64,000 nucleotides of DNA, from contig NZ_JAUSYK010000001.1 in the NCBI RefSeq assembly GCF_030816855.1, forward strand, positions 2,852,001 through 2,916,000, read 5' to 3'. The DNA is from Arthrobacter sp. B3I4. GTDB taxonomy: Bacteria; Actinomycetota; Actinomycetes; Actinomycetales; Micrococcaceae. The notes under the pieces are model-generated. The model had not been told where the DNA came from and ran no database searches. It worked only from the letters and a program-made list of their open reading frames with translations. How positions within the stretch are numbered: the stretch's first letter is position 1; the number at the start of each line of letters is the position of its first letter. The position numbers and the translations under genes are program-made. This document shows, in pieces, positions 1 through 64,000 of the stretch.

Positions 1-1
1 C

Positions 2-439
2 GGCGGCCAGCTGCTCTTCGCCTGGATGCACCAGCACCATGTGCTGCACTGGACCGACAGCAAGCTCAGCATCGACTGGGACGAGGCAGCCGACGTCGTT
101 GTTGAACTCGGCGCGAAGATCGAAGAGCTCTACTGGCGCTCGATCGACCGCCCCAAGATGGCTCACTGGCTGGCCGCGTACGAGCTGATCTCCGGCACCG
201 TCACGCCCAACCCGGCGTCCGTCTGGGCCAAGGGTCCGGGCGCGTTGCCGCTGGACGGGCCGCCGCGCGGCCTGACCGACCAGGTGCTCGACGACGAATT
301 CCCGCTCTCCATGTTTTACGAGGCGCTGGAGAAGAAGATGCGCACCGTCATCGAATCGACTACCGGCATCACGGGGACGACAGATGCCGCTGCAGCCCCG
401 GCCACCGAGCCCGCCGGCCGGGCCATGAACGCCGGATGA
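2..439 (+). CDS. DUF6421 family protein, C-terminal part
   Basis: The reading frame is open from the window edge and ends at a TGA that overlaps the next start (ATGA), so about 145 C-terminal residues are visible and the 5' part lies outside. The fragment is acidic and aromatic-rich in its first half, then ends in a low-complexity Ala/Thr/Pro tail. I assign it to DUF6421, an actinobacterial family of unknown function, from the remembered look of the C-terminus and from its usual position before an SDR and a threonine aldolase gene. The family name is inference; that it is a real coding end is well supported by the coupled overlap. Confidence 0.7.
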   Translation, partial: GGQLLFAWMHQHHVLHWTDSKLSIDWDEAADVVVELGAKIEELYWRSIDRPKMAHWLAAYELISGTVTPNPASVWAKGPGALPLDGPPRGLTDQVLDDEFPLSMFYEALEKKMRTVIESTTGITGTTDAAAAPATEPAGRAMNAG

Positions 440-1179
440 GTGACGGAGTGAACGTCCTCGTCGCCGGCGGCAGCAGCCCGTCCGGGATTGCCGTGGCCCG
501 CGCCCTCCGGGGCGCCGGGCACACGGTCTTCACTGTCGGTTCGGACGCAGCCCGCATCCGCGCCGCCGCCGCTGCGGCCGGCGACGGCGTGGTGCCACTA
601 GCCTGTGACCTGTCCGACCCGGCGGCGGTCCGGGAGCTGCAGAGGGACCTCAGCGAGCGGGCCGGGCGGATCGACGGCGTCATCCATCTGGTCGGCGGCT
701 GGCGCGGGGCCAAGGGCATTCCGGACCAAAGCGACGCAGACTGGGAATTCCTGGAACGCAACGCCGTCTCGACGCTGCGCAACGTCAGCCGGGCCTTTTA
801 TGACGATCTGGCCGGCTCGGACAACGGCCGCCTGGCCATCGTCTCCTCCACGGCGGTAGCGAACCCGACGGCGGGCGGCGCCAGCTACGCGGCGGCCAAG
901 GCCGCGGCGGAGGCCTGGACGCTCGCTGTAGCCGACGGATTCCGGCGCGCCCAGTCCGGCACCCCTGACCCGGGAGTGACAGCCGAACCCGTTCAGCAGC
1001 GCAGCGCCGCTGTTATCTTCGTCGTGAAGGCCCTCGTGGACGATGCCATGCGCGCGGCTGCGCCGGAACGGAAGTTCCCGGGTTTCACCGACGTCGAGGA
1101 CCTGGCGGCCGCCGTCGCGGATCTCTTCCAGGCCCCGGCCGCAGAAGTAAATGGCCGGCGGTTGCCGCTTAGCCGATGA
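436..1179 (+). CDS. SDR family NAD(P)-dependent oxidoreductase
   Basis: A 247-residue classical short-chain dehydrogenase/reductase, expected to be a cytoplasmic Rossmann-fold oxidoreductase. The nucleotide-binding glycine motif is at residues 11-17 (GGSSPSG, a variant of TGxxxGxG). The family Asn is near residue 109, the catalytic Ser at 137-138, and the Tyr151-xxx-Lys155 pair is present as SYAAAK. Its start overlaps the stop of the upstream DUF6421 gene by four bases, so the two are probably translated together. The substrate cannot be read from the sequence. Length is normal for the family. Confidence 0.9.
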   Translation: MSDGVNVLVAGGSSPSGIAVARALRGAGHTVFTVGSDAARIRAAAAAAGDGVVPLACDLSDPAAVRELQRDLSERAGRIDGVIHLVGGWRGAKGIPDQSDADWEFLERNAVSTLRNVSRAFYDDLAGSDNGRLAIVSSTAVANPTAGGASYAAAKAAAEAWTLAVADGFRRAQSGTPDPGVTAEPVQQRSAAVIFVVKALVDDAMRAAAPERKFPGFTDVEDLAAAVADLFQAPAAEVNGRRLPLSR

Positions 1180-1192
1180 CCCCGCACCTGCC

Positions 1193-1198
1193 TAGACT
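1193..1198 (+). promoter_or_regulatory. -10 box of a leaderless-type promoter for the threonine aldolase gene
   Basis: The hexamer TAGACT ends 6 nt before the GTG at 1205 and no Shine-Dalgarno sequence lies between them. Transcription should therefore begin at or next to the start codon, which supports GTG 1205 as the start. Confidence 0.6.
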
Positions 1199-1204
1199 GA
1201 AAGC

Positions 1205-2329
1205 GTGAGCAAAGCGATGACCAGCATGGTCGAAACAAACACGGTCCGATCCACCTCAGATGACGCTTCCGCCGGCGCTGCGCGGTTGCACGACCCGTCG
1301 GTCCGGGGCTTCGCCTCGGACAACTACTCCGGCGTCCACCCGGAGGTGCTGGCGGCCCTGGCCGCAGCCAACGAAGGCCATCAGGTCTCCTACGGCGAGG
1401 ACGACTACACCGCCCGCCTGCAGGAGCTGATGGAGGAACACTTCGGTGCGGGCATTGAATGCTTCCCGGTCTTCAACGGCACCGGCGCGAACGTCCTCTC
1501 ACTCCAGTCCCTGCTCCCCCGCTGGGGCGCCGTCATTTGCGCCTCGACCGCCCACATCAACATGGATGAGAACGGCGCTCCGGAGCGGATCGGCGGGATC
1601 AAGCTGCTGCAGGTCCCGACGCCGGACGGCAAGCTCACTCCGGCCCTGATCGACCAGGAAGCGTGGGGCTGGGGCGATGAGCACCGGGCACAGCCGCTGG
1701 CCGTTTCGATCACGCAGACTACCGAGCTGGGGACCTGCTACACCCCCGAGGAGGTCCGCGCCATCGCCGAGCACGTCCACTCCAAGGGCATGAAACTGCA
1801 CATGGACGGCGCGCGGCTGGCCAACGCCGCAGCACACCTGGACGTCCCGCTGCGCGCCTTCACCCGTGACGCGGGCGTGGACATCCTCTCTTTTGGCGGC
1901 ACCAAAAACGGTCTGCTCTTCGGCGAAGTCGTGATCGCACTGAACCCGGAGGCAGCGCACGGCCTGGTCTACCTGCGCAAGATGAACATGCAGCTGGCCT
2001 CCAAGATGCGGTTTATGTCCGCACAGTTCATCGCCCTGCTCGAAGGCGACCTGTGGCTGCGGTCGGCCGCGCACGCCAATGCGATGGCGGCCCGGCTGCG
2101 CGCCGGCGTCGAATCCATTCCGGGCGTGGAACTGAGCCAGAAGACCGAGTCCAACGGCGTGTTCGCCGTCCTGCCGGCCGGCTCCGCGGACCGGCTGCGG
2201 CAGTCCTTCCGCTTCTATGACTGGAACGAAGCGGCCCGGGAGGTCCGCTGGATGTGCTCCTTCGACACCACCGAGGAAGATGTTGATTCGTTCATCGCCG
2301 CTATCAAGCGCGAACTGGCGGAGAACTAA
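1205..2329 (+). CDS. ltaE: Low-specificity L-threonine aldolase
   Basis: A PLP-dependent fold-type I enzyme that cleaves L-threonine or L-allo-threonine to glycine and acetaldehyde in the cytoplasm. Of 374 residues, the family core begins near residue 35 (GFASDNYSG). The PLP-contacting DGAR motif is at 201-204 and the Schiff-base lysine is K234 in the motif SFGGTKNG. GTG 1205 is chosen because a TAGACT -10 box sits 6 nt upstream. ATG 1217 is an alternative that removes four residues. The first 28 residues are variable and longer than in many homologues. A terminator-like hairpin follows at 2332-2370. Confidence 0.92.
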   Translation: MSKAMTSMVETNTVRSTSDDASAGAARLHDPSVRGFASDNYSGVHPEVLAALAAANEGHQVSYGEDDYTARLQELMEEHFGAGIECFPVFNGTGANVLSLQSLLPRWGAVICASTAHINMDENGAPERIGGIKLLQVPTPDGKLTPALIDQEAWGWGDEHRAQPLAVSITQTTELGTCYTPEEVRAIAEHVHSKGMKLHMDGARLANAAAHLDVPLRAFTRDAGVDILSFGGTKNGLLFGEVVIALNPEAAHGLVYLRKMNMQLASKMRFMSAQFIALLEGDLWLRSAAHANAMAARLRAGVESIPGVELSQKTESNGVFAVLPAGSADRLRQSFRFYDWNEAAREVRWMCSFDTTEEDVDSFIAAIKRELAEN

Positions 2330-2331
2330 GC

Positions 2332-2370
2332 CGGTCCCCGCCGGGCGGCGAGCCTGCCCGGCCGGGACCG
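2332..2370 (+). terminator. Hairpin terminator after ltaE
   Basis: CGGTCCC and CCGGGC pair with GCCCGG and GGGACCG around a 9-nt loop, interrupted by one 2-nt internal mismatch. There is no U tract, as is common for actinobacterial terminators. It starts 2 nt after the ltaE stop. Confidence 0.6.
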
Positions 2371-2380
2371 CCCCTGTGCA

Positions 2381-2386
2381 TACCCT
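2381..2386 (+). promoter_or_regulatory. -10 box of a leaderless-type promoter for the DUF3000 gene
   Basis: TACCCT lies exactly 6 nt before GTG 2393, the same geometry as the ltaE promoter, with no ribosome binding site between. It supports the GTG start. Confidence 0.5.
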
Positions 2387-2392
2387 GTCCCT

Positions 2393-3037
2393 GTGAACCC
2401 CCTCGACCAGGTCCCGGCGGATTTTCTCTTCGCCCTGGGAACCCTTCGAAAAGCACGGTGCCGCAGCGAGCTGCGCCTCAACGAGATCCCGGCCCCGGGC
2501 AGGCTCGCGCCCTATGCCGTGGCACTCGGCGCGGAAGTCATGGTCCCCGACGGGGCCGCCCCCGGTGCGTTGCACGGCCCGGCAGCCGCCGCGTTCGCGC
2601 CGGCGTCCGGCGGTGACGACGTCGAACTCGCCAGCGGCCGGTTCATTCTGCTGCACGATCCCGACGGTTCGGCGGTGTGGGACGGCGAATTCCGGGTGGT
2701 GACCTACATCCGCGCCCAGCTTGAGCCCGACATGGGCAACGACGAAATGCTGGGCTCGGTGGCCTGGACCTGGCTCGTGGAGGCGCTGGAAAACCACCGG
2801 GCGCCCTACCGTTCGGCCGGGGGCACGGCCACCCGGGTGCTCTCCGAAAGCTTCGGCACGCTCGCCGGCCGGCCCGGAACCATCGACATTGAACTGCGTG
2901 CCTCGTGGACACCGGCTGGCAGGGACATCACGGCCCACCTGGAGGCCTGGTCGGATATGGTGTGCACCTTTGCCGGCCTGCCGCCGCTTCCCGACGGCGT
3001 CTCCGCACTGCCGCGCCGGCGTCCCGGGCAGGCGTGA
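2393..3037 (+). CDS. DUF3000 domain-containing protein
   Basis: A 214-residue protein of the actinobacterial DUF3000 family (Rv2680-like by synteny); its function is unknown. No signal peptide or membrane segment is visible, so it is probably cytoplasmic. The family-like core covers the motif region around LARPLLASGRFILLHDPDG-type residues near 75-90 and an acidic stretch EPDMGNDEMLG-type near 107-118. It sits directly before the RNase D gene, as in mycobacteria, which suggests but does not show a link to RNA metabolism. The start is a leaderless GTG. Confidence 0.88.
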   Translation: MNPLDQVPADFLFALGTLRKARCRSELRLNEIPAPGRLAPYAVALGAEVMVPDGAAPGALHGPAAAAFAPASGGDDVELASGRFILLHDPDGSAVWDGEFRVVTYIRAQLEPDMGNDEMLGSVAWTWLVEALENHRAPYRSAGGTATRVLSESFGTLAGRPGTIDIELRASWTPAGRDITAHLEAWSDMVCTFAGLPPLPDGVSALPRRRPGQA

Positions 3038-3100
3038 GCGGACCCCGCAGAGCGCCGCTTCGGCCGGTAACAGCGGCGTTGTCGGTAAACTGAACTCATC

Positions 3101-4501
3101 ATGACCCCTCATAATCCGGAAATCAGCACCGCGGGCACCCCCACCGCGACCAGCAGCACAGAGGCCGGCGCCGCCGCCCACATCACGGTGGAAGGCTTTG
3201 ACAGCCTGGTGCCCGAGGTCATCGACCTCGACGCCCCGCGGGACGGCGTGCCGCTCGTCATAGAGACCCACGCCGGACTCGAGCGATGTGCCGCAGCCCT
3301 GGCGGCCGGCCACGGCCCCGCAGGCGTCGACGCGGAACGCGCTTCCGGCTTCCGCTACGGCCAGCGCGCCTTCCTCGTCCAGATCCGCCGCGAAGGCGCC
3401 GGCACCTGGCTGATCGACCCGGAGCCCTTCGGGGACCTGCGCATTATCAACGACGCGCTGCGCGGCGTCGAATGGATCCTGCACGCGGCCAGCCAGGACC
3501 TGCCCTGCCTGTCCGAGCTCGGCATGTGGCCGGACAAACTCTTCGACACCGAACTTGCCGCCCGGCTGGCAGGGCTGCCCCGGGTGGGCCTCGCCGCCGT
3601 CATCGAACAGCTTCTGGGCTTCGGCCTGGCGAAGGAGCACTCCGCCGCCGACTGGTCGACCCGGCCGCTGCCCGAGCCGTGGCTGCGCTACGCCGCGCTC
3701 GACGTCGAGGTCCTCACCGAACTGCGCGAGGAGCTGATCGAGCTGCTCACTGCCGACGGAAAACTCGAATACGCCGAACAGGAATTCGCGGCCATCCTTG
3801 AGGCCGGTCAGGCTCCCCCGCGCGTTGACCCTTGGCGCAAGACCTCCGGGTTGCACCAGATCCGTGACCGCCGCCAGCTCGCCGCAGTCCGCGAACTCTG
3901 GCTGGAGCGCGACTCGCTGGCGCAAAAGCGCGACGTCGCCCCGGGACGGCTGATTCCCGATTCCTCCCTGGTGGCCGCTGCCAAGGCCATGCCCGCCACC
4001 GTCCCGCAACTGCTCGGCACCAAGGGTTTCCATGGCCGTGCCGCGCAGCGGGAGGCGCCGCGCTGGCTGCGCTGCATCACCGCGGCCCGCAACCTCGAGG
4101 AACTGCCGCCGCTGCATCTTGCCACCAACGCTCCCCCGCCGCCGCGCGTCTGGGCCGACCGGGATCCCGAGGCCGCGGCCCGGCTCGCCACCGCCCGGCC
4201 GAAGCTCCAGGCGCTGGCCGAGCAGCTGAACCTGCCGGTCGAGAACCTGCTGACCCCTGATTATCTGCGCCGTGTGGCGTGGCGTCCCCCGGTGGAGGTT
4301 AGCGAAGAAGGCATCGCCGAGGAGCTCCAGAACCTTGGGGCCCGGCAGTGGCAGGTTAAGCTCACCGCGCCGCTGATCGCTGAGGCGTTCCTCAATCCGC
4401 AGCCCCTGCCGCCCAAGGAAGCCAAGGCGCCCACGACCGCGGGGCCCGGAACGGCAGCCCCGTCCGGCACGCCCGAAGCTCCGGCCGCCGCCGCTTCCTG
4501 A
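3101..4501 (+). CDS. HRDC domain-containing ribonuclease D-like 3'-5' exonuclease
   Basis: A DEDDy-type 3'-5' exonuclease fused to an HRDC nucleic-acid-binding domain, 466 residues, related to RNase D (Rv2681 by synteny). The first 50 residues are a low-complexity leader. Exonuclease acidic residues are visible at D77 and E79 (VDAERA), D133 (HAASQDL), and Y197 with D201 (YAALD), the YxxxD pair that defines the DEDDy class. The HRDC domain covers about residues 250-325, and the C-terminus ends in a Pro/Ala-rich tail. It is likely cytoplasmic, with a role in structured RNA or tRNA 3' maturation by analogy. A TAAACT hexamer 9 nt upstream may be its -10 box. Confidence 0.9.
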   Translation: MTPHNPEISTAGTPTATSSTEAGAAAHITVEGFDSLVPEVIDLDAPRDGVPLVIETHAGLERCAAALAAGHGPAGVDAERASGFRYGQRAFLVQIRREGAGTWLIDPEPFGDLRIINDALRGVEWILHAASQDLPCLSELGMWPDKLFDTELAARLAGLPRVGLAAVIEQLLGFGLAKEHSAADWSTRPLPEPWLRYAALDVEVLTELREELIELLTADGKLEYAEQEFAAILEAGQAPPRVDPWRKTSGLHQIRDRRQLAAVRELWLERDSLAQKRDVAPGRLIPDSSLVAAAKAMPATVPQLLGTKGFHGRAAQREAPRWLRCITAARNLEELPPLHLATNAPPPPRVWADRDPEAAARLATARPKLQALAEQLNLPVENLLTPDYLRRVAWRPPVEVSEEGIAEELQNLGARQWQVKLTAPLIAEAFLNPQPLPPKEAKAPTTAGPGTAAPSGTPEAPAAAAS

Positions 4502-4520
4502 GCCTCACCGCCTCCTTGCC

Positions 4521-4548
4521 AGCCATGTTACCGGCGAGTAACATGGCT
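4521..4548. promoter_or_regulatory. Perfect 11-bp inverted repeat upstream of fadA (candidate operator)
   Basis: AGCCATGTTAC and GTAACATGGCT are exact inverted copies separated by CGGCGA. The site begins 20 nt after the RNase D stop and ends 92 nt before the fadA start. The GTTAC-N6-GTAAC core looks like a TetR-type operator. It could instead be a terminator of the upstream gene, but no U tract follows. The regulator is not encoded nearby. Confidence 0.5.
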
Positions 4549-4640
4549 AGGGATGCCGCCAGGATCGCGCGCCGTCCCATTCCAGCCGTTACCGGCTGCG
4601 GGCCGCGGTCCGGCACCCCTGTCTCAATGAGGAGTAACAC

Positions 4641-5915
4641 GTGAGCCAAGCCCGCCCAAGCGGAACATCCAGCCGCGGAAACGCACGCACAGTCCGCGAC
4701 GTCGTTTTTGTTGACGGCGTCCGCACCCCGTTCGGCCGCGCCGGCGAGAAGGGGATCTACGCCGGAACCCGCGCCGATGACCTCGTGGTCAAGTGCATCC
4801 GTGAACTCCTGCGCCGCAATCCGTCCCTGCCGGCCGCCCGCGTCGATGAGGTGGCCATTGCCGCCACCACCCAGACCGGCGACCAGGGCCTGACTATCGG
4901 CCGCACCGCCGCCCTGCTGGCCGGGCTGCCGCGGACCGTCCCGGGTTTCGCGATTGACCGGATGTGCGCCGGTGCCATGACCGCCGTAACCACCACGGCC
5001 AGCGGCATCGGTTTCGGCGCGTACGACGTCGTGATCGCCGGCGGCGTCGAACACATGGGCAACCACCCGATGGGCGCAGGCGCGGACCCCAACCCGCGGT
5101 TCATGTCCGAACGGATCGTGGACCCGGCCGCCCTCAACATGGGCAACACCGCGGAGAACCTGCACGACCGCTTCCCCGCCATCACCAAGGACCGCACCGA
5201 CGCCTACGCGGTCGCCTCCCAGGACAAGCTCGCCGCGGCCTACGCCAAAGACCAGATCCAGCCGGACCTGGTGCCGGTGGCCACGATGAAGCCGGGCCAG
5301 GGCTGGACCGTGAACACCGTGGACGAACCTCCCCGCCCGGGAACGTCCGTCGAGGACCTGGCCGCGCTCCGGACCCCGTTCCGCGCACATGGCCGCGTCA
5401 CCGCCGGCAACGCCGCCGGCCTCAACGACGGCGCCACCGCGGCGCTGCTGGCCTCCGCCGACGCGGCCGAAGAACTCGGCCTGCCGGTCAAGATGCGACT
5501 GGTCAGCTACGCCTTCGCCGGCGTCGAACCGGAAGTGATGGGCATCGGCCCGGTCCCGGCCACCGAAAAGGCCCTCAAGAACGCCGGCCTCGGCATCGAC
5601 GACATCGGCCTGTTCGAAATCAACGAAGCCTTCGCCGTGCAGGTCCTCAGCTTCCTGGACCACTTCGGCATCGCCGACGACGACCCCCGGGTCAACCGCT
5701 ACGGCGGCGCGATCGCCGTTGGGCACCCGCTCGCCTCCTCGGGCGTCCGGCTGATGAACCAGCTGGCCCGCCAGTTCGAGGAAGACCCTGCCGTCCGCTT
5801 CGGCATGACCACCATGTGCATCGGCCTCGGCATGGGGGCCACCGTCATTTGGGAGAACCCGCACCACGCCGATTACGGCACCGATTACACCACCGAGACT
5901 GGAGCCGCAGCATGA
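4641..5915 (+). CDS. fadA: Acetyl-CoA C-acyltransferase (3-ketoacyl-CoA thiolase)
   Basis: A thiolase that performs the last step of fatty-acid beta-oxidation, cleaving 3-ketoacyl-CoA with CoA. Of 424 residues, the acyl-accepting cysteine is C109 (DRMCAGAM), the family NEAF motif is at 328-331, the catalytic His is H362 (GHPLASSG) and the second cysteine is C393 (MCIGLGMG). The start is GTG with GAGGAG immediately upstream. Its stop overlaps the fadB start as ATGA, giving a translationally coupled FadA/FadB pair, as expected for the two subunits of a trifunctional complex. The order is thiolase first, unlike fadBA of enterobacteria. A palindrome at 4521-4548 may control the operon. Confidence 0.93.
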   Translation: MSQARPSGTSSRGNARTVRDVVFVDGVRTPFGRAGEKGIYAGTRADDLVVKCIRELLRRNPSLPAARVDEVAIAATTQTGDQGLTIGRTAALLAGLPRTVPGFAIDRMCAGAMTAVTTTASGIGFGAYDVVIAGGVEHMGNHPMGAGADPNPRFMSERIVDPAALNMGNTAENLHDRFPAITKDRTDAYAVASQDKLAAAYAKDQIQPDLVPVATMKPGQGWTVNTVDEPPRPGTSVEDLAALRTPFRAHGRVTAGNAAGLNDGATAALLASADAAEELGLPVKMRLVSYAFAGVEPEVMGIGPVPATEKALKNAGLGIDDIGLFEINEAFAVQVLSFLDHFGIADDDPRVNRYGGAIAVGHPLASSGVRLMNQLARQFEEDPAVRFGMTTMCIGLGMGATVIWENPHHADYGTDYTTETGAAA

Positions 5916-8077
5916 GCGCCGCCGATTTCCGCAAACTTGCCGACCTGTTCCCAAACGAAACGGTGACGCACTCCTACGTCCAGGACATCCAGCTCCCCGC
6001 CGTGAACGGGAAAAGCCCGGGCACCTTCGCCTTGGTGACGCTGGACAACGGCCTGGACCACTCCAAGCCGACCACCTTGGGCCCGAACACCCTGATCGAG
6101 CTCGGCTCCGTGCTTGAGGGGCTGCGGGACCGCGCCGCCCGCGGCGAGATCGCCGGCGTCGGCGTCACCGGCAAACCGTACTTCCTGGTCGCCGGTGCCG
6201 ATCTGTCCACGGTCAAGTCGGTCAGCGGCCGCGAGCAGGGGCTGTGGATGGCCCAGCTGGGCCACGACGTCTACGCGACCCTGGCCAACCTCGGCGTGCC
6301 CAGCTTCGCGTTCATCAACGGTCTGGCTCTGGGCGGCGGGCTGGAGATCGCGCTGCAGTCCACCTACCGCACCGTGTCCACCGGCGCCGGCGCACTGGCA
6401 CTGCCGGAGGCCTTCATCGGGCTGGTTCCGGGCTGGGGCGGCGTCTACATCCTGCCCCGGCTGATCGGCCCCGAGAACGCCGTCAAGGTGATGATCGAGA
6501 ACCCGCTGAGTAACAACCGCACGCTCACCGGCCCGCAGGCTTACGAACTTGGCGTCGCCGACGCACTCTTCGAGCCGGCGGACTTCGTCGAGCAGTCCGT
6601 TGCCTGGGCCGCCCGGGTGATCGCCGGGGACGTTGCTCCCGAACGTGCCAACGCCGTCGACCCGGCCGCGCCGGAGGTGGCAGAGCGCTGGGACGCTGCG
6701 GTTGCCGCAGGACGTGCCTTCGTGGAAGCCAAGACCTCCAACGCCTCCCCCGCGCCGGCCAAGGTGCTTGAGGTGCTCGAAGCCAACCGCACCATGACCC
6801 AGCAGCAGTCCGCGGAGCTCGAATGCGAAACCCTCGCCGACCTGATGCAAACCGACGAGTTCCGCTCCACGGTGTACGCCTTCCTGGACCTGGTCCAGCG
6901 CCGTTCCAAACGCCCCGCGGGCGCCCCGGACCGCAAGCTCGCCCGGCCGGTGACGAAGATCGGCGTCGTGGGCGCCGGCCTGATGGCCAGCCAGCTCGCG
7001 CTGCTCTTCGCCCGCCAGCTCAAGGTGCCGGTGGTGATGACGGACATCGACCAGGCACGCGTGGACAAGGGCGTGGACTACGTGCACGCCGAGGTGGACA
7101 AGCTGCTGGCAAAGAAGCGGATCAGCGCGGACGCCGCCAACCGGACCAAGGCCCTGGTCAGCGGTTCGGTCTCCAAGGAGGCCTTCGCCGACGCCGATCT
7201 CGTCATCGAGGCCGTCTTCGAAGAGCTCAACGTCAAGAAGCAGGTGTTCAAGGAGGTCGAGGCGATCGTCTCGCCCGAGTGCATCCTGGCCACCAACACG
7301 TCCTCACTTTCGGTCACCGCGATGGCGGAAGACCTGGAGCACCCCGAACGGCTGGTCGGCTTCCACTTCTTCAACCCGGTGGCCGTGATGCCGCTGCTGG
7401 AGATCGTCCGGGCGCCGAAGACCGACGACGCCGTGCTGGCCACCGCGTTCGAGCTCGCCAAGGGCCTCAAGAAATCCGCGGTGCTGGTCAAGGACGCCGC
7501 CGCGTTCGTCGTCAACCGGCTGCTGCTGCGGCTGATGGGCGAGGTGACCGCCGCCTTCGACGAGGGCACCCCGGCCGAGGTGGCGGACAACGCGCTGCGC
7601 CCGATGGGGCTGCCGATGACGCCCTTCACCCTCGGCGCCATGGTGGGACTGCCGGTCGCCCAGCACGTCCAGGAATCCCTGCACACCGCCTTCGGAGACC
7701 GCTTCACGGTCTCGAAGAACCTGCAGGCGCTGATCGACAACGGCATTAAGTCCGTCTGGGATCCGGCCTCGGTGAAGGCCGGCAAGCCCGTCATTCCCGC
7801 CGAAACCCTGGCCCTGATGTCCTTTGGCAACTCGCCCTCCACCGCCGAGGAAGTGTTGCGCCGGACGCAGGACGCCCTCGCGGAGGAGATCGGCCTGATG
7901 CTGGATGAGGGCGTCGTTGCCGGACCGGAGGACATCGACCTTTGCATGATCCTCGGCGCGGGCTGGCCGATGTTCCTCGGCGGCATCACCCCGTACCTGG
8001 ACCGGGTGGGCGCCTCCGAGCGGGTCACCGGCAAGAAGTTCCTGGCACCGGGGGTTGCTTCGGCGCCGGCTGTTTAG
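5912..8077 (+). CDS. fadB: FadB-type multifunctional enoyl-CoA hydratase / 3-hydroxyacyl-CoA dehydrogenase
   Basis: A 721-residue protein for the hydration and NAD-dependent oxidation steps of beta-oxidation. The N-terminal crotonase domain (about 1-190) has the oxyanion-hole region VAGADLS at 93-99 and the two glutamates of the family, E145 (GGGLE) and E166 (LPE). The NAD-binding domain starts near 345 with the GVVGAGLM motif at 351-358. The dehydrogenase catalytic His is H485 (FHFFNPV). Both active sites therefore look complete. The length is close to E. coli FadB (729). The reading frame is open far upstream; the start was set at ATG 5912 because it couples with the fadA stop. A strong terminator follows. 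Confidence 0.93.
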   Translation: MSAADFRKLADLFPNETVTHSYVQDIQLPAVNGKSPGTFALVTLDNGLDHSKPTTLGPNTLIELGSVLEGLRDRAARGEIAGVGVTGKPYFLVAGADLSTVKSVSGREQGLWMAQLGHDVYATLANLGVPSFAFINGLALGGGLEIALQSTYRTVSTGAGALALPEAFIGLVPGWGGVYILPRLIGPENAVKVMIENPLSNNRTLTGPQAYELGVADALFEPADFVEQSVAWAARVIAGDVAPERANAVDPAAPEVAERWDAAVAAGRAFVEAKTSNASPAPAKVLEVLEANRTMTQQQSAELECETLADLMQTDEFRSTVYAFLDLVQRRSKRPAGAPDRKLARPVTKIGVVGAGLMASQLALLFARQLKVPVVMTDIDQARVDKGVDYVHAEVDKLLAKKRISADAANRTKALVSGSVSKEAFADADLVIEAVFEELNVKKQVFKEVEAIVSPECILATNTSSLSVTAMAEDLEHPERLVGFHFFNPVAVMPLLEIVRAPKTDDAVLATAFELAKGLKKSAVLVKDAAAFVVNRLLLRLMGEVTAAFDEGTPAEVADNALRPMGLPMTPFTLGAMVGLPVAQHVQESLHTAFGDRFTVSKNLQALIDNGIKSVWDPASVKAGKPVIPAETLALMSFGNSPSTAEEVLRRTQDALAEEIGLMLDEGVVAGPEDIDLCMILGAGWPMFLGGITPYLDRVGASERVTGKKFLAPGVASAPAV

Positions 8078-8109
8078 GGCCCGCTGCCTAGCCGTAGCGA
8101 AGACGCAGC

Positions 8110-8152
8110 AGGCGCCGCCGTTCCCAGCGACGACGCGGGGACGGCGGCGCCT
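8110..8152 (+). terminator. Terminator of the fadAB operon
   Basis: A perfect 12-bp stem, AGGCGCCGCCGT against ACGGCGGCGCCT, with a 19-nt loop, followed by TTTGTT. It lies 32 nt after the fadB stop and faces the end of the convergent membrane protein gene. Confidence 0.85.
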
Positions 8153-8175
8153 TTGTTCGTCCGGCGAGCCGGATA

Positions 8176-9153
8176 CTATCCCCACGCAGGCGGCAGCGGT
8201 GACCGGTCGGTAATCGACGGGTCGGACGGAAGGCTGCTGTTGCGGAAGTGCAGGCGTGACGCGGGAAGCCAGACCAGGACGGCGGCGGCCGCACCGCCGA
8301 GCAGCGGAAGCCCCTGCGAGAGAACGGTGAGAAGGACCGCCCCCGGCAGCCCGCCCGGAGGCGTGCTGCCGGGGCTCATGGAGGAAACGCCGGCGAGTGT
8401 GGCGAGCACCATAAGCCCAAGGCCGGCCAGCGGGATCACCGTAACGATGTAGCGGCTGAACGGCTTCGCCCGCCGGACCGCCCTCGCGCAGACAAGGTCG
8501 GCTGCGGCCGCCGCGGCGAGCGTCAGCCACAACAGCAGCGCCGGGGCTGGGTTCGCACCGGAACCCAGGGTTCCCGCCAGGAGGGTCATGCCCAGCACGG
8601 CCTGGAGTGCGGCGATGACACCGGAAACAACCAGGAGCCAGACTGCACCAGCCAGCGGCCACGGCAAGCGGCCGCTCCCGGCGCCGGAAGAGGCCGGCGG
8701 CTCCGGCAGACCCGCCCTGCGCCGGGCAAGGTACCGGTGGGCAGGGGGCAGCCACATGAGCACCGTTGCGGCCAACGCACCGGCACAGACCGCCCCGACG
8801 GGCGACAGCAACACCTGCGCCCACGGCACTTCACCGACGGGCGGACCGCCCCGAAAGAAGATGACTGCCGGAAGGATCAACGCGAATAGAGTCAGGACAA
8901 GCCGCGCCGGCCGCACCCCGCGCCCGAGGAGGACCGACAGGACGCCGGCTGCGACGAAGACGGCCTCGCTGCCAAGGCTGAGCGCAAGGGCCGGGAGGTA
9001 CGTCGCCACGGGTATCGTCCCGCCGAAGGCGAGGACGATCAGCAGCCCCATGAGGGACCAGAGCGTTCCAAGAATGCCGAGAAACAGCCAGACGGCGGCG
9101 GAAATTCTCAGGACTACCGGAACATCGACCGGCCGGCTTTCATCGTTCCCCAT
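8176..9153 (-). CDS. Integral membrane protein of unknown function
   Basis: A 325-residue, strongly hydrophobic protein with about eight predicted membrane helices and a short polar N-terminus. A cytoplasmic loop of about 25 polar residues (near 145-170) follows the fourth helix, and the C-terminus is polar. I recognise no catalytic or transport motif and no family. ATG 9153 is the natural start. It converges on fadB and lies just downstream of the ECF operon on the same strand, about 50 nt after ecfA, so read-through from that operon is possible. Nothing ties it to the importer by sequence. Confidence 0.6.
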   Translation of the reverse strand: MGNDESRPVDVPVVLRISAAVWLFLGILGTLWSLMGLLIVLAFGGTIPVATYLPALALSLGSEAVFVAAGVLSVLLGRGVRPARLVLTLFALILPAVIFFRGGPPVGEVPWAQVLLSPVGAVCAGALAATVLMWLPPAHRYLARRRAGLPEPPASSGAGSGRLPWPLAGAVWLLVVSGVIAALQAVLGMTLLAGTLGSGANPAPALLLWLTLAAAAAADLVCARAVRRAKPFSRYIVTVIPLAGLGLMVLATLAGVSSMSPGSTPPGGLPGAVLLTVLSQGLPLLGGAAAAVLVWLPASRLHFRNSSLPSDPSITDRSPLPPAWG

Positions 9154-9203
9154 GCCGCCATGGTTCGTTGCGGGCGCCGTTCCGGGTAGGGTCCCAAGAC
9201 CCG

Positions 9204-10781
9204 TCAGGCGTTCCGCAGTTTCCCCCCGTCGAGCTCAAGGACGCGGTGCGCCAAGGCCCGGGCGTACTCACGGTCGTGGCTGACCAGAACGACGGCCGCC
9301 CCCCGGGCCGCGGCGGCGGCCACCGCCTCGTGCAGCAGTTCAAGCCCGTGCCGGTCCAGTCCTACTGTGGGCTCATCCAGCGCGATGACGGCGGGCTGGC
9401 GGGCCAGGACTGTCGCCAGCGCCAGCAGCCGCTGGCTGGAGGAGGGCAGCTCCGCCGGGTGTGCGTGCGCGGCGGCGGCGAGGCCGACGGCGGCCAGCGC
9501 CCCCCGGGCACGGCCGGCAGCCGCCTCCGGTGCCTCCGCGCCGGGAAGCCGGCGCAGCCCGAAGCTGACCTCCCGCAATACCGTCCGTTCGAAGAGCTGG
9601 TCACGCGGCTGCTGGAAAAGCAGCCCCACCGAGGCGGCGGTGCGGCCGGTCGGAATGCCCTCAATGCTTGTGCCGTGCACGAGCACCTCGCCCGCCTGCG
9701 GTCGCAACAGCCCGTTGAAGTGACGCAGCAGCGTGGATTTGCCGGTGCCGTTGGGGCCGGTGATGGCGACGATTTCCCCCGGCCGGACGGTCAGGTCAAG
9801 GTCCCGCAGCAGAGCGGTGGGCCCGTACCCAAAGCTGACGCCCCGCAGTTCGAGGAGCGGGGCCGCGGCGCTTGCAGCCGCGGCGCTTGCAGCCGCGGTG
9901 GTGGCAGCCGCGGTGGTGGCAGGGGCGGGCACGTGTGTTCGGTCTAAGGCCCAGGGGGCGGCCTCCGTCACGACACCGGCGTCCCGGAGAGCGGCGCCGC
10001 CGGCCAGCCCGGCCGGAGCCCCGGCCGCGGTCGCGGTGCCGCCGTCCAGCACGAGCCAGTGTCGGGCGCTGCGGGCCAGAGCGTCGGCCGTCTGGCTCAG
10101 CAGCACGACGGCGGTTCCGGCGTCGAGCAGGCCCCTCACCAGCTCCTCCAGTTGGCCGGCCCCTGCAGCGTCCAGGGACGCCAGTGGGTCGTCCAGGATG
10201 AGTACTTCGGGTCCGCAAATCACCGCGCAGGCGACCGCCAGCCGGCGCAGCTCCCCACCGGAGAGCTCGGCGGGGTTCCGTTCCAGCAGTGCGCCCAGGC
10301 CTGTCCGCTCGGCGGTCCGCGCCACCTGCCGGATCATGTCCGCGCGGGGCACGGCCCGGTTCTCCAAACCGAAGGCCAGTTCCTCCGCCACGGTGGTGCG
10401 CACCGTTGACAGGATCGCCGCGGCGTCCTGCGGTACGTAGCCGACCCGGCCGGACCAGGCAGCCGGGTCGATTCGGGGGTCCGCGCTGCGGCCGAGGAAC
10501 GTCAGGACGTCCGCGCCCAGGGCAAGGGATCCCTGCAGGGTCCCGGAATGGCCGGCGCGGAGCCAGCCGGCGAGCAGTTTGCCGAGCGTAGTCTTGCCGC
10601 TGCCCGACCCGCCGAGCACGGCCGTGAGGGTGCCCGGCCGGACAGACAGCTGCACGTCGCGCAGCACAGCCACGGATTCGCCGTGGTAACGGAAACTGTC
10701 GATCCGCGCAGCCGCGGCCGGTGGCGGCGGGTTGGCGTCCGAGGCCCATGCGCCGCGCCGCCAAGGTTCCGGTGCGCTCAT
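9204..10781 (-). CDS. ECF transporter ATPase, two fused ATP-binding domains
   Basis: A 525-residue energy-coupling-factor ATPase with both ABC domains in one chain. Domain 1 has Walker A GGSGSGKTT at 57-65, signature LSGGE at 173-177 and Walker B VLILDD at 193-198. A linker at about 283-308 is Ala/Thr-rich and encoded by a 4 x 15-bp tandem repeat (9862-9921). Domain 2 has Walker A GPNGTGKST at 342-350 and a Walker B-like ALDEP near 467-471. Its signature is degenerate, LPSSSQ at 445-450 instead of LSGGQ, so one composite ATP site may be inactive or regulatory. The start overlaps the ecfT stop. It powers the S/T membrane module encoded upstream. Confidence 0.9.
   Translation of the reverse strand: MSAPEPWRRGAWASDANPPPPAAAARIDSFRYHGESVAVLRDVQLSVRPGTLTAVLGGSGSGKTTLGKLLAGWLRAGHSGTLQGSLALGADVLTFLGRSADPRIDPAAWSGRVGYVPQDAAAILSTVRTTVAEELAFGLENRAVPRADMIRQVARTAERTGLGALLERNPAELSGGELRRLAVACAVICGPEVLILDDPLASLDAAGAGQLEELVRGLLDAGTAVVLLSQTADALARSARHWLVLDGGTATAAGAPAGLAGGAALRDAGVVTEAAPWALDRTHVPAPATTAAATTAAASAAAASAAAPLLELRGVSFGYGPTALLRDLDLTVRPGEIVAITGPNGTGKSTLLRHFNGLLRPQAGEVLVHGTSIEGIPTGRTAASVGLLFQQPRDQLFERTVLREVSFGLRRLPGAEAPEAAAGRARGALAAVGLAAAAHAHPAELPSSSQRLLALATVLARQPAVIALDEPTVGLDRHGLELLHEAVAAAAARGAAVVLVSHDREYARALAHRVLELDGGKLRNA
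9862..9921. repeat. 4 x 15-bp tandem repeat in the ECF ATPase linker
   Basis: Two copies of GCCGCGGCGCTTGCA are followed by two copies of GCCGCGGTGGTGGCA. The unit is a multiple of three, so copy-number change would lengthen or shorten the Ala-rich linker between the two ATPase domains without breaking the frame. Confidence 0.85.
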
Positions 10782-11524
10782 CCCCGCACGGGCCAGCTGG
10801 AGCTAAGCCGCAGCACGACGGCGGACGCGGCGAGCAGGAGCGCTGCGGCGCGGAACAGCCGCTGCCCGGGCGGGTCAGCGACTTGCCGGTAGCTGGTCCG
10901 CGGCCCCTTGTTGCTGAAGCCGCGCGCGTCGAGGGCCTGGGCGCGCACTCCGGCGTCCTCCACCAGGCCCAGGACCAGCGGGACCGACTGCAACCGCACC
11001 GCAGCGACCCGGGACAGCAGCCCGCCGCCGACGACCAGACCGCGCGCCTCCTGGGCGTGCCGGATCCGCTCCAGCCGGCGGGCGATCTCCGGGACCAGGG
11101 TCAGGGTGGAGGCGAGGACGAAACTGAACTGCGGCGGGATCCGCCGTGCCACCAGGGCGGTCAGCAGATCCGGCACGCTGACGGTCAGGGAGAACAGCAG
11201 GAACACCAGGACAGAGGCGCCGGTCCGGGAGGCAAGCTCCAGGGCGAAACCGAGCCCCTCGGCAGTGACCCGCGCCGGGCCCCACTGCGCCAGCACTGTG
11301 CGGCCTTCCGGGAAGAACAGGCCGTGCAGCACCAGCAGGGACAGGAACAACGGCGCAAGGATGACCGCCGCCGCCCCCAGCATCCGCCGCGCTACGCCCG
11401 CGCGCGCGGCAAGCAGCACGGCAGCCAGGGCCACGGTAACGGACAGCGGCCAACTGGCGGCCGCCGTCGTGATGACAGCGGCACAGCAGGCCGCCGTGAG
11501 CGCCGTGAGCGGGTGCAGGCGCAC
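10778..11524 (-). CDS. ECF transporter transmembrane T component (EcfT)
   Basis: A 248-residue coupling membrane protein that links the substrate-binding S component to the ATPases. Hydrophobic helices fill the first 125 residues. The two hallmark Ala-Arg-Gly coupling-helix motifs are both present, at 160-162 (EARGL) and 200-202 (DARGF). The start is GTG, two codons after the end of the S-component gene, and the stop overlaps the ATPase start (ATGA). It therefore belongs to a dedicated (group I) ECF transporter operon rather than a shared module. Confidence 0.9.
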   Translation of the reverse strand: MRLHPLTALTAACCAAVITTAAASWPLSVTVALAAVLLAARAGVARRMLGAAAVILAPLFLSLLVLHGLFFPEGRTVLAQWGPARVTAEGLGFALELASRTGASVLVFLLFSLTVSVPDLLTALVARRIPPQFSFVLASTLTLVPEIARRLERIRHAQEARGLVVGGGLLSRVAAVRLQSVPLVLGLVEDAGVRAQALDARGFSNKGPRTSYRQVADPPGQRLFRAAALLLAASAVVLRLSSSWPVRG

Positions 11525-11527
11525 GGC

Positions 11528-12352
11528 CTACGCTTCGGCGGTGGCCGGTGCCTTGCCGGCGAGCACCCGGAAGCGGCGGACGAAGGCGAACTGGAACGTG
11601 GTGCGCCGCGGCAGGGCATAAGCCAGCAGGGCGGCGATGGTGAAGACGATCGCCTTGTCCATCGGGTCCGAGATGAGGGCCTGCTTGGTGATGGCTGCCA
11701 GCAGGGTGTCACCCATGGCCCGGAAGGCACTAACTACCGCGCCGGTGCCCAGGCCGGCGGTCCCGCCGTACACGAACGCGGCGATCGGCGCGGAGACGAC
11801 GCCGGCGAGGATGCCGGTGACGAAGCCCGCCACCGGGGCGAGGTAGAACCGGCGGAACAAGCCGCTACGCGCGGCGAGGCCGGCGAGGCAGCCGATCAGC
11901 GCCGCACCGGCGGCGAACGGCAGGACGGTGGGGTTGAAGAAGGACCAGACGATGCTGCCGAGCACGCCCGTGGCGGCGCCCGCGGCCGGGCCGGCGAGCA
12001 CGGCGATCAGGACCGTTCCGACGGCGTCGAGGTAGAACGGCAGCCCGGTGGTGCCCATCAGCTGGCCGAGGACCACGTTGAGCGCGATCGCGACCGGCAT
12101 CAGCACGAGGGTGGACGTGGGCAGCACCGGCAGCACCGCGACGAGCAGCAGCACCGCACCCAGCAGGAAGCCGCCGAGGGCGACGAGGGCCGAGAAGCTG
12201 GCCGGACCATCGGCGAGCTCCACCGGCTGGGTGAGGACGAGGAATACGTAAGTCGCGGCAATCGCGGCGGCACCGGCGATTTCGAGCAGCCGGCGGCGCG
12301 GGCCGCCGCTGCGGGAGCCGGCGTCGGGAAGGGTCAGGGACGGGGATGACAT
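11528..12352 (-). CDS. ECF transporter S component, substrate unknown
   Basis: A 274-residue, very hydrophobic protein with six or seven predicted membrane helices and a 25-residue polar leader. It lies between a nucleoside hydrolase gene (64 nt upstream) and ecfT (3 nt downstream), which marks it as the substrate-capture subunit. I cannot match it by eye to BioY, ThiT, RibU or another S component of known specificity. The nucleoside hydrolase partner suggests a nucleoside- or nucleobase-derived compound; this is inference. The 64-nt gap upstream shows no recognisable riboswitch. Confidence 0.82.
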   Translation of the reverse strand: MSSPSLTLPDAGSRSGGPRRRLLEIAGAAAIAATYVFLVLTQPVELADGPASFSALVALGGFLLGAVLLLVAVLPVLPTSTLVLMPVAIALNVVLGQLMGTTGLPFYLDAVGTVLIAVLAGPAAGAATGVLGSIVWSFFNPTVLPFAAGAALIGCLAGLAARSGLFRRFYLAPVAGFVTGILAGVVSAPIAAFVYGGTAGLGTGAVVSAFRAMGDTLLAAITKQALISDPMDKAIVFTIAALLAYALPRRTTFQFAFVRRFRVLAGKAPATAEA

Positions 12353-12416
12353 GGGATGGTCCTTCGGCAGGGGTGTACAGACATCCGCCTCATGTCACCT
12401 CGGCGCGGGTACCATC

Positions 12417-13511
12417 TTAGCCGTCCGCAGTGGTTCCCGGTTCCCGGCGCTGGGCCGGTGGCCGCGGCTGCCCGCCGGGCAGGGAACGGGCCAGTGCCCC
12501 CACCGAGGAAATTAACTCGTCGAAGCAGGCCTCCGGGTGGTTGCCGGTCACGATCCTGGCGTTTGGCGGCAGCCCCCACAGGCCGCGGAAGTCGGCCACC
12601 GTAGTGCCGGCCAGCAGCGGCGAGTCCGTCTCGACGTCGACGGTGGCCGCCCGGGTGCTGAAGGGAGTCCGGCCGACGGCGGCACAGGCGGCGAATGCGT
12701 CGTGCATGTGCGCCACGTACCCCTGGTCGTAGAGCCGGTGGAACTCCAGGTAGAACCGGATCGCGTCGGAGAGGCAGGCCACCAGCGGATTGCTGGACGT
12801 GCTCCGCAGGCCTTCGGGCTGCTCCGGGAGCACCAGTTCGGGTTCCGCGGCCCCGGCGGCGTCGCCGAGCCGACGCAGATGCTCCGGCTGCATTTCGATC
12901 CGTTCCGTGGTCTCCAGCGCGCAGACGACCGGCAGTTTGTCCTCGGGCATCCCGCGGTAGGCGGCGTAGACCTCCTTGGCCGCGTGCGGGTCCACTGAGG
13001 TGTTCCACTCCGCCGTCGGCGTCGTGTTGCCCTGGTAGTAGAAGCTGCCGCCCATGATGACGAGGCCCTTGAGCAGGCGCGGCAGCTCCGGTTCCCGGCG
13101 CAGCGCGAGGGCGAAGTTGGTCAGCGGTCCGGTGATCAGCCCGGTGATCTCCCCCGGGTGCGCCCGGACTTCCTCCACCCAGACGTCGACGGCGTGCCGG
13201 GGTGAGATGGCCTGGGCGGGGTCCGGCAGCCTGGCGTAGCCAATCCCCTGCGGCCCGTGGGTCTCCTCGGTGGTGACAAGGGGGATCTCCAGCGGGACCT
13301 CGGCCCCGACGGCGACCTCGATGCCTTCGCGCCCGCACAGCTCCAGCAGGGACAGGCTGTTAAGCGCGACCTGCCTGGCCCCGACGTTGCCGGCGGTGCA
13401 GGTGATGGCAGCCAGCCGCACCTCCGGCCGGGACAGCAGGTAGACGATCGCCAGGGCGTCGTCGATGCCGGTGTCGACGTCGATCAGGATCGTATGCGCG
13501 GCGGAGGACAT
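12417..13511 (-). CDS. Nucleoside hydrolase (IunH superfamily)
   Basis: A calcium-dependent N-ribohydrolase that splits ribonucleosides into base and ribose. The N-terminal metal-binding signature DVDTGIDD is intact, at residues 11-18 counted from the chosen ATG. A GPLTNFAL block near 127-134 also fits the superfamily. Length is 364 residues, longer than the usual 310-330, with a Pro/Arg-rich tail. ATG 13511 is preferred because GGAGG sits about 10 nt upstream; a GTG at 13520 adds three residues. It is the first gene of the ECF importer cluster, so the enzyme probably processes the imported compound or releases the transported moiety. Nucleoside specificity is not readable. Confidence 0.88.
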   Translation of the reverse strand: MSSAAHTILIDVDTGIDDALAIVYLLSRPEVRLAAITCTAGNVGARQVALNSLSLLELCGREGIEVAVGAEVPLEIPLVTTEETHGPQGIGYARLPDPAQAISPRHAVDVWVEEVRAHPGEITGLITGPLTNFALALRREPELPRLLKGLVIMGGSFYYQGNTTPTAEWNTSVDPHAAKEVYAAYRGMPEDKLPVVCALETTERIEMQPEHLRRLGDAAGAAEPELVLPEQPEGLRSTSSNPLVACLSDAIRFYLEFHRLYDQGYVAHMHDAFAACAAVGRTPFSTRAATVDVETDSPLLAGTTVADFRGLWGLPPNARIVTGNHPEACFDELISSVGALARSLPGGQPRPPAQRREPGTTADG

Positions 13512-13561
13512 GCCGGTCACGCCTCCGCCGCTCCCCTCCGTCGGGCTTCCGTCTGTGCCGA

Positions 13562-14539
13562 TCAGAACAGGGCGACCTTGGGCGTGCGGGGGAAGATCTC
13601 GTCGAGTTCGGCCAGTTCGGCGGCGTCGGGTACCCAGGCGATGGCGGCTGCGTTTTGCCGGACCTGCTCGGGCCGGGTGGCGCCGGCGATCACGCTGCTG
13701 ACGGACGGCTGCGCAGCGAGCCAGGAGAACGCGACCTGGATTTCGCTCAGGCCCCGTTCAGCGGCGAAAGCGGAGAACTTCTCCAGCTGGTCCCAGTCGG
13801 CGTCGTGCACCAGGTTGGTGCGGGTGTGGCTCAGGCGGGACCCTTCCGGCGCCTGCCCTGGGGAGTACTTGCCGGTGAGCAGGCCGTTGGCCAGCGGGAA
13901 GTAGGGCAGCACGCCCAGGCCGTAGGCCTCGGCGGCCGGGGTCACCTCAAGCTCGGCCCGGCGGTCCAGCAGGTTGTAGTGGTTCTGGCTGGAGATGAAG
14001 CGGGCGCCGCCGCGGGCGCGGGCGACGAACTCGGCTTCCGCGATCTGCCAGCCGGCACGGTTGGAGTGGCCGATGTAGCGGACCTTGCCGCTGGTGACGA
14101 GCTCATCGAGGGCCGCGAGCGTCTCATCGATGGGCGTGAGCGGGTCCGGAGTGTGGAACTGATAGAGATCGATCCAGTCCGTGCCAAGCCGCCGCAGGGA
14201 CGCCTCCGCCGCGCGGATGATGTAGCTACGCGAACCGCGGGCCCCGAAGTCGTTGCCGTTGGCACCGCCCATGTCCAGGCCGAACTTGGTGCCGATCACC
14301 GCGTCATCCCGGCGGTTGCCGAGGGCCTTGCCGAGCATGGTTTCGCTCAGCCCCGGCTCGCGGCCGTAGGCGTCGGCGACATCGAAGAAGGTGATCCCGG
14401 CGTCCAGCGCCGCATGCACGACGGCGTCGGTTCCTTCCTGCGACTCGGTGGCGGTGTTGGCCCGGCCCAGGTTGTTACACCCGAGTCCCACGGCAGATAC
14501 GGTCAGTCCGGAATGTCCTACACGGCGGTAATCAGTCAT
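13562..14539 (-). CDS. Aldo/keto reductase
   Basis: A 325-residue NADPH-dependent aldo/keto reductase with a TIM-barrel fold. The catalytic tetrad is visible: D53 and Y58 (FFDVADAYG), K85 (IGTKFG) and H129 (LYQFHTPD). Later barrel segments (GHSNRAGWQ, PYFPLANGLLTGKY) also fit the family. The frame runs open upstream, but ATG 14539 is the start: homology begins there and a TAGGCT -10 box lies 7 nt before it. The nucleoside hydrolase gene follows 50 nt downstream on the same strand, so both may share a transcript. Substrate unknown. Confidence 0.92.
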   Translation of the reverse strand: MTDYRRVGHSGLTVSAVGLGCNNLGRANTATESQEGTDAVVHAALDAGITFFDVADAYGREPGLSETMLGKALGNRRDDAVIGTKFGLDMGGANGNDFGARGSRSYIIRAAEASLRRLGTDWIDLYQFHTPDPLTPIDETLAALDELVTSGKVRYIGHSNRAGWQIAEAEFVARARGGARFISSQNHYNLLDRRAELEVTPAAEAYGLGVLPYFPLANGLLTGKYSPGQAPEGSRLSHTRTNLVHDADWDQLEKFSAFAAERGLSEIQVAFSWLAAQPSVSSVIAGATRPEQVRQNAAAIAWVPDAAELAELDEIFPRTPKVALF

Positions 14540-14546
14540 GGGAGTC

Positions 14547-14552
14547 AGCCTA
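14547..14552 (-). promoter_or_regulatory. -10 box of a leaderless-type promoter for the aldo/keto reductase
   Basis: TAGGCT on the minus strand, separated from the ATG by 7 nt (GACTCCC). No ribosome binding site is visible. Confidence 0.5.
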
Positions 14553-14580
14553 TAACGGCTGCACCGATGTTCTGGCCAGC

Positions 14581-14799
14581 CTAACCGGCGGGGAGTTCCA
14601 GCCCGCGTTCGTCCATCGCTTCCTGGAGCTGGGCGAGGGTCCGGGGGCAGATTCCGGGCATCGCGGCCAGCCTGCGCTGACCCAGGGGTACGAGGTGTTC
14701 GAGGGTCTCGACCCCGGCGTGGGCGAGTGAACGGCGTGCCGGCGCCGCCAGGCCTGCGGGAAGCGGGGTGCTGCCGGGTTGTGGGAATTTTCGCGTCAT
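14581..14799 (-). CDS. Small helix-hairpin-helix protein resembling the RNA polymerase alpha C-terminal domain
   Basis: A 72-residue basic protein. Residues about 12-65 (LPAGLAAPARRSLAHAGV, then LPGLGQRRLAAMPGI-like) follow the helix-hairpin-helix pattern found in the alpha subunit C-terminal domain of RNA polymerase and in some DNA-binding proteins. It could bind DNA or another nucleic-acid enzyme. It is transcribed towards the aldo/keto reductase gene, 41 nt before that start. The fold assignment is by pattern only; function unknown. Confidence 0.6.
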   Translation of the reverse strand: MTRKFPQPGSTPLPAGLAAPARRSLAHAGVETLEHLVPLGQRRLAAMPGICPRTLAQLQEAMDERGLELPAG

Positions 14800-14865
14800 T
14801 GCGGTGCCTTCCGTTGGCTTGCCCCCAAACTGATGTGAATCCAGGTCCGGCTTCGGGCCGGCGCC

Positions 14866-15423
14866 TCAGAGCGTGAAGCTGCCGGCCGGCCGGGCCGAGT
14901 GCTTGAGTTTGAAGTCCTTCCCGTCGAACGGCGCGGCACCGATGCTCAGCTTGGTGAAGTCCAAGTCCTCGCCGCGGATGCAGACCTTGATGGCATTGAC
15001 CGTCTTGTTGACGTCCGGGGTGAGGCAGAAAATGTTGAGCTTGGACTCGGAAAACTCGGAGCGGTCCACGACGCCGAGGCCGCGCCAGGCGAGGTGGCTG
15101 ATCAGCGCGTCCTTGGCCTTTTCCTCGAGGTACCGGTCGCGGCTGGTGCCGCCCTTGGTCTTGAGCGCGTACTGCGCCACCACCCAGAACTGATCCTGCT
15201 CCAGGATCTCCGCGTAGCCGTCCTCCGCACACTGCGCCGCGAACGCCGCCATGAGACCCTCTCCCGCCGCCGCGTCCGGCGCCTCGGTCTCCTCGGTGCT
15301 GCTCTGGTGGCCGACGACGCCGTGGTTCATCACGAACTCGGAGTACTCCTCGTCGATCCAGGCCTCCCGGAAGTGCAGGACTCCCTCGTCATCGCGCTTA
15401 TAGACCCGGATGATGCCGCTCAT
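14866..15423 (-). CDS. Conserved hypothetical protein downstream of dxs
   Basis: A 185-residue soluble, acidic protein beginning MSGIIRVYKRDDEG; I do not recognise a named family. The N-terminal third looks like a small beta-rich domain, an acidic linker (STEETEAPDAA) lies near residues 43-53, and the C-terminal half has repeated short beta-type strands. ATG 15423 is chosen for AAGGGA about 8 nt upstream. A GTG at 15447 would overlap the dxs stop (GTGA) and add eight residues. The close spacing to dxs suggests co-transcription, with no evidence of a role in isoprenoid synthesis. Confidence 0.75.
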   Translation of the reverse strand: MSGIIRVYKRDDEGVLHFREAWIDEEYSEFVMNHGVVGHQSSTEETEAPDAAAGEGLMAAFAAQCAEDGYAEILEQDQFWVVAQYALKTKGGTSRDRYLEEKAKDALISHLAWRGLGVVDRSEFSESKLNIFCLTPDVNKTVNAIKVCIRGEDLDFTKLSIGAAPFDGKDFKLKHSARPAGSFTL

Positions 15424-15443
15424 GGACGTCCCTTCGTTGTCAG

Positions 15444-17417
15444 TCACAAAATCGGCAGGCTGCCGGTGCTGGGGTGTTCCTGGCCGGGCAGGGGCCGCGC
15501 GAACGGCACCTTGGTCCCGAGGACCTGCGCGACGACGTCGTGCGTGATCTGTTGCGCGGTCAGTCCGACACGTTCCAGCACCTGGCTGCGGCTCCCGTGG
15601 TCCAGGAACTCCACCGGCAGGCCCACCTCGTTCAGCGCGGTGTCCACGCCGGCAGCCCGCATTTCCTGCCGGATCCGCGAGCCGACACCGCCGGCCCGCA
15701 CACCGTCCTCAATGCAGATGACGAGGCGGTGGTGTGAGGCGAGGGCGATGACGGACCGAGGAACGGGAAGGACCCAGCGGGGGTCGATCACGGTGGAGCT
15801 GATCCCCTGGGCACCGAGCCGGTTGGAGACGTCGAGCGCCAGTTCGGCCATCGCGCCGACGCTGACGATCAGCACGTCGTTGTCGCTTGAGCCTGAAGGC
15901 CTGCGGGCCAGCACGTCGACGCCGTCGCTGAGCCGCTCGAGCGCCTCGACTTCGGCGCCAACCGTTCCCTTGGAGTAACGGATCACGGTGGGTGCGTCTT
16001 CGACAGCGACGGCCTCGCGGAGTTCTTCGCGCAGCCGGCTAGCGTCGCGCGGCGCGGCCAGGTGCAGGCCGGGGACGATCTGCACCATCGCCATGTCCCA
16101 CATTCCGTGGTGGCTGGCGCCGTCGGGACCGGTGACGCCGGCGCGGTCCAGCACGATCGTGACACCGGCTTTGTGCAGCGCTACGTCCATCAGCAACTGG
16201 TCGAAGGCACGGTTCAGGAAGGTGGCGTAGAGGGCGACCACGGGGTGCAGTCCGCCGAACGCCATGCCCGCTGCGGAGGTGAGGGCGTGCTGCTCGGCGA
16301 TGCCGACGTCGAATACCCGCTCCGGATGCCGCGCGGCGAACTTGTGCAACCCGACCGGGATCAGCATGGCACCGGTGATCCCGACGATGTCTTTACGTTC
16401 GTCGGCGATGTCCGCGATCTCATCGGCGAAGACGGAGGTCCAGGACTTGGCACCGCCGGCTTCCGTGGGTTCCCCGGTTTCCGGGTCGATGATGCCGACG
16501 GCGTGGAACTGGTCCGCTTCGTGCGCGCGGGCCGGCGCGTAGCCGTGCCCCTTTTCGGTCATGGCATGCACGATGACGGGACCGGCGTAGTTCTTGGCCG
16601 TTGCGAGGGCGTTTTCCATCGCCTGGAGGTTGTGGCCGTCCACCGGTCCGATGTACTTCATGCCAAGGTCCTCGAACATGCCCTGCGGCGCCCACCAGTC
16701 TTTGATGCCCTTCTTCATGGCATGCAGGCTCTTGTAGGTGAACTGGCCGGCCGGGCCGCCGCTCTGCAGCCGCTTCTTCCAGGAGTCGAGGGCGCGCTCG
16801 TAGGCAGGGGCGGCACGGAGCGAGTCGATGGTGGGGCGCAGCGAGGCGAGATAGTCGGCGACGCCGCCCACGGTGGGGGCGTAGGATCGGCCGTTGTCGT
16901 TCACGACGATCACGACGCGGCGCTTCTTGTCCGCAGCGATGTTGTTGATGGCTTCCCAGGCCATGCCGCCGGTGAGGGCGCCGTCACCGACGACGGCAAT
17001 CACGTAGCGGTCACCGTCGCCGGTCAGGCGGCGGGCACGCGAGATGCCGTCGGCCCAGGACAGCGAGGAGGAGGCGTGGGAGCTTTCGACGATGTCGTGC
17101 TCGGATTCGCCGCGGTCGGGGTAACCGGAGAGGCCGCCCTGCTGGCGCAGCGTGCTGAAATCCTGGCGGCCGGTAAGGAGCTTGTGCACATAGGACTGGT
17201 GGCCCGTGTCGAAGACGATGCTGTCGCGGGGGGAATCGAAGATCCGGTGCAGCGCGATGGTCAGTTCAACGACGCCGAGGTTCGGCCCGAGGTGGCCTCC
17301 CGTCTGCGAGACGTTGCCGATCAGGAACTCCCTGACCTCGGCAGCCAGCTGGGCGAGCTGCGCCTCGGACAACTTGCTCAGGTCCTGCGGACTCCGGATG
17401 GTCTCCAAGATTCCCAA
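15444..17417 (-). CDS. dxs: 1-deoxy-D-xylulose-5-phosphate synthase
   Basis: Condenses pyruvate and glyceraldehyde 3-phosphate, using thiamine diphosphate, in the first step of the MEP isoprenoid pathway. The 657-residue protein shows [17 protein letters not shown], the thiamine-diphosphate motif GDGALTGG, the [16 protein letters not shown] region, and the transketolase-like [10 protein letters not shown] block. The start is set at TTG 17417, giving [13 protein letters not shown], the canonical beginning of the family, with a full AAGGAGG 4 nt upstream. An ATG at 17444 adds nine residues and has a possible -10 (TACAGT) 8 nt ahead. The stop overlaps an alternative start of the following hypothetical gene. 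Confidence 0.94.
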
Positions 17418-17470
17418 CGGCCCTCCTTGCGGGGTAGTAGACATGCCTTCTAACTGTAACGCCTAACGGG

Positions 17471-17505
17471 AAAGCCCCGGTCCGTCGGTAACGGGCCGGG
17501 GCTTT
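17471..17505 (-). terminator. Hairpin between acnA and dxs
   Basis: AAAGCCCCGG pairs perfectly with CCGGGGCTTT and the stem can extend to 14 bp including one G-T pair, leaving a 7-nt loop. On the minus strand the stem ends in UUU. It lies downstream of acnA and upstream of dxs, so it probably ends the acnA transcript. Confidence 0.75.
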
Positions 17506-17564
17506 CACGTGGTGTTGCTGGGTTAATCTGCCTTGACTTAGCTGGCGGAGACGATCTCCGCACC

Positions 17565-17609
17565 CCCGGGGTAAACCCGACGGAAAGGCGTTGCCGGGCT
17601 TACCCCGGG
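17565..17609 (-). terminator. Second hairpin directly after acnA
   Basis: CCCGGGGTAA pairs perfectly with TTACCCCGGG, continued by an inner CCCG/CGGG pairing after one mismatch. It begins 4 nt past the acnA stop. With the hairpin at 17471-17505 it forms a tandem pair of stop signals. Confidence 0.65.
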
Positions 17610-17612
17610 TCC

Positions 17613-20435
17613 CTACGCGGAGATCTGGCGCAGCACGTACTGCAGGATGCCGCCGTTGCGGTAGTAGTCGGCTTCACCCGGGGTATCGATGCGCAGGACC
17701 GCATCGAAGCTCGTGGTGGTGCCGTCTTCGGCCGTTGCAGTGACCTTGAGCGTCTTGGGCGTGGTGCCTTCGTTGAGGGCGGTGACGCCCTCAACGGCGA
17801 AGGTTTCCGTGCCGGTCAGGCCCAGGCTTTCGGCGTTCTCGCCGGCCGGGTACTGCAGCGGCAGGACGCCCATGCCGATCAGGTTGGAGCGGTGGATGCG
17901 CTCGTAGCTCTCCGCGAGGACAGCCTTGACACCCAGCAGTGCGGTGCCCTTGGCCGCCCAGTCACGGGACGAGCCGGAGCCGTACTCCTTGCCGGCCAGG
18001 ACGACCAGCGGGGTGCCGGCGGCCTGGTAGTTCTGCGCGGCGTCGTAGACGTAGGCCTGCGGACCGTCAGCCTGGCTGAAGTCGCGGGTGAAGCCGCCCT
18101 CCACGCCGTCGAGCAGCTGGTTCTTGATCCGGATGTTGGCGAAGGTGCCGCGGATCATGACTTCGTGGTTGCCACGGCGCGAGCCGTAGGAGTTGAAGTC
18201 CTTGCGCTCCACACCGTTGGCCAGCAGGTACTGGCCCGCCGGGGTGTCGGACTTGAACGAGCCGGCCGGGGAGATGTGGTCGGTGGTGACCGAGTCGCCG
18301 AGCTTGAGCAGCACACGCGCTCCGGTGATGTCCTGGACGGGCTCCGGCTTGGCCTGCATGCCCTCGAAGTACGGGGGCTTGCGGACGTAGGTGGACTTCT
18401 CGTCCCAGGCGAACGTGTCACCGGCAGGGGTGTCGAGCGCCTTCCAGCGGTCGTCACCTTCGAAGACGCCTTCGTAACCGCGGGCGAACATTTCCTTGTC
18501 AATCGAGGAATCGATGACCTGCTGGACCTCTGTGGGGTTCGGCCAGATGTCCTTGAGGAAGATGTCGTTGCCCGCTTCGTCCTGGCCCAGGGCGTCGGCT
18601 TCGAAGTCGAAGTCCATGGTGCCGGCCAGGGCGTACGCGATGACCAGCGGCGGGGACGCCAGGTAGTTCATCTTGACGTCCGGGTTGATCCGGCCTTCGA
18701 AGTTGCGGTTGCCGGACAGGACAGCGGTGACCGAAAGGTCGTTGGCCTGGATGGCCTCGGAGATTTCGGTGTCGAGCGGTCCGGAGTTGCCGATGCAGGT
18801 CGCGCAGCCGTAGCCGACGATGTAGAAGCCCAGCTTCTCCAGGTACGGCGTCAGGCCCGACTTGTTGTAGTAGTCGGTGACGACCTTGGAGCCGGGGGCG
18901 ACGGAGGTCTTGACCCAGGGCTTCGAGGTGAGTCCCTTCTCCACGGCGTTGCGGGCCAGCAGCGCGGCGGCCAGCATCACAGACGGGTTGGAAGTGTTGG
19001 TGCAGGAGGTGATCGAGGCGATCGCCACGGCGCCGTGGTCCAGTTCGAATTCGCGTCCGTCCTCGGCGGTCACCTTGACCGCGTTGGAGGTCCGGCCAGC
19101 CGCACCGTGTGCTGCCGAATAGAGCGGCGGCTCGCGGTCCGTGTCGGTGACGTGAGTCTCCGACTGGGTGAAGGAGGGCGGGTCCGAAGCCGGGAAGGAC
19201 TCCTCGAGCGACTCGTCCAGCGTGCCGGCGTCGGCGTTGTGCTTGACGTAGTTGAGCAGATCGTGGCGGAACTCGTCCTTGGCCTCGGTGAGGATGATGC
19301 GGTCCTGCGGGCGCTTCGGTCCGGAGATCGACGGAACAACCGTCGACAGGTCCAGCTCAAGGTACTCGGAGAACTTGATCTCCTTGGCGGGATCGTGCCA
19401 CAGGCCCTGTTCCTTGGCGTACGCCTCCACGAGGGCGACGTTTTCCTCGGATCGGCCCGTAAGGCGCAGGTACTCGAGGGTCACGTCGTCGATCGGGAAC
19501 ATGGCGGCGGTGGAACCGAATTCGGGGCTCATGTTGCCGATGGTGGCGCGGTTGGCCAGCGGCACGGCCGCGACGCCTTCGCCGTAGAACTCCACGAACT
19601 TGCCCACCACACCGTGCTTACGCAGCTGCTCGGTGATGGTGAGGACGACGTCGGTGGCGGTGGCACCGGCCGGGATGGAGCCGGTCAGCTTGAAGCCCAC
19701 GACGCGCGGGATCAGCATGGAGACGGGCTGGCCGAGCATGGCAGCCTCGGCTTCGATACCGCCGACGCCCCAGCCGAGCACGCCCAGGCCGTTGACCATG
19801 GTGGTGTGCGAGTCGGTGCCGACGCAGGTGTCCGGGTAGGCGCGGAGGACGCCGTCGATTTCGCGGGTCATCACGGTGCGGGCCAGGTACTCGATGTTGA
19901 CCTGGTGCACGATGCCGGTTCCCGGCGGGACGACTTTGAAGTCGTCGAACGCGGTCTGGCCCCACCGCAGGAACTGGTACCGCTCACCGTTGCGCTGGTA
20001 CTCGATCTCCATGTTGCGCTCCAGTGCGCCGGAGTTGCCGAAGGCGTCGATCTGCACGGAGTGGTCGATGACCATTTCCGCCGGTGCTAGCGGGTTGACC
20101 CGCTTGGGGTCACCGCCCAGTTCCTTGACGGCCTCGCGCATGGTGGCAAGGTCGACAACGCAGGGAACGCCGGTGAAATCCTGCATGATCACGCGCGCCG
20201 GCGTGAACTGGATTTCAGTGTCGGGCTCTGCGTTGGGATCCCAACCGGCTAGGGCGCGGACGTGGTCGGCGGTAATGTTGGCGCCGTCCTCGGTCCGCAA
20301 CAGGTTTTCAAGCAATACCTTGAGGCTGAACGGAAGGTTTTCTGCACCTTCAACGGAGTTCAACCGGAAAATTTCGTATTCGGTACCGGCTACATTAAGT
20401 TTGCCTTTTGAACCGAAGCTGTCCACAATGCTCAT
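17613..20435 (-). CDS. acnA: Aconitate hydratase (AcnA type)
   Basis: Interconverts citrate and isocitrate in the TCA cycle with a [4Fe-4S] cluster. The 940-residue protein has the three cluster cysteines at C478 ([12 protein letters not shown]), C544 and C547 ([12 protein letters not shown]). The [12 protein letters not shown] motif is near 207-218 and the C-terminal swivel domain starts after about residue 690. The linker at 402-422 is acidic and carries [10 protein letters not shown], a motif that also occurs in unrelated small proteins. Start ATG 20435 follows a GAGAGGAG site. No AcnR-type regulator gene is adjacent. A 6-4-6 dyad lies 56 nt upstream at 20491-20506. Confidence 0.95.
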
Positions 20436-20490
20436 CGCAGGACTCCTCTCGCAACAGTTTCATCTTTGTCGCGCCGCAGACCCCTAGCTA

Positions 20491-20506
20491 GTTAGGCCAT
20501 CCTAAC
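20491..20506. promoter_or_regulatory. Inverted repeat upstream of acnA
   Basis: GTTAGG-CCAT-CCTAAC is a perfect 6-4-6 dyad, 56 nt before the acnA start. It partly resembles a DtxR/IdeR iron box (TTAGGTTAG-type halves) but fits the full 19-bp consensus poorly, so iron control is only a suggestion. Confidence 0.35.
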
Positions 20507-20580
20507 CAAGCGGGGAAGATTCAAACCATGTCAGGGACTGCAGTGCACGATGTCGGACTACTCCGCCCATCCTAGTGGCC

Positions 20581-21951
20581 TCAGCCCCGGGGAGTCAGTA
20601 ACGCCACAGTCTCCAGGTGGTGGGTGTGCGGGTACAGGTCGAAGCCGCGCAATCCCTGCAGGCTCCAGCCGGCCTGCTGGAAGTAGGCCACGTCCCGCGC
20701 GAACGATGCCGGATCACAGGAAGCATAGGCAACCGCCCGCGGACCGGCGGCCACCAGCTGGTTCACAACGGCCTTGCCGGCGCCGGCGCGCGGCGGGTCC
20801 AGGATCAGCGCGTCGAAGTTGCGTGGCTTCTGCCGCAGCACCCGTTCCACCTTGCCCTGGATGATTTCGACCTGCGGCGCACCGTGCAGGTTTTTGCGGG
20901 CGTCCCGGCTGGTGCCCGGCGCGCCTTCCACCGACAGCACGGAGCCGGTGACACCGACAGCGTCGGCCAGGGACGCGGTAAAGAGCCCGGCGCCGGCATA
21001 GAGATCCGCCACAACAGAGCCGGGGCCGAGGTAGCCGCCGTCGTGCAGGAAGCTCGTGACTGCTCCGACCAGGGTTTCGGGGGCGGCGCGGTGGATCTGC
21101 CAGAAGCCGTCCCCGGTCACCCGGTAGTCGTGCCCGACCGCGGTTTCCTGCACCCAGGTGCGGCCGCGCAGCTGGGTCACCGCGCCAGTGCCGGGGTCCA
21201 GCCGGGCCACCGACACGTCGTCCGGGAGCTGGGCGACGACGGCGTTGAGCCGCTTGGCCCGGGTGTCGGCGGACGGGACCAGTAGCACCAGCGGCCGGGA
21301 CCCGTTGGCCGGCGCCGCCACCTCAAGGCGCTCAATGCCTTGCAGGTCGAGGTCCCAGAGCTTCAGGGCGTTGATGCCGTCGACTGCCAGCGGCATCTCG
21401 CGGACAGGGAACACCGCGTCGGAGCGGTGGGCGTGCATGCCGAGTTTGCCGCCGGCCGTCATGGCGAAACCGGCCCGGGTGCGCCAGGCCAGCCCGGTGC
21501 CGGCAGACCCTGCCGCCTCCCCGACGGCCTCGACGATCGACTCCCCTGGATCCACCTGCAGGCTTGCCACGTCCACCCCGGCGAGCCTGCGCAGCTGTTC
21601 GGCCAGGACCTCGGCCTTGAGCCGGCGCTGCCGGCGCAGCTTAATGTGGCCCAGTTCGGCGCCGCCGACGGGCGGATGGCCATGCGACCAGGCGCGCTGG
21701 GCGTCGGCGGCGTGCCAGAAGTGCTCCATCCGGTCCGGGGAGGCCTCCAGCACCTCCACGACGTCGGCGCGCCAGAATTTGGCGCTCTCGCCGTCCTCGG
21801 TGAGCCTGACGCGTACCTTTTCACCGGGAATGCCGTGGCGGACGAAGATCACCCGGCCCTCGTGCCGGGCCACGCAGTGTCCGCCGTGGGCGACCGGACC
21901 GACGTCGACGACGAGCTCGGTGCGGGCGGGTGTCCGGGTGTCGGCGCTCAT
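20581..21951 (-). CDS. TrmA/RumA-family SAM-dependent RNA (uracil-5-) methyltransferase
   Basis: A 456-residue RNA methyltransferase. An N-terminal TRAM-like RNA-binding domain (about 10-70, VGPVAHGGHCVARHEGRVIFVRHG region) is followed by the Rossmann methyltransferase domain with the SAM motif DLYAGAG at 316-322, DPPRAG at 385-390 and the catalytic cysteine C412 in ASCDPASFARD. The four-cysteine iron-sulfur motif of RumA is not visible in the N-terminal half. Substrate (tRNA U54 or a 23S rRNA uridine) cannot be decided. It overlaps the permease gene by 4 nt. The same pair (Rv2689c/Rv2690c) occurs in mycobacteria. Confidence 0.9.
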   Translation of the reverse strand: MSADTRTPARTELVVDVGPVAHGGHCVARHEGRVIFVRHGIPGEKVRVRLTEDGESAKFWRADVVEVLEASPDRMEHFWHAADAQRAWSHGHPPVGGAELGHIKLRRQRRLKAEVLAEQLRRLAGVDVASLQVDPGESIVEAVGEAAGSAGTGLAWRTRAGFAMTAGGKLGMHAHRSDAVFPVREMPLAVDGINALKLWDLDLQGIERLEVAAPANGSRPLVLLVPSADTRAKRLNAVVAQLPDDVSVARLDPGTGAVTQLRGRTWVQETAVGHDYRVTGDGFWQIHRAAPETLVGAVTSFLHDGGYLGPGSVVADLYAGAGLFTASLADAVGVTGSVLSVEGAPGTSRDARKNLHGAPQVEIIQGKVERVLRQKPRNFDALILDPPRAGAGKAVVNQLVAAGPRAVAYASCDPASFARDVAYFQQAGWSLQGLRGFDLYPHTHHLETVALLTPRG

Positions 21952-23924
21952 TGGATGTCCTGCAGTCTCTTTGCTTCTTCGGAGGATTTAAGCTGCCAGG
22001 GCACGCTGGCGACCATGACCCCGGGCTCAAAGTGCAGCCGCGTTTTGATCCGCAGCGCGGTCTGGTTGTGGACCAGCTGCTCCCACCACTTGCCGACGAC
22101 GTACTCGGGGATGTACACGACGATCAGGTCGCGCGGTGAATCGCGCCGCATGTTCTTGATGTATTCCATGATTGGCGTGATGGTCTCCCGGAACGGGCTG
22201 GCGAGCACCGTGATCGGGACCGGGATGTCCAGTTTCTCCCAGTCCGCCAGCGTCTGCTCTGTCTCTTCCGGGCTGATGTCCACCGTGATGGCGTCGAGTT
22301 GGGAGGGCCGTGACGCGCGCGCGTAGGCCAGCGCCCGGAGCACCGGCTTGCGGACGTGCGAGACGAGCAGCACCGCGTGCACCCGGGTGGGCAGGGCCCG
22401 GGGCGAGGAGTCTTCATCCACGGCGAGTTCCTTGGCCACGTTGTCGTAGTGCGCCCGGATGCTCCACATGATCAGGAACAGGATGAACATCGCCAGCAGG
22501 GCGATCCACGCGCCCTGCTCGAATTTGGTGATCAGCACGATCACCAGGACCAGCCCGGTCATGCCGAACCCTATGGTGTTGATGGTGCGGGATTTCACCA
22601 TCCGCAGCTTCGCGGCCGGGTCCTTGGCAAGTTTCAGCTCGCGGCCCCAGTGCCGGATCATGCCCAGCTGGCTCAGCGTGAACGAAATGAAGACGCCGAC
22701 GATGTACAGCTGGATGAGCTTGGTGACGTCGGCGTCGAAGGAGATGATCAGCACCAGCGCGCCGGCGGCCAGCGCCAGCACGCCGTTGCTGAACGCGAGC
22801 CGGTCGCCGCGGGTGCGCAGCTGGCGCGGCAGGTAGCCGTCCTGGGCGAGGATCGAACCCAGGACGGGGAAGCCGTTGAACGCCGTGTTCGAGGCGAACA
22901 CCAGGATCACGCCGGTGGCGGCCACGACGACGTAGAACGGAATGGAGCCGGCGCCGAAGACCGTCTGCGCGATCTGGCTGATGGCCGGGTTCTGAATGTA
23001 GTCCTCGGCCAAGGGTTTGCCGTTGAGCAGGAACTCCTTCGCCGGGTCCAGCACAATGTGCACCTTGGTGGCGTTGGCCAGGTAGATGATGCCGGCGAGC
23101 ATGCTGGCGGCGATGACGCCCAGCAGCAGCAGCGTGGTGGCGGCGTTTTTGCTCTTGGGTTTCTGGAAGTTCGGCACGCCGTTGCTGATGGCCTCGACGC
23201 CGGTCAGCGCAGCGGCGCCGGAGGAGAACGCCCGCAGCAGCAGGAACGCACCGGTCAGCCCCACCAGCCCGTCGTCGAAGCCTGCGGCCGGGATGATCTG
23301 GAACTCAGCGGACGGCGCCTGGCCCAGCTGGCCGGTGGCGGCCTGGAAGATGCCGACGGCGGTCATGCCGAGGATGGAGAACATGAAAATGTACGTGGGG
23401 ACCGCGAAGACGCTGCCGGCTTCGCGGATGCCGCGCAGGTTGACCAGGGCCAGGATGATGACGCCGATCGTGGCGATCGCCGCCTGCTGGCCGTGCAGCG
23501 ACGGGACGGCAGTGGTGAGGTAGGCGGCAGCCGAGGACATCGATACGGCGACGGTGAGCACGTAGTCCACCAGCAGCGCCGAGGCTACGGTGAGGCCGGC
23601 GTACTTGCCGAGGTTTTCATTGGCGATCTCGTAGTCGCCGCCGCCGGAGGGGTAGGCATGAACGTTCTGGCGGTAGGACGCGACGACGGTCAGCAGCACC
23701 ACCATGACGGCCAGCCCCACCCAGGGCGAGAAGGCGACGGCGCTGACGCCGGCCAGCGCCAGCGTGAGCAGGATTTCGTCCGGGGCGTAGGCCACGGAGG
23801 AGAGTGCGTCGGAAGCGAAAATGGGGAGCGCGATCCGCTTGGGCAGCAGGGTGTGGGCCAGGCTGTCGTTCCGGAAGGGCTTGCCGACCAGCACCCGCTT
23901 CACGGCATTGAAAATTGTCAGCAC
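21948..23924 (-). CDS. APC-superfamily permease, KimA-like potassium transporter
   Basis: A 658-residue membrane protein. Its first part (LPKRIALPIFASDALSSV, then SYRQNVHAYPSGGGDYEIA-type residues near 92-110) matches the KimA/YdaO branch of APC permeases, which in Bacillus are high-affinity K+/H+ symporters inhibited by cyclic di-AMP. About twelve membrane helices are followed by a cytoplasmic C-terminal domain of roughly 170 residues. The start is GTG with a TAGCTT box exactly 6 nt upstream. Divergent from two TrkA/RCK genes, which supports potassium as the substrate. I see no cyclic di-AMP riboswitch in the 168-nt divergent region. Confidence 0.85.
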   Translation of the reverse strand: MLTIFNAVKRVLVGKPFRNDSLAHTLLPKRIALPIFASDALSSVAYAPDEILLTLALAGVSAVAFSPWVGLAVMVVLLTVVASYRQNVHAYPSGGGDYEIANENLGKYAGLTVASALLVDYVLTVAVSMSSAAAYLTTAVPSLHGQQAAIATIGVIILALVNLRGIREAGSVFAVPTYIFMFSILGMTAVGIFQAATGQLGQAPSAEFQIIPAAGFDDGLVGLTGAFLLLRAFSSGAAALTGVEAISNGVPNFQKPKSKNAATTLLLLGVIAASMLAGIIYLANATKVHIVLDPAKEFLLNGKPLAEDYIQNPAISQIAQTVFGAGSIPFYVVVAATGVILVFASNTAFNGFPVLGSILAQDGYLPRQLRTRGDRLAFSNGVLALAAGALVLIISFDADVTKLIQLYIVGVFISFTLSQLGMIRHWGRELKLAKDPAAKLRMVKSRTINTIGFGMTGLVLVIVLITKFEQGAWIALLAMFILFLIMWSIRAHYDNVAKELAVDEDSSPRALPTRVHAVLLVSHVRKPVLRALAYARASRPSQLDAITVDISPEETEQTLADWEKLDIPVPITVLASPFRETITPIMEYIKNMRRDSPRDLIVVYIPEYVVGKWWEQLVHNQTALRIKTRLHFEPGVMVASVPWQLKSSEEAKRLQDIQ

Positions 23925-23930
23925 CAGACA

Positions 23931-23936
23931 AAGCTA
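23931..23936 (-). promoter_or_regulatory. -10 box of a leaderless-type promoter for the KimA-like permease
   Basis: TAGCTT on the minus strand lies exactly 6 nt before the GTG start at 23924, with no ribosome binding site in between. Confidence 0.45.
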
Positions 23937-24092
23937 GTCTGATTCGGACGCGATGTCATGACGGCGAAGCCCGGCGGCCGGAGGCCTGGCCGGGCTCACC
24001 GCCACCCCGCTGGCCGCACCGCCGTCGCCCGGGCGGGTGGCCGGTAGAGTTTTACCCAGCAGTAGTAGACGCAGACGCTTGAGGAGGCACGT

Positions 24093-24764
24093 GTGGCGCA
24101 CTTCGTGATCATGGGTTGTGGCCGGGTGGGTGCAACCTTGGCGCACACGTTGGAGGACGCCGGCCATTCGGTCGCCATCATCGACCAGGACGACCGTGCC
24201 TTTCGCCGGCTCCGCACCGGGTTCTCCGGCCGCAAGGTCACCGGCGTCGGTTTCGACCGAGAAACCCTCAAGCAGGCCGGCGTCGAGGAGGCCTACGCTT
24301 TCGCCGCGGTGTCCAGCGGCGATAACTCCAACATCCTCGCCACCCGGGTGGCGCGCGAAACCTTCCACGTACCCCACGTTGTGGCGCGGATCTATGACCC
24401 GGGCCGCGCCGAGATCTATCAGCGGCTGGGAATCCCCACGGTCGCCGCGGTGCGTTGGAGTGCGGACCAGGTGTTGCGCCGGATCCTGCCGGAGCAGCAC
24501 CTCGCGGGCGATTTCCGCGACCCCTCCGGCCGGCTGGTGCTGGCCGAGGTGGACCTGGACGCCGCCTGGGTCGGCCAGCCGCTGTCCGCGATTGAAAAAA
24601 CAGCGGACATCCGGATCGCTTACCTCACCCGGTTCGGCGAGGGCATTCTCCCCGGGCCGGGCACGGCGTTCCAGGACGGCGATACCATCCACGCCATGCT
24701 GCCGGTGGACCGTACGTCGGAGGTCGCCCACATTCTTGCCAAGCCCCCCGTCAAGGAGTCCTAA
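24093..24764 (+). CDS. TrkA/RCK family potassium uptake regulatory protein (CeoB-like)
   Basis: A 223-residue cytoplasmic RCK protein. The N-terminal Rossmann domain binds NAD(H) or ADP/ATP through GCGRVG at 8-13 and an acidic strand end IIDQDD near 30-35. The C-terminal half (about 140-220) is an RCK_C-like domain. Such proteins gate Trk/Ktr potassium channels. GTG 24093 has GAGGAGG just upstream. The next gene starts on the base after its stop, so the two RCK proteins are made together and may form a hetero-complex. The mycobacterial pair is ceoB/ceoC. Confidence 0.9.
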   Translation: MAHFVIMGCGRVGATLAHTLEDAGHSVAIIDQDDRAFRRLRTGFSGRKVTGVGFDRETLKQAGVEEAYAFAAVSSGDNSNILATRVARETFHVPHVVARIYDPGRAEIYQRLGIPTVAAVRWSADQVLRRILPEQHLAGDFRDPSGRLVLAEVDLDAAWVGQPLSAIEKTADIRIAYLTRFGEGILPGPGTAFQDGDTIHAMLPVDRTSEVAHILAKPPVKES

Positions 24765-25505
24765 GTGAAAGTCGTCATCGTCGGGGCGGGCAGCGTCGGT
24801 TCCTCGATCGCCCGCGAACTGCTGGCTCACAAACACGAAATCCTGCTGATCGACCTTAAGCCGGAGGTGATCGGCCGCAGCGGGCTGCGCGGCGCGCACT
24901 GGCTGGTGGGGGACGCGTGCGAGCTGAGCACGCTGAAGGACGCCCGGCTGGAGGACGCTGACGTCGTCGTCTCAGCCACCGGCGACGACAAGGTCAACCT
25001 GGTGGTTTCCCTGCTGGCCAAGACCGAGTTCGGCGTCGGGCGCACCGTCGGACGGGTCAACAACCCGAAGAACGACTGGATGTTCGATGATTCCTGGGGC
25101 GTCGACGTCGCTGTCAACACCCCTCAGCTGATGACGGCGCTGGTCGAAGAGGCCGTGGAAATCGGTGACCTGGTCCGGCTGCTGACGCTCCAGACCGGGG
25201 TGTCCTCGCTCGTTGAGTTCACCGTCCCGCACGATTCGCATGTGATCGGGCTGACGGTGGGCAGCATCGACTGGCCCGAGGACGCCACTCTGGTGGCGAT
25301 CCTGCGGGACCAGGCGCCGATCACGCCGAGCCGGGATGATGTGATCGACGGCGGCGACGAACTGTTCTTTGTCACCACCATCGCGGCCGAAGACGGGCTG
25401 CGCGCGTTGCTCTCGGCGCCGGACTCCGCCGTCGAGCCCTCCACAATAGAGTCCTCCACCCAGGCCTCCGGCGCTCTAGCCGCGGACGACGGCTTCGACG
25501 GCTAA
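24765..25505 (+). CDS. TrkA/RCK family potassium uptake regulatory protein (CeoC-like)
   Basis: A 246-residue second RCK protein, starting with GTG directly after the preceding stop. The nucleotide-binding motif GAGSVG is at residues 6-11 and IDLK follows at the end of the second strand. The RCK_C-like domain is near 140-215 and the last 25 residues are a Ser/Ala-rich tail. It probably partners with the previous protein. No membrane subunit TrkH/KtrB is encoded in the window, so either the divergent KimA-like permease or a distant channel must be the target. Confidence 0.9.
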   Translation: MKVVIVGAGSVGSSIARELLAHKHEILLIDLKPEVIGRSGLRGAHWLVGDACELSTLKDARLEDADVVVSATGDDKVNLVVSLLAKTEFGVGRTVGRVNNPKNDWMFDDSWGVDVAVNTPQLMTALVEEAVEIGDLVRLLTLQTGVSSLVEFTVPHDSHVIGLTVGSIDWPEDATLVAILRDQAPITPSRDDVIDGGDELFFVTTIAAEDGLRALLSAPDSAVEPSTIESSTQASGALAADDGFDG

Positions 25506-25531
25506 GCCATGCAGCCCGCAGCTGAGGCGGG

Positions 25532-26233
25532 TCAGGCCGGGTCGACAGACTCGGCCGGAGCCGGCGCAGGGCGGGTGAGCAGCCACGCGACCCACATGCC
25601 CAGGATGTACAGCGGCGCGCCCATGATCAGCCGCGTAGTCGCCAGGCCCGCGAGGCCCTGCTCCCCCATGAAGTAGAGCGGCACCTGCACCAGCAGCCGC
25701 AGGGCAAGGACCGAGATGATCACCCACGTCCCGATCCGGTAGGCCTTCACCCGTGCCGGGTGCTTGCGCCAGTCCAGCCCTTCGTTCCGGATGAAACCGA
25801 ACAGCAGCCCGGCGAACGGCCAACGCACCGCGATGGAGATGCTCATCGCGACGATGTACCCGAGGTTGGTGAAGAACCCGAGCACGTAGAAGTCCTCGGC
25901 CTTGCCGGTTGAGTTCGCGAGCCAGGCTGAAAGCCCGACACCGAGGATGCCCGCCAGCGCCTGCGTCAGCGGTTTGCGCTGGATCAGCCGTGCGACGGTG
26001 AACGCGGCGGCCACCGCCAGCGCGCCGGCCAGGGCCGGCGTAAGCTCCCGGGTCACGGTGAACGCGACCAGGAAGACCAGTCCCGGGAGGATGCTTTCGG
26101 CCAGGCCCTGGACCCCGCCGGCGCTCTTGAGCACATCAATGTTGCCGTTGCTGGAGCGGTGCAGGCCTGCCTTGGCGGCATAGCTCTCGGCCAGCTGGGC
26201 CGCCGTGGGCTGCGGGTCTTCGGGCGTGCTCAT
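25532..26233 (-). CDS. DUF3159 domain-containing membrane protein
   Basis: A 233-residue membrane protein with a soluble N-terminus of about 45 residues and six or so helices after it. The actinobacterial DUF3159 family has no established function. ATG 26233 is used because it overlaps the OB-fold gene stop (ATGA). The frame is open further upstream, but that part lies over the OB-fold gene. It is convergent to the trkA pair, as Rv2693c is in mycobacteria, so a link to ion transport is possible but unproven. Confidence 0.88.
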   Translation of the reverse strand: MSTPEDPQPTAAQLAESYAAKAGLHRSSNGNIDVLKSAGGVQGLAESILPGLVFLVAFTVTRELTPALAGALAVAAAFTVARLIQRKPLTQALAGILGVGLSAWLANSTGKAEDFYVLGFFTNLGYIVAMSISIAVRWPFAGLLFGFIRNEGLDWRKHPARVKAYRIGTWVIISVLALRLLVQVPLYFMGEQGLAGLATTRLIMGAPLYILGMWVAWLLTRPAPAPAESVDPA

Positions 26234-26655
26234 TGCTCCTCCTGGCGGGAGAGTATCTCGTAGCGCGGATTGAACATCGTGGGCAGGCCGTCGCGGACGG
26301 TGACCATTCCCTCGAGCCGGAGCTCCAGGCCGGCGTTGACACCGGGAATGCGGCGTCGTCCCAGCCAGATCACCCGGAGCCGGTCCGCGGCCACGGGCGT
26401 GCCTTTCCGGCGGGCACCGGCCTGCGCGGTGGACTGGACGCCCGACTGGGCGCCGGGTACGGCTGTCGAATGGCCGGCCCGGGCTCTGGTCGGCGGGGCG
26501 TCGTGGTCGGTGACCATGGCGGTGAAAGCGGCTACTTTGCCGGCCGGGGCGTAAGTCACCGATTCGATGAAGCCGCGGCAAAGCACGCGTCCGCGTTCCG
26601 GCAGTCCGCGCACCGGGACGGCAGCGCCGGGTTTGCTGGCGGGGGCATCAGCCAA
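26230..26655 (-). CDS. OB-fold nucleic-acid-binding domain protein
   Basis: A 141-residue protein with an OB-fold pattern (RGFIESVTYAPAGKVAAFTAMV, then LRVIWLGRRRIPGVNAGLEL-type strands and a final NPRYEI). A low-complexity insertion of about 35 residues (near 53-88) separates strands 2 and 3. It likely binds nucleic acid, though no partner is known. It overlaps the DUF3710 gene end by 8 nt and the DUF3159 start by 4 nt, so three to four genes form one operon, as in Rv2693c-Rv2697c. Confidence 0.82.
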   Translation of the reverse strand: MADAPASKPGAAVPVRGLPERGRVLCRGFIESVTYAPAGKVAAFTAMVTDHDAPPTRARAGHSTAVPGAQSGVQSTAQAGARRKGTPVAADRLRVIWLGRRRIPGVNAGLELRLEGMVTVRDGLPTMFNPRYEILSRQEEQ

Positions 26656-27361
26656 TCTGGGTTATCTCCGGCCCGCGCTCTGGTTGCTCGAACTCCGGGG
26701 CGCCCTGGGGCGCCGCCGCCGCGGTGTCGCGGGGCAGCCGGAGCTGCAGCAGGTCCCGCGGTGGCATGGGGTTCTCCCCCCGCACCACGACGATCTGGCG
26801 GAACAGTTCCTCCAGCCCCGCGGCGGCGGCACGGTCGAGCGCGGCTTCGCCGCCCAGGACGCCGCGCAGGAACCAGCGCGGACCGTCGACACCGATGAAG
26901 CGGGCCACGCGGTAGCCTTCGCTGCCGTCACCGGCCGGCAGCTTGGCCACGAGTTCGATGCCGAAGTGGCCCTCGATCTCATCGACCTGGCCGCCCTGGC
27001 TTCCGACCGACTGGCCGATCTGTTCGCGGATTTCATCCCAGAGGCCCTCGGACCGGGGCGCAGCGAATGCCTGCAGCTGCAGGCTGGAGCCCTCCAGGTC
27101 CATGGTCACAGCCACGACCCGCTGCGTCGCCTCCTCGACCTCAAGCCGCAGCTGCAGCCCTTCGCGCGGTGCAATCAGCAGTGCGCCGAGGTCGACGTAG
27201 CCGTCCTGGCTGTCGATTTCGGAGACGTCGTAGGGCCCGGCGCCGCGGACCGCAGCGTCCGGAGTCCCTGCGGCGCCGGTCTCGGCAGCCCCCGGCTCCT
27301 GGCTTTCGCCGGCATCCACTGGCTGCTCCTGCTTGGCTTTCCTGCCACGCCCAAAAACCAT
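26648..27361 (-). CDS. DUF3710 domain-containing protein
   Basis: A 237-residue soluble protein of the actinobacterial DUF3710 family, function unknown. It has a Lys/Arg-rich start, an acidic/Ala-rich stretch to about residue 60, then the conserved domain (GPYDVSEIDSQDGYVDLGAL region at about 63-82 and MDLEGSSLQLQAFAAPRSEG near 106-125). TAAGGAGA precedes the ATG, so this gene has a normal leader. It follows dut by 79 nt on the same strand, as in mycobacteria. Confidence 0.88.
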   Translation of the reverse strand: MVFGRGRKAKQEQPVDAGESQEPGAAETGAAGTPDAAVRGAGPYDVSEIDSQDGYVDLGALLIAPREGLQLRLEVEEATQRVVAVTMDLEGSSLQLQAFAAPRSEGLWDEIREQIGQSVGSQGGQVDEIEGHFGIELVAKLPAGDGSEGYRVARFIGVDGPRWFLRGVLGGEAALDRAAAAGLEELFRQIVVVRGENPMPPRDLLQLRLPRDTAAAAPQGAPEFEQPERGPEITQIG

Positions 27362-27440
27362 GGTGTTGTCTCCTTAGTTGTGATCCGGTGCGGGGCGCCT
27401 GGCCGCTGCACCGGGTTCAGCTGGGTCAAAAGGGCCGGGC

Positions 27441-27986
27441 TCAGGCCCCGGGGGCGCCGAATCCGCCGGTGGAGCCGAAACCTCCGCCGCCGCGGACCGA
27501 GTCGCTGAGTTCCCGCACTGGCACGAACTCCGCGTATTCCACGCGCTGGATGACCATTTGTGCAATTCTATCGCCGCGGCGGAGCTCAATCGCCTCGTCG
27601 CGGTCGGTATTAAGCAGCGTCACGGCGATCTCTCCGCGGTAGCCTGCGTCAACGGTGCCGGGGGCGTTCACGACGGTCAGACCATGCTTCGTCGCCAGGC
27701 CCGAGCGGGGGTGGATCAGCGCGACAAAACCGTCGGGCAGGGCGATAGACACACCGGTGGGGACGAGCCGCCGCTCCCCCGGCTGGAGGACAACGTCCTC
27801 ACGGGCCCGCAGGTCCGCGCCAGCGTCGCCCGGGTGGGCATACGACGGCGGCTCCAGGCCGTCGTCGAGCATCCTGAGCTGCACGGCCAGCGTCGGCGCT
27901 CCGTAAGCGGGGCGCCCGCCCGCCGGCACGTCGCCGGCTGCTTGGGCTGCCGGGGCGGGATTTACGGCAGTAGTTTCTTCAGTCAC
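27441..27986 (-). CDS. dut: dUTP diphosphatase
   Basis: Hydrolyses dUTP to dUMP and pyrophosphate, keeping uracil out of DNA and supplying dTMP synthesis. All five trimeric dUTPase motifs are visible: GDAGADL 53-59, PRSGLA 93-98, GTVDAGYRGE 110-119, RGDRIAQM 137-144 and the Gly-rich GGGGFGSTGG 166-175. The protein is 181 residues, about 30 longer than the core, because of an Ala/Pro-rich N-terminal extension. The start is GTG with a possible TACAGT -10 box 8 nt ahead. Confidence 0.95.
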   Translation of the reverse strand: MTEETTAVNPAPAAQAAGDVPAGGRPAYGAPTLAVQLRMLDDGLEPPSYAHPGDAGADLRAREDVVLQPGERRLVPTGVSIALPDGFVALIHPRSGLATKHGLTVVNAPGTVDAGYRGEIAVTLLNTDRDEAIELRRGDRIAQMVIQRVEYAEFVPVRELSDSVRGGGGFGSTGGFGAPGA

Positions 27987-28105
27987 AGTCCCCCACTGTA
28001 ACGCCCGCGGGAACGATCGGCCTACCGCCCCCGCTGCCCAGCGGGGCCGGTCCCGGCCAGCTCGGCCAAGGTGAAATAGCCCGGGAAAAGTGGAAAGCTG
28101 GGCTC

Positions 28106-28591
28106 ATGCCCGAATCCAGCCCAGCCGCGCCTGCCCCTAACAGCACCCCCGGTGACACCACAGTCCTGTTCAGCGAAAAGCTCTGGCCGAGCTTCTGGAT
28201 CTGGCTGGTGGCGGCCGGGCTGTCCGGGGCAGGGATCCTGGTCTTCGCGCCGATTAGCATGGCCGCCGGCATCACCGCCGCTGTGGTGCTTTTCGTGATT
28301 CTGGTGGTCCTGCTGGTGCTGTCCACCCCCACCATCCAGGTAACGGCCGGAACCCTGCGGGTCGGGCGGGCGACCATCGAACGCCGTTTCGTCGGCGCTG
28401 CTGTCTCCTACCGCGGTGCGGAAGCGACGGCGGAACGCGGCGTCCGGCTAAACGGCCTGGCCTTTCTGTGCATCCGCGGCTGGATCGACCCGGTGGTTCG
28501 GATGGAGATTACGGATCCCTCGGACCGCACCCCCTACTGGCTGGCCTCCACCCGGCGCCCCGAGCAGCTGGTCGCCGCACTTTCCCGCTAG
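28106..28591 (+). CDS. DUF3093 domain-containing membrane protein
   Basis: A 161-residue protein with two adjacent hydrophobic helices (about 28-75) and a C-terminal domain of about 85 residues rich in beta strands. DUF3093 is an actinobacterial family of unknown function. The position between dut and DUF4193 matches Rv2698, which supports the call. It is convergent with the DUF4193 gene. Confidence 0.88.
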   Translation: MPESSPAAPAPNSTPGDTTVLFSEKLWPSFWIWLVAAGLSGAGILVFAPISMAAGITAAVVLFVILVVLLVLSTPTIQVTAGTLRVGRATIERRFVGAAVSYRGAEATAERGVRLNGLAFLCIRGWIDPVVRMEITDPSDRTPYWLASTRRPEQLVAALSR

Positions 28592-28636
28592 CGGGGGGAC
28601 GGCCCAGGAACGGATGACCTTGGCTCCCGGGTTGCT

Positions 28637-28936
28637 TTAGCCTTCGCAGTCCTTGCAGTACTTAAGGCCGTCTTTTTCGCGGGCGATCTGCGACCGGTGG
28701 CGGACGAGAAAGCAGGAGGCGCAGGTGAATTCGTCGGCCTGGGCAGGCATCACCCGGACCAGCAGCTCCTCACCGGACAGGTCGGCGCCCGGGAGCTCGT
28801 AGCCTTCGGCGAGGTCGGTTTCGTCTTCATCGACCACCGCCGACGGCTTATCCGTACGCCGCGACTTCAGCTCCTCAATGGAATCCTCGTTGAGGTCTTC
28901 TTCGGTCTTGCGTGGCGCGTCGTAGTCTGTTGCCAT
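28637..28936 (-). CDS. DUF4193 family zinc-ribbon-like protein
   Basis: A 99-residue acidic protein. The C-terminal 30 residues hold two CxxC pairs (CASC and CKDC, about 21 residues apart), consistent with a zinc ribbon. The first 60 residues are charged and probably flexible. The frame is open upstream, but the family starts at MATDYD. Function unknown. DUF4193 proteins sit near sigA in many actinobacteria (Rv2699c), so a role in transcription has been an obvious guess, but nothing here proves it. Confidence 0.9.
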   Translation of the reverse strand: MATDYDAPRKTEEDLNEDSIEELKSRRTDKPSAVVDEDETDLAEGYELPGADLSGEELLVRVMPAQADEFTCASCFLVRHRSQIAREKDGLKYCKDCEG

Positions 28937-29258
28937 TAGTTGTCGCTCACACTCCGCTTGTTGTGGTGGTTCGCCGCCTCCGGGCCGGCCGGGGCTGGTA
29001 ACCCAGGAGCCGGTCGGGTTTGGTTCACCGATGACAACGCCGGACAAGCGCTTTTTGTGCCCGATGTCGGGTCATTTTTACGCAAACCCGCCCCGAATGC
29101 CAGAGGCCAGTGGTTTGAGCGTGCCACCGGCGGCGCCGGCCGGCCGGGAGCGGCCGGAAAGTCACGGAATATCACGGCGCGCCCTCCCTCCTAACCCGAA
29201 TTGCGGCCCATCGGTGGCAGAGTTTTGGGTGTTAGTAATGCCAGGGTGGAGGATTTGG
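28937..29258. other. Divergent intergenic region between DUF4193 and sepH genes
   Basis: This 322-nt stretch separates two divergent genes and should hold both promoters. I see no convincing gene, repeat or strong hairpin. The sepH start is preceded by GGAGG at 29248-29252. Confidence 0.6.
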
Positions 29259-30740
29259 ATGCAGGATCTACGGCTTGTAGGCGTCCACGACGACGGGAAG
29301 CATTTCCTGTTGAGTGGCACCGGCGGCGAGATGTTCCAGCTGCCGATCGATGAGGCTCTGCGGGCGGCTGCGAGCCGGACGCCCGCGAAGGCTCCTCCGG
29401 GCGCAGGCGCGGAGCCCATTTCGATGTCCCCGCGGGACATCCAAGCGAGGATCCGCGGCGGCGCCACCGCGGCGGAGGTGGCCGAACTTTCCGGCATTCC
29501 GCTGGCGAAAGTGCAGCGCTATGAAGGGCCGGTCCTCGCGGAGCGGGAGTATGTTGCCCAGCAGGCCCGCAAGATCGAGGTCGCTTCCCCTACTGCGGGG
29601 CACGACAGCTACCGTTCCTTCTTCGGCGACCAGCCCGCGACGCTTGAGGAGATGGTGATGCACCGGCTCCGGGCGTACGGGGTTGAGCCCTCCAGCGTTG
29701 AGTGGGACTCCTGGCGGCGCCAGGACGGCAGCTGGAACGTGGTGGCCCGCTTCGCAACGCAGCCCGGCGCGCACGCCGCAATCGGCGAAGAACCGCCGGC
29801 GATGTGGACGTTCAGCCCGCCGCGCAAGTCGCTGCAGAACGCCAACCGCTGGGCCCAGCAACTCAGTGAACTCGAGCCGATGGACGGCCCGGTTCCGTCC
29901 CGCCGGCTCTCGGCGGTTTCGGACCGCCCCTTCGATTTTGAGACCGATGCAGAGGCGGCGGCGCGCACGGCGACCGCCCAGCTGAGCGTCATCCATTCCA
30001 ACAGCGCCCAGTCCCACGGCGTCCAGGCCACCGGCCAGCCGGACAAGGATGCCGACGGCCTGCTGGATATGCTCCGGTCGCGGCGCGGCCAGCGCCTCGG
30101 CCTGGATGAGGACGCAGACGACGCCCTGGCGCTGCTGCTCACCAACGGTGTGCCGGCCGCCCACCCGCGCCCGTCCGAGGTTCCGCCCGCCGCGGAAAGC
30201 ACGGACGAGAGCGCCGCCGGCGATTCGGGCCAGCCCGCGCCGGCCCTCGGCGAAGCCGGGGAGCCTGCAGCCGCGGCGACGGTTGAACCGCACGCCATTC
30301 CGGACGCAGACGCCCTGAGCCGTCGCCGGGATGCCCGTCCTTCCATGCTGTCCCGCCTAAGCATGGCGCCCCGGCACCAGCAGCCCTCGGAGGGCGACGA
30401 CGCGCTGACGCTCCATGAAGGGGTCAGCACGGAGACCCGGGAAATCACCATCGCCGCTTCGCAGCTGCGGCCGGTCCGTACCGGTCCGCCGGCGGGTTCC
30501 GCGCCCGGGCCCGGAGCGGGCGCCGGGCTGGACGAACTGCTGGGCGGCGGGCAGCCGCGGCGGTCGCGGCACGAGTCCGGCGAGGGCTCCCGCGGCGACG
30601 ATTCCCAGCAGGACCCGTCCCGTACCGACCCGTCCCGTGCTGAGCGGGAACCGGAGACGCCGGAACGCCAGCCCGCCAAGCCGAAGCGCTCGAGCGTGCC
30701 GAGCTGGGACGAGATCGTCTTCGGTACCCGCGGCGACTAA
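29259..30740 (+). CDS. sepH: Septation protein SepH
   Basis: SepH is an actinobacterial FtsZ-binding protein that stimulates Z-ring assembly at division. The N-terminal domain (DUF3071, about residues 1-175) begins MQDLRLVGVHDDGKHFLLS and contains a helix-turn-helix near 58-85 (MSPRDIQARIRGGATAAEVA, then SGIPLAKVQRYEG). The rest to residue 493 is a long disordered Pro/Ala/Glu region ending in a short conserved tail (VPSWDEIVFGTRGD). The reading frame extends upstream, but ATG 29259 has GGAGG 6 nt before it and gives the family N-terminus. Confidence 0.92.
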   Translation: MQDLRLVGVHDDGKHFLLSGTGGEMFQLPIDEALRAAASRTPAKAPPGAGAEPISMSPRDIQARIRGGATAAEVAELSGIPLAKVQRYEGPVLAEREYVAQQARKIEVASPTAGHDSYRSFFGDQPATLEEMVMHRLRAYGVEPSSVEWDSWRRQDGSWNVVARFATQPGAHAAIGEEPPAMWTFSPPRKSLQNANRWAQQLSELEPMDGPVPSRRLSAVSDRPFDFETDAEAAARTATAQLSVIHSNSAQSHGVQATGQPDKDADGLLDMLRSRRGQRLGLDEDADDALALLLTNGVPAAHPRPSEVPPAAESTDESAAGDSGQPAPALGEAGEPAAAATVEPHAIPDADALSRRRDARPSMLSRLSMAPRHQQPSEGDDALTLHEGVSTETREITIAASQLRPVRTGPPAGSAPGPGAGAGLDELLGGGQPRRSRHESGEGSRGDDSQQDPSRTDPSRAEREPETPERQPAKPKRSSVPSWDEIVFGTRGD

Positions 30741-30759
30741 CCCCGGTTAGCAGCACCGG

Positions 30760-32031
30760 TCAGCGGCGCTGGGCCTTCTTCCCGGTTTTTCCTTCCGCTT
30801 GGAAGCAGAGCAGCGGAACCTCCCGCTCGGCCTTGGTCAGCGACCCGTGCTGCCCCACCACCTCAAGCGCCCTGGCCGGGACCCGGCGGGTGTCATAGAA
30901 GGCCAGCGCGTCGCGGGCGGCGATCATCACATCGCCGATCCGCGGTCCAACCGGGCCGCGGACTTCGCCAAACAGCCCAGCGGCCACGGCCTCTTCCCGG
31001 GTGAAGGACCAGATCCGGTCGCCGAAACGGGTCCGCCACGCGTCCAGCAGGTACCGCCGGCCGGCGTCGTCTGCGCCGTCTTCCAGGTAGAGGTGGACCA
31101 TGCGGGGTTCCCCGGCCGTGTGCCGGACGCCTGCGATGAGCTCCGGTTCAGCGGAGTAGTCGATGCGCTGCGATTCGGGCACGTCCAGCATGCCGTGGTC
31201 GCCCGTGACCAGCACGGTCGTGCCGGCCGGCAAGGTGGCGTTGAGCCGGCGCACCGTAGCGTCGAGCTCTTCGAGCTGGTGTTCCCACTGCGGCGACTGG
31301 CAGCCGTAGCGGTGGCCGGCCTTGTCCAGTTCGTGGACGTAAAAGTACATCAGGGAGCTCTCCGCACCGGCCATCGTCTCTGCCGCTGCGGCGGTCCGCG
31401 CGTGCGAGGTGGTTCCGGCGACAAAGCGTCCGCCGCGCAGCGCGGCCTGGGTCAAGGCGGAATCACTGAACCGCGGCAGGCCGACGGTGCTGACGTCGAC
31501 GTACCCGGCCGCCCGTTCAAAGACAGTGGGCAGCGGCTGCCACTGGTGCGGGTCGACGCCGTCGTCCCAGTTGTTGAGCATGTTGACCACGCGGTCCTGG
31601 TCCGGGTCGAGGACGTCGTAGCCCACCATCCCGTGCTGCCCGGCAGGCAGCCCGGTGCCCAGGCTCGCCAGCGAGGCGGCCGTGGTGGACGGGAACGCCG
31701 CATCGAGTCCGGCCGGTACGGCGCCCTGGCCCGACTGCAGCACTGACCGCAGGAAAGGAGTGTGGGCGGACTTTTGCTTGAGCAGTTGCCGGCCCAGCCC
31801 GTCGGCCAGGACCACGCACACGTGCTTGGCGGCGGGCAGCTTCAGCCGGTTCTCAAGGCCCGGGACGCCCAGGCTCGCGGCGGCGCTGCTGAGCACCTCG
31901 GCGATGGAACGGTGCCCGTAGGCCGGGGGCGCGGGCATCCCGCCCGGAACCGGGGCTGACGGCTGGCCGGGATGCCCTCCGGGCGCCGGCACGGTGGATT
32001 CGGGGGACTCGACGGCGTGCTCCGGCCCCAT
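30760..32031 (-). CDS. Alkaline-phosphatase-superfamily protein (nucleotide pyrophosphatase/phosphodiesterase-like)
   Basis: A 423-residue metal-dependent phosphoesterase-like protein. The first metal-binding Asp is in VVLADGLGRQLL. The nucleophile region is FPSTTAASLASLGTG, where Thr would be the attacking residue, and GDHGMLD supplies further metal ligands. No clear signal peptide or membrane anchor is seen, so location is uncertain. ATG 32031 is chosen because it follows the DUF5998 stop directly (32033) and avoids a 41-nt overlap; a GTG at 32073 adds 14 residues. Substrate unknown. Confidence 0.85.
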   Translation of the reverse strand: MGPEHAVESPESTVPAPGGHPGQPSAPVPGGMPAPPAYGHRSIAEVLSSAAASLGVPGLENRLKLPAAKHVCVVLADGLGRQLLKQKSAHTPFLRSVLQSGQGAVPAGLDAAFPSTTAASLASLGTGLPAGQHGMVGYDVLDPDQDRVVNMLNNWDDGVDPHQWQPLPTVFERAAGYVDVSTVGLPRFSDSALTQAALRGGRFVAGTTSHARTAAAAETMAGAESSLMYFYVHELDKAGHRYGCQSPQWEHQLEELDATVRRLNATLPAGTTVLVTGDHGMLDVPESQRIDYSAEPELIAGVRHTAGEPRMVHLYLEDGADDAGRRYLLDAWRTRFGDRIWSFTREEAVAAGLFGEVRGPVGPRIGDVMIAARDALAFYDTRRVPARALEVVGQHGSLTKAEREVPLLCFQAEGKTGKKAQRR

Positions 32032-32032
32032 C

Positions 32033-32785
32033 TCAGCGCTGGTGGCCGCGGCTGAGGCGGGTGCCGAAAACACCGGGGCGCGGGCGCTGTGGCAGCGACG
32101 AGACGCCGTGCGGGGCCAGTGCCGTGGAACCGGTGTTCACCGCGCGGAGGGCCCGGGCGAAAAGTTTGGCGTCCTGGACTGCTTGCAGGCCGTCCGCTTC
32201 GGCGCTGATCCGCAGGACGATGTCCTCCTGGGCGATCGTTCCGCTGTACCCGTGGTCCGCCTCGCACTGCGGGTCGCCGCAGCTGGCGGGGCCCATGTCC
32301 AGGCGCTGTCCGCCGGACCAGGCGATCGAGAGGGTCAGTTCGCGGACCGGGTCGGAGGGCTTGTAGTCCTGCGGCTGGGCGTAGACGTAGCTGAGGACCA
32401 CGGAGCGGATCTGCGTCACCGGGACGGACTCGGTGGAGACCTGGGCGACGATCTGCTCACCGGCGTCATCAAGCTGCTGGTCATCGACGTGGGTGATGAC
32501 GAGCATGTCCTCGGTGAGCACCAGCACGGTGATGTGCCGACGCACCTCGGCCCGGTCGAAGTGCGTTTCGAGGTGGACCAGGTGGGCCACGCAATCGCGG
32601 CCGTCCAGAGCGTCGGCGACGACGTCGGCCACCAGGCGGGGATAGAAGCCGGCCTGCTGCAGTGCTTCCTCCAGGCTGTGGCCCTGCACGCTGTGGTCGT
32701 GCGGACCGGGGTGCTGCGAGCCGTGGCGGCCGGCGGCGGGCGTCTGGGGCTTGGATGCTGGAGGCTGGGAGCTCATGGGTTCCAT
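32033..32785 (-). CDS. DUF5998 family protein
   Basis: A soluble protein of about 250 residues. After a His/Pro-rich leader of 35 residues comes a conserved domain with LVADVVADALDGRDCVAHLV-type helices, a strand-rich middle and a short Cys-containing segment ASCGDPQCEADHG. Some family members are labelled phosphodiesterase without evidence I know of. Start choices are ATG 32785 (used), GTG 32791 and ATG 32776; none has a strong ribosome binding site. It is coupled to the phosphoesterase gene downstream. Confidence 0.82.
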   Translation of the reverse strand: MEPMSSQPPASKPQTPAAGRHGSQHPGPHDHSVQGHSLEEALQQAGFYPRLVADVVADALDGRDCVAHLVHLETHFDRAEVRRHITVLVLTEDMLVITHVDDQQLDDAGEQIVAQVSTESVPVTQIRSVVLSYVYAQPQDYKPSDPVRELTLSIAWSGGQRLDMGPASCGDPQCEADHGYSGTIAQEDIVLRISAEADGLQAVQDAKLFARALRAVNTGSTALAPHGVSSLPQRPRPGVFGTRLSRGHQR

Positions 32786-32854
32786 TTTCACAGATCGGCA
32801 GTGGACTTGCTAACCTGCGCGTCCGCGTCCGCCGCCCGGCGCGGGCGTTCGCGG

Positions 32855-35557
32855 CTAGCTGCGCATCGCACGCCGCGCCGTGTCCGTGCGCTGGGCGGCG
32901 TTGGCGATCCGGACATCGGCGGCCAGGATCACCGCACCTTCGGGTCCTGCCAGCACCGGGTTGAATTCGACCAGGGCGATCTCCGGGTGGTTGTCCTTGA
33001 GCCGGGTGAGCCGGGCCGCCAGGTCCTCGAGGGCTGCGGCGTCGACGGCGGGCAGGCCCTGGTAGCCGAAGAGTTTGCGCGAGGCCCGGGGAGCCCGGAT
33101 GAAGTCATGGACGTCGGAGCCGGAGAGCGGCGGGACCCGGTGGGCCCAGTCATCGAGCAGGTTCACGGCGTCCCCGGCGAGCCCGAAGGACACCACCGGC
33201 CCCAGCAGCGGGTCCTCGATGGCCCGGAAGGTGCAGGCCTGGCCCACCGGGGCCATCGACTGCACTTCGAGCGACGGCGATCCATAGCGCTGCAGGGACT
33301 TGCGCATCTGTGTGATATTGCGCCGCAGCGAGTCGGCGTCCTGGATGTCCAGGCGCACCCCGCCCAGGTCCAGCCGGTGTCGCAGTGCGGGGTCGGTGGT
33401 CTTCAGGGCGACCGGCCAGCCGAACCGGTCGGCGGCCGCGACGGCTTCCTCGTCGCTGCGGAAGCCTGCGGAGGGCAGCACCCGGATGCCGTAGCGGCCC
33501 AGCAGCTTCGCCGCCGCCTCGGGGTCCAGCCGGACCAGCTGTTCGCCGCCCACCGGCCGGAGCAGCTCCTCGAGGTCCTCATGCGCAGCTTCTGGGTCGC
33601 AGCCTTCGGGTTCCACGAAGAGGCCCTGGTCCCGGACCACCCACTGGGCGTAGCGGACCACGGCGGCGAGGGCCGCGACGGCGGCACCGGGGTTGGAGTA
33701 GCAGGGCACCGCGGCGGCGTGCCCGGCGTCGTCGGCCGCAGCCCCAACCATGCCCTCGACGTAGACCGACGGATCCAGGATGCCGGTGAACGCGGCCACC
33801 ACCGGTTTCCCGGTGGCCGCGGAGCATTCGGCCAGCACAGCGCCGATCTTCTCGACGGTCAGCCCGCGGGCCGGCAGCAGGGACACGACGACGGCGTGCA
33901 CCGACTCAAGGGTCAGCGTCTCCTGCAGGCTGCGCCGCAGCGCCGGCAGGGCCCGGGACATGCCGGCGTCCAGGTCGACGTCGGTGACGATGCGCTCGAC
34001 GCCGAGCCCGGCGGCGGCCGCGCTGTCCGCTACCACCTTGCCCAGCGCCCGGGAGTTGCTGAAGACAGCCACGCCGGGCCCCTGCGGCAGCGGCTGGCTG
34101 GCGACGATCTGGGCGACGTCCATCAGCTCTTCGATGGTCTCCACCCGGATCACCCCGGCCTGGCGCATCATGGCGTCCAGCGCCTCGGCCGGCGCCTGCG
34201 TGGTGCGCACCGCATGGCCCGGCGGCAGGTCAAGGCCCATGGCGTTCGTTTTGGCCACGATGACCGGCTTAGTGCGGGCCAGCCGCCGGGCCAGCCGGGA
34301 GAATTTGCGCGGGTTGCCGATCGATTCCAGGTACAGCCCGACGGCGGTGGTGTCGGCGTCGTCCTCCCAGAACTGCATCATGTCGTTGCCGGAGACGTCC
34401 GCGCGGTTGCCGGCTGAAAGGAACGTTGAGATGCCGACCCGGCGGCGGCTCGAGGCGGCGTACAGGGAGACGCCGATCGCCGCGGACTGGCTGAAGAGGC
34501 CCAGTCCCCCGCGGCGGGCCAGCGACGGCGCCATCGAGGCGTTGAGGGACACGGCCGGATTGGTGTTGACGATCCCAAGCGAGGCCGGGCCGATCACGCG
34601 CATGCCGTTGGCGCGGGCCTGGCGGACCAGGTCCCGTTGCCGGGCGAGGCCGCGTTCGCCGTCGTCCGCGTACCCGGCGGTCGCCACCACGATCCCCTTG
34701 ACTCCGGCTTCGCCGCATTCCCGGACCACACCGGGGACCTCGTCGTACGGGACGGCGATGATGGCGAGTTTAACCGGCCCGGGCACGTCGGAGAGTTTGG
34801 CGAAAGACAGCATGCCGGCCAGTTCCAGGGCTTCGGGGTTGATGGCGTAGACCGGGCCGGTGAAGCCGCCCTCAATGATGTGTTCCAGCAGCTGGTAGCC
34901 CACGGTGCCCCATTTGCGGCTGGCCCCGATCACGGCCACGGAGGACGGCGCGAGCAGTTCCTGGATGCTGCGGGCCTCGGCGCGGTGTTCGCGGGATTCC
35001 ATCACCGCCCGGGACTTGTCCGTGGGGTCGATATTGAACTCCAGGCTCACGACGCCGTCGTCGAAGTGCCGTTTGACGTCGTACCCGGCGTCGGAGAAGA
35101 CCATCAGCATCTTGCGGTTCTCCGGGAGCACTTCGGCGCTGAACTTGCGGATGCCGTTCTCACGGGCGGCGGCGCCGAGGTGTTCGAGCAGGATGGAGCC
35201 GATGCCGCGGCCCTGATGGGCGTCGGCGATGTTGAAGGCGACCTCGGCTTCTTCCGGGTCATCGAGCCGGTCGTAGCGACCGATGCCGATGATGTCGCCG
35301 CCGATGGTGATGACGAGGGCCACCCGGTCCTTGTAATCGACCTCGGTGAAGCGCTTGAGTTCCTTGGCGGAGAGCTTGGACTTAAACGCGAAGAAGCGCA
35401 TGTAGATGGACTTCTGCGACTGCCCGACATGGAAGGCCTGCACGGCGTCCGAGTCGGAGGGGTGGATGGGCCGCAGGTGCGCAGTACCGCCGTCGCGCAG
35501 CACGACATCGGCTTCCCAATGTTCCGGATATACGCCGTCCGCGGGCTGATCCACCAT
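32855..35557 (-). CDS. Pat-type bifunctional GNAT acetyltransferase / acyl-CoA synthetase-like protein
   Basis: A 900-residue protein: N-terminal GNAT acetyltransferase (1-190, acetyl-CoA loop QGRGIGS at 115-121), CoA-binding domain from about 203 (SVAVIGASRKWGTVG), a succinyl-CoA-ligase-like domain (355-480) and a C-terminal ATP-grasp-like domain (about 670-885). Pat/PatA enzymes of this build acetylate lysines of AMP-forming acyl-CoA synthetases and control acetate use. The region where active NDP-forming acyl-CoA synthetases carry SHTG reads VRTT at 450-453, with the only His one position away, so the synthetase part is probably a sensor rather than an enzyme. The promoter looks leaderless. 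Confidence 0.88.
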   Translation of the reverse strand: MVDQPADGVYPEHWEADVVLRDGGTAHLRPIHPSDSDAVQAFHVGQSQKSIYMRFFAFKSKLSAKELKRFTEVDYKDRVALVITIGGDIIGIGRYDRLDDPEEAEVAFNIADAHQGRGIGSILLEHLGAAARENGIRKFSAEVLPENRKMLMVFSDAGYDVKRHFDDGVVSLEFNIDPTDKSRAVMESREHRAEARSIQELLAPSSVAVIGASRKWGTVGYQLLEHIIEGGFTGPVYAINPEALELAGMLSFAKLSDVPGPVKLAIIAVPYDEVPGVVRECGEAGVKGIVVATAGYADDGERGLARQRDLVRQARANGMRVIGPASLGIVNTNPAVSLNASMAPSLARRGGLGLFSQSAAIGVSLYAASSRRRVGISTFLSAGNRADVSGNDMMQFWEDDADTTAVGLYLESIGNPRKFSRLARRLARTKPVIVAKTNAMGLDLPPGHAVRTTQAPAEALDAMMRQAGVIRVETIEELMDVAQIVASQPLPQGPGVAVFSNSRALGKVVADSAAAAGLGVERIVTDVDLDAGMSRALPALRRSLQETLTLESVHAVVVSLLPARGLTVEKIGAVLAECSAATGKPVVAAFTGILDPSVYVEGMVGAAADDAGHAAAVPCYSNPGAAVAALAAVVRYAQWVVRDQGLFVEPEGCDPEAAHEDLEELLRPVGGEQLVRLDPEAAAKLLGRYGIRVLPSAGFRSDEEAVAAADRFGWPVALKTTDPALRHRLDLGGVRLDIQDADSLRRNITQMRKSLQRYGSPSLEVQSMAPVGQACTFRAIEDPLLGPVVSFGLAGDAVNLLDDWAHRVPPLSGSDVHDFIRAPRASRKLFGYQGLPAVDAAALEDLAARLTRLKDNHPEIALVEFNPVLAGPEGAVILAADVRIANAAQRTDTARRAMRS

Positions 35558-35563
35558 AGGGTT

Positions 35564-35569
35564 AGCCTA
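35564..35569 (-). promoter_or_regulatory. -10 box of a leaderless-type promoter for the Pat-type gene
   Basis: TAGGCT on the minus strand, exactly 6 nt before ATG 35557. The surrounding GGCTAGGCTAACC also resembles an iron box, discussed among the rejected items. Confidence 0.5.
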
Positions 35570-35679
35570 GCCATAAACTGGAGCGGGCCGCCGTAAGTGC
35601 CACCGTTATTGCCGCCGTTACTGCGCAGCCCGCTTTGCCCAGCATTTCCCCGTATCCCCCAGAAGGACGCACCAGCCCC

Positions 35680-38214
35680 ATGGCACGCCGCCAAACAACG
35701 CCCCCGGCAGGGGGAGCCAGCCCGGACTCCGCAGGAGCCTACGTCGAGAACATCGTCGACATCGACGTCACGTCCGAGATGGAAGGCTCGTTCCTGGAGT
35801 ATGCCTACTCGGTCATCTACTCCCGCGCGCTCCCCGACGCCCGCGACGGGCTCAAGCCGGTGCAGCGGCGCATCCTGTACATGATGAGCGAGATGGGCCT
35901 GCGCCCGGACCGCGGGCACGTCAAGAGCGCCCGTGTGGTGGGCGAAGTGATGGGCAAGCTGCACCCGCACGGGGACACCGCGATCTACGACGCGATGGTC
36001 CGGATGGCGCAGGACTTCTCGCTGCGGCTGCCCCTGATTGACGGCCACGGCAACTTCGGCTCGCTCGACGACGGCCCGGCCGCGCCGCGGTACACGGAGG
36101 CGCGGCTGGCGGCCGCGGCGCTGACCCTGACGGACCACCTCGACGAGGACGTCGTCGACTTCGTCCCCAACTACGACAACCAGCTGACCCAGCCGGACGT
36201 GCTGCCGGCCGCCTTCCCGAACCTTTTGGTCAACGGCGCCACCGGCATCGCCGTCGGCATGGCCACGAACATGGCCCCGCACAACCTGGGCGAGGTGATC
36301 GCCGCAGCCCGGCACCTGATTGAGCACCCGGACGCCACGCTCGAGGACATCATGAAGTTCGTCCCCGGCCCGGATCTGCCCACCGGCGGCCGGATTGTGG
36401 GACTGGACGGCATCCGCGACGCCTACGCCACCGGGCGCGGCTCGTTCAAAACCCGGGCCAAGGTCGACGTCGAACAACTCTCCGCGCGCCGCACCGGTCT
36501 GGTGGTCACCGAGCTGCCGTACATGGTGGGCCCGGAAAAGGTGATCGAGAAGATCAAGGACGCGGTCAACGGCAAGAAGCTGACCGGCATTAGCGACATC
36601 GTGGACCTGACCGACCGCAAGCACGGCCTGCGGCTGGTCATTGAACTGAAGAACGGTTTCAACCCCAACGCGGTGCTCCAGCAGCTCTACCGCTTCACGC
36701 CGATGGAGGATTCCTTCGGCATCAACAACGTCACGCTCGTGGACGGCCAGCCGCAGACGCTCGGCCTGCTCGAACTGCTCTCGGTGTACGTCAACCACCG
36801 CGTCAACGTGGTCCGCCGCCGCACCGCCTTCCGCTTGGGCAAGAAGAAGGACCGCCTGCACCTGGTCGAGGGCATGCTCATCGCGATCGTGGACATCGAC
36901 GAGGTCATCCAGATCATCCGCTCCTCGGATGAGTCGGCTGCGGCCCGCACCCGGCTGATGTCGATCTACGACCTGACCGAAATCCAGGCCAACTACATTC
37001 TGGAACTGCGGCTCCGGCAGCTGACGAAGTACTCCCGGATTGAACTGGAGAAGGAACAGGATGAACTCCGCAGGGAGATCGCCGAACTCCAGGCCATCCT
37101 GGACTCCCCCGAGCTGCTGCGCGGCCTGGTCTCCGACGAACTCGGCGAACTCGCGGACAAGTACGGCACTCCGCGCCGGACGGTGCTGCTGGAATCAGAG
37201 GCCGTCTCCCCCACCGTCGCCGCCGCCCTCGCCGCTCCCGTGAAGGGCAAAGCCGCCCCGCTGGCCCTGGAGATTCCGGACGACCCCTGCTGGGCCATCC
37301 TGACGGCGTCCGGGCAGATCGCCCGCACGGCCAACCAGGACAGCCTCGCCGAGTCCGGGCCGCGGGCCAAACACGATGTGTTCCGCTCGGTGGTGAAGAC
37401 TTCCGCCCGGGGTGAGATCGCGGCTATTACCTCCCAGGGCCGGATGCTGCGGTTGCAGGTGGTGGACATGCCCATGCTTCCGCCCACGTCCGGAACCCCC
37501 AACATGGCCGGCGGCGTGCCGGCGAAGGACTTCATCACCCTGCTCAAGAACGAGTCGCTGGTGGCGTTCGCCCCGTTGGATACGGTCCTTGCCATCGGTA
37601 CCGCGCAGGGCGTGGTGAAGCGCGTCCAGCCCGACTACCCGCTGAACCGCGAGGATTGGGAAGTGATCGCGCTCAAGGACAAGGACACGGTGGTCGGCGT
37701 CGAGGCCGCCGGCGACGACGTCGAGCTGGTCTTCGTGACACGCCAGGCCCAGCTGCTGCGTTTCAGCGCCTCTGCGGTCCGGCCGCAGGGCCGCACCGCG
37801 GGAGGCATGGCGGGAATCAAACTGGCCGCCGGCGATGCGGTGCTGCACTTCGGCACGGCGCGGGCAGACGACGACGCCGCCGTGGTGGTCACCATCGCCG
37901 GCACCGAAGGCGCCCTCCCGGGCACGGCCCCCGGGACAGCGAAGGTGACCGCACTTGCGGAGTACCCGGCCAAGGGACGAGGCACGGGCGGCGTGCGGGC
38001 ACACCGCTTCCTCAAGGGCGAGGACACCCTGCTGCTGGCCTGGGCCGGCCACGGCCCGGCGAAAGCATCCTCGCTGGCCGGAGTGGCCCGTTCGCTGCCC
38101 GGTGAGCACGGCCGCCGCGACGGTTCCGGCGTCCCGCTCTCCCAGGCTGTCGACGCCATCGGGCCGAGCATGGCCTGGTCTGCCGAACCCGCGCCGGAGG
38201 CGTTCGTCCTTTAG
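35680..38214 (+). CDS. parC: DNA topoisomerase IV / gyrase-like subunit A
   Basis: The DNA-cleaving subunit of a type IIA topoisomerase, 844 residues. The N-terminal core has [19 protein letters not shown] and [17 protein letters not shown] (about 95-111). The active-site tyrosine is Y138 in AAPRYTE. The C-terminal DNA-wrapping domain (from about 520) has degenerate beta-pinwheel repeats. ATG 35680 gives MARRQTTPP; an in-frame TTG at 35635 is less likely. The partner parE gene is about 10.7 kb away on the other strand. That it is topoisomerase IV rather than gyrase rests on the shorter parE partner and on gyrBA usually lying near dnaA. Confidence 0.9.
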
Positions 38215-38248
38215 GCGCAGGAGGGTGCTACGCCCGGCCGTTTGCCAC

Positions 38249-38271
38249 AGGCAGCCGGCAGGCGGCTGCCT
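38249..38271 (+). terminator. Candidate terminator after parC
   Basis: AGGCAGCC and GGCTGCCT form an 8-bp stem with a 7-nt loop, followed by TTCC. It begins 35 nt after the parC stop and overlaps the first copy of the 29-bp repeat. Confidence 0.5.
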
Positions 38272-38295
38272 TTCCGGCCATCTGCGGCAAGCGGT
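38267..38295. repeat. 29-bp direct repeat, copy 1
   Basis: TGCCTTTCCGGCCATCTGCG with the next nine bases matches the copy at 38750-38778 in 27 of 29 positions, in the same orientation. Confidence 0.8.
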
Positions 38296-38749
38296 GGGCA
38301 GCAGCTGGCTTGGCACCACGCAACTACAAGGCTCGCGGGCGGTGAGACCACCGTGGAACCTGGGTTTTCGACTTGGAGGTGAGGTGCCACTGCCGGCATG
38401 GGCTGCAGAAATATGCTCCGGTTGGTGACGTTCGCCCCCTCGCCGAAGCGTTCCTTTGGATGGCACGCAGGGCCAGCTCCGCCGACAGGAGTGTTCGATA
38501 GGGGATTTTCGAGCAAACGGACATTCGCGTAGGTCCTGAATTGCGGCGAACTCGGCACGCTCTTAGTCGTGCCCCGCTCGAGGGTAACGCACCTCTATCG
38601 ATGCTCGGCCCGCGACTGGAACTCAAGGCTGACATCCCTGACATTCCACTTGCCGAAACCATAACCGGCACTGAATCGGACCGCAAGGAATCGCTCCGGG
38701 CGTAAAGTGCCAGGCCCGACCATTCGCCAGAGACGGCCGCTATGACGGA

Positions 38750-38778
38750 TGCCTTTCCGGCCATCTGTGGCAATCGGT
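38750..38778. repeat. 29-bp direct repeat, copy 2
   Basis: TGCCTTTCCGGCCATCTGTG plus nine more bases; differs from copy 1 by C to T and G to T changes only. The two copies are 483 bp apart (start to start). Confidence 0.8.
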
Positions 38779-38798
38779 CAACCATGCCCGGCGCCGGG

Positions 38799-39188
38799 TT
38801 ACATCCCCGAGTTGATGTTCAGGATGTTGCCCTCGCTGTCCAGGAACCAGGCGGCCGAGCCTCCGTCCGGCAGGGTGGCGATGCCGTTTTCGGTCTTCAG
38901 GCCCGGGAAGTCGTACTCCTCGAACACGACGCCGGCTGCCCGGAGTTCCTCGACGGCGGCGCGCACGTCCGGGACCATCCAGCCCAATTGGGTGTTCTTG
39001 GCAGATCCGGCGTTGGGTGTCTGGTACACCATGAACTGGCTGCCGGAGCCGCAGGTGTACCGCACGTTGTCCTCGTCACCGATGTTGTCCGGTTCCAGTC
39101 CGAGCTTGTCGCGGTAGAAATCACGGGCGCGGGCGATGTCGGCGGCCGGCAAAACAGCGCCGACCGGCTGGTCTTTGAGCATGGTCAT
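38799..39188 (-). CDS. VOC family protein (glyoxalase/bleomycin-resistance fold)
   Basis: A 129-residue vicinal-oxygen-chelate protein made of two beta-alpha-beta-beta-beta modules. Visible features are an opening AVLPAADIARARDFYRDKLG helix, DVRAAVEELRAAGV in the middle and WFLDSEGNILNI at the end, typical of the family. These proteins range from dioxygenases to antibiotic-binding proteins, and the ligand here is unknown. ATG 39188 is preceded by GGAAAGGGAC. Confidence 0.88.
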   Translation of the reverse strand: MTMLKDQPVGAVLPAADIARARDFYRDKLGLEPDNIGDEDNVRYTCGSGSQFMVYQTPNAGSAKNTQLGWMVPDVRAAVEELRAAGVVFEEYDFPGLKTENGIATLPDGGSAAWFLDSEGNILNINSGM

Positions 39189-39234
39189 GTCCCTTTCCAG
39201 GCCCTTCCCCCGCCATGCATCCTACTCCTCGGCC

Positions 39235-39240
39235 TAGACT
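39235..39240 (+). promoter_or_regulatory. -10 box of a leaderless-type promoter for the DinB-like gene
   Basis: TAGACT lies exactly 6 nt before ATG 39247, identical in sequence and spacing to the ltaE promoter. Confidence 0.6.
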
Positions 39241-39246
39241 GCTGAC

Positions 39247-39765
39247 ATGCCTATCGTTCCCGATCAAAAGGACTGGACCTGGGTGCTGTCGCGGCCGTGC
39301 CCGGAGTGCGGTTTTGACGCCTCCTCCAGTACCCCCGCGACGACGCCGGGCCAGCTGGCCAACCTGCTCCCCCGCTGGCGCGCGGTGCTGCGCCGCCCGG
39401 ACGCTGTGATCCGGCCGGACGAGGACGCCTGGTCGGCGCTGGAGTACGCCTGCCACGTCCGGGATGTGTTCAGCTTGTTCGACCACCGCTTGAACCTCAT
39501 GCTCAGCGAGGACGGCGCCCGGTTTGCTGACTGGGACCAGGACCGGACCGCCATCGAGCAGGACTACGCCGGGGCCGACCCTGCCGAGGTCAGCGCCGCC
39601 CTGGCGGCCGAAGGCGAACAGGCGGCCGAGTCCTTTGGCCGCGTCCCGGAGCAGGACTGGGGGCGTACCGGGGTGCGGAGCAATGGCTCGCAGTTCACCG
39701 TGCTGACCCTCGCACAATACTTCCTGCACGACGTCGTGCATCACCTCCACGACGTGGACGGCTGA
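39247..39765 (+). CDS. DinB-like / mycothiol-dependent maleylpyruvate isomerase-fold protein
   Basis: A 172-residue four-helix-bundle protein of the DinB superfamily. The metal-binding His pattern fits: a His in the second helix (YACHVRDVF, about residue 75) and a HDVVHHLHD cluster at the C-terminus (about 161-169). Many actinobacterial members use mycothiol or bacillithiol in thiol transfer or detoxification. The exact reaction is unknown. The N-terminal 25 residues include CPECG, an unusual Cys pair for this fold. Confidence 0.82.
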   Translation: MPIVPDQKDWTWVLSRPCPECGFDASSSTPATTPGQLANLLPRWRAVLRRPDAVIRPDEDAWSALEYACHVRDVFSLFDHRLNLMLSEDGARFADWDQDRTAIEQDYAGADPAEVSAALAAEGEQAAESFGRVPEQDWGRTGVRSNGSQFTVLTLAQYFLHDVVHHLHDVDG

Positions 39766-39830
39766 CGGTCCCAGCCTCGAAAGGTGCTGGTGCCCCGGGC
39801 GTTCCCCGCACGAACGGCAGCGCGGGGGGC

Positions 39831-40826
39831 CTAGAGTTCCTTGTCCCAGGCCATGCTGCGATTGACCGTCACGTACCCCAGCTTGGTGTAGAGCGCCAGG
39901 GCTCCCGTCGGGTTCTCCGAGTCGACGTCGAGCGAAGCCTTGTCCATTCCGGCGGCGGCGAAGCGGCGCATGGCGTCGGCGAGCAGTGCCTGGGCTATCC
40001 CCCGGCCGCGGAACTCCCGGCGCACTCCGAGCAGGTCCGTGTAGCCTTCTTTGAAACCGCGGTCCGCGGCGCTTTCGGCGTCGTGGCTGGCGAGCTGGTA
40101 GCCGGCGACCCGGCCGCCAGCCTTTTCGATGACTACCGCGCTCAGGTCCGGCCGGGCCAGCGGATCGTTGACCACAAAACCCCATGCCTCCTCATCGCGG
40201 GGCTCGCTGCCCCAGTGGTTCCGGAAGGCCTCGTTGTGCGCCAGCCGCACAGCCTCGTGCAGGCCCGGCTCAAAGCACACGAGTTCCAGCCCGTCGTCGA
40301 GCACGGGCTCCGGGAAGGCGTGGCTTAGCGGCCGGTGCATCTCGTTGTAGTAGCGGACAATCCGGTAGCCGCGTCCCCGGAAGAGTGCTGCTTGGTGGGT
40401 GTGCTGTTCTTCCATGTAGAGGCGCAGCCTCGGCGCGGCCAGGCCGTCTTCGGCAAACCGCTGCCGGGTGCGTGCCTCCAGCCAGCCCAGCAGCCCGGTC
40501 CCGATCCCGCTGCCCTGCCAGGCGGGATCCACGCAGCCGAAGCCGATAGCTTTGTCCCCGGTCGGGTTTTTCGTGATCCTGCTGTAGGCCCGCGGGATGC
40601 CTTCACCATCGAAGCCGAGGATGCTGTTCCCCGCGACGGGGTTGTTCCGGGACTCCAGCAGCTGGGCCAGGTCCTCGCGGCGCTCAAACCAGACCGGTCG
40701 TTCCACCGCGGCTGTGCGGGCGATCAGGGCAGCCCACCCGTCCAGCTCGGCCGGTCCGGCAGGCCGCCAGGTCAAGCGGGGGTCAAGGTGGTCCGACGGC
40801 TCGAGCGAGTCCGGGCGTCCGTTCAT
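39831..40826 (-). CDS. GNAT family N-acetyltransferase with two GNAT-like domains
   Basis: A 331-residue protein. The N-terminal half has QGSGIGTGLLGWLE near residue 110, and the C-terminal half has the better acetyl-CoA site RGRGIAQALLADAMRRF near 270-286, so it appears to be a tandem GNAT, like the mycothiol acetyltransferase MshD in overall build. Substrate unknown. It lies 21 nt after the cydDC stop on the same strand, but a TAGCCT box 6 nt before its ATG suggests it also has its own leaderless promoter. Confidence 0.85.
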   Translation of the reverse strand: MNGRPDSLEPSDHLDPRLTWRPAGPAELDGWAALIARTAAVERPVWFERREDLAQLLESRNNPVAGNSILGFDGEGIPRAYSRITKNPTGDKAIGFGCVDPAWQGSGIGTGLLGWLEARTRQRFAEDGLAAPRLRLYMEEQHTHQAALFRGRGYRIVRYYNEMHRPLSHAFPEPVLDDGLELVCFEPGLHEAVRLAHNEAFRNHWGSEPRDEEAWGFVVNDPLARPDLSAVVIEKAGGRVAGYQLASHDAESAADRGFKEGYTDLLGVRREFRGRGIAQALLADAMRRFAAAGMDKASLDVDSENPTGALALYTKLGYVTVNRSMAWDKEL

Positions 40827-40832
40827 GGCAAC

Positions 40833-40838
40833 AGGCTA
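40833..40838 (-). promoter_or_regulatory. -10 box of a leaderless-type promoter for the GNAT gene
   Basis: TAGCCT on the minus strand, exactly 6 nt before ATG 40826, inside the short gap after cydDC. Confidence 0.5.
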
Positions 40839-40847
40839 GTGCGGCCC

Positions 40848-43800
40848 CTACGCCCGCGCCAGCACCGGCGCCCGCCGGAAGGCGGCGGCGGCGTCGAGAT
40901 CCAGCCGCGCATCCTCCGGGGCGACGTCGTCCGGGTTGTGCGTCACCAGCACCACCGTGCGCCCGGACAAGCCGCGTCGCAGTTCGGCCAGCATGGTCCG
41001 GCCGGCTTCGGCGTCCAGGTGGGCGGTGGGTTCATCCAGCAGGATCACATCCGCGCCGGTCAGCAGCGTGCGCGCCACCGCCAGGCGCTGCCGCTCCCCG
41101 CCGCTGAGGAAGGCACCGCCCGGTCCGATAGGGGTGCCCAGGCCGCATTCCAGCCGCTCCAGCAGCGGGTCGAGTCCGACGGCGGCCAGCGCGGCTGCCA
41201 GCTCGCGGTCGCGTGCGGCCGCGCCGGCCGCGTCCGCCGGGGGCTTCCCTTCGGGCAGTCCGAGCAGAAGGTTTCCGCGGATGGTGGAGTCGAACAGGTG
41301 CGCTTCCTGGGGGCACCAGGCGGCGCGGCCGGTGAGGAAGAGCTGGCCGTCCGCCGGCGGCAGGAAGCCCAGCAGCACGGCCAGCAGCGTCGATTTGCCT
41401 GACCCGGAGGCGCCGGTCACGGCCAGCCAGCGGCCCGGTTCCGCACGGGCGGACAGTCCGGTGAAGACCGCTGGCCCGCCCGGCCACGCAGCGGCCAGCC
41501 CGCGGAGTTCGAGGCCGGGCAGTCCGCCCGGCCGCGCGGCCACCGGCGCCGGGCCGGCGGCGGCTTCCGGGGGTTCCTGCCCCGCGAGCACGCCCGAGGC
41601 GCCGATCCGGCGCAGTACCAAACGCAGCGCCGGGTACTGCCGGACCGCCGTCGTGATGGCCGCGTACGGTTCGACGAGGGCCAGTTGCAGCAGCACGACG
41701 ACGGCGACGGTCGCCGGTTCCGCCGCCCCGGTGAGGGCCAGTGGCCCGGCGAGGACGGCGCTGGCCAGGGCAGCGGTTCCGCAGGCCAGCACGGTGAGGC
41801 CCTGGCCGAGGCCCTCGGCCAGGGCCGAACGCTGTGATGCCGCCGTCGCGGCGCGGTCGGCGAGGCGGATGCCGGCCAGGACCGGCGAAGCGACGCCGTT
41901 GGCGTGCAGTTCGGCACGGGCGTCCAAGGCAGCCGCGACCCGGCGCAGCACGCCGGAGCGCAATTGCTGTTCGGCGCCGGCGGACATCCGGTCCGCGAAC
42001 AGCGCCAGCGCCGGCGCGACGGCGAGGCTGACGAGGGCGGCGGCGATGACGGCCGGCAGGGCCACCGGGAGCAACAGCCCGACCCCGGCGACGGCGGCAA
42101 CACCGACGGCAACGGCAGTCACCGGCGGCAGGACAACGCGCGGGAGCAGGTCGCGGACCGTGTCGACGTCGTCCACCACAGCACCGAGCACATTGCCGCC
42201 TTGCAGAAGCCGCCGCAGCGACAGTGCCCGCCGGCTCAGGGACTCCCACAGCCGGCCGCGGAGCCGGGTCAGGGCGGTGAAGACGGCGTCGTGCAGGAGC
42301 AGGCGTTCGGTGTAGCGCAGGGCGGCGCGGCCGACGCCGAAGAAGCGCACCCCCACGATCGCGGTGAGCAGGTACAGGATGGGCGGCTGCTCGCTGGCGC
42401 GGATGATGAGCCAGCCGGAGAGCCCGGACAGCGCGACGGCGAACAGCGCGGCCAGCACCCCGACCGCTCCGGCAGCGGCGAACTTGCCGGACACCGGGGC
42501 GAGCAGGCGGTACACGTGGGCCGCGGCGCTCCCGGCGGGGACGGCAGGGACGGCGGCGTGGTCCCCCGCGGCAGCGGCGTCCCCCGCAGCGGCGTGGTCC
42601 CCCCCGACAGGGGTCTCCGGCGGCTGGCCGTCGCCGGCTGCCTCAGCGGCTGCCTCAGTGGCAACGGTCCCGGCCGGAACGGCGGGCGCTGAGAGCTGCT
42701 GCTGCGGGACCGTTCCGCGGGCGGCGGCGGTGGAGCCGGATCGAACAGTGCCCGAGGGCTCGCCGACGCTCACCAGCTGGTCCGCAAGCTCGCGGGTTTG
42801 CCGGTCGTGCGCGACCAGCAGCACGGTGACCCTGCCGCGCAGGCCCACAATGGTGCGGCTGACCGCGTCGGCGGAGGCGCGGTCCAGGTGGGCGGTGGGC
42901 TCGTCGAGCAGCAGCACGGTGGCGCCGGCCGCGACCCGGGCCAGCCCGCGCGCTACCGCCACCCGGCGCAGCTCCCCCGGACTGAGCTCGGCGGGGTGCT
43001 TGGCGGCGAGGTGTTCGGCGGCGCAGGCAGCCAGGCAGCGCCGGGCCGTGGCAACGTCGTCGCGGGCAACGTCGTCGCGGGCAGCGGCGTCGCGGGCTGC
43101 GGCGTCCCCGGACCGGGCCGGGTTGGCGCCAAGGTACAGCAGGACTTCTGCCAGCACGGTGGGTTCGACCATCACCGGGTGTTGCGGCACCCAGGCCAGG
43201 TCCGCCGTCGTGAACCCTTCCAGCGTTCCGCTGATGTCGGTGCCGGCGCCGGCGCCGATAGTGCCGGCGAGCACGCCCAGCACAGTGCTCTTGCCGGCAC
43301 CACTGTGGCCGTCCAGCGCGGTGATGCTGCCGGGCGCGGCGGTGAAGCTCAGCGGCCCGACGGCGGCGTCCGCGCGTCCGGCATAGCGGACGGTGAGCCC
43401 GCGCACGGTCACTGCGGGCGGCCCGGCAGCAGGCCCGGAACCAGTCGAAGCGGAAGCAGCAGAAGCAGCCGGCCCGGAACCGGCCCGCCCGCCCGCGCGG
43501 ACGCCTGCCACCGGAACCAGCGGGACTGCCTGCTCGGCGTTGAGAACCTCGGTGCTGTCGGCGAGCGCGGCACGGCCTTCATCACTGGCGTGGTGCGCGG
43601 TCCCGAGCTCGCGCAGCGGCAGGTAGCAGTCCGGGGCAAGGATCAGCGCCAGCAGTCCCGCTTCCAGTGCCATGTCGCCGTTAACCAGCCGGACGCCAAT
43701 GAAGACGGCCACCACCGCCACCGAGATCGTGGCGATAAGTTCCAGCGCCAGGGCCGAGAGGAACGCGGTGCGCAGCGTTCCCATGGTCTTGGCCCGGTAC

Positions 43801-44477
43801 TCCTCGGAGATGTCTTCCAGGGCTTTGCGCTGGGCAGTGGCACGGCCCAACCCGACCAGCACGGGCAGGCCCTTGGCGAGCTCCAGCATGTGGCCGGAGA
43901 GCCGGGACAGCGCAGCCTGGGCGTCCCGGACCCGGTCCTCGGTGTAGCGGCCAATCAGGACCATGAAGACCGGCACGAGCGGGACGGTCAGGACGATCAC
44001 CACGGCGCTGATCCAGTCCGCGAACAGGATCCGCGCCCCGAGCAGCAGCGGAACGGCGGCGCAGTTCACCAGGGCCGGCAGGAACTGGGTGTAGTAGTTG
44101 TCCAGGGCGTCCAGACCGCGGGTAGCCAGCACGGCGAGTCCGCCGTCGGCCGGCCCTGCGGTGCGGTTGCCGGTGCGCAGGGCGGCGTCGAGCAGCTCCG
44201 AGCGCAGCTCTTCCTTCACGCCGAGCGCGGCGCGGCGGGAGGCCACCGCCTGCGCCCACACGGTGAGCGAGCGCAGCACCACCCCGGCCAGCCCCCAACC
44301 GAGCTGATCCGCCCAGGCCGGGTTGTGCGCCATCAGGCCGGCGAGCACGGCCGCGACCGCCTGCGCCATGAGGACCAGGGACAGCGCTTTCAGGGCGGCC
44401 AGCAGCCCCAGCAGGTAGAGCGCGGAGCGGGTCGCCGTACCGGTGGGGAATTGCCCGGCGGGGAACTGCGGTTTCAT
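40848..44477 (-). CDS. cydDC: CydDC fused thiol-reductant ABC exporter
   Basis: CydDC exports reduced thiols (or binds haem) to allow assembly of cytochrome bd. Here both half-transporters are one 1209-residue chain. The CydD half has its membrane domain at 15-290, Walker A GHSGAGKST at 390-398, signature LSPGE at 498-502 and Walker B VLLLDEP near 521-527. An Ala/Asp-rich insertion at about 457-477 is encoded by four 15-bp repeats. The CydC half has a second membrane domain, Walker A TGASGSGKST, signature LSGGERQR and Walker B VILLDEP. It starts 6 nt after the cydB stop, so the operon is cydA-cydB-cydDC. Confidence 0.94.
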   Translation of the reverse strand: MKPQFPAGQFPTGTATRSALYLLGLLAALKALSLVLMAQAVAAVLAGLMAHNPAWADQLGWGLAGVVLRSLTVWAQAVASRRAALGVKEELRSELLDAALRTGNRTAGPADGGLAVLATRGLDALDNYYTQFLPALVNCAAVPLLLGARILFADWISAVVIVLTVPLVPVFMVLIGRYTEDRVRDAQAALSRLSGHMLELAKGLPVLVGLGRATAQRKALEDISEEYRAKTMGTLRTAFLSALALELIATISVAVVAVFIGVRLVNGDMALEAGLLALILAPDCYLPLRELGTAHHASDEGRAALADSTEVLNAEQAVPLVPVAGVRAGGRAGSGPAASAASASTGSGPAAGPPAVTVRGLTVRYAGRADAAVGPLSFTAAPGSITALDGHSGAGKSTVLGVLAGTIGAGAGTDISGTLEGFTTADLAWVPQHPVMVEPTVLAEVLLYLGANPARSGDAAARDAAARDDVARDDVATARRCLAACAAEHLAAKHPAELSPGELRRVAVARGLARVAAGATVLLLDEPTAHLDRASADAVSRTIVGLRGRVTVLLVAHDRQTRELADQLVSVGEPSGTVRSGSTAAARGTVPQQQLSAPAVPAGTVATEAAAEAAGDGQPPETPVGGDHAAAGDAAAAGDHAAVPAVPAGSAAAHVYRLLAPVSGKFAAAGAVGVLAALFAVALSGLSGWLIIRASEQPPILYLLTAIVGVRFFGVGRAALRYTERLLLHDAVFTALTRLRGRLWESLSRRALSLRRLLQGGNVLGAVVDDVDTVRDLLPRVVLPPVTAVAVGVAAVAGVGLLLPVALPAVIAAALVSLAVAPALALFADRMSAGAEQQLRSGVLRRVAAALDARAELHANGVASPVLAGIRLADRAATAASQRSALAEGLGQGLTVLACGTAALASAVLAGPLALTGAAEPATVAVVVLLQLALVEPYAAITTAVRQYPALRLVLRRIGASGVLAGQEPPEAAAGPAPVAARPGGLPGLELRGLAAAWPGGPAVFTGLSARAEPGRWLAVTGASGSGKSTLLAVLLGFLPPADGQLFLTGRAAWCPQEAHLFDSTIRGNLLLGLPEGKPPADAAGAAARDRELAAALAAVGLDPLLERLECGLGTPIGPGGAFLSGGERQRLAVARTLLTGADVILLDEPTAHLDAEAGRTMLAELRRGLSGRTVVLVTHNPDDVAPEDARLDLDAAAAFRRAPVLARA
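43051..43110. repeat. 4 x 15-bp tandem repeat inside cydDC
   Basis: Two exact copies of GCAACGTCGTCGCGG are followed by GCAGCGGCGTCGCGG and GCTGCGGCGTCCCCG. The unit keeps the reading frame and encodes an Ala/Asp/Arg-rich insertion between Walker A and the signature motif of the CydD ATPase. Confidence 0.85.
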
Positions 44478-44483
44478 CAGGTC

Positions 44484-45533
44484 CTAGTCTTTCGGCGCCA
44501 GTGCCCTGGCAGCAATGGCGGGCAGGAAGCTGTGCGCTTCGGGAATGTGCGCGTCGCTCACCCGGCGCCGGAAGACCCAGTAGGTCCACGCCTGGTACGC
44601 CAGCACCAGCGGCAGTCCGATGCAAGCCACCACGGTCATCAGGCCCAGGGTGTAGTCCGAGGAGGAGGCGTTGGCGACCGTCAGGCTGAAGTCCGGGTTA
44701 AGGGTCGAGGGCAGGACCACCGGGAAGGCGGCACCGAAGATCGACGCGCTGCCCAGCAGCAGGAAGACACCCAGCGACAAAAACGCCCGTCCTTCCGCTC
44801 CGCCGCGGGCGAAGTTCCAGGCCAGGACGGCCGCCACGACGGCAGCGAGCACCGCCGCTATGGTCCAGGCCTTGCCGCTGTGCAGCTGCAGCACGACCGC
44901 CCAGCCGGCGATGGGCAGGAGCAGCACCGGCAGCAGGCGCACGAACCACTGCCGTGCCCGGTGCCGGACTTCGCCGTCGGTCTTCAACGCCAGGAACGCC
45001 AGCGCGTGCAGCAGGGAGAAGCCGACGACGGCGAGGCCGCCCAGCACGGCGTAGGCGCTGAACCAGGCGAAGGGGCCGCCCTCGCGGTCGCCGTTGGCGT
45101 TGAGCGGCAACCCGGTGGTGGTCAGCGCCAGGGCGGCGCCGACGCCGAACGCGGCCACCAGGGAGCCCAGCACGATGGCCCAGTCCCAGCGGGCGCGCCA
45201 CTGCGGGGTGTCGACCTTGCCGCGGTACTCGAACGCCACGGCCCGGAAGATCAAGGCCACCAGGACCAGCAGCAGCGGCAGGTAGAGCGCGGAGAACAGC
45301 GAGGCGTACCAGAGCGGGAAGGCAGCGAACGTGGCGCCGCCGGCGGTGAGCAGCCACACCTCGTTGCCGTCCCAGACTGGGCCGATCGTGTTCAGCAGCA
45401 CCCGGCGTTCGGTGTTGTTCCGGGCGAAGCCCTTCATGAGCATGCCGACGCCAAGGTCGAAGCCCTCGAGGAAGAGGTAGCCCGTCCAGAGCACGGCGAT
45501 GGCAATAAACCAGATAGTGGGAAGCAGTTCCAT
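44484..45533 (-). CDS. cydB: Cytochrome bd ubiquinol/menaquinol oxidase subunit II
   Basis: Membrane subunit of the bd-type terminal oxidase, 349 residues with eight or nine helices. The start MELLPTIWFIAIAVLWTGYLF, the FDLGVGML motif (about 26-33) and NTIGPVWDGNEVWL (about 49-62) are diagnostic. The C-terminus ends with a short basic tail. GAGGA lies about 9 nt before ATG 45533. It follows cydA by 33 nt. Confidence 0.95.
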   Translation of the reverse strand: MELLPTIWFIAIAVLWTGYLFLEGFDLGVGMLMKGFARNNTERRVLLNTIGPVWDGNEVWLLTAGGATFAAFPLWYASLFSALYLPLLLVLVALIFRAVAFEYRGKVDTPQWRARWDWAIVLGSLVAAFGVGAALALTTTGLPLNANGDREGGPFAWFSAYAVLGGLAVVGFSLLHALAFLALKTDGEVRHRARQWFVRLLPVLLLPIAGWAVVLQLHSGKAWTIAAVLAAVVAAVLAWNFARGGAEGRAFLSLGVFLLLGSASIFGAAFPVVLPSTLNPDFSLTVANASSSDYTLGLMTVVACIGLPLVLAYQAWTYWVFRRRVSDAHIPEAHSFLPAIAARALAPKD

Positions 45534-45566
45534 GCTGAGTATCCTCTGTCGCTAGTTCGGGTGCCG

Positions 45567-47165
45567 TTAGTAGGCGAAGGCCAGGACGTCGTCGGCTGCG
45601 GACTTGCCGGTGCTTCCGCCCGGCGGGGTCTGGTCCTCGTTCTCGTCCGCCGCGGCGTGCACGAGTTCGGGCATCGCAGAGACCACGCCGCCGCGGACGT
45701 ACTTCACCAGCAGCTTCACCTCCACTACCAGCAGCACGGCGTAGACGGCGGTGAGCACGACCAGGGAGGTCAGCAGTTCGCCGGCTGAGACGCCCGGGGA
45801 GACAGCCGCGGCGGTGAACATGAAGACCTGATCGATGCCGCTGGGGTCCGGGTTGGGGGCCACGACGAAGGGCTGCCGGCCCATTTCGGTGAAGATCCAG
45901 CCGGCGGCGTTGGCACCGAACGGTGCCAGGATGCCGACGACGGCGAGGCGCATCAGCCCGCGGGAGGCCGGGACGGTGCCCTTGCGGGTGAGCCAGAGGG
46001 CCACTGCGGCGGCCAGGGCCGCGACCCCGCCGAAGCCGATCATCATCCGGAAGCCCCAGTAGGTGACTTCCATGACCGGGACGTACTGGATTTCCTTGCC
46101 GGCGCGGTCGCCGTAGATGGGGTTGTCCGGCAGGTGTGTCCCGTAGTCGGCCTTGTACTGCTCCAGCAGGCTGTTGACGCCTTTCACTTCGGTCGTGAAG
46201 TCCCCCTTGGCCAGGAAGGAGAGGATACCGGGGACTTCGATGACGGCGACGACGTCGTCGCAGTTCTTGGAGCCGACGTTGCCGACACTGAGGATGGAGA
46301 AGCCGGTGCCGTCGTGGCAGGCGGCTTCGGCGGCGGCCATCTTCATCGGCTGCTGGACGAACATCAGCTTGCCCTGGAGGTCTCCGGTGACGGCGGTCCC
46401 GGCGAAGGAGATCATCGCGACGACGGCGCCGATCCGCAGCGAGCGGATCCAGACGCTGTGGTCCGCGCGGTCGCGGCCGGGGATGTCGGAGTCGCCGGGA
46501 ACCACCTTGCCGTCGGCGTCGATGGTGTCGATCCCGTCGTGGCGCCGGCGCCACAGGTGGTACCAGGCGATGCCGAGGAGGAAGGCACCGGCGACGGCGA
46601 GGGCGCCGAACAGGGTGTGCGGCACAGCGACGAGGGCGGTGTTGTTGGTAAAGACCGCCCAGGCGTCGGTCATCACCGGCCGTCCGTCGATCATCTCGAC
46701 GCCCACAGGGTGCTGCATCCAGCTGTTGGCCACAATGATGAAGTAGGCGGAGAAGACCGAACCGATTACCGCGATCCAGAGGCAGGCCAGGTGGATGCCG
46801 CGCTTGAGTTGTTTCCAGCCGAAGATCCACAGGCCCAGGAAGGTGGACTCCACGAAGAACGCCAGCAGCGCCTCCATGGCCAGCGGTGCGCCGAAGACAT
46901 CCCCGACGAAGCGGCTGTACTCGCTCCAGGCCATGCCGAACTGGAATTCCTGCACGATGCCGGTGGCCACGCCCATGATGAAGTTGATCAGGAAGAGCTT
47001 GCCCCAGAACTTCGTCATCCGGAGGTATTCAGGCCTGCCGGTGCGGTACCAGAGCGTCTGGATCACCGCGACCACCAGTCCAAGGCCGATTGTCAGCGGC
47101 ACCATCATGAAGTGGTAGACGGTGGTGATGCCGAATTGCCAGCGTGCAATTTCCAAGGCGTCCAA
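45567..47165 (-). CDS. cydA: Cytochrome bd oxidase subunit I
   Basis: Haem-bearing subunit of the high-affinity, non-proton-pumping bd oxidase, 532 residues. Haem ligands by comparison with E. coli are H18 (VYHF), H183 (PHTLFG) and M375 (FRMMIG); the acidic proton-channel residues E98 and E106 are present. The Q-loop after GDLQGK (261-266) is short and has Cys283 and Cys302, 19 apart, as in the disulfide described for the mycobacterial enzyme (spacing from memory). The start is an unusual TTG with AAGGGA upstream. Two BlaI-type dyads lie 32-72 nt before it. Confidence 0.95.
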   Translation of the reverse strand: MDALEIARWQFGITTVYHFMMVPLTIGLGLVVAVIQTLWYRTGRPEYLRMTKFWGKLFLINFIMGVATGIVQEFQFGMAWSEYSRFVGDVFGAPLAMEALLAFFVESTFLGLWIFGWKQLKRGIHLACLWIAVIGSVFSAYFIIVANSWMQHPVGVEMIDGRPVMTDAWAVFTNNTALVAVPHTLFGALAVAGAFLLGIAWYHLWRRRHDGIDTIDADGKVVPGDSDIPGRDRADHSVWIRSLRIGAVVAMISFAGTAVTGDLQGKLMFVQQPMKMAAAEAACHDGTGFSILSVGNVGSKNCDDVVAVIEVPGILSFLAKGDFTTEVKGVNSLLEQYKADYGTHLPDNPIYGDRAGKEIQYVPVMEVTYWGFRMMIGFGGVAALAAAVALWLTRKGTVPASRGLMRLAVVGILAPFGANAAGWIFTEMGRQPFVVAPNPDPSGIDQVFMFTAAAVSPGVSAGELLTSLVVLTAVYAVLLVVEVKLLVKYVRGGVVSAMPELVHAAADENEDQTPPGGSTGKSAADDVLAFAY

Positions 47166-47196
47166 GGCAGTCCCTTTGGCTAGGTTCCCAAGAGTT

Positions 47197-47213
47197 TTCT
47201 ACGTTGCGTAGAA
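47197..47213. promoter_or_regulatory. BlaI-type operator dyad 1 upstream of cydA
   Basis: TTCTAC-GTTGC-GTAGAA, a perfect 6-5-6 inverted repeat, 32 nt before the cydA start. Its centre is 24 bp from dyad 2, with an extra TTCTAC half-site between (47215-47220). Confidence 0.75.
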
Positions 47214-47220
47214 CTTCTAC

Positions 47221-47237
47221 TTCTACAGAGTGTAGAA
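47221..47237. promoter_or_regulatory. BlaI-type operator dyad 2 upstream of cydA
   Basis: TTCTACA-GAG-TGTAGAA, a perfect 7-3-7 inverted repeat close to the TACTACA/TGTAGTA half-sites of staphylococcal BlaI/MecI operators. Confidence 0.78.
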
Positions 47238-47341
47238 CATTGGCTTGGCCTGGCGCACCTCCGCAGCCCCGTCGTGCCCGCCGCTGCGCCGGCCATTACG
47301 ACGGCGCGCGCCGGCCCAGGCGACACGCCGCGGGCGGCCCG

Positions 47342-47358
47342 TTCTACCGCATGTAGAA
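47342..47358. promoter_or_regulatory. BlaI-type operator dyad 3 upstream of the blaI-like gene
   Basis: TTCTAC-CGCAT-GTAGAA, 94 nt before the repressor start. Same half-sites and spacing as the two cydA-side dyads, suggesting autoregulation. Confidence 0.75.
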
Positions 47359-47452
47359 AGTAGCCGCAAAACGCGGTAAATTTAGAGCTGAAGTATCCAC
47401 CTCTCCCGGGGGCACACGCAATGCCCGGGGGTTCTCAAGAAGGACGTACGGA

Positions 47453-47839
47453 ATGGCGAGTCTCGGCGAACTGGAACGGGCAGTGATGGACCTGCTCTGG
47501 GCAGGCCAGGAGGCCGCCACGGCCAACACGCTGCGGGACCTGCTGGCGCAGAGCACGCGGGTACCCGGCGGCACGGAGGGCCACGACGGCAAGGACCTTG
47601 CGGTCACCACCGTGCTGACAGTGCTTTCCCGGCTCGAACGCAAGGGCCTCGTGGAGCGCGAACGCGGCACCCGACCGCACCGCTACCAGGCCGTCTCCAG
47701 CCGCGCCGACCACACCGCCGAACTGATGCACGAAGTGCTGGGCTCCGCCCCAGACCGCGAGGCCGTCCTAGCGAGGTTCATCGGATCGGTCTCCGCCACC
47801 GAAGCGGAAACGCTGCGCAAGCTGCTGGAGCACAGCTAA
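47453..47839 (+). CDS. BlaI/MecI/CopY family transcriptional repressor
   Basis: A 128-residue winged-helix repressor. The DNA-binding domain (about 1-75: LGELERAVMDLLWAG, then LAVTTVLTVLSRLERKGLVERE) and the C-terminal dimerisation helices (about 80-126) follow the family pattern. An insertion of about 12 residues (TRVPGGTEGHDG) lies between helices 2 and 3, where related proteins are shorter. AAGGACG precedes the ATG. An M56 protease gene follows 6 nt after the stop, the classical repressor-antirepressor pair. Because of the dyads it probably controls itself and the divergent cytochrome bd operon. Confidence 0.92.
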   Translation: MASLGELERAVMDLLWAGQEAATANTLRDLLAQSTRVPGGTEGHDGKDLAVTTVLTVLSRLERKGLVERERGTRPHRYQAVSSRADHTAELMHEVLGSAPDREAVLARFIGSVSATEAETLRKLLEHS

Positions 47840-47845
47840 CACCGG

Positions 47846-48835
47846 ATGTTCTGGACCTCATATCTTCTGGCGGTCCTGGCGATCGTACTGGCCTGGCCGG
47901 TGCCTATCCTGCTTTCCCGCGCCCAGTGGCCGGCCCGCTCCCCGTCCACCGCGATGCTGCTCTGGCAGGCGATCGCCCTCGCCGGCGGGCTGTCGATGAT
48001 CGGCGCCATGCTGGTCTACGGCCTCGAGCCGATCGGCGACAACCTGCTGGCCGGCCTCCGGTCGCTGGCCGGCATGGTGTTGCGGAACGAACCCACCACG
48101 GCGCTGGGCTTCTGGCACATCTTCGCGCTCTCGGCGGCGGCACTGCTGAGTGCCCACCTGGTCTTTACCCTGCTGCTCACGTACTACCGGATCCAGCGCC
48201 AGCGCCGGCGGCACCGGGAGTTGCTGGCCCTGCTTGCCTCCCCCTCGCCCGACGGCCCCAGGACCATGGTGATCAGCCATGACTCCCCGGTGGCCTACTG
48301 CCTGCCCGGCGGCGCCCGGTCGGTGACGGTCCTTTCGGACGGGCTGATGGCGGCCCTGGAGCCGGACGAACTGCGGGCGGTGCTCAGTCACGAGAACGCA
48401 CACCTGAGCCAGCGCCACCACCTGCTGCTCTGGGCGTTCGCAGCGTGGCGGCAGGCCCTGCCGTGGCTGCCGACCACCCGCCTGGCGCAGGAAGCAGTCA
48501 ACTCGCTGATCGAGATGCTGGCCGACGACGTGGCGCTCAAGACCGAAAGCAAGGCCACGCTGATCAAGGCGATCGCGATTGTGGCCAACGGCTCCCCAGG
48601 TGCCCCCGGCGCACCGGCGGCCCGGATGGCTTTCGGCACCGCGGAGCCGGACGCCAACCAGCCCGGAGCCACCGGCGGTGCCGGAGCGCTGGTGACGACG
48701 GCCTCGCGGGTCAGCCGTCTGCTGTCCCCGCGACCGCCGCTGCCGGAGGCGTTGCGCTACGCCGTGCTGGCTGCTTGCCTGCTGCTGCTGGCAGTGCCGA
48801 CGGCACTCTTGATCGTCCCCGGCCTGCTCGGCTGA
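47846..48835 (+). CDS. M56 family membrane metallopeptidase (BlaR1-type, no sensor domain)
   Basis: A 329-residue integral membrane zinc protease: three helices in the first 115 residues, a cytoplasmic catalytic domain with HENAH at 182-186 and the third-ligand region EMLAD at 223-227, and a final helix at about 310-328. BlaR1/MecR1 carry an extra extracellular penicillin-binding sensor after that helix; it is missing here, so the trigger is not a beta-lactam bound to that domain. The likely role is to cleave or release the BlaI-type repressor encoded just before it. Its substrate is inferred from the operon. Confidence 0.9.
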   Translation: MFWTSYLLAVLAIVLAWPVPILLSRAQWPARSPSTAMLLWQAIALAGGLSMIGAMLVYGLEPIGDNLLAGLRSLAGMVLRNEPTTALGFWHIFALSAAALLSAHLVFTLLLTYYRIQRQRRRHRELLALLASPSPDGPRTMVISHDSPVAYCLPGGARSVTVLSDGLMAALEPDELRAVLSHENAHLSQRHHLLLWAFAAWRQALPWLPTTRLAQEAVNSLIEMLADDVALKTESKATLIKAIAIVANGSPGAPGAPAARMAFGTAEPDANQPGATGGAGALVTTASRVSRLLSPRPPLPEALRYAVLAACLLLLAVPTALLIVPGLLG

Positions 48836-48851
48836 GCCGGCCGCGCCGGCG

Positions 48852-48923
48852 GCGGACGCTACCGCACAACCGGCGGCGGTGGCTGCCGCAAAACGGGCGG
48901 CGGAGGCTACCGCAAAACCGGCG
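48852..48923. repeat. 3 x 24-bp tandem repeat between the M56 and parE genes
   Basis: Units start at 48852, 48876 and 48900 and differ at a few positions each; the shared pattern is GCGG..GCT.CCGCA.AAC.GGCG. The array fills nearly the whole gap between two convergent stop codons and ends 2 nt before the parE stop. Confidence 0.85.
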
Positions 48924-48925
48924 GC

Positions 48926-51034
48926 TCAGGCGTCGATCCGCTCCCGGTCCAGGCTCGCGGCGCCGGCAATGATGAAGTCCTTACGCGGCGCGACGTCGGA
49001 GCCCATCAGCAGGTCGAAGGTCTCCTCGGCCTGCTTGGCGTTGTCGATTCCGACTTTCCGGAGGGTACGGTGCCGCGGGTCCATCGTGGTTTCTGCGAGC
49101 TGCTCCGCGTCCATTTCGCCCAGCCCCTTGTAGCGCTGGATCGGCTCCTTATACCGTTTGCCCTCTTTCTCCAGGCGCGCCAGCAGCTGATGCAGTTCGG
49201 CCTCCGAGTAGGTGTAAATCATCTCGTTGGCCTTCTGGCCGGCGTTGATCACTTCCACCCGGTGCAGCGGCGGGACGGCGGCGAAGACGCGGCCCTCATC
49301 GATCATGGGCCGCATATAGCGGAAGAACAGCGTCAACAGCAGGGTCCGGATGTGGGCGCCGTCGACGTCGGCGTCGGTCATCAGGATCACCTTGCCGTAC
49401 CGGGCTGCGTCGATGTCGAAGCTGCGGCCGGAGCCGGCTCCGACCACCTGAATCAGCGCGGCGCACTCGGCGTTGGAGAGCATGTCGCCCACCGAGGCCT
49501 TCTGCACGTTCAGGATCTTCCCGCGGATGGGCAGCAATGCCTGGAAGTCGGAGGAGCGCGCCAGCTTGGCGGTGCCGAGGGCCGAGTCGCCTTCCACGAT
49601 GAACAGTTCGGAGCGGGCGACGTCGTCGGTACGGCAGTCCGCCAGCTTCGTGGGCATCGAAGAGGTCTCGAGGGCGTTTTTGCGGCGCTGGGTCTCTTTG
49701 TGGACGCGGGCCGAGATGCGGGACTTCATCTCGCTGACGACTTTTTCCAGCAGCAGCGCCGACTGCGCCTTGTCGTTCCGGTTGGAGGACGTGAGCTTGG
49801 CGTTGATTTCCTGCTCGACCACCTTGGCCACGATGGCGCGTACGGCGGAAGTACCCAGGATCTCCTTGGTCTGGCCTTCGAACTGGGGCTCGGCGAGACG
49901 GACCGTCAGCACCGCCGTCAGGCCGGCGAAGATGTCGTCCTTTTCGATCTTGTCGTTTCCGGCCTTCAGCTTGCGGGCGTTGGCTTCCACGGCCTTGCGG
50001 AAGGTCTTGACGAGGGCCTGCTCGAAACCGGACTGGTGCGTTCCGCCCTTGGGCGTGGAGATGATGTTGACGAAGCTGCGCACCGTGCTGTCGTACCCGA
50101 TGCCCCAGCGCAGGGCCACATCCACCTCGCAGTCGCGCTCCACTTCGGCCAGCTGGCTGTGGCCCCGCTCGTCCAGGACCGGAACGGTCTCCTTGAACTT
50201 GCCGGCACCGTGCAGGCGCCAGACGTCAGTGACCGCCGGATCCGCGGCAAGGAATTCGACGAACTCGGAGATGCCGCCGTCGTGGTGGAAGACCTCCTCG
50301 TGCGGACCGAATTCGCCCGGAGTGCCGGCTACCTTGCGCTCGTCGCGCACCGTGAGCTTCAGGCCCGGGACCAGGAAGGACGTCTGGCGGGCACGCGAGG
50401 CGAGTTCGTCGTAGGAGAATTTAGCGTCCGGGGTGAAGATCTGACGGTCGGCCCAATAGCGGATCCGGGTGCCGGTGACACCGCGCTTGGCCTTGCCCAC
50501 GACGTCGAGAACGGAGCCGTCGACGAAGGGTTCAAACACTGCTGAGGGGTCCGGCCTGGTGCCGGGGTCTTTGAACCGGCCCGGTTCGCCCCGGCGGAAG
50601 GACATCTTGTAGGTCTTGCTGCCGCGGTCCACCTCGACGTCGAGCCGCGAGGACAGGGCGTTGACGACTGACGCGCCCACGCCGTGAAGGCCGCCGGATG
50701 CGGTGTAGGAACCGCCGCCGAACTTGCCGCCGGCGTGCAGCTTGGTAAAGACCACTTCGACGCCGGTGAGCCCGGTCTTGGGTTCGACGTCGATCGGGAT
50801 GCCGCGGCCGTCGTCGTGAATTTCCACGGAGTTGTCCGCGTGCAGGATGACCTTGATGTCGTGGCCGAAGCCAGCCAGCGCCTCGTCAACCGAGTTATCG
50901 ATGATCTCCCACAGGCAGTGCATTAGCCCGCGGGAGTCGGTCGAGCCGATGTACATGCCCGGCCGCTTGCGGACGGCCTCCAGGCCCTCCAGCACGGAAA
51001 GATGCCGGGCGGTGTAATCAGAACTTGGTGCCAC
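48926..51034 (-). CDS. parE: DNA topoisomerase IV / gyrase-like subunit B
   Basis: ATPase subunit of a type IIA topoisomerase, 702 residues. The GHKL ATPase domain shows EIIDNSVDEALAG and DDGRGIPID near the N-terminus and GGLHGVGASVVNALS near 115-130. The TOPRIM domain has the EGDSALGTAK block and DADVDGAHIRTLLLT. The C-terminal YKGLGEMDAEQLAETTMDP is also present. The start is GTG with AAGGAG about 10 nt upstream. The companion parC is on the other strand at 35.7-38.2 kb. Confidence 0.93.
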   Translation of the reverse strand: MAPSSDYTARHLSVLEGLEAVRKRPGMYIGSTDSRGLMHCLWEIIDNSVDEALAGFGHDIKVILHADNSVEIHDDGRGIPIDVEPKTGLTGVEVVFTKLHAGGKFGGGSYTASGGLHGVGASVVNALSSRLDVEVDRGSKTYKMSFRRGEPGRFKDPGTRPDPSAVFEPFVDGSVLDVVGKAKRGVTGTRIRYWADRQIFTPDAKFSYDELASRARQTSFLVPGLKLTVRDERKVAGTPGEFGPHEEVFHHDGGISEFVEFLAADPAVTDVWRLHGAGKFKETVPVLDERGHSQLAEVERDCEVDVALRWGIGYDSTVRSFVNIISTPKGGTHQSGFEQALVKTFRKAVEANARKLKAGNDKIEKDDIFAGLTAVLTVRLAEPQFEGQTKEILGTSAVRAIVAKVVEQEINAKLTSSNRNDKAQSALLLEKVVSEMKSRISARVHKETQRRKNALETSSMPTKLADCRTDDVARSELFIVEGDSALGTAKLARSSDFQALLPIRGKILNVQKASVGDMLSNAECAALIQVVGAGSGRSFDIDAARYGKVILMTDADVDGAHIRTLLLTLFFRYMRPMIDEGRVFAAVPPLHRVEVINAGQKANEMIYTYSEAELHQLLARLEKEGKRYKEPIQRYKGLGEMDAEQLAETTMDPRHRTLRKVGIDNAKQAEETFDLLMGSDVAPRKDFIIAGAASLDRERIDA

Positions 51035-51265
51035 GGGTTGGAAACTCCTTCAGGGGTGAAACGCCACAAATCGCGCTCTTCCCAGCCTAGTCCGCCTACG
51101 GCCGCTCTCCGGGTAGCCACTCCCCCGCACCGGCAATTGGGTGCGGGACCCGGAGCGGCCGTTACGGGGCCGTGATACGCGGACAGCGAAAGTGTCCCAT
51201 CCTTGCCATGGAACTGCGGCGAATGCTGGTTATATAGATGTATCGATCTACCAAGGAGGCCCACC

Positions 51266-51487
51266 ATGACAACAGCAGTTGCGGACCGTACACTCACCAC
51301 CGCTGACCGGTGCGACCGTTGCGGAGCTCAGGCGTACGTCCGGGTTGTTCTCGGGGCTTCCGGCGGTGAACTGCTTTTCTGCGGACACCACGCACGCGCC
51401 GTAGAAACGAACCTTCGCCCGCTGAGTTCCGACTGGCACGACGAGACAGGCCGTCTCCACGAGAAGGAACCGGTTTCGGTCGACTAG
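51266..51487 (+). CDS. Small CxxC protein (DUF7455-like)
   Basis: A 73-residue protein with CDRCG at about 17-21 and a downstream Cys-x-x-His (FCGHHAR, about 40-46), together a plausible treble-clef or ribbon zinc site. AAGGAGG lies 6 nt before ATG 51266, and the frame extends upstream without homology. Small proteins of this type are common next to parE/sigA in actinobacteria and I assign DUF7455 from memory. Function unknown. It is divergent from parE. Confidence 0.82.
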   Translation: MTTAVADRTLTTADRCDRCGAQAYVRVVLGASGGELLFCGHHARAVETNLRPLSSDWHDETGRLHEKEPVSVD

Positions 51488-51517
51488 ACCCCTACTTAAG
51501 AAGGGCCCCTCCGCGAA

Positions 51518-51545
51518 TGAAGTGGTTCCCGAAAGTTGGACTCTC
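51518..51545 (+). repeat. IS3-type terminal repeat, left end of the relic
   Basis: TGAAGTGGTTCCCGAAAGTT followed by GGACTCTC matches the sequence reading inwards from 52524 on the other strand in about 22 of the first 25 positions. GAA flanks it outside at 51515-51517. Confidence 0.6.
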
Positions 51546-51588
51546 AATATACGAGATCTCTCGATAGGGGCCAATGACCGGCTCTTCC

Positions 51589-51624
51589 CAGAAGTCCCCG
51601 TCCCACATGGGACGGGGACTTCTG
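51589..51624. terminator. Strong 16-bp stem-loop downstream of the small CxxC protein gene
   Basis: CAGAAGTCCCCGTCCC pairs perfectly with GGGACGGGGACTTCTG around an ACAT loop. There is no U tract. It may terminate the DUF7455-like gene, about 100 nt upstream, or stop read-through into the relic. Confidence 0.55.
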
Positions 51625-51721
51625 CGTGTTGAACCACCTCCCATGCCAGGGGGTGCGAGATTTGCACCTGGTTCAGCCCGTTCATTGACCTTCATGCCGG
51701 GTTCGTGGATCGTTTGGTCTT

Positions 51722-52063
51722 ATGAGCCGGGGGATGCGAATCGCTTTGTCATTGATGGTTTCCGTCGTGGTGCTGGCAGGAATTTTTGCCGGCATACGGG
51801 TATGGAACGTCCATCAACAGACATCGGACTGGGTCTGGTCGCCCAAGGAGGTTCCTTCCAAGGTGCAGTTTGCCGACCGCGAATATAATTGCGGTCCCCA
51901 CCCGCAACCCACTCAACACGATGTGTCCGCCCTATCCTCACGGGGCAGGACAGCCGGAGGGGGCGAGATATTTGCTCAGGAGCCTTCTGCTGAAGCCCGG
52001 GTGTTTATCGTCGTGCAGACAGGTAAGGGCGCGTTCGGCTGTGGCCTTCTGGGAGGGCCATAG
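51722..52063 (+). CDS. Hypothetical small membrane-anchored protein
   Basis: A 113-residue protein with a basic start (MSRGMR) and one hydrophobic helix at about 6-26, i.e. a signal anchor, followed by an extracytoplasmic part of about 85 residues. The end (GGGEIFAQEP, FIVVQTGKGAFGCGLLGGP) looks like a conserved domain found in other actinobacterial hypotheticals. No good ribosome binding site is visible. It lies inside the interval bounded by IS-like ends, so it may be a passenger or simply sit beside the transposase remnant. Confidence 0.5.
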   Translation: MSRGMRIALSLMVSVVVLAGIFAGIRVWNVHQQTSDWVWSPKEVPSKVQFADREYNCGPHPQPTQHDVSALSSRGRTAGGGEIFAQEPSAEARVFIVVQTGKGAFGCGLLGGP

Positions 52064-52088
52064 TCCAGCTGTGCTGACTGACTGGGAC

Positions 52089-52465
52089 TTACGCCGCAAG
52101 CATTCGCACGCGGTACTCTACGGGGCTCAATCCCTTGAGTCTGGTGGAAATTCTTCGGTGTTGTACCAGCGCATGTACTCGCGCAGCGCAGTTTCAAGCG
52201 CTTCGATGCTGAGGAACCGGACACGGTGGAAGAGCTCTTCCTTCAGGTGTCCAAAGAAGCTCTCCATGACCGCGTTGTCGTAGCAGTTGGCTTTGCGGGA
52301 CATAGATTGGACCGCGCCGGCGTCTGCCAAGAGTGTGCGCCAAGAATTGTGCTGATACTGGAACCCTTGGTCGGAATGCACGAGGGGTGTCTGCCCGTTC
52401 TCCAGCGTGGCCAAGGCACCGCGCAGCGAGGCATTGGCCAGCTCCAGGTTCGGCGACGTATGCAT
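52089..52465 (-). pseudogene. IS3-family transposase (integrase-core) remnant, truncated and frameshifted
   Basis: Only the C-terminal part of an OrfB-type DDE transposase remains: HSDQGFQYQ, SMSRKANCYDNAVMESFFG with the catalytic Glu, and REYMRWYNTE. It is broken twice. The 5' end stops abruptly at an inverted-repeat structure near 52466. The 3' end shifts frame after NTE: GAAGAATTTCC appears to have lost one base from GAA-CGA-ATT-TCC, after which the next frame reads RISTRLKGLSPVEYR and ends at TAA 52089. The element cannot make an active transposase. Confidence 0.88.
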
Positions 52466-52467
52466 AA

Positions 52468-52522
52468 AACTGCTCCCCGAAAGTCAGAACTGTTTTCTCA
52501 GTCCAACTTTCGGGGAGCAGTT
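52468..52522. repeat. 17-bp inverted repeat of IS-end type
   Basis: AACTGCTCCCCGAAAGT (52468-52484) and its exact inverse (52506-52522) enclose 21 nt. Both arms match the terminal sequence at 51518, so two IS ends face each other here. The outer TGA of the right arm ends at 52524 and is followed by GAA. Confidence 0.85.
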
Positions 52523-52636
52523 CAGAAGCAGGGGCCCAATAACAGCAACAGTTCAAACACAGCAACGCGGGGTCACTTCCGCCCATTGATCCGAAGATGA
52601 TGGGCGGCAAGCGGCCCCGCGCTGCTTGCGGCGGAT

Positions 52637-53968
<1,332 letters not shown>

Positions 53969-54244
53969 AGAAAACCTTTCTAGCGGCGGTCTGTGGAATC
54001 ACCATACGGGCAACACCACTATGACCCTGTCAAGTCCGTGTTTTCCATCAGGCGCAATCACGACCAGCAGAGCCACTAAGTAGAACTGCCGGGGCGACCG
54101 TAATGTTCCCTGTTTCCAAGGTTCCCTACACGCACTCGATACACGGACCCAACCGGGTCTCGCCAACCATTGTCTCACGATTTTCCCGGCCGGGCCCTCC
54201 CTGCCGGGACCGGGACGCTATAAGTCCGCCCCGGCAGCCGGGGC

Positions 54245-55738
54245 TCAGGCCGCGTCCGGATCGAACTTTTGCCATGCCGAGTCCCTGCGGCCCGCCCAGC
54301 CGCAGAGCGTACCGCGCCGGACCAGTTCGCCCAGCAGTTCCGCAAGCCGGTAGCCGGGTTGTTCTTCGGCGGCCGCGGTGAACAGCGCGTCGGCATACGA
54401 CCCGCGGCCGCGGCACCATTCGATCCAGCCTCGGGCCGTCAGGCCGGCTGCCCTCGCTTCGCCGCCTCCGCAGTCGTTGAGCCGCAGCAGGATCCGATCG
54501 AGGCCGGCCAGCAGGGCCCAGTCCGGCGCCGGCGGCTCCAGTCCCAGGAGGACATCGCCGTAACCGGGAGCCGCTGCGGTGTCAGCTGCAGCACCGTCGG
54601 CTGTTCCGGTGTCTACTGCGGAGTCAGCTGCAGTATTTGCTGCGGTGCGGGCGTCCGCTTCGCTGTCTGCTGCAGCCAGCCGGCCCGACCGCTCGGCGGG
54701 CACCGGCACCGTCGGGGCCGCTGGAACCGGAGCCGGTGCGGGAACAAGGGGCAAACCGTCAAGCTCGGGCAACGGGGCGGCGTGCCCCCCGCCGTCGAAC
54801 ATCCCGAACTCCTCGGCGCCTGCAAGTGCGGCCCGGCGTCCCGCGGCGGCCATCACGAGGACCCCGTCGCGCCAGGCGGCCACGCACAGCGTGGCCCGCA
54901 GGTATCCGCTTAGACCGTCAGCCAGCGCACCGGCACCCGGCGAAGGAAAGCCCGGTGCATCCGGCCCCGGTGGGTCAGGCTCCGTGGCACCGGCACCTGC
55001 GCGTGGCGCATCAGAACCCGGCGCAGCGGCGTGGAGCACACGCTCCCACACGTCCAGCACGTCGTCGAATTGTGCCCGGACGCGCCACCGGCCGGCGAAC
55101 TCCCGCGCCCACCGTGCTTCAGCCTCGAGGGCCGCGGGCCGGCACTGATCCTTTAGCCCGCGGGGTGCAGGAGTTCCGGGGGCCGCACCGACGCTGCTGC
55201 CGCGGTAGACGAGCTCGGCGTTAAGCCGGCTGTTGGTGATTTCTTCGACCGGACGGCCGGGCAGCGGGCAGCAGGAGGGGTCCACGCAGTGGGCGTTGCG
55301 CCAGTACCGTTCACCAACTATCCATGCGTCCCGCACCGGCAGCCCGGCTTCGTCGAGGGTGAGCTCGAGTTTGGCCAGCAGTCTGTCCACCGCGGGCGGG
55401 TCCGGCACGCGAACGGCTGGGTGAGCGGATGCCGGACCGCCCTCCGGCCCGTGTCCGCGGCCACCGCCCCGGGGCGGCTTGCCGAAGATGGCGAGCAGGC
55501 TGCCGTCCGCGGCGTCGTCTGCTTTGAGGTAGCCGCGGACGGTCCGCGCGAAGGCGGCCAGTGCCTGGCCCCGGCAGCGGGACGGGGCGGGAAGGTCAAC
55601 GCGCAGCGTGGCGCCCAGCCGGTTGCCCTGCACCGTCATGGCCACCAGGCTGTTGGCGGGCCAGTAGCCGAGCGAATGCGGAATGAATCCAAGGATGTCT
55701 TCAGGACCGGTGATTCTCAGATGATCGGGAGTTGTCAT
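54245..55738 (-). CDS. DUF4192 domain-containing protein
   Basis: A 497-residue soluble protein. The conserved DUF4192 features are the start HLRITGPEDILGFIPHSLGYWPANSLVAM, a middle block DAWIVGERYWRNAHCVDPSCCPLPGRP with three cysteines in CVDPSCCP, and a C-terminal helical part ending FTAAAEEQPGYRLAELL. A variable Ala/Asp-rich stretch of about 90 residues separates the halves (about 320-410). Function unknown. The frame is open upstream, but the family begins at MTTPDHLRITG, so ATG 55738 is used. Confidence 0.88.
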   Translation of the reverse strand: MTTPDHLRITGPEDILGFIPHSLGYWPANSLVAMTVQGNRLGATLRVDLPAPSRCRGQALAAFARTVRGYLKADDAADGSLLAIFGKPPRGGGRGHGPEGGPASAHPAVRVPDPPAVDRLLAKLELTLDEAGLPVRDAWIVGERYWRNAHCVDPSCCPLPGRPVEEITNSRLNAELVYRGSSVGAAPGTPAPRGLKDQCRPAALEAEARWAREFAGRWRVRAQFDDVLDVWERVLHAAAPGSDAPRAGAGATEPDPPGPDAPGFPSPGAGALADGLSGYLRATLCVAAWRDGVLVMAAAGRRAALAGAEEFGMFDGGGHAAPLPELDGLPLVPAPAPVPAAPTVPVPAERSGRLAAADSEADARTAANTAADSAVDTGTADGAAADTAAAPGYGDVLLGLEPPAPDWALLAGLDRILLRLNDCGGGEARAAGLTARGWIEWCRGRGSYADALFTAAAEEQPGYRLAELLGELVRRGTLCGWAGRRDSAWQKFDPDAA

Positions 55739-55802
55739 ACGATCAGCGTCGCCCGGCCCGGCAGCCGCGGTCAGCCCCGAAGAGTCGTTATGTGGATAAC
55801 CC

Positions 55803-57134
55803 TCAGCGGTTGCGGCGGCGTTCGCTGATGTCCATGCGCTGACGGGCCAGCGCCTGCAGCAGCGGCGGCACCACCACACCCTGCGCGGCCATTTGCCGGC
55901 GCACCTTCCGCCTGGCCATCAGCATGGCCGCGGCGCCCACCGCGAGGACCAGAAATTGCACGCTCAACGCAACCCGGAAGGCCCCGAGGCTGTACAGCCC
56001 CTCCGGCGAGGCGCCGGCCAGATGCAGTGCGTCCAGCACCAGCCCGATCAGGAAGATGGACAACAGCGCTGCGATGAAGCCGCCCACGTTGACGATCCCG
56101 GTGGCGGTCCCGATCCGGTGCGCCGGGTTGAATGTCCGGGCGAAGTCGAAGCCGATCATCGAGCCGGGCCCGCCGATGGCCAGAACCACCACCAGGGCGG
56201 CAAGCAGCCACAGCGGCGACCGTGCCGGCTGCAGCAGCACCGCGGCCCAGGCTGCCGCCGTCGCACCCGAAATCAGCAGCACCATGGTCGAGCGGCGCAG
56301 CGGGTGCCGGGCCACGAAGCTGCCCATCAAGGGGCCTGCGGCGATCGCTGCAGCCACGTAGAGGGCCATTAGGGCGGACACTGTTCCGGCGTCGAGCCCC
56401 TGGGCGGAGATCAGGAACGGATAGCCCCAGGTCATGGCGAAGACGGTGCCGCTGAACTGCACCGTGAAGTGGCTCCAAAGCCCCAGCCGGGTGCCGGGCT
56501 GCCGCCAGGCGCGGGACAGCGAGGCGCCCGTGGCGCGCAGCCCCTGGGCTGGTTTCGGCGCGGCGTGGCTTGGCGGGAGGTCCTGCAGCAGCACCACAAC
56601 CAGGACGACGGCGAGCCCCGACATGCCGGCCAGGGTCAGGAAGGCGGGGGTCCAGCCGGCAGCGTGCAGGATCATGGCGAACGGCACCACGCTGAACAGC
56701 TGGCCGAGTTGGCCGGACATGCCCGTCAGTTGGGTCAGCAGCGGCACGCGGCCGGGCGCGAACCACAGCGGGATTAGGCGGATCACGGAAATGAACGTCA
56801 TGGCGTCACCGGCGCCCACAAGCACCCGGCCCAGGACGCCACCGGGGATACTGTCAGCGAAGGCCAGCTGGAGCTGCCCGAGGCCCATCAGCAGGGCGCC
56901 GCCGGCAATCATGGCGCGGGAGCCGAAGCGGTCCACCAGCACCCCGACCGGGATTTGCAGGGCCGCGTAGACCAGCAGTTGGAGCACGGTGAAGAAGGAG
57001 ATTTCGGCGGCGCTGGCATGGAAGCGGGCTGTGGCTTCCAGCCCGACCACGCCGAAGGACGTGCGCTGGCTGACGGCTACCAGATACGCAAAGACCCCGA
57101 CGATCCAGATCAGCCAGGCGCGGGGGGAGGTCAC
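55803..57134 (-). CDS. MFS transporter
   Basis: A 443-residue Major Facilitator Superfamily permease with twelve predicted helices. The loop 2-3 motif DRFGSR is near residue 64-69, and a less conserved repeat follows in the second half. The start resembles the sugar-phosphate/anion-type MFS (RTSFGVVGLEATARFHASAAEIS). The C-terminal tail is basic. The substrate is unknown. GTG 57134 is preceded by GGGGGA with CATAAT immediately before that. Confidence 0.87.
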   Translation of the reverse strand: MTSPRAWLIWIVGVFAYLVAVSQRTSFGVVGLEATARFHASAAEISFFTVLQLLVYAALQIPVGVLVDRFGSRAMIAGGALLMGLGQLQLAFADSIPGGVLGRVLVGAGDAMTFISVIRLIPLWFAPGRVPLLTQLTGMSGQLGQLFSVVPFAMILHAAGWTPAFLTLAGMSGLAVVLVVVLLQDLPPSHAAPKPAQGLRATGASLSRAWRQPGTRLGLWSHFTVQFSGTVFAMTWGYPFLISAQGLDAGTVSALMALYVAAAIAAGPLMGSFVARHPLRRSTMVLLISGATAAAWAAVLLQPARSPLWLLAALVVVLAIGGPGSMIGFDFARTFNPAHRIGTATGIVNVGGFIAALLSIFLIGLVLDALHLAGASPEGLYSLGAFRVALSVQFLVLAVGAAAMLMARRKVRRQMAAQGVVVPPLLQALARQRMDISERRRNR

Positions 57135-57168
57135 TCCCCCATTATGCCTGCGCGATCATAAAGAGTAT

Positions 57169-58104
57169 TTATTCGCCGGGTTCGTTACGGGCGAGGTAGG
57201 CCTCCACTGCGGCCCCCAGGGTATCGGCATTGGGCAGCTGGTCGTTCTCATCCGCCAGCAGGGACCGACGCACGGTCCCCTCGGCCTTTTCGTCGTACCT
57301 TGTCTCAAGCCGGGCCACGACCTGCTGGACTTCCTCGGACGCCGCGATCTGCTCGGCGATCTGCCGGCTCACTTCCCGGCCGGCCTCGCGGAGGCGGTCC
57401 GTGGGCAGCATCAGGGAGGTCGCCGCGCCCAGGTATTCGAGGCCCGCGACGGCGGCGGTCGGGTATTCGGCTTCGGCCAGATAATGCGGCACGTGGATGA
57501 CGTACCCGGTGATGTTGCGGCCGGCCTCGGCGAGGCGGAGTTCCAGGACGTGGCCGACGGCGGCCGGCACCTCGACGGTGGGCTTCCAGACGGAGATTCC
57601 TTCGATCAGTTCCGGCCGGTTGCCGTGGACGGTGACTCCGACCGGGCGGGTGTGCGGTACCGGCATCGGAATGGAATGAATCCAGGCGGCCAGATTGACG
57701 TCGAGCTCTTCCACGAGACCGACCACGGCCCGCGCGAACCGCTCCCATTGCAGGTCCGGTTCGAAGCCCGCCAGCAGCAGGAACGGCTTCCCGAGCCCGT
57801 CCAGCAGCCGGTACAGCGAGAGCCGCGGGGCCTGGTAGTCCTGCAGGTGGTCCTCGACGAAGCTCACCTGCGGCCGCCGGGAGCGGTAGTCCATCAGCTG
57901 GTCTGCGTCGAATTCGACGACCAGGTCGGCGTCGAGGGTGTCGAGCAGTTCCGCGGTGATCTGTTTGACCACGTGGCCGGCATCGGCGAATCCGGTGAAG
58001 CCCATGACCAGGTTCAGCCCGCGCAGCTCGGGGCTGCGGAACAGCGCGTCGTTACGGACGTAAAGCGTTTCGGGATCCAGCAGCGAGCCGGAAATCCGTT
58101 CCAT
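57169..58104 (-). CDS. PAC2 family protein
   Basis: A 311-residue protein of the PAC2 superfamily, whose eukaryotic and archaeal members act as proteasome assembly chaperones; in actinobacteria the role is unproven, though this lineage does have proteasomes. Visible conserved parts are the LNLVMGFTGFADAGHVV helix (about 30-46), a strand-rich middle with VHGNRPELIEGISV, and a charged helical tail. ATG 58104 has AAAGGAA about 9 nt upstream; the open frame before it lacks homology. Cytoplasmic. Confidence 0.87.
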   Translation of the reverse strand: MERISGSLLDPETLYVRNDALFRSPELRGLNLVMGFTGFADAGHVVKQITAELLDTLDADLVVEFDADQLMDYRSRRPQVSFVEDHLQDYQAPRLSLYRLLDGLGKPFLLLAGFEPDLQWERFARAVVGLVEELDVNLAAWIHSIPMPVPHTRPVGVTVHGNRPELIEGISVWKPTVEVPAAVGHVLELRLAEAGRNITGYVIHVPHYLAEAEYPTAAVAGLEYLGAATSLMLPTDRLREAGREVSRQIAEQIAASEEVQQVVARLETRYDEKAEGTVRRSLLADENDQLPNADTLGAAVEAYLARNEPGE

Positions 58105-58421
58105 CACGGCATTTCCTTTCGTGGTGACCGACGGAGCGGGGCCGCAGCGTCCGACCGGCGGACGGACTGCGCGCGGGCCTGCAGGCCTGTCGTTATCCAC
58201 TACAACGCACCGCCTCCCGGGGTAATTCCGGGCTTAACTGTGGGCCAGCTCTCATTAATTTCAGTTCCGGCGCCGAGGAGAGACTACGATCAGAACTGGC
58301 CTGATAGCTGGCCGTGCAGACACCCGGTGCGTACTACTGCCGACGGTGCGCAGGTACCCGTGGCAGGGCGCCGAACATGCAGTTCCTGCCGAAGAATTCC
58401 AGAGAATTGAGGACTGACCTC
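58105..58421. other. Divergent intergenic region between PAC2 and pepA genes
   Basis: A 317-nt region that should hold both promoters. It contains GGCCTGCAGGCC, a perfect 12-bp palindrome near 58179-58190, and a weaker CCCGGGGTAATTCCGGG hairpin near 58217. I see no gene or RNA. Confidence 0.5.
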
Positions 58422-59948
58422 GTGGTTAAGAATACCGAAGTCAAACTGAGTGCTGTCGCCGGTGACTTGAAGAAGTACCCGTCCGACGCCCTCGTCGTGG
58501 GAGTGGGGCAGGGCGCCGATGGTCCCGTCCTGCTGGATAACCCCCTGACCGCGAAGGCGGCGGAGGCGCTGGCGGAGTCCCTGGCCGTTCTTGGCCTCAC
58601 CGGTGCCGCCGACCAGACGCACCGCCTCCCGGGGCTGCCGGAAGCAGGGGCATCCGTCCTCGTCCTCGCCGGCGTTGGCAAGGTGGCCCCCGGGACTCCC
58701 CTCTCCGAGGAAGCACTGCGCCGCGCTGCCGGCTCGGCCGTCCGCCAGCTGGCCGGCGTCACCACCGTCACCCTCGCCCTGCCGACGCCGGACCTTGCTG
58801 CCGTAGCCGCCGTCGCCGAAGGTGCCGCGATGGGTGCCTACTCCTTCAACGAGTACCGCTCTTCCAGCGATGGTCTCAAGGATCCGGTCAAGAACGTCCG
58901 GATCCTCACCGACGTCGCTGCGGACAAGGAACTGCAGTCGGCGCTGGAGCGCGCGGCCCTGATCGGCAAGGCCGTGAACGCCACCCGCTCTTTGGTCAAC
59001 ACGCCGCCGAGCCACCTGTACCCGGAAACGTTCGCCGAGGCTGCTCGCGACCTGGCGAAGGGACTGCCGGTCAAGGTGACGGTCTGGGACGAGAAGCGCC
59101 TGGAAAAGGACGGCTTCGGCGGCATCCTCGGCGTCGGCAAAGGCTCCGCCCGGCAGCCGCGCCTGGTGAAGGTCGAGTACGCCCCGGCGAAGGCGACCGC
59201 CAAGGTGGCACTGGTCGGCAAGGGCATCACCTTCGACACCGGCGGAATTTCACTTAAGCCGCACCTGGGCATGGGCGACATGAAGTCGGACATGGCCGGC
59301 GCCGCCGTCGTGCTTAACACCGTCCTTGCCGTCGCCGAACTCGGCCTGCCGGTCAAGGCGACCGCATGGCTGTGCATCGCGGAGAACATGCCCTCCGGTG
59401 CCGCGCAGCGTCCCGCCGATGTCCTGACGATCTTCGGTGGCAAGACCGTCGAGGTCCTGAACACCGACGCCGAGGGCCGTCTGGTCATGGCCGACGGCAT
59501 CGTCGCCGCCAGCCAGGAATACCCGGACGCCATCATCGACGTCGCCACCCTCACCGGCGCCCAGCTGATCGCCCTCGGCGACCGCACCGCCGGCGTGATG
59601 GGCTCCGACTCCGTCACCGGCGCGCTTAAGGCCGCGGCGGACCGCGCGGGTGAGCTCGTTTGGCCGATGCCGCTGCCCGAGGAACTGCGACCGAGCCTGG
59701 ACTCACAGGTGGCGGACATCGCCAACATCGGCGAACGCCACGGCGGCATGATGACCGCCGCGGTCTTCCTGCGCGAGTTTGTGGGCAAGGGCAAGGACGG
59801 CGAGCAGATCCCGTGGGCCCACATCGATATCGCCGGCCCGTCCTTCAACAACGGCAGCCCGTACGGCTACAACCACAAGCAGGGCACTGGCTGCACGGTG
59901 CGCACCCTGGTGGCCTACGTCGAGGACATCCTCGCCCGGACTGCCTGA
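58422..59948 (+). CDS. pepA: Leucyl aminopeptidase (M17)
   Basis: A 508-residue dinuclear-metal aminopeptidase that removes N-terminal residues from peptides in the cytoplasm; the family forms hexamers. The C-terminal catalytic domain has the metal-binding KGITFDTGGISLKP and NTDAEGRL motifs, with the loop GDMKSDMAGAA between them, all intact. The N-terminal domain is the usual M17 type. GTG 58422 is chosen for GAGGAC about 9 nt before it; ATG 58377 would add 15 residues. A very strong terminator follows. Confidence 0.93.
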   Translation: MVKNTEVKLSAVAGDLKKYPSDALVVGVGQGADGPVLLDNPLTAKAAEALAESLAVLGLTGAADQTHRLPGLPEAGASVLVLAGVGKVAPGTPLSEEALRRAAGSAVRQLAGVTTVTLALPTPDLAAVAAVAEGAAMGAYSFNEYRSSSDGLKDPVKNVRILTDVAADKELQSALERAALIGKAVNATRSLVNTPPSHLYPETFAEAARDLAKGLPVKVTVWDEKRLEKDGFGGILGVGKGSARQPRLVKVEYAPAKATAKVALVGKGITFDTGGISLKPHLGMGDMKSDMAGAAVVLNTVLAVAELGLPVKATAWLCIAENMPSGAAQRPADVLTIFGGKTVEVLNTDAEGRLVMADGIVAASQEYPDAIIDVATLTGAQLIALGDRTAGVMGSDSVTGALKAAADRAGELVWPMPLPEELRPSLDSQVADIANIGERHGGMMTAAVFLREFVGKGKDGEQIPWAHIDIAGPSFNNGSPYGYNHKQGTGCTVRTLVAYVEDILARTA

Positions 59949-59990
59949 GCCCCGGCGGCGCCACCGGTCCGGCCGCCTGCCTAAATAGGT

Positions 59991-60031
59991 GCGGCCCTGT
60001 GCCGGGGCTGATAGCCCCGGCACAGGGCCGC
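59991..60031 (+). terminator. Terminator after pepA
   Basis: GCGGCCCTGTGCCGGGGCT and its exact inverse form a 19-bp stem with a 3-nt GAT loop, starting 42 nt after the pepA stop. It has no U tract but is among the strongest stems in the window. Confidence 0.85.
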
Positions 60032-60243
60032 GTGAGACTGGACACAAGCGCTCCACAAACGCCATGGCAAGGTGGAGCATGTATTAGTGGTTCGCTAAGG
60101 TGAACCGTAGTTTCAAAGCAAAAGCTTCACGGAAGCAATTCCACACGAAAGGGAGCCGTCCTGCTGGCATAATCACGGCAGACAGGTTCCAAGACCAGAT
60201 GATGCGTACTCTCGTGTCATCGTTCACGCGAGGGAGCGTTTTA

Positions 60244-61629
60244 GTGGCCGATCAGGCAACTGCGCAAGAATTCGACATCCTGGTACTCGGCGGCGGCAGC
60301 GGCGGCTACGCAACTGCGCTCCGCGCCGTCCAGCTCGGCCTTACCGTCGGCCTCATTGAAAAGGGAAAGCTCGGCGGCACCTGCCTGCACAACGGCTGCA
60401 TCCCCACCAAGGCCCTGCTGCACTCCGCCGAACTGGCCGACCACGCCCGGGACTCCGCCAAGTACGGCGTCAATGTAACCCTGGACAGCATCGACATCAC
60501 CACCGTCAATGCGTACAAGGACGGCATCATCGCCGGCAAGTACAAGGGCCTGCAGGGTCTGATCAAGTCCAAGAAGGCCATCACCGTCATCGAAGGTGAG
60601 GGCAAGCTCAAGGGCACCGACACCGTCGTCGTGAACGGGACCGCGTACAAGGGCAAGAACATCGTCCTGGCCACAGGTTCGTACTCCCGCACCCTGCCGG
60701 GCCTGGAAATCGGCGGCAAGGTCATCACCTCGGACGAAGCCCTCACGATGGACTTCATTCCCAAGAGCGCCATCATCCTCGGCGGCGGCGTCATCGGCGT
60801 CGAATTCGCGTCCGTGTGGAAGTCCTTCGGCGTCGACGTCACTATCGTCGAGGGCCTGCCGTCACTGGTCCCGAATGAGGATGCCGCCATCGTCAAGAAC
60901 TTCGAGCGTGCTTTCAAGAAGCGCGGCATCAAGTTCTCCACCGGCGTTTTCTTCCAGGGCGTCGAGCAGAACGACGACGGCGTCAAGGTCACCCTCGTCG
61001 ACGGACAGACCTTCGAAGCGGACCTCATGCTCGTCGCAGTTGGCCGCGGCCCGGTCACCGCCAACCTCGGCTATGAGGAAGCAGGCGTGACGATCGACCG
61101 CGGCTTCGTTATCACCAACGAGCGCCTGCACACCGGCGTGGGGACCATCTACGCCGTGGGCGACATCGTCCCGGGCGTCCAGCTCGCGCACCGCGGCTAC
61201 CAGCAGGGCATCTTTGTGGCCGAGGAGATCGCCGGCCTCAAGCCGGTCGTGGTGGAAGACGTCAACATCCCCAAGGTCACCTACTCCGATCCCGAGATCG
61301 CAACCGTGGGCTACACGGAGAAGGCCGCCAAGGCCAAGTTCGGGGACGACCAGATCGAAACCCAGGAATACAACCTTGCCGGCAACGGCAAGAGCTCCAT
61401 CCTGGGCACGTCCGGCCTGGTGAAGCTGGTCCGCCAGAAGGACGGCCCCGTCGTCGGCGTCCACATGATCGGCGCCCGCATGGGCGAACAGATCGGCGAA
61501 GCGCAGCTGATCGTGAACTGGGAAGCCTACCCGGAGGACGTGGCCCAGCTGGTCCACGCGCACCCGACGCAGAACGAGGCCCTGGGCGAAGCCCACCTCG
61601 CCCTCGCCGGCAAGCCCCTGCACGGCTGA
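60244..61629 (+). CDS. lpdA: Dihydrolipoyl dehydrogenase (E3)
   Basis: The FAD-containing E3 subunit that reoxidises dihydrolipoyl groups of 2-oxo-acid dehydrogenase complexes, using NAD+. The 461-residue protein has the FAD motif GGGSGG near 16-21, the redox disulfide C47-x4-C52 (GGTCLHNGCIP), the NAD-binding GGGVIGVEFAS and the catalytic dyad H440/E445 (HAHPTQNE). The frame is open upstream, but GTG 60244 with GAGGGAG before it gives the family start. The E2 gene sucB follows 126 nt downstream. Confidence 0.95.
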   Translation: MADQATAQEFDILVLGGGSGGYATALRAVQLGLTVGLIEKGKLGGTCLHNGCIPTKALLHSAELADHARDSAKYGVNVTLDSIDITTVNAYKDGIIAGKYKGLQGLIKSKKAITVIEGEGKLKGTDTVVVNGTAYKGKNIVLATGSYSRTLPGLEIGGKVITSDEALTMDFIPKSAIILGGGVIGVEFASVWKSFGVDVTIVEGLPSLVPNEDAAIVKNFERAFKKRGIKFSTGVFFQGVEQNDDGVKVTLVDGQTFEADLMLVAVGRGPVTANLGYEEAGVTIDRGFVITNERLHTGVGTIYAVGDIVPGVQLAHRGYQQGIFVAEEIAGLKPVVVEDVNIPKVTYSDPEIATVGYTEKAAKAKFGDDQIETQEYNLAGNGKSSILGTSGLVKLVRQKDGPVVGVHMIGARMGEQIGEAQLIVNWEAYPEDVAQLVHAHPTQNEALGEAHLALAGKPLHG

Positions 61630-61661
61630 CCGTTCCCTCCGCAGCACCGCAAGACCTCTGG

Positions 61662-61700
61662 GCTTAGTGCATCCGGCCGTAAAAGCCGGGTGCACTAAGC
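61662..61700 (+). terminator. Stem-loop between lpdA and sucB
   Basis: GCTTAGTGCATCCGGC pairs with GCCGGGTGCACTAAGC with one G-U-type mismatch and a 7-nt loop. It lacks a U tract, so it may act as a processing or partial-termination site that sets lpdA against sucB levels. Confidence 0.55.
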
Positions 61701-61755
61701 TCGAACCAGGCAGCAACCATCCGCACTAAAGATCAATAAGGAGAACGGGGACGAC

Positions 61756-63555
61756 ATGTCTGAATCCGTTAACTTGCCCGCCCTCGGTGAGAGTGTCACC
61801 GAAGGAACCGTCACCCGCTGGCTCAAGCAGGTAGGTGACCGGGTGGAGGTGGACGAGCCCCTGCTCGAAGTTTCCACCGACAAAGTAGACACCGAAATCC
61901 CCTCTCCGATCGCCGGTGTGATCGAGGAAATCCTCGTCGCCGAAGACGAGACCGCTGAAGTCGGAGCCCCGCTGGTGCGCATCGGCGACGGTTCGGGTTC
62001 CGGGGCAGCCGCCCCGGCCGCCGAAGAGGCGCCCGCCCAGGAAGCTCCCGCCGAGTCCCCGTCCGCTTCCGAAGCGCCGGCCCCCGCTGCTGAAACGCCC
62101 GCACCGGCCGCCGAGGAAGCCGCTCCGGCTCCTGCCGCCGAAGCCGCCCCGGCCGGCGAAGGCCACGAAGTCACCCTCCCCGCCCTGGGCGAGAGCGTCA
62201 CCGAAGGAACCGTCACCCGGTGGCTCAAGAGCGTCGGCGACAGCGTCGAGGTTGACGAGCCGCTGCTGGAAGTTTCCACCGACAAGGTCGACACCGAGAT
62301 TCCGTCCCCGGTGGCCGGCACGCTGCAGGAAATCCGCGTCGCCGAGGACGAGACCGCCGAGGTCGGGTCCGTCCTCGCCGTGATCGGCTCCGGCGCTGCG
62401 GCACCGGCCGCCGCCCCGGCTCCCGAAGCCCCCAAGCAGGAAGCCCCCAAGCAGGAAGCACCTGCCGCTCCGGCTGCCGAAGCTCCCGCTGCCGAGGCCC
62501 CGAAGCAGGAGGCCCCGAAGCAGGAAGCCCCGAAGCAGGAAGCCCCGAAGCAGGAGGCACCTGCTGCGGCTCCGGCGTCTGCCGCCGCCCCGAAGCAGGA
62601 GGCCGCCGCGTCGGCCGAGTCCGGCTACGTCACTCCCCTGGTCCGCAAGCTCGCCAACCAGCAGGGCGTGGACATCTCCTCGCTGACCGGCACCGGCGTC
62701 GGCGGCCGCATCCGCAAGCAGGACGTGCTCGCCGCTGCCGAGGCAAAGGCTGCCCCCGCAGCCGCCGCCCCGGCCGCGTCCGCACCGGCGTCGTCCTCCG
62801 CGGCACCGGCGGCATCCGCTGCAGCGTCCTCGCTGCGCGGCACCACGCAGAAGGCCCCGCGCATCCGCCAGGTCATTGCCCGCCGCATGCGTGAGTCACT
62901 GGATATCTCCACCCAGCTGACCCAGGTGCACGAAGTCGACATGACCAAGGTCGCCAAGCTGCGCGCGCGGGCCAAGAACTCCTTCCAGGCGCAGAACGGC
63001 TCCAAGCTGACCTTCCTGCCCTTCATCGCCAAGGCTGTCGCCGAGGCGCTGAAGCAGCACCCCAAGGTCAACGCCTCCTACGACGAGGACAAGCAGGAGA
63101 TCACCTACCACAACGCCGAGCACCTGGCGATTGCGGTGGACACCGACAAGGGTCTGCTGGTTCCGGTTATCGCCGATGCTGGCAACCTGAACCTGGCCGG
63201 CCTGGCCGGCAAGATCGCCGACGTCGCCGACCGCACCCGCAGCGGCAAGATCGGCCCGGACGAGCTCTCCGGCGGAACCTTCAGCATCACCAACATCGGT
63301 TCCGTGGGTGCATTGTTCGACACCCCGATCATCAACCAGCCGCAGGTCGCCATCCTCGGCACCGGCGCCATCGTCAAGCGCGCCGTGGTGGTGTCGGATG
63401 AGAACGGTGACGACTCGATCGCGATCCGCTCGATGATGTACCTCTCCCTGACGTACGACCACCGTCTGGTGGACGGCGCCGATGCGGGACGCTTCCTGCA
63501 GACGCTCAAGGCACGCCTTGAAGAAGGAGCGTTCGAAGCCGACCTCGGCCTCTAG
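61756..63555 (+). CDS. sucB: Dihydrolipoamide acyltransferase E2 with two lipoyl domains
   Basis: The core acyltransferase of a 2-oxo-acid dehydrogenase complex, 599 residues. Two lipoyl domains have their lysines at K43 and K177 ([12 protein letters not shown] in both). Ala/Pro linkers contain six 5-residue EAPKQ units encoded by 15-bp repeats. The E3-binding domain is near 295-335, and the catalytic core ends with DHRLVDG, H569 and D573 being the active-site pair. It is usually named SucB, but two lipoyl domains and the common use of fused E1-E2 (OdhA/Kgd) for 2-oxoglutarate in actinobacteria make pyruvate dehydrogenase E2 (DlaT) equally likely. Confidence 0.93.
62425..62454. repeat. 2 x 15-bp tandem repeat in sucB
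   Basis: Two exact copies of GAAGCCCCCAAGCAG, encoding EAPKQ twice in the linker after the second lipoyl domain. Confidence 0.85.
62494..62553. repeat. 4 x 15-bp tandem repeat in sucB
   Basis: Two copies of GAGGCCCCGAAGCAG and two of GAAGCCCCGAAGCAG, encoding EAPKQ four times. Copy-number change would change only the reach of the swinging lipoyl arm. Confidence 0.88.
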
Positions 63556-63570
63556 CCTTCGCAGCACCGA

Positions 63571-63622
63571 CGACGGCGGTGCCGGCACGGGAGCAAACCT
63601 CCCGCGGCCGGCACCGCCGTCG
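63571..63622 (+). terminator. Terminator after sucB
   Basis: CGACGGCGGTGCCGGC pairs perfectly with GCCGGCACCGCCGTCG (16 bp), and an inner GGGAG/CTCCC stem lies in the loop. It is followed by CGGTTTAA and begins 16 nt after the sucB stop. Confidence 0.85.
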
Positions 63623-63694
63623 CGGTTTAACTGAAGCACCCCCGCAGAAGACGTTCACCGCGTGGCTTTGCTACGGGCTGTAGAACTGACTGGC

Positions 63695-63700
63695 TAAGCT
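63695..63700 (+). promoter_or_regulatory. -10 box of a leaderless-type promoter for the last gene
   Basis: TAAGCT lies exactly 6 nt before ATG 63707. AGGACC between them is too close to act as a normal ribosome binding site. Confidence 0.45.
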
Positions 63701-63706
63701 AGGACC

Positions 63707-64000
63707 ATGACTATTCTCTTCAACATCCTGGTCTTCCTGCACGTGGTGGGAGCCGCCATGATCGTGGGCTACTGGATCGCCACCATGCGGACCCCTACCG
63801 TGCACCCGCGCCAGCGCGACGGCGCCTTCCTGCAGCTCCTCACCGGCATTGCCATGATGGGCGTCCTTCCCTTCCTGCCTGACTCGGATCCCAACTACGC
63901 CAAGCTGGGAATCAAGCTTGTCGTGGCCGTCGTGGTCGCAGTCCTGGCCGTCATCGGAGCCCGCCGCGTCAAGCAGGGCCAGCCGGTAAGCACGGGCCTC
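63707..64000 (+). CDS. Hypothetical integral membrane protein, 5' part
   Basis: The frame is open from ATG 63707 to the window end, giving 98 N-terminal residues. It starts MTILFNILVFLHVVGAAMIVGYW and has three hydrophobic segments (about 3-23, 44-60 and 71-89) separated by short polar loops with TMRTPTVHPRQRDGAFL in the first. It looks like a small multi-helix membrane protein; I do not recognise the family. The 3' end lies outside. Confidence 0.7.
   Translation, partial: MTILFNILVFLHVVGAAMIVGYWIATMRTPTVHPRQRDGAFLQLLTGIAMMGVLPFLPDSDPNYAKLGIKLVVAVVVAVLAVIGARRVKQGQPVSTGL

Follow-up and report, generated by a model that had tools for sequence, protein, structure and literature searches.

Predicted operators of a BlaI/M56 repressor-protease pair at cytochrome bd and other respiratory genes in Arthrobacter and its relatives

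In Arthrobacter sp. B3I4, genes for a BlaI-family repressor and a membrane protease lie divergent from the cytochrome bd genes, and the inverted repeat TTCTAC-N5-GTAGAA between them is, judging from its sequence and conservation, very likely the operator of this pair, with cyd as a target. Further copies of the dyad point to a respiratory regulon that would take in both oxidase branches, ATP synthase, haem synthesis and cytochrome c assembly, and in some genomes sdh and copper genes as well. A first-pass annotation had proposed that the pair controls cytochrome bd; cyd is strongly supported as a target, but the proposal is too narrow, since the predicted sites span a respiratory regulon.

The cyd/blaI locus and its protein products

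The window, the whole stretch of 64,000 nucleotides that was analysed, contains a fused cydDC gene, cydB and cydA on the minus strand, an intergenic region with three exact dyads, and divergent blaI and protease genes, in that order (Table 1). All dyad and gene coordinates of the first-pass annotation hold on direct reading, and its three dyads are real, exact and far above chance: at up to two mismatches the window has four matches against 0.27 expected, a count reached in 0 of 100 shuffles. The additional half-site TTCTAC that it placed between dyads 1 and 2 exists (47215-47220), but is found in only 1 of 44 tandem-dyad loci and is rejected as a functional element. At 52127-52465 (minus strand) there is a short ORF that by eye resembles the C-terminal part of an IS3-type transposase.

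Table 1. Features of the window
Feature	Coordinates	Strand	Basis or remark
Fused cydD-cydC exporter gene	40848..44477	-	TIGR02857 and TIGR02868, both over cut-off
cydB	44484..45533	-	PF02322, 341.2 bits; TIGR00203
cydA, cytochrome bd subunit I, TTG start	45567..47165	-	PF01654, 502.6 bits
Operator dyad 1 (predicted), cydA-proximal, TTCTACGTTGCGTAGAA	47197..47213	.	Exact TTCTAC-N5-GTAGAA
Operator dyad 2 (predicted), TTCTACAGAGTGTAGAA	47221..47237	.	Exact; spacer with -10-like TACACT (47229-47234), cydA strand
Operator dyad 3 (predicted), blaI-proximal, TTCTACCGCATGTAGAA	47342..47358	.	Exact; 18 bp before -10-like TAAATT (47377-47382)
blaI, BlaI-family repressor, 128 aa	47453..47839	+	PF03965 (Penicillinase_R), 74.4 bits; PDB 2g9w, 61.3 bits
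M56-type membrane metalloprotease, BlaR1-like protease part, 329 aa	47846..48835	+	HENAH residues 182-186, E223
Further predicted operator, TGCTACGGGCTGTAGAA	63669..63685	.	1 mismatch; before small membrane protein gene
Small membrane protein gene, 117 aa, runs off the window	63707..64000	+	No Pfam family; candidate regulon member

The repressor belongs to the BlaI/MecI family, its Penicillinase_R score standing far over the curated cut-off of 22.6 bits, and it matches PDB 2g9w, which we take to be BlaI of Mycobacterium tuberculosis. It is the only full-length BlaI-family protein of the B3I4 genome, which has one weak partial match besides. Dyad 3, with its conservation, would supply the palindromic operator that BlaI/MecI-type repressors have in their own promoter.

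The protease has the features of the BlaR1/MecR1 (M56) group, namely an HExxH motif with a downstream Glu in a membrane protein encoded beside blaI, and its active-site residues H182, E183, H186 and E223 are invariant in 51 of 51 sequences. Its Pfam matches are to M48 (44 bits, cut-off 20.3) and M56 (22.7 bits, below the cut-off of 31). The fold match to BlaR1 is weak: the three best matches of the model (pLDDT 87) are the BlaR1 structures 8exq, 8exs and 8exp at E-values of 0.005-0.014, none below 0.001, followed by human ZMPSTE24 at 0.016. The first-pass annotation was right that the sensor domain is missing. No penicillin-binding domain occurs in the 329 residues, Pfam matches are confined to M48 and M56, and where BlaR1 and MecR1 have their C-terminal beta-lactam sensor the model ends in one helix. 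Residues His104 and Met55 of the membrane part were considered as a conserved copper or haem site and rejected; they are invariant in 46 proteins of the family, but their conservation is 0.65 and 0.39 in a wider alignment of 31 sequences that used 30 of the 80 loci described below. Because conservation of this transmembrane His/Met pair does not extend beyond the family, the protease itself gives no hint of copper. Residue C152 (48299-48301), which lies next to the catalytic motif in an AYCLPG strand, is conserved in 97% of the 31 sequences and is a possible redox handle.

Distribution of the dyad and of BlaI

Exact dyads number seven in the 3.61-Mb B3I4 genome, against about 0.02 predicted from the base composition of the window and two exact matches to a control pattern read backward. 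The 19 genomes of the genus (B3I4 included) have 6-9 each, with 0-3 for the backward control, and all 10 genomes of other families in the same survey, three of them with weaker BlaI homologues, have none. With one mismatch allowed, the B3I4 genome gives 16 sites versus 10 for the control; single one-mismatch sites, such as those at sucCD and a DUF1775 operon, are therefore unproven without support from relatives, and these two and the one at locus L022 were left out of the target count.

Presence of the dyad tracks BlaI. A survey of 197 genomes of the family, calling BlaI homologues at E-values up to 1e-3, found an exact dyad in 168 of 169 genomes with BlaI (seven of the 169 matches being distant, E 1e-8 to 1e-23), and the sole exception, G114, has a distant BlaI match. 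Among the 28 genomes without BlaI, eight of them inferred as such by subtraction, three have an exact dyad and 25 do not (Fisher test 2.8e-27, kinship ignored). Within one genus (g16) the dyad occurs once in each of the four genomes with BlaI and in none of the eight without it (p 0.002, kinship again ignored). A class-wide draw of 246 genomes had 37 with an exact dyad, which by our count comprise 23 of 23 from family f26, 8 of 12 from family f13, three from Arthrobacter's own family and three others. One genome (G188) has a BlaI homologue with a single internal stop (G188:C1:1061205-1061543) and still has 12 exact dyads.

The arrangement of the locus is likewise conserved. Genome surveys gave 54 BlaI loci, of which tblastn confirmed 52 (L066 and L067 were dropped, having no BlaI by tblastn). 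In these the protease gene lies downstream in 51, and a divergent cydA is present in 47 (986 bp away in L042). Tandem dyads 6-9 bp apart precede cydA in 44 of 46 family loci, two further loci of the 48 examined (L060 and L061) being excluded as lying outside the family. A second set took the best 80 loci by BlaI alignment in named genomes; chosen by BlaI similarity, it includes many closely related loci and shares some species with the first. It spans Arthrobacter, Pseudarthrobacter, Sinomonas, Nesterenkonia, Brevibacterium, Microbacterium, Labedella and others, and also Geodermatophilus, Blastococcus, Nakamurella and Frankia. All 80 loci have the protease, 68 have a divergent cydA in the fetched flank, and 78 have a dyad with at most one mismatch within 700 bp of blaI, the exceptions being Brevibacterium gallinarum and Frankia. 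The scan of relatives for the dyad near cydA and blaI, which the first-pass annotation had put forward as a check, thus finds it conserved.

Of the 12 loci whose fetched flank holds no cydA, 11 still have the dyad before blaI (one of these loci, L296, lies at a contig end), and a blaI-proximal dyad is also present at loci where cydA is not adjacent (L042, L043, L241 and L278-L280). Microbacteriaceae, Brevibacterium and Geodermatophilaceae share the blaI-M56/cydA arrangement, dyads included. We read the dyad as the operator of the pair because it tracks BlaI, persists at blaI without cydA, and recurs in this arrangement in other families.

Variants were seen at a few loci. Outside the family, the stretch that separates blaI from a cydA-like gene in L061 (genome G024) has TACTAC-N5-GTAGTA, which suggests drift of the outer letters of the operator from clade to clade. 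Upstream of blaI in L304 (B. gallinarum) and in L060, from a like genome, a CTAC-N6-GTAG variant replaces the N5 dyad.

Genes adjoining the dyads

The seven exact dyads of the B3I4 genome lie at cyd/blaI (three), hmp, a locus of two small membrane proteins, a His-phosphatase/resA/ccdA/resB operon and hemQ-hemH; Pfam matches among the neighbours include globin, ResB and ferrochelatase, as well as PF06778, presumably HemQ. Three other genomes of the genus (G001, G011 and G002) have all their exact dyads at these same loci and at a pyridoxamine-oxidase-like gene. One-mismatch sites ahead of ATP synthase, qcrC/ctaE and the small membrane protein gene that ends the window have counterparts in other genera.

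Three genes were scanned for a dyad (at most one mismatch, within 1.5 kb upstream) in 30 genomes of 26 genera, 26 of the genomes having BlaI. A site was found at hemQ in 19 of the 26 (15 of them exact), at atpB in 20 and at qcrC in 14, and in none of the genomes without BlaI (0/4, 0/4 and 0/3). About 0.0004 matches are expected per region by chance, and nine scrambled dyads gave no match in the same scan. Eighteen of the atpB sites fall at about -900 to -1110, ahead of the operon's first gene, and two elsewhere (-233 and -365); those of qcrC lie just before the gene or roughly 900 bp upstream of it, at the expected start of ctaE. The predicted set shifts between genomes, with no site at hemQ in 7, at atpB in 6 and at qcrC in 12 of the 26.

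From three other genera (genomes G036, G039 and G034) we read 20 of the 40 listed exact dyads, naming neighbours with Pfam and in some cases by eye (ctaB is a UbiA match). Thirteen lie at hemA/hemE, ABC genes (which precede ctaA in the B3I4 genome), ctaC (2), atp, resA (2), copC, copD/ctaG, SURF1, sdhC and ctaB. The ctaC, ctaB, SURF1, sdhC, hemA/hemE, copC and copD/ctaG sites are additions from two other genera, and dyads at copC and copD/ctaG occur in two families. Of the rest, three are at small membrane proteins and one is at a pyridoxamine-oxidase-like gene; three have no clear respiratory neighbour (L223, L233 and L225, the last flanked by isocitrate lyase and a small protein).

Eight loci were fetched from family f13, which we take to be Microbacteriaceae. 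Six of them are at cyd/blaI, one of these with an additional dyad ahead of a CydD-like gene, and the others are at hmp or at a small membrane protein. Of 12 dyads fetched from family f26, five adjoin blaI/cydA, hemE or copC and one adjoins an Rrf2 gene; the remaining six have unrelated neighbours. Exact dyads of f26 at L322-L324 and L329-L331 adjoin loci that by eye are monooxygenase-like, TetR-like or dehydrogenase/phosphatase-like and not respiratory, and these recur between two genomes.

Before homologues of the 117-aa protein at the end of the window, a dyad with at most one mismatch is present at 8 of 22 loci from genomes with BlaI and at 0 of 3 from genomes without. At L338, from another family, an exact dyad precedes a homologue of 34% identity. 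Small membrane proteins of 95, 195 and 117 aa that match no Pfam family adjoin dyads in several genera (for example at L012 around 3959, B3I4 genome position 806958, and at L021:3108-3461) and are candidate new respiratory proteins.

Proposed mechanism, alternatives and known systems

The dyads are placed as for a repressor at cyd, atp and blaI, with promoter roles that we infer from -10-like motifs. In 15 of 16 sequences the dyad at atp extends into a -10-like TAGAAT, and the blaI dyad stands at -35 distance from its TAAATT. In dyad 2 the spacer letters ACT are conserved at 75% in 48 sequences of the genus and less strictly in 40 others.

The best explanation, which we consider probable, is that BlaI is a respiratory repressor acting at the dyads and is relieved by the sensor-less protease when the respiratory chain is insufficient. 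BlaI would bind the dyads overlapping or next to the promoters of cydABDC, of blaI itself and of the genes for ATP synthase, haem synthesis, cytochrome c maturation and cytochrome c oxidase/bc1, and keep these genes repressed. The membrane-spanning M56-type protease would be activated by an insufficient chain, most likely by a lack of copper or haem in the haem-copper oxidase or by a block of electron flow. It would then cut BlaI, so that all respiratory branches rise together, and the pair would reset itself through its own promoter. For the signal, our leading guess is that the oxidase falls short, perhaps in copper. Copper is the preferred candidate because PetP of cyanobacteria reads copper, because of the copC and copD/ctaG dyads in two families, and because YcnI/YcnJ (CopC-CopD) proteins serve the copper supply of oxidases in Bacillus, according to the accessible part of PMC13344008.

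The cyanobacterial precedent, PetR/PetP (PMC7896320 and PMC12292863, in their accessible parts), also suggests a switch in which the protease reads copper itself and BlaI replaces the copper oxidase by copper-free cytochrome bd. The dyads at copper genes would suit it, as would a one-mismatch site two genes before the DUF1775 (YcnI-type) gene of the B3I4 genome. But both oxidase branches have dyads, as do ATP synthase and haem genes, and the placing at cyd and atp is repressor-like, which suggests a joint rise rather than an exchange; a simple exchange of oxidases is disfavoured by the sites at both branches. No conserved metal ligands were found in the membrane part of the protease among the 31 sequences, and we regard this switch as rather unlikely. 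Most targets being respiratory, the dyads might instead serve another conserved respiratory regulator, with blaI-M56 as merely one target: Rex and HrrSA regulate such genes in actinobacteria, according to titles and abstracts, and an Rrf2 gene precedes hmp and its dyad. This we hold improbable, for the dyads vanish without BlaI even within one genus, the four BlaI-less genomes of the upstream scan keep hemQ and atpB in all four and qcrC in three and yet have no dyads there, and blaI keeps its dyad at loci without a nearby cydA. Very improbable, finally, is a switch of the staphylococcal kind that answers to beta-lactams or envelope stress and acts on cyd only secondarily, in spite of the family membership of the pair and a report that amoxicillin/clavulanate induces blaI-blaR and cydAB of M. 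tuberculosis (PMC5473688, accessible part), since the protease has no penicillin-binding domain and no beta-lactamase or cell-wall gene was recognised beside the 16 B3I4 sites (by eye, with 28 proteins Pfam-scanned). The first-pass annotation had left the choice between a respiratory and an envelope-stress switch; the dyad neighbours favour the former, and envelope stress gained no support in this analysis.

With the respiratory repressor as the preferred reading, a wider idea can be offered, although we lean slightly against it: control of the respiratory chain may be the ancestral core function of BlaI/M56 pairs in Actinomycetes, with regulation of beta-lactamase acquired later as a secondary role. 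On this view the protease gauges, from the membrane, whether oxidase or copper/haem is sufficient and adjusts the output of the entire chain in one step.

Among known systems, staphylococcal BlaI/BlaR1 and MecI/MecR1 share the repressor and zinc protease, BlaR1 structures being the best (weak) fold matches, but the Arthrobacter protease lacks their penicillin-binding sensor domain and the targets are other ones. The copper repressors CopY/TcrY give a weak TIGR02698 match of 26.3 bits, far below the equivalog cut-off of 121.95. PetR/PetP, as described in the parts of PMC7896320 and PMC12292863 available, likewise combines a BlaI-type regulator and a BlaR1-type protease, with no beta-lactam role and with electron-transfer targets; it differs in having two named targets (petE and petJ) and a copper signal, against a broad predicted respiratory set in Arthrobacter. 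No such regulon in Arthrobacter relatives appeared among the matches listed in the open-licence literature, which is no proof of absence, and no mention of the BlaI/M56 pair was found in the accessible part of PMC12140626.

Closest is the pair BlaI (Rv1846c)/BlaR (Rv1845c) of M. tuberculosis, with a related repressor (the 2g9w match), a protease lacking the sensor domain, and reported binding to cytochrome bd and ATP synthase promoters (PMC5473688, accessible part, citing Sala 2009, also for a mycobacterial BlaR without sensor; the ATP synthase link is mentioned in passages of PMC7924339 and PMC5874750 too). It differs in being named for blaC control. Predicted operators at both ATP synthase and cytochrome bd promoters are likewise present in Arthrobacter relatives, and with BlaI reported at those two promoters in M. 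tuberculosis this kind of system is already known and less new than the first-pass annotation implied. What look new, on sequence evidence, are the breadth of the set, the shared operator code and the depth of conservation of the cyd linkage; unlike the reported M. tuberculosis sites, that regulon being known to us second-hand, those of Arthrobacter reach haem, cytochrome c maturation, bc1-aa3 and hmp. If this is true, a family known from antibiotic resistance becomes a candidate for the master regulator of oxidative phosphorylation in a large group of soil bacteria, in which one signal could adjust cytochrome bd along with the main oxidase, ATP synthase, and haem and cytochrome c assembly. 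An exact operator code is now available to test, and Arthrobacter relatives offer harmless hosts for finding what the sensor-less protease reads, the same question that the mycobacterial pair poses.
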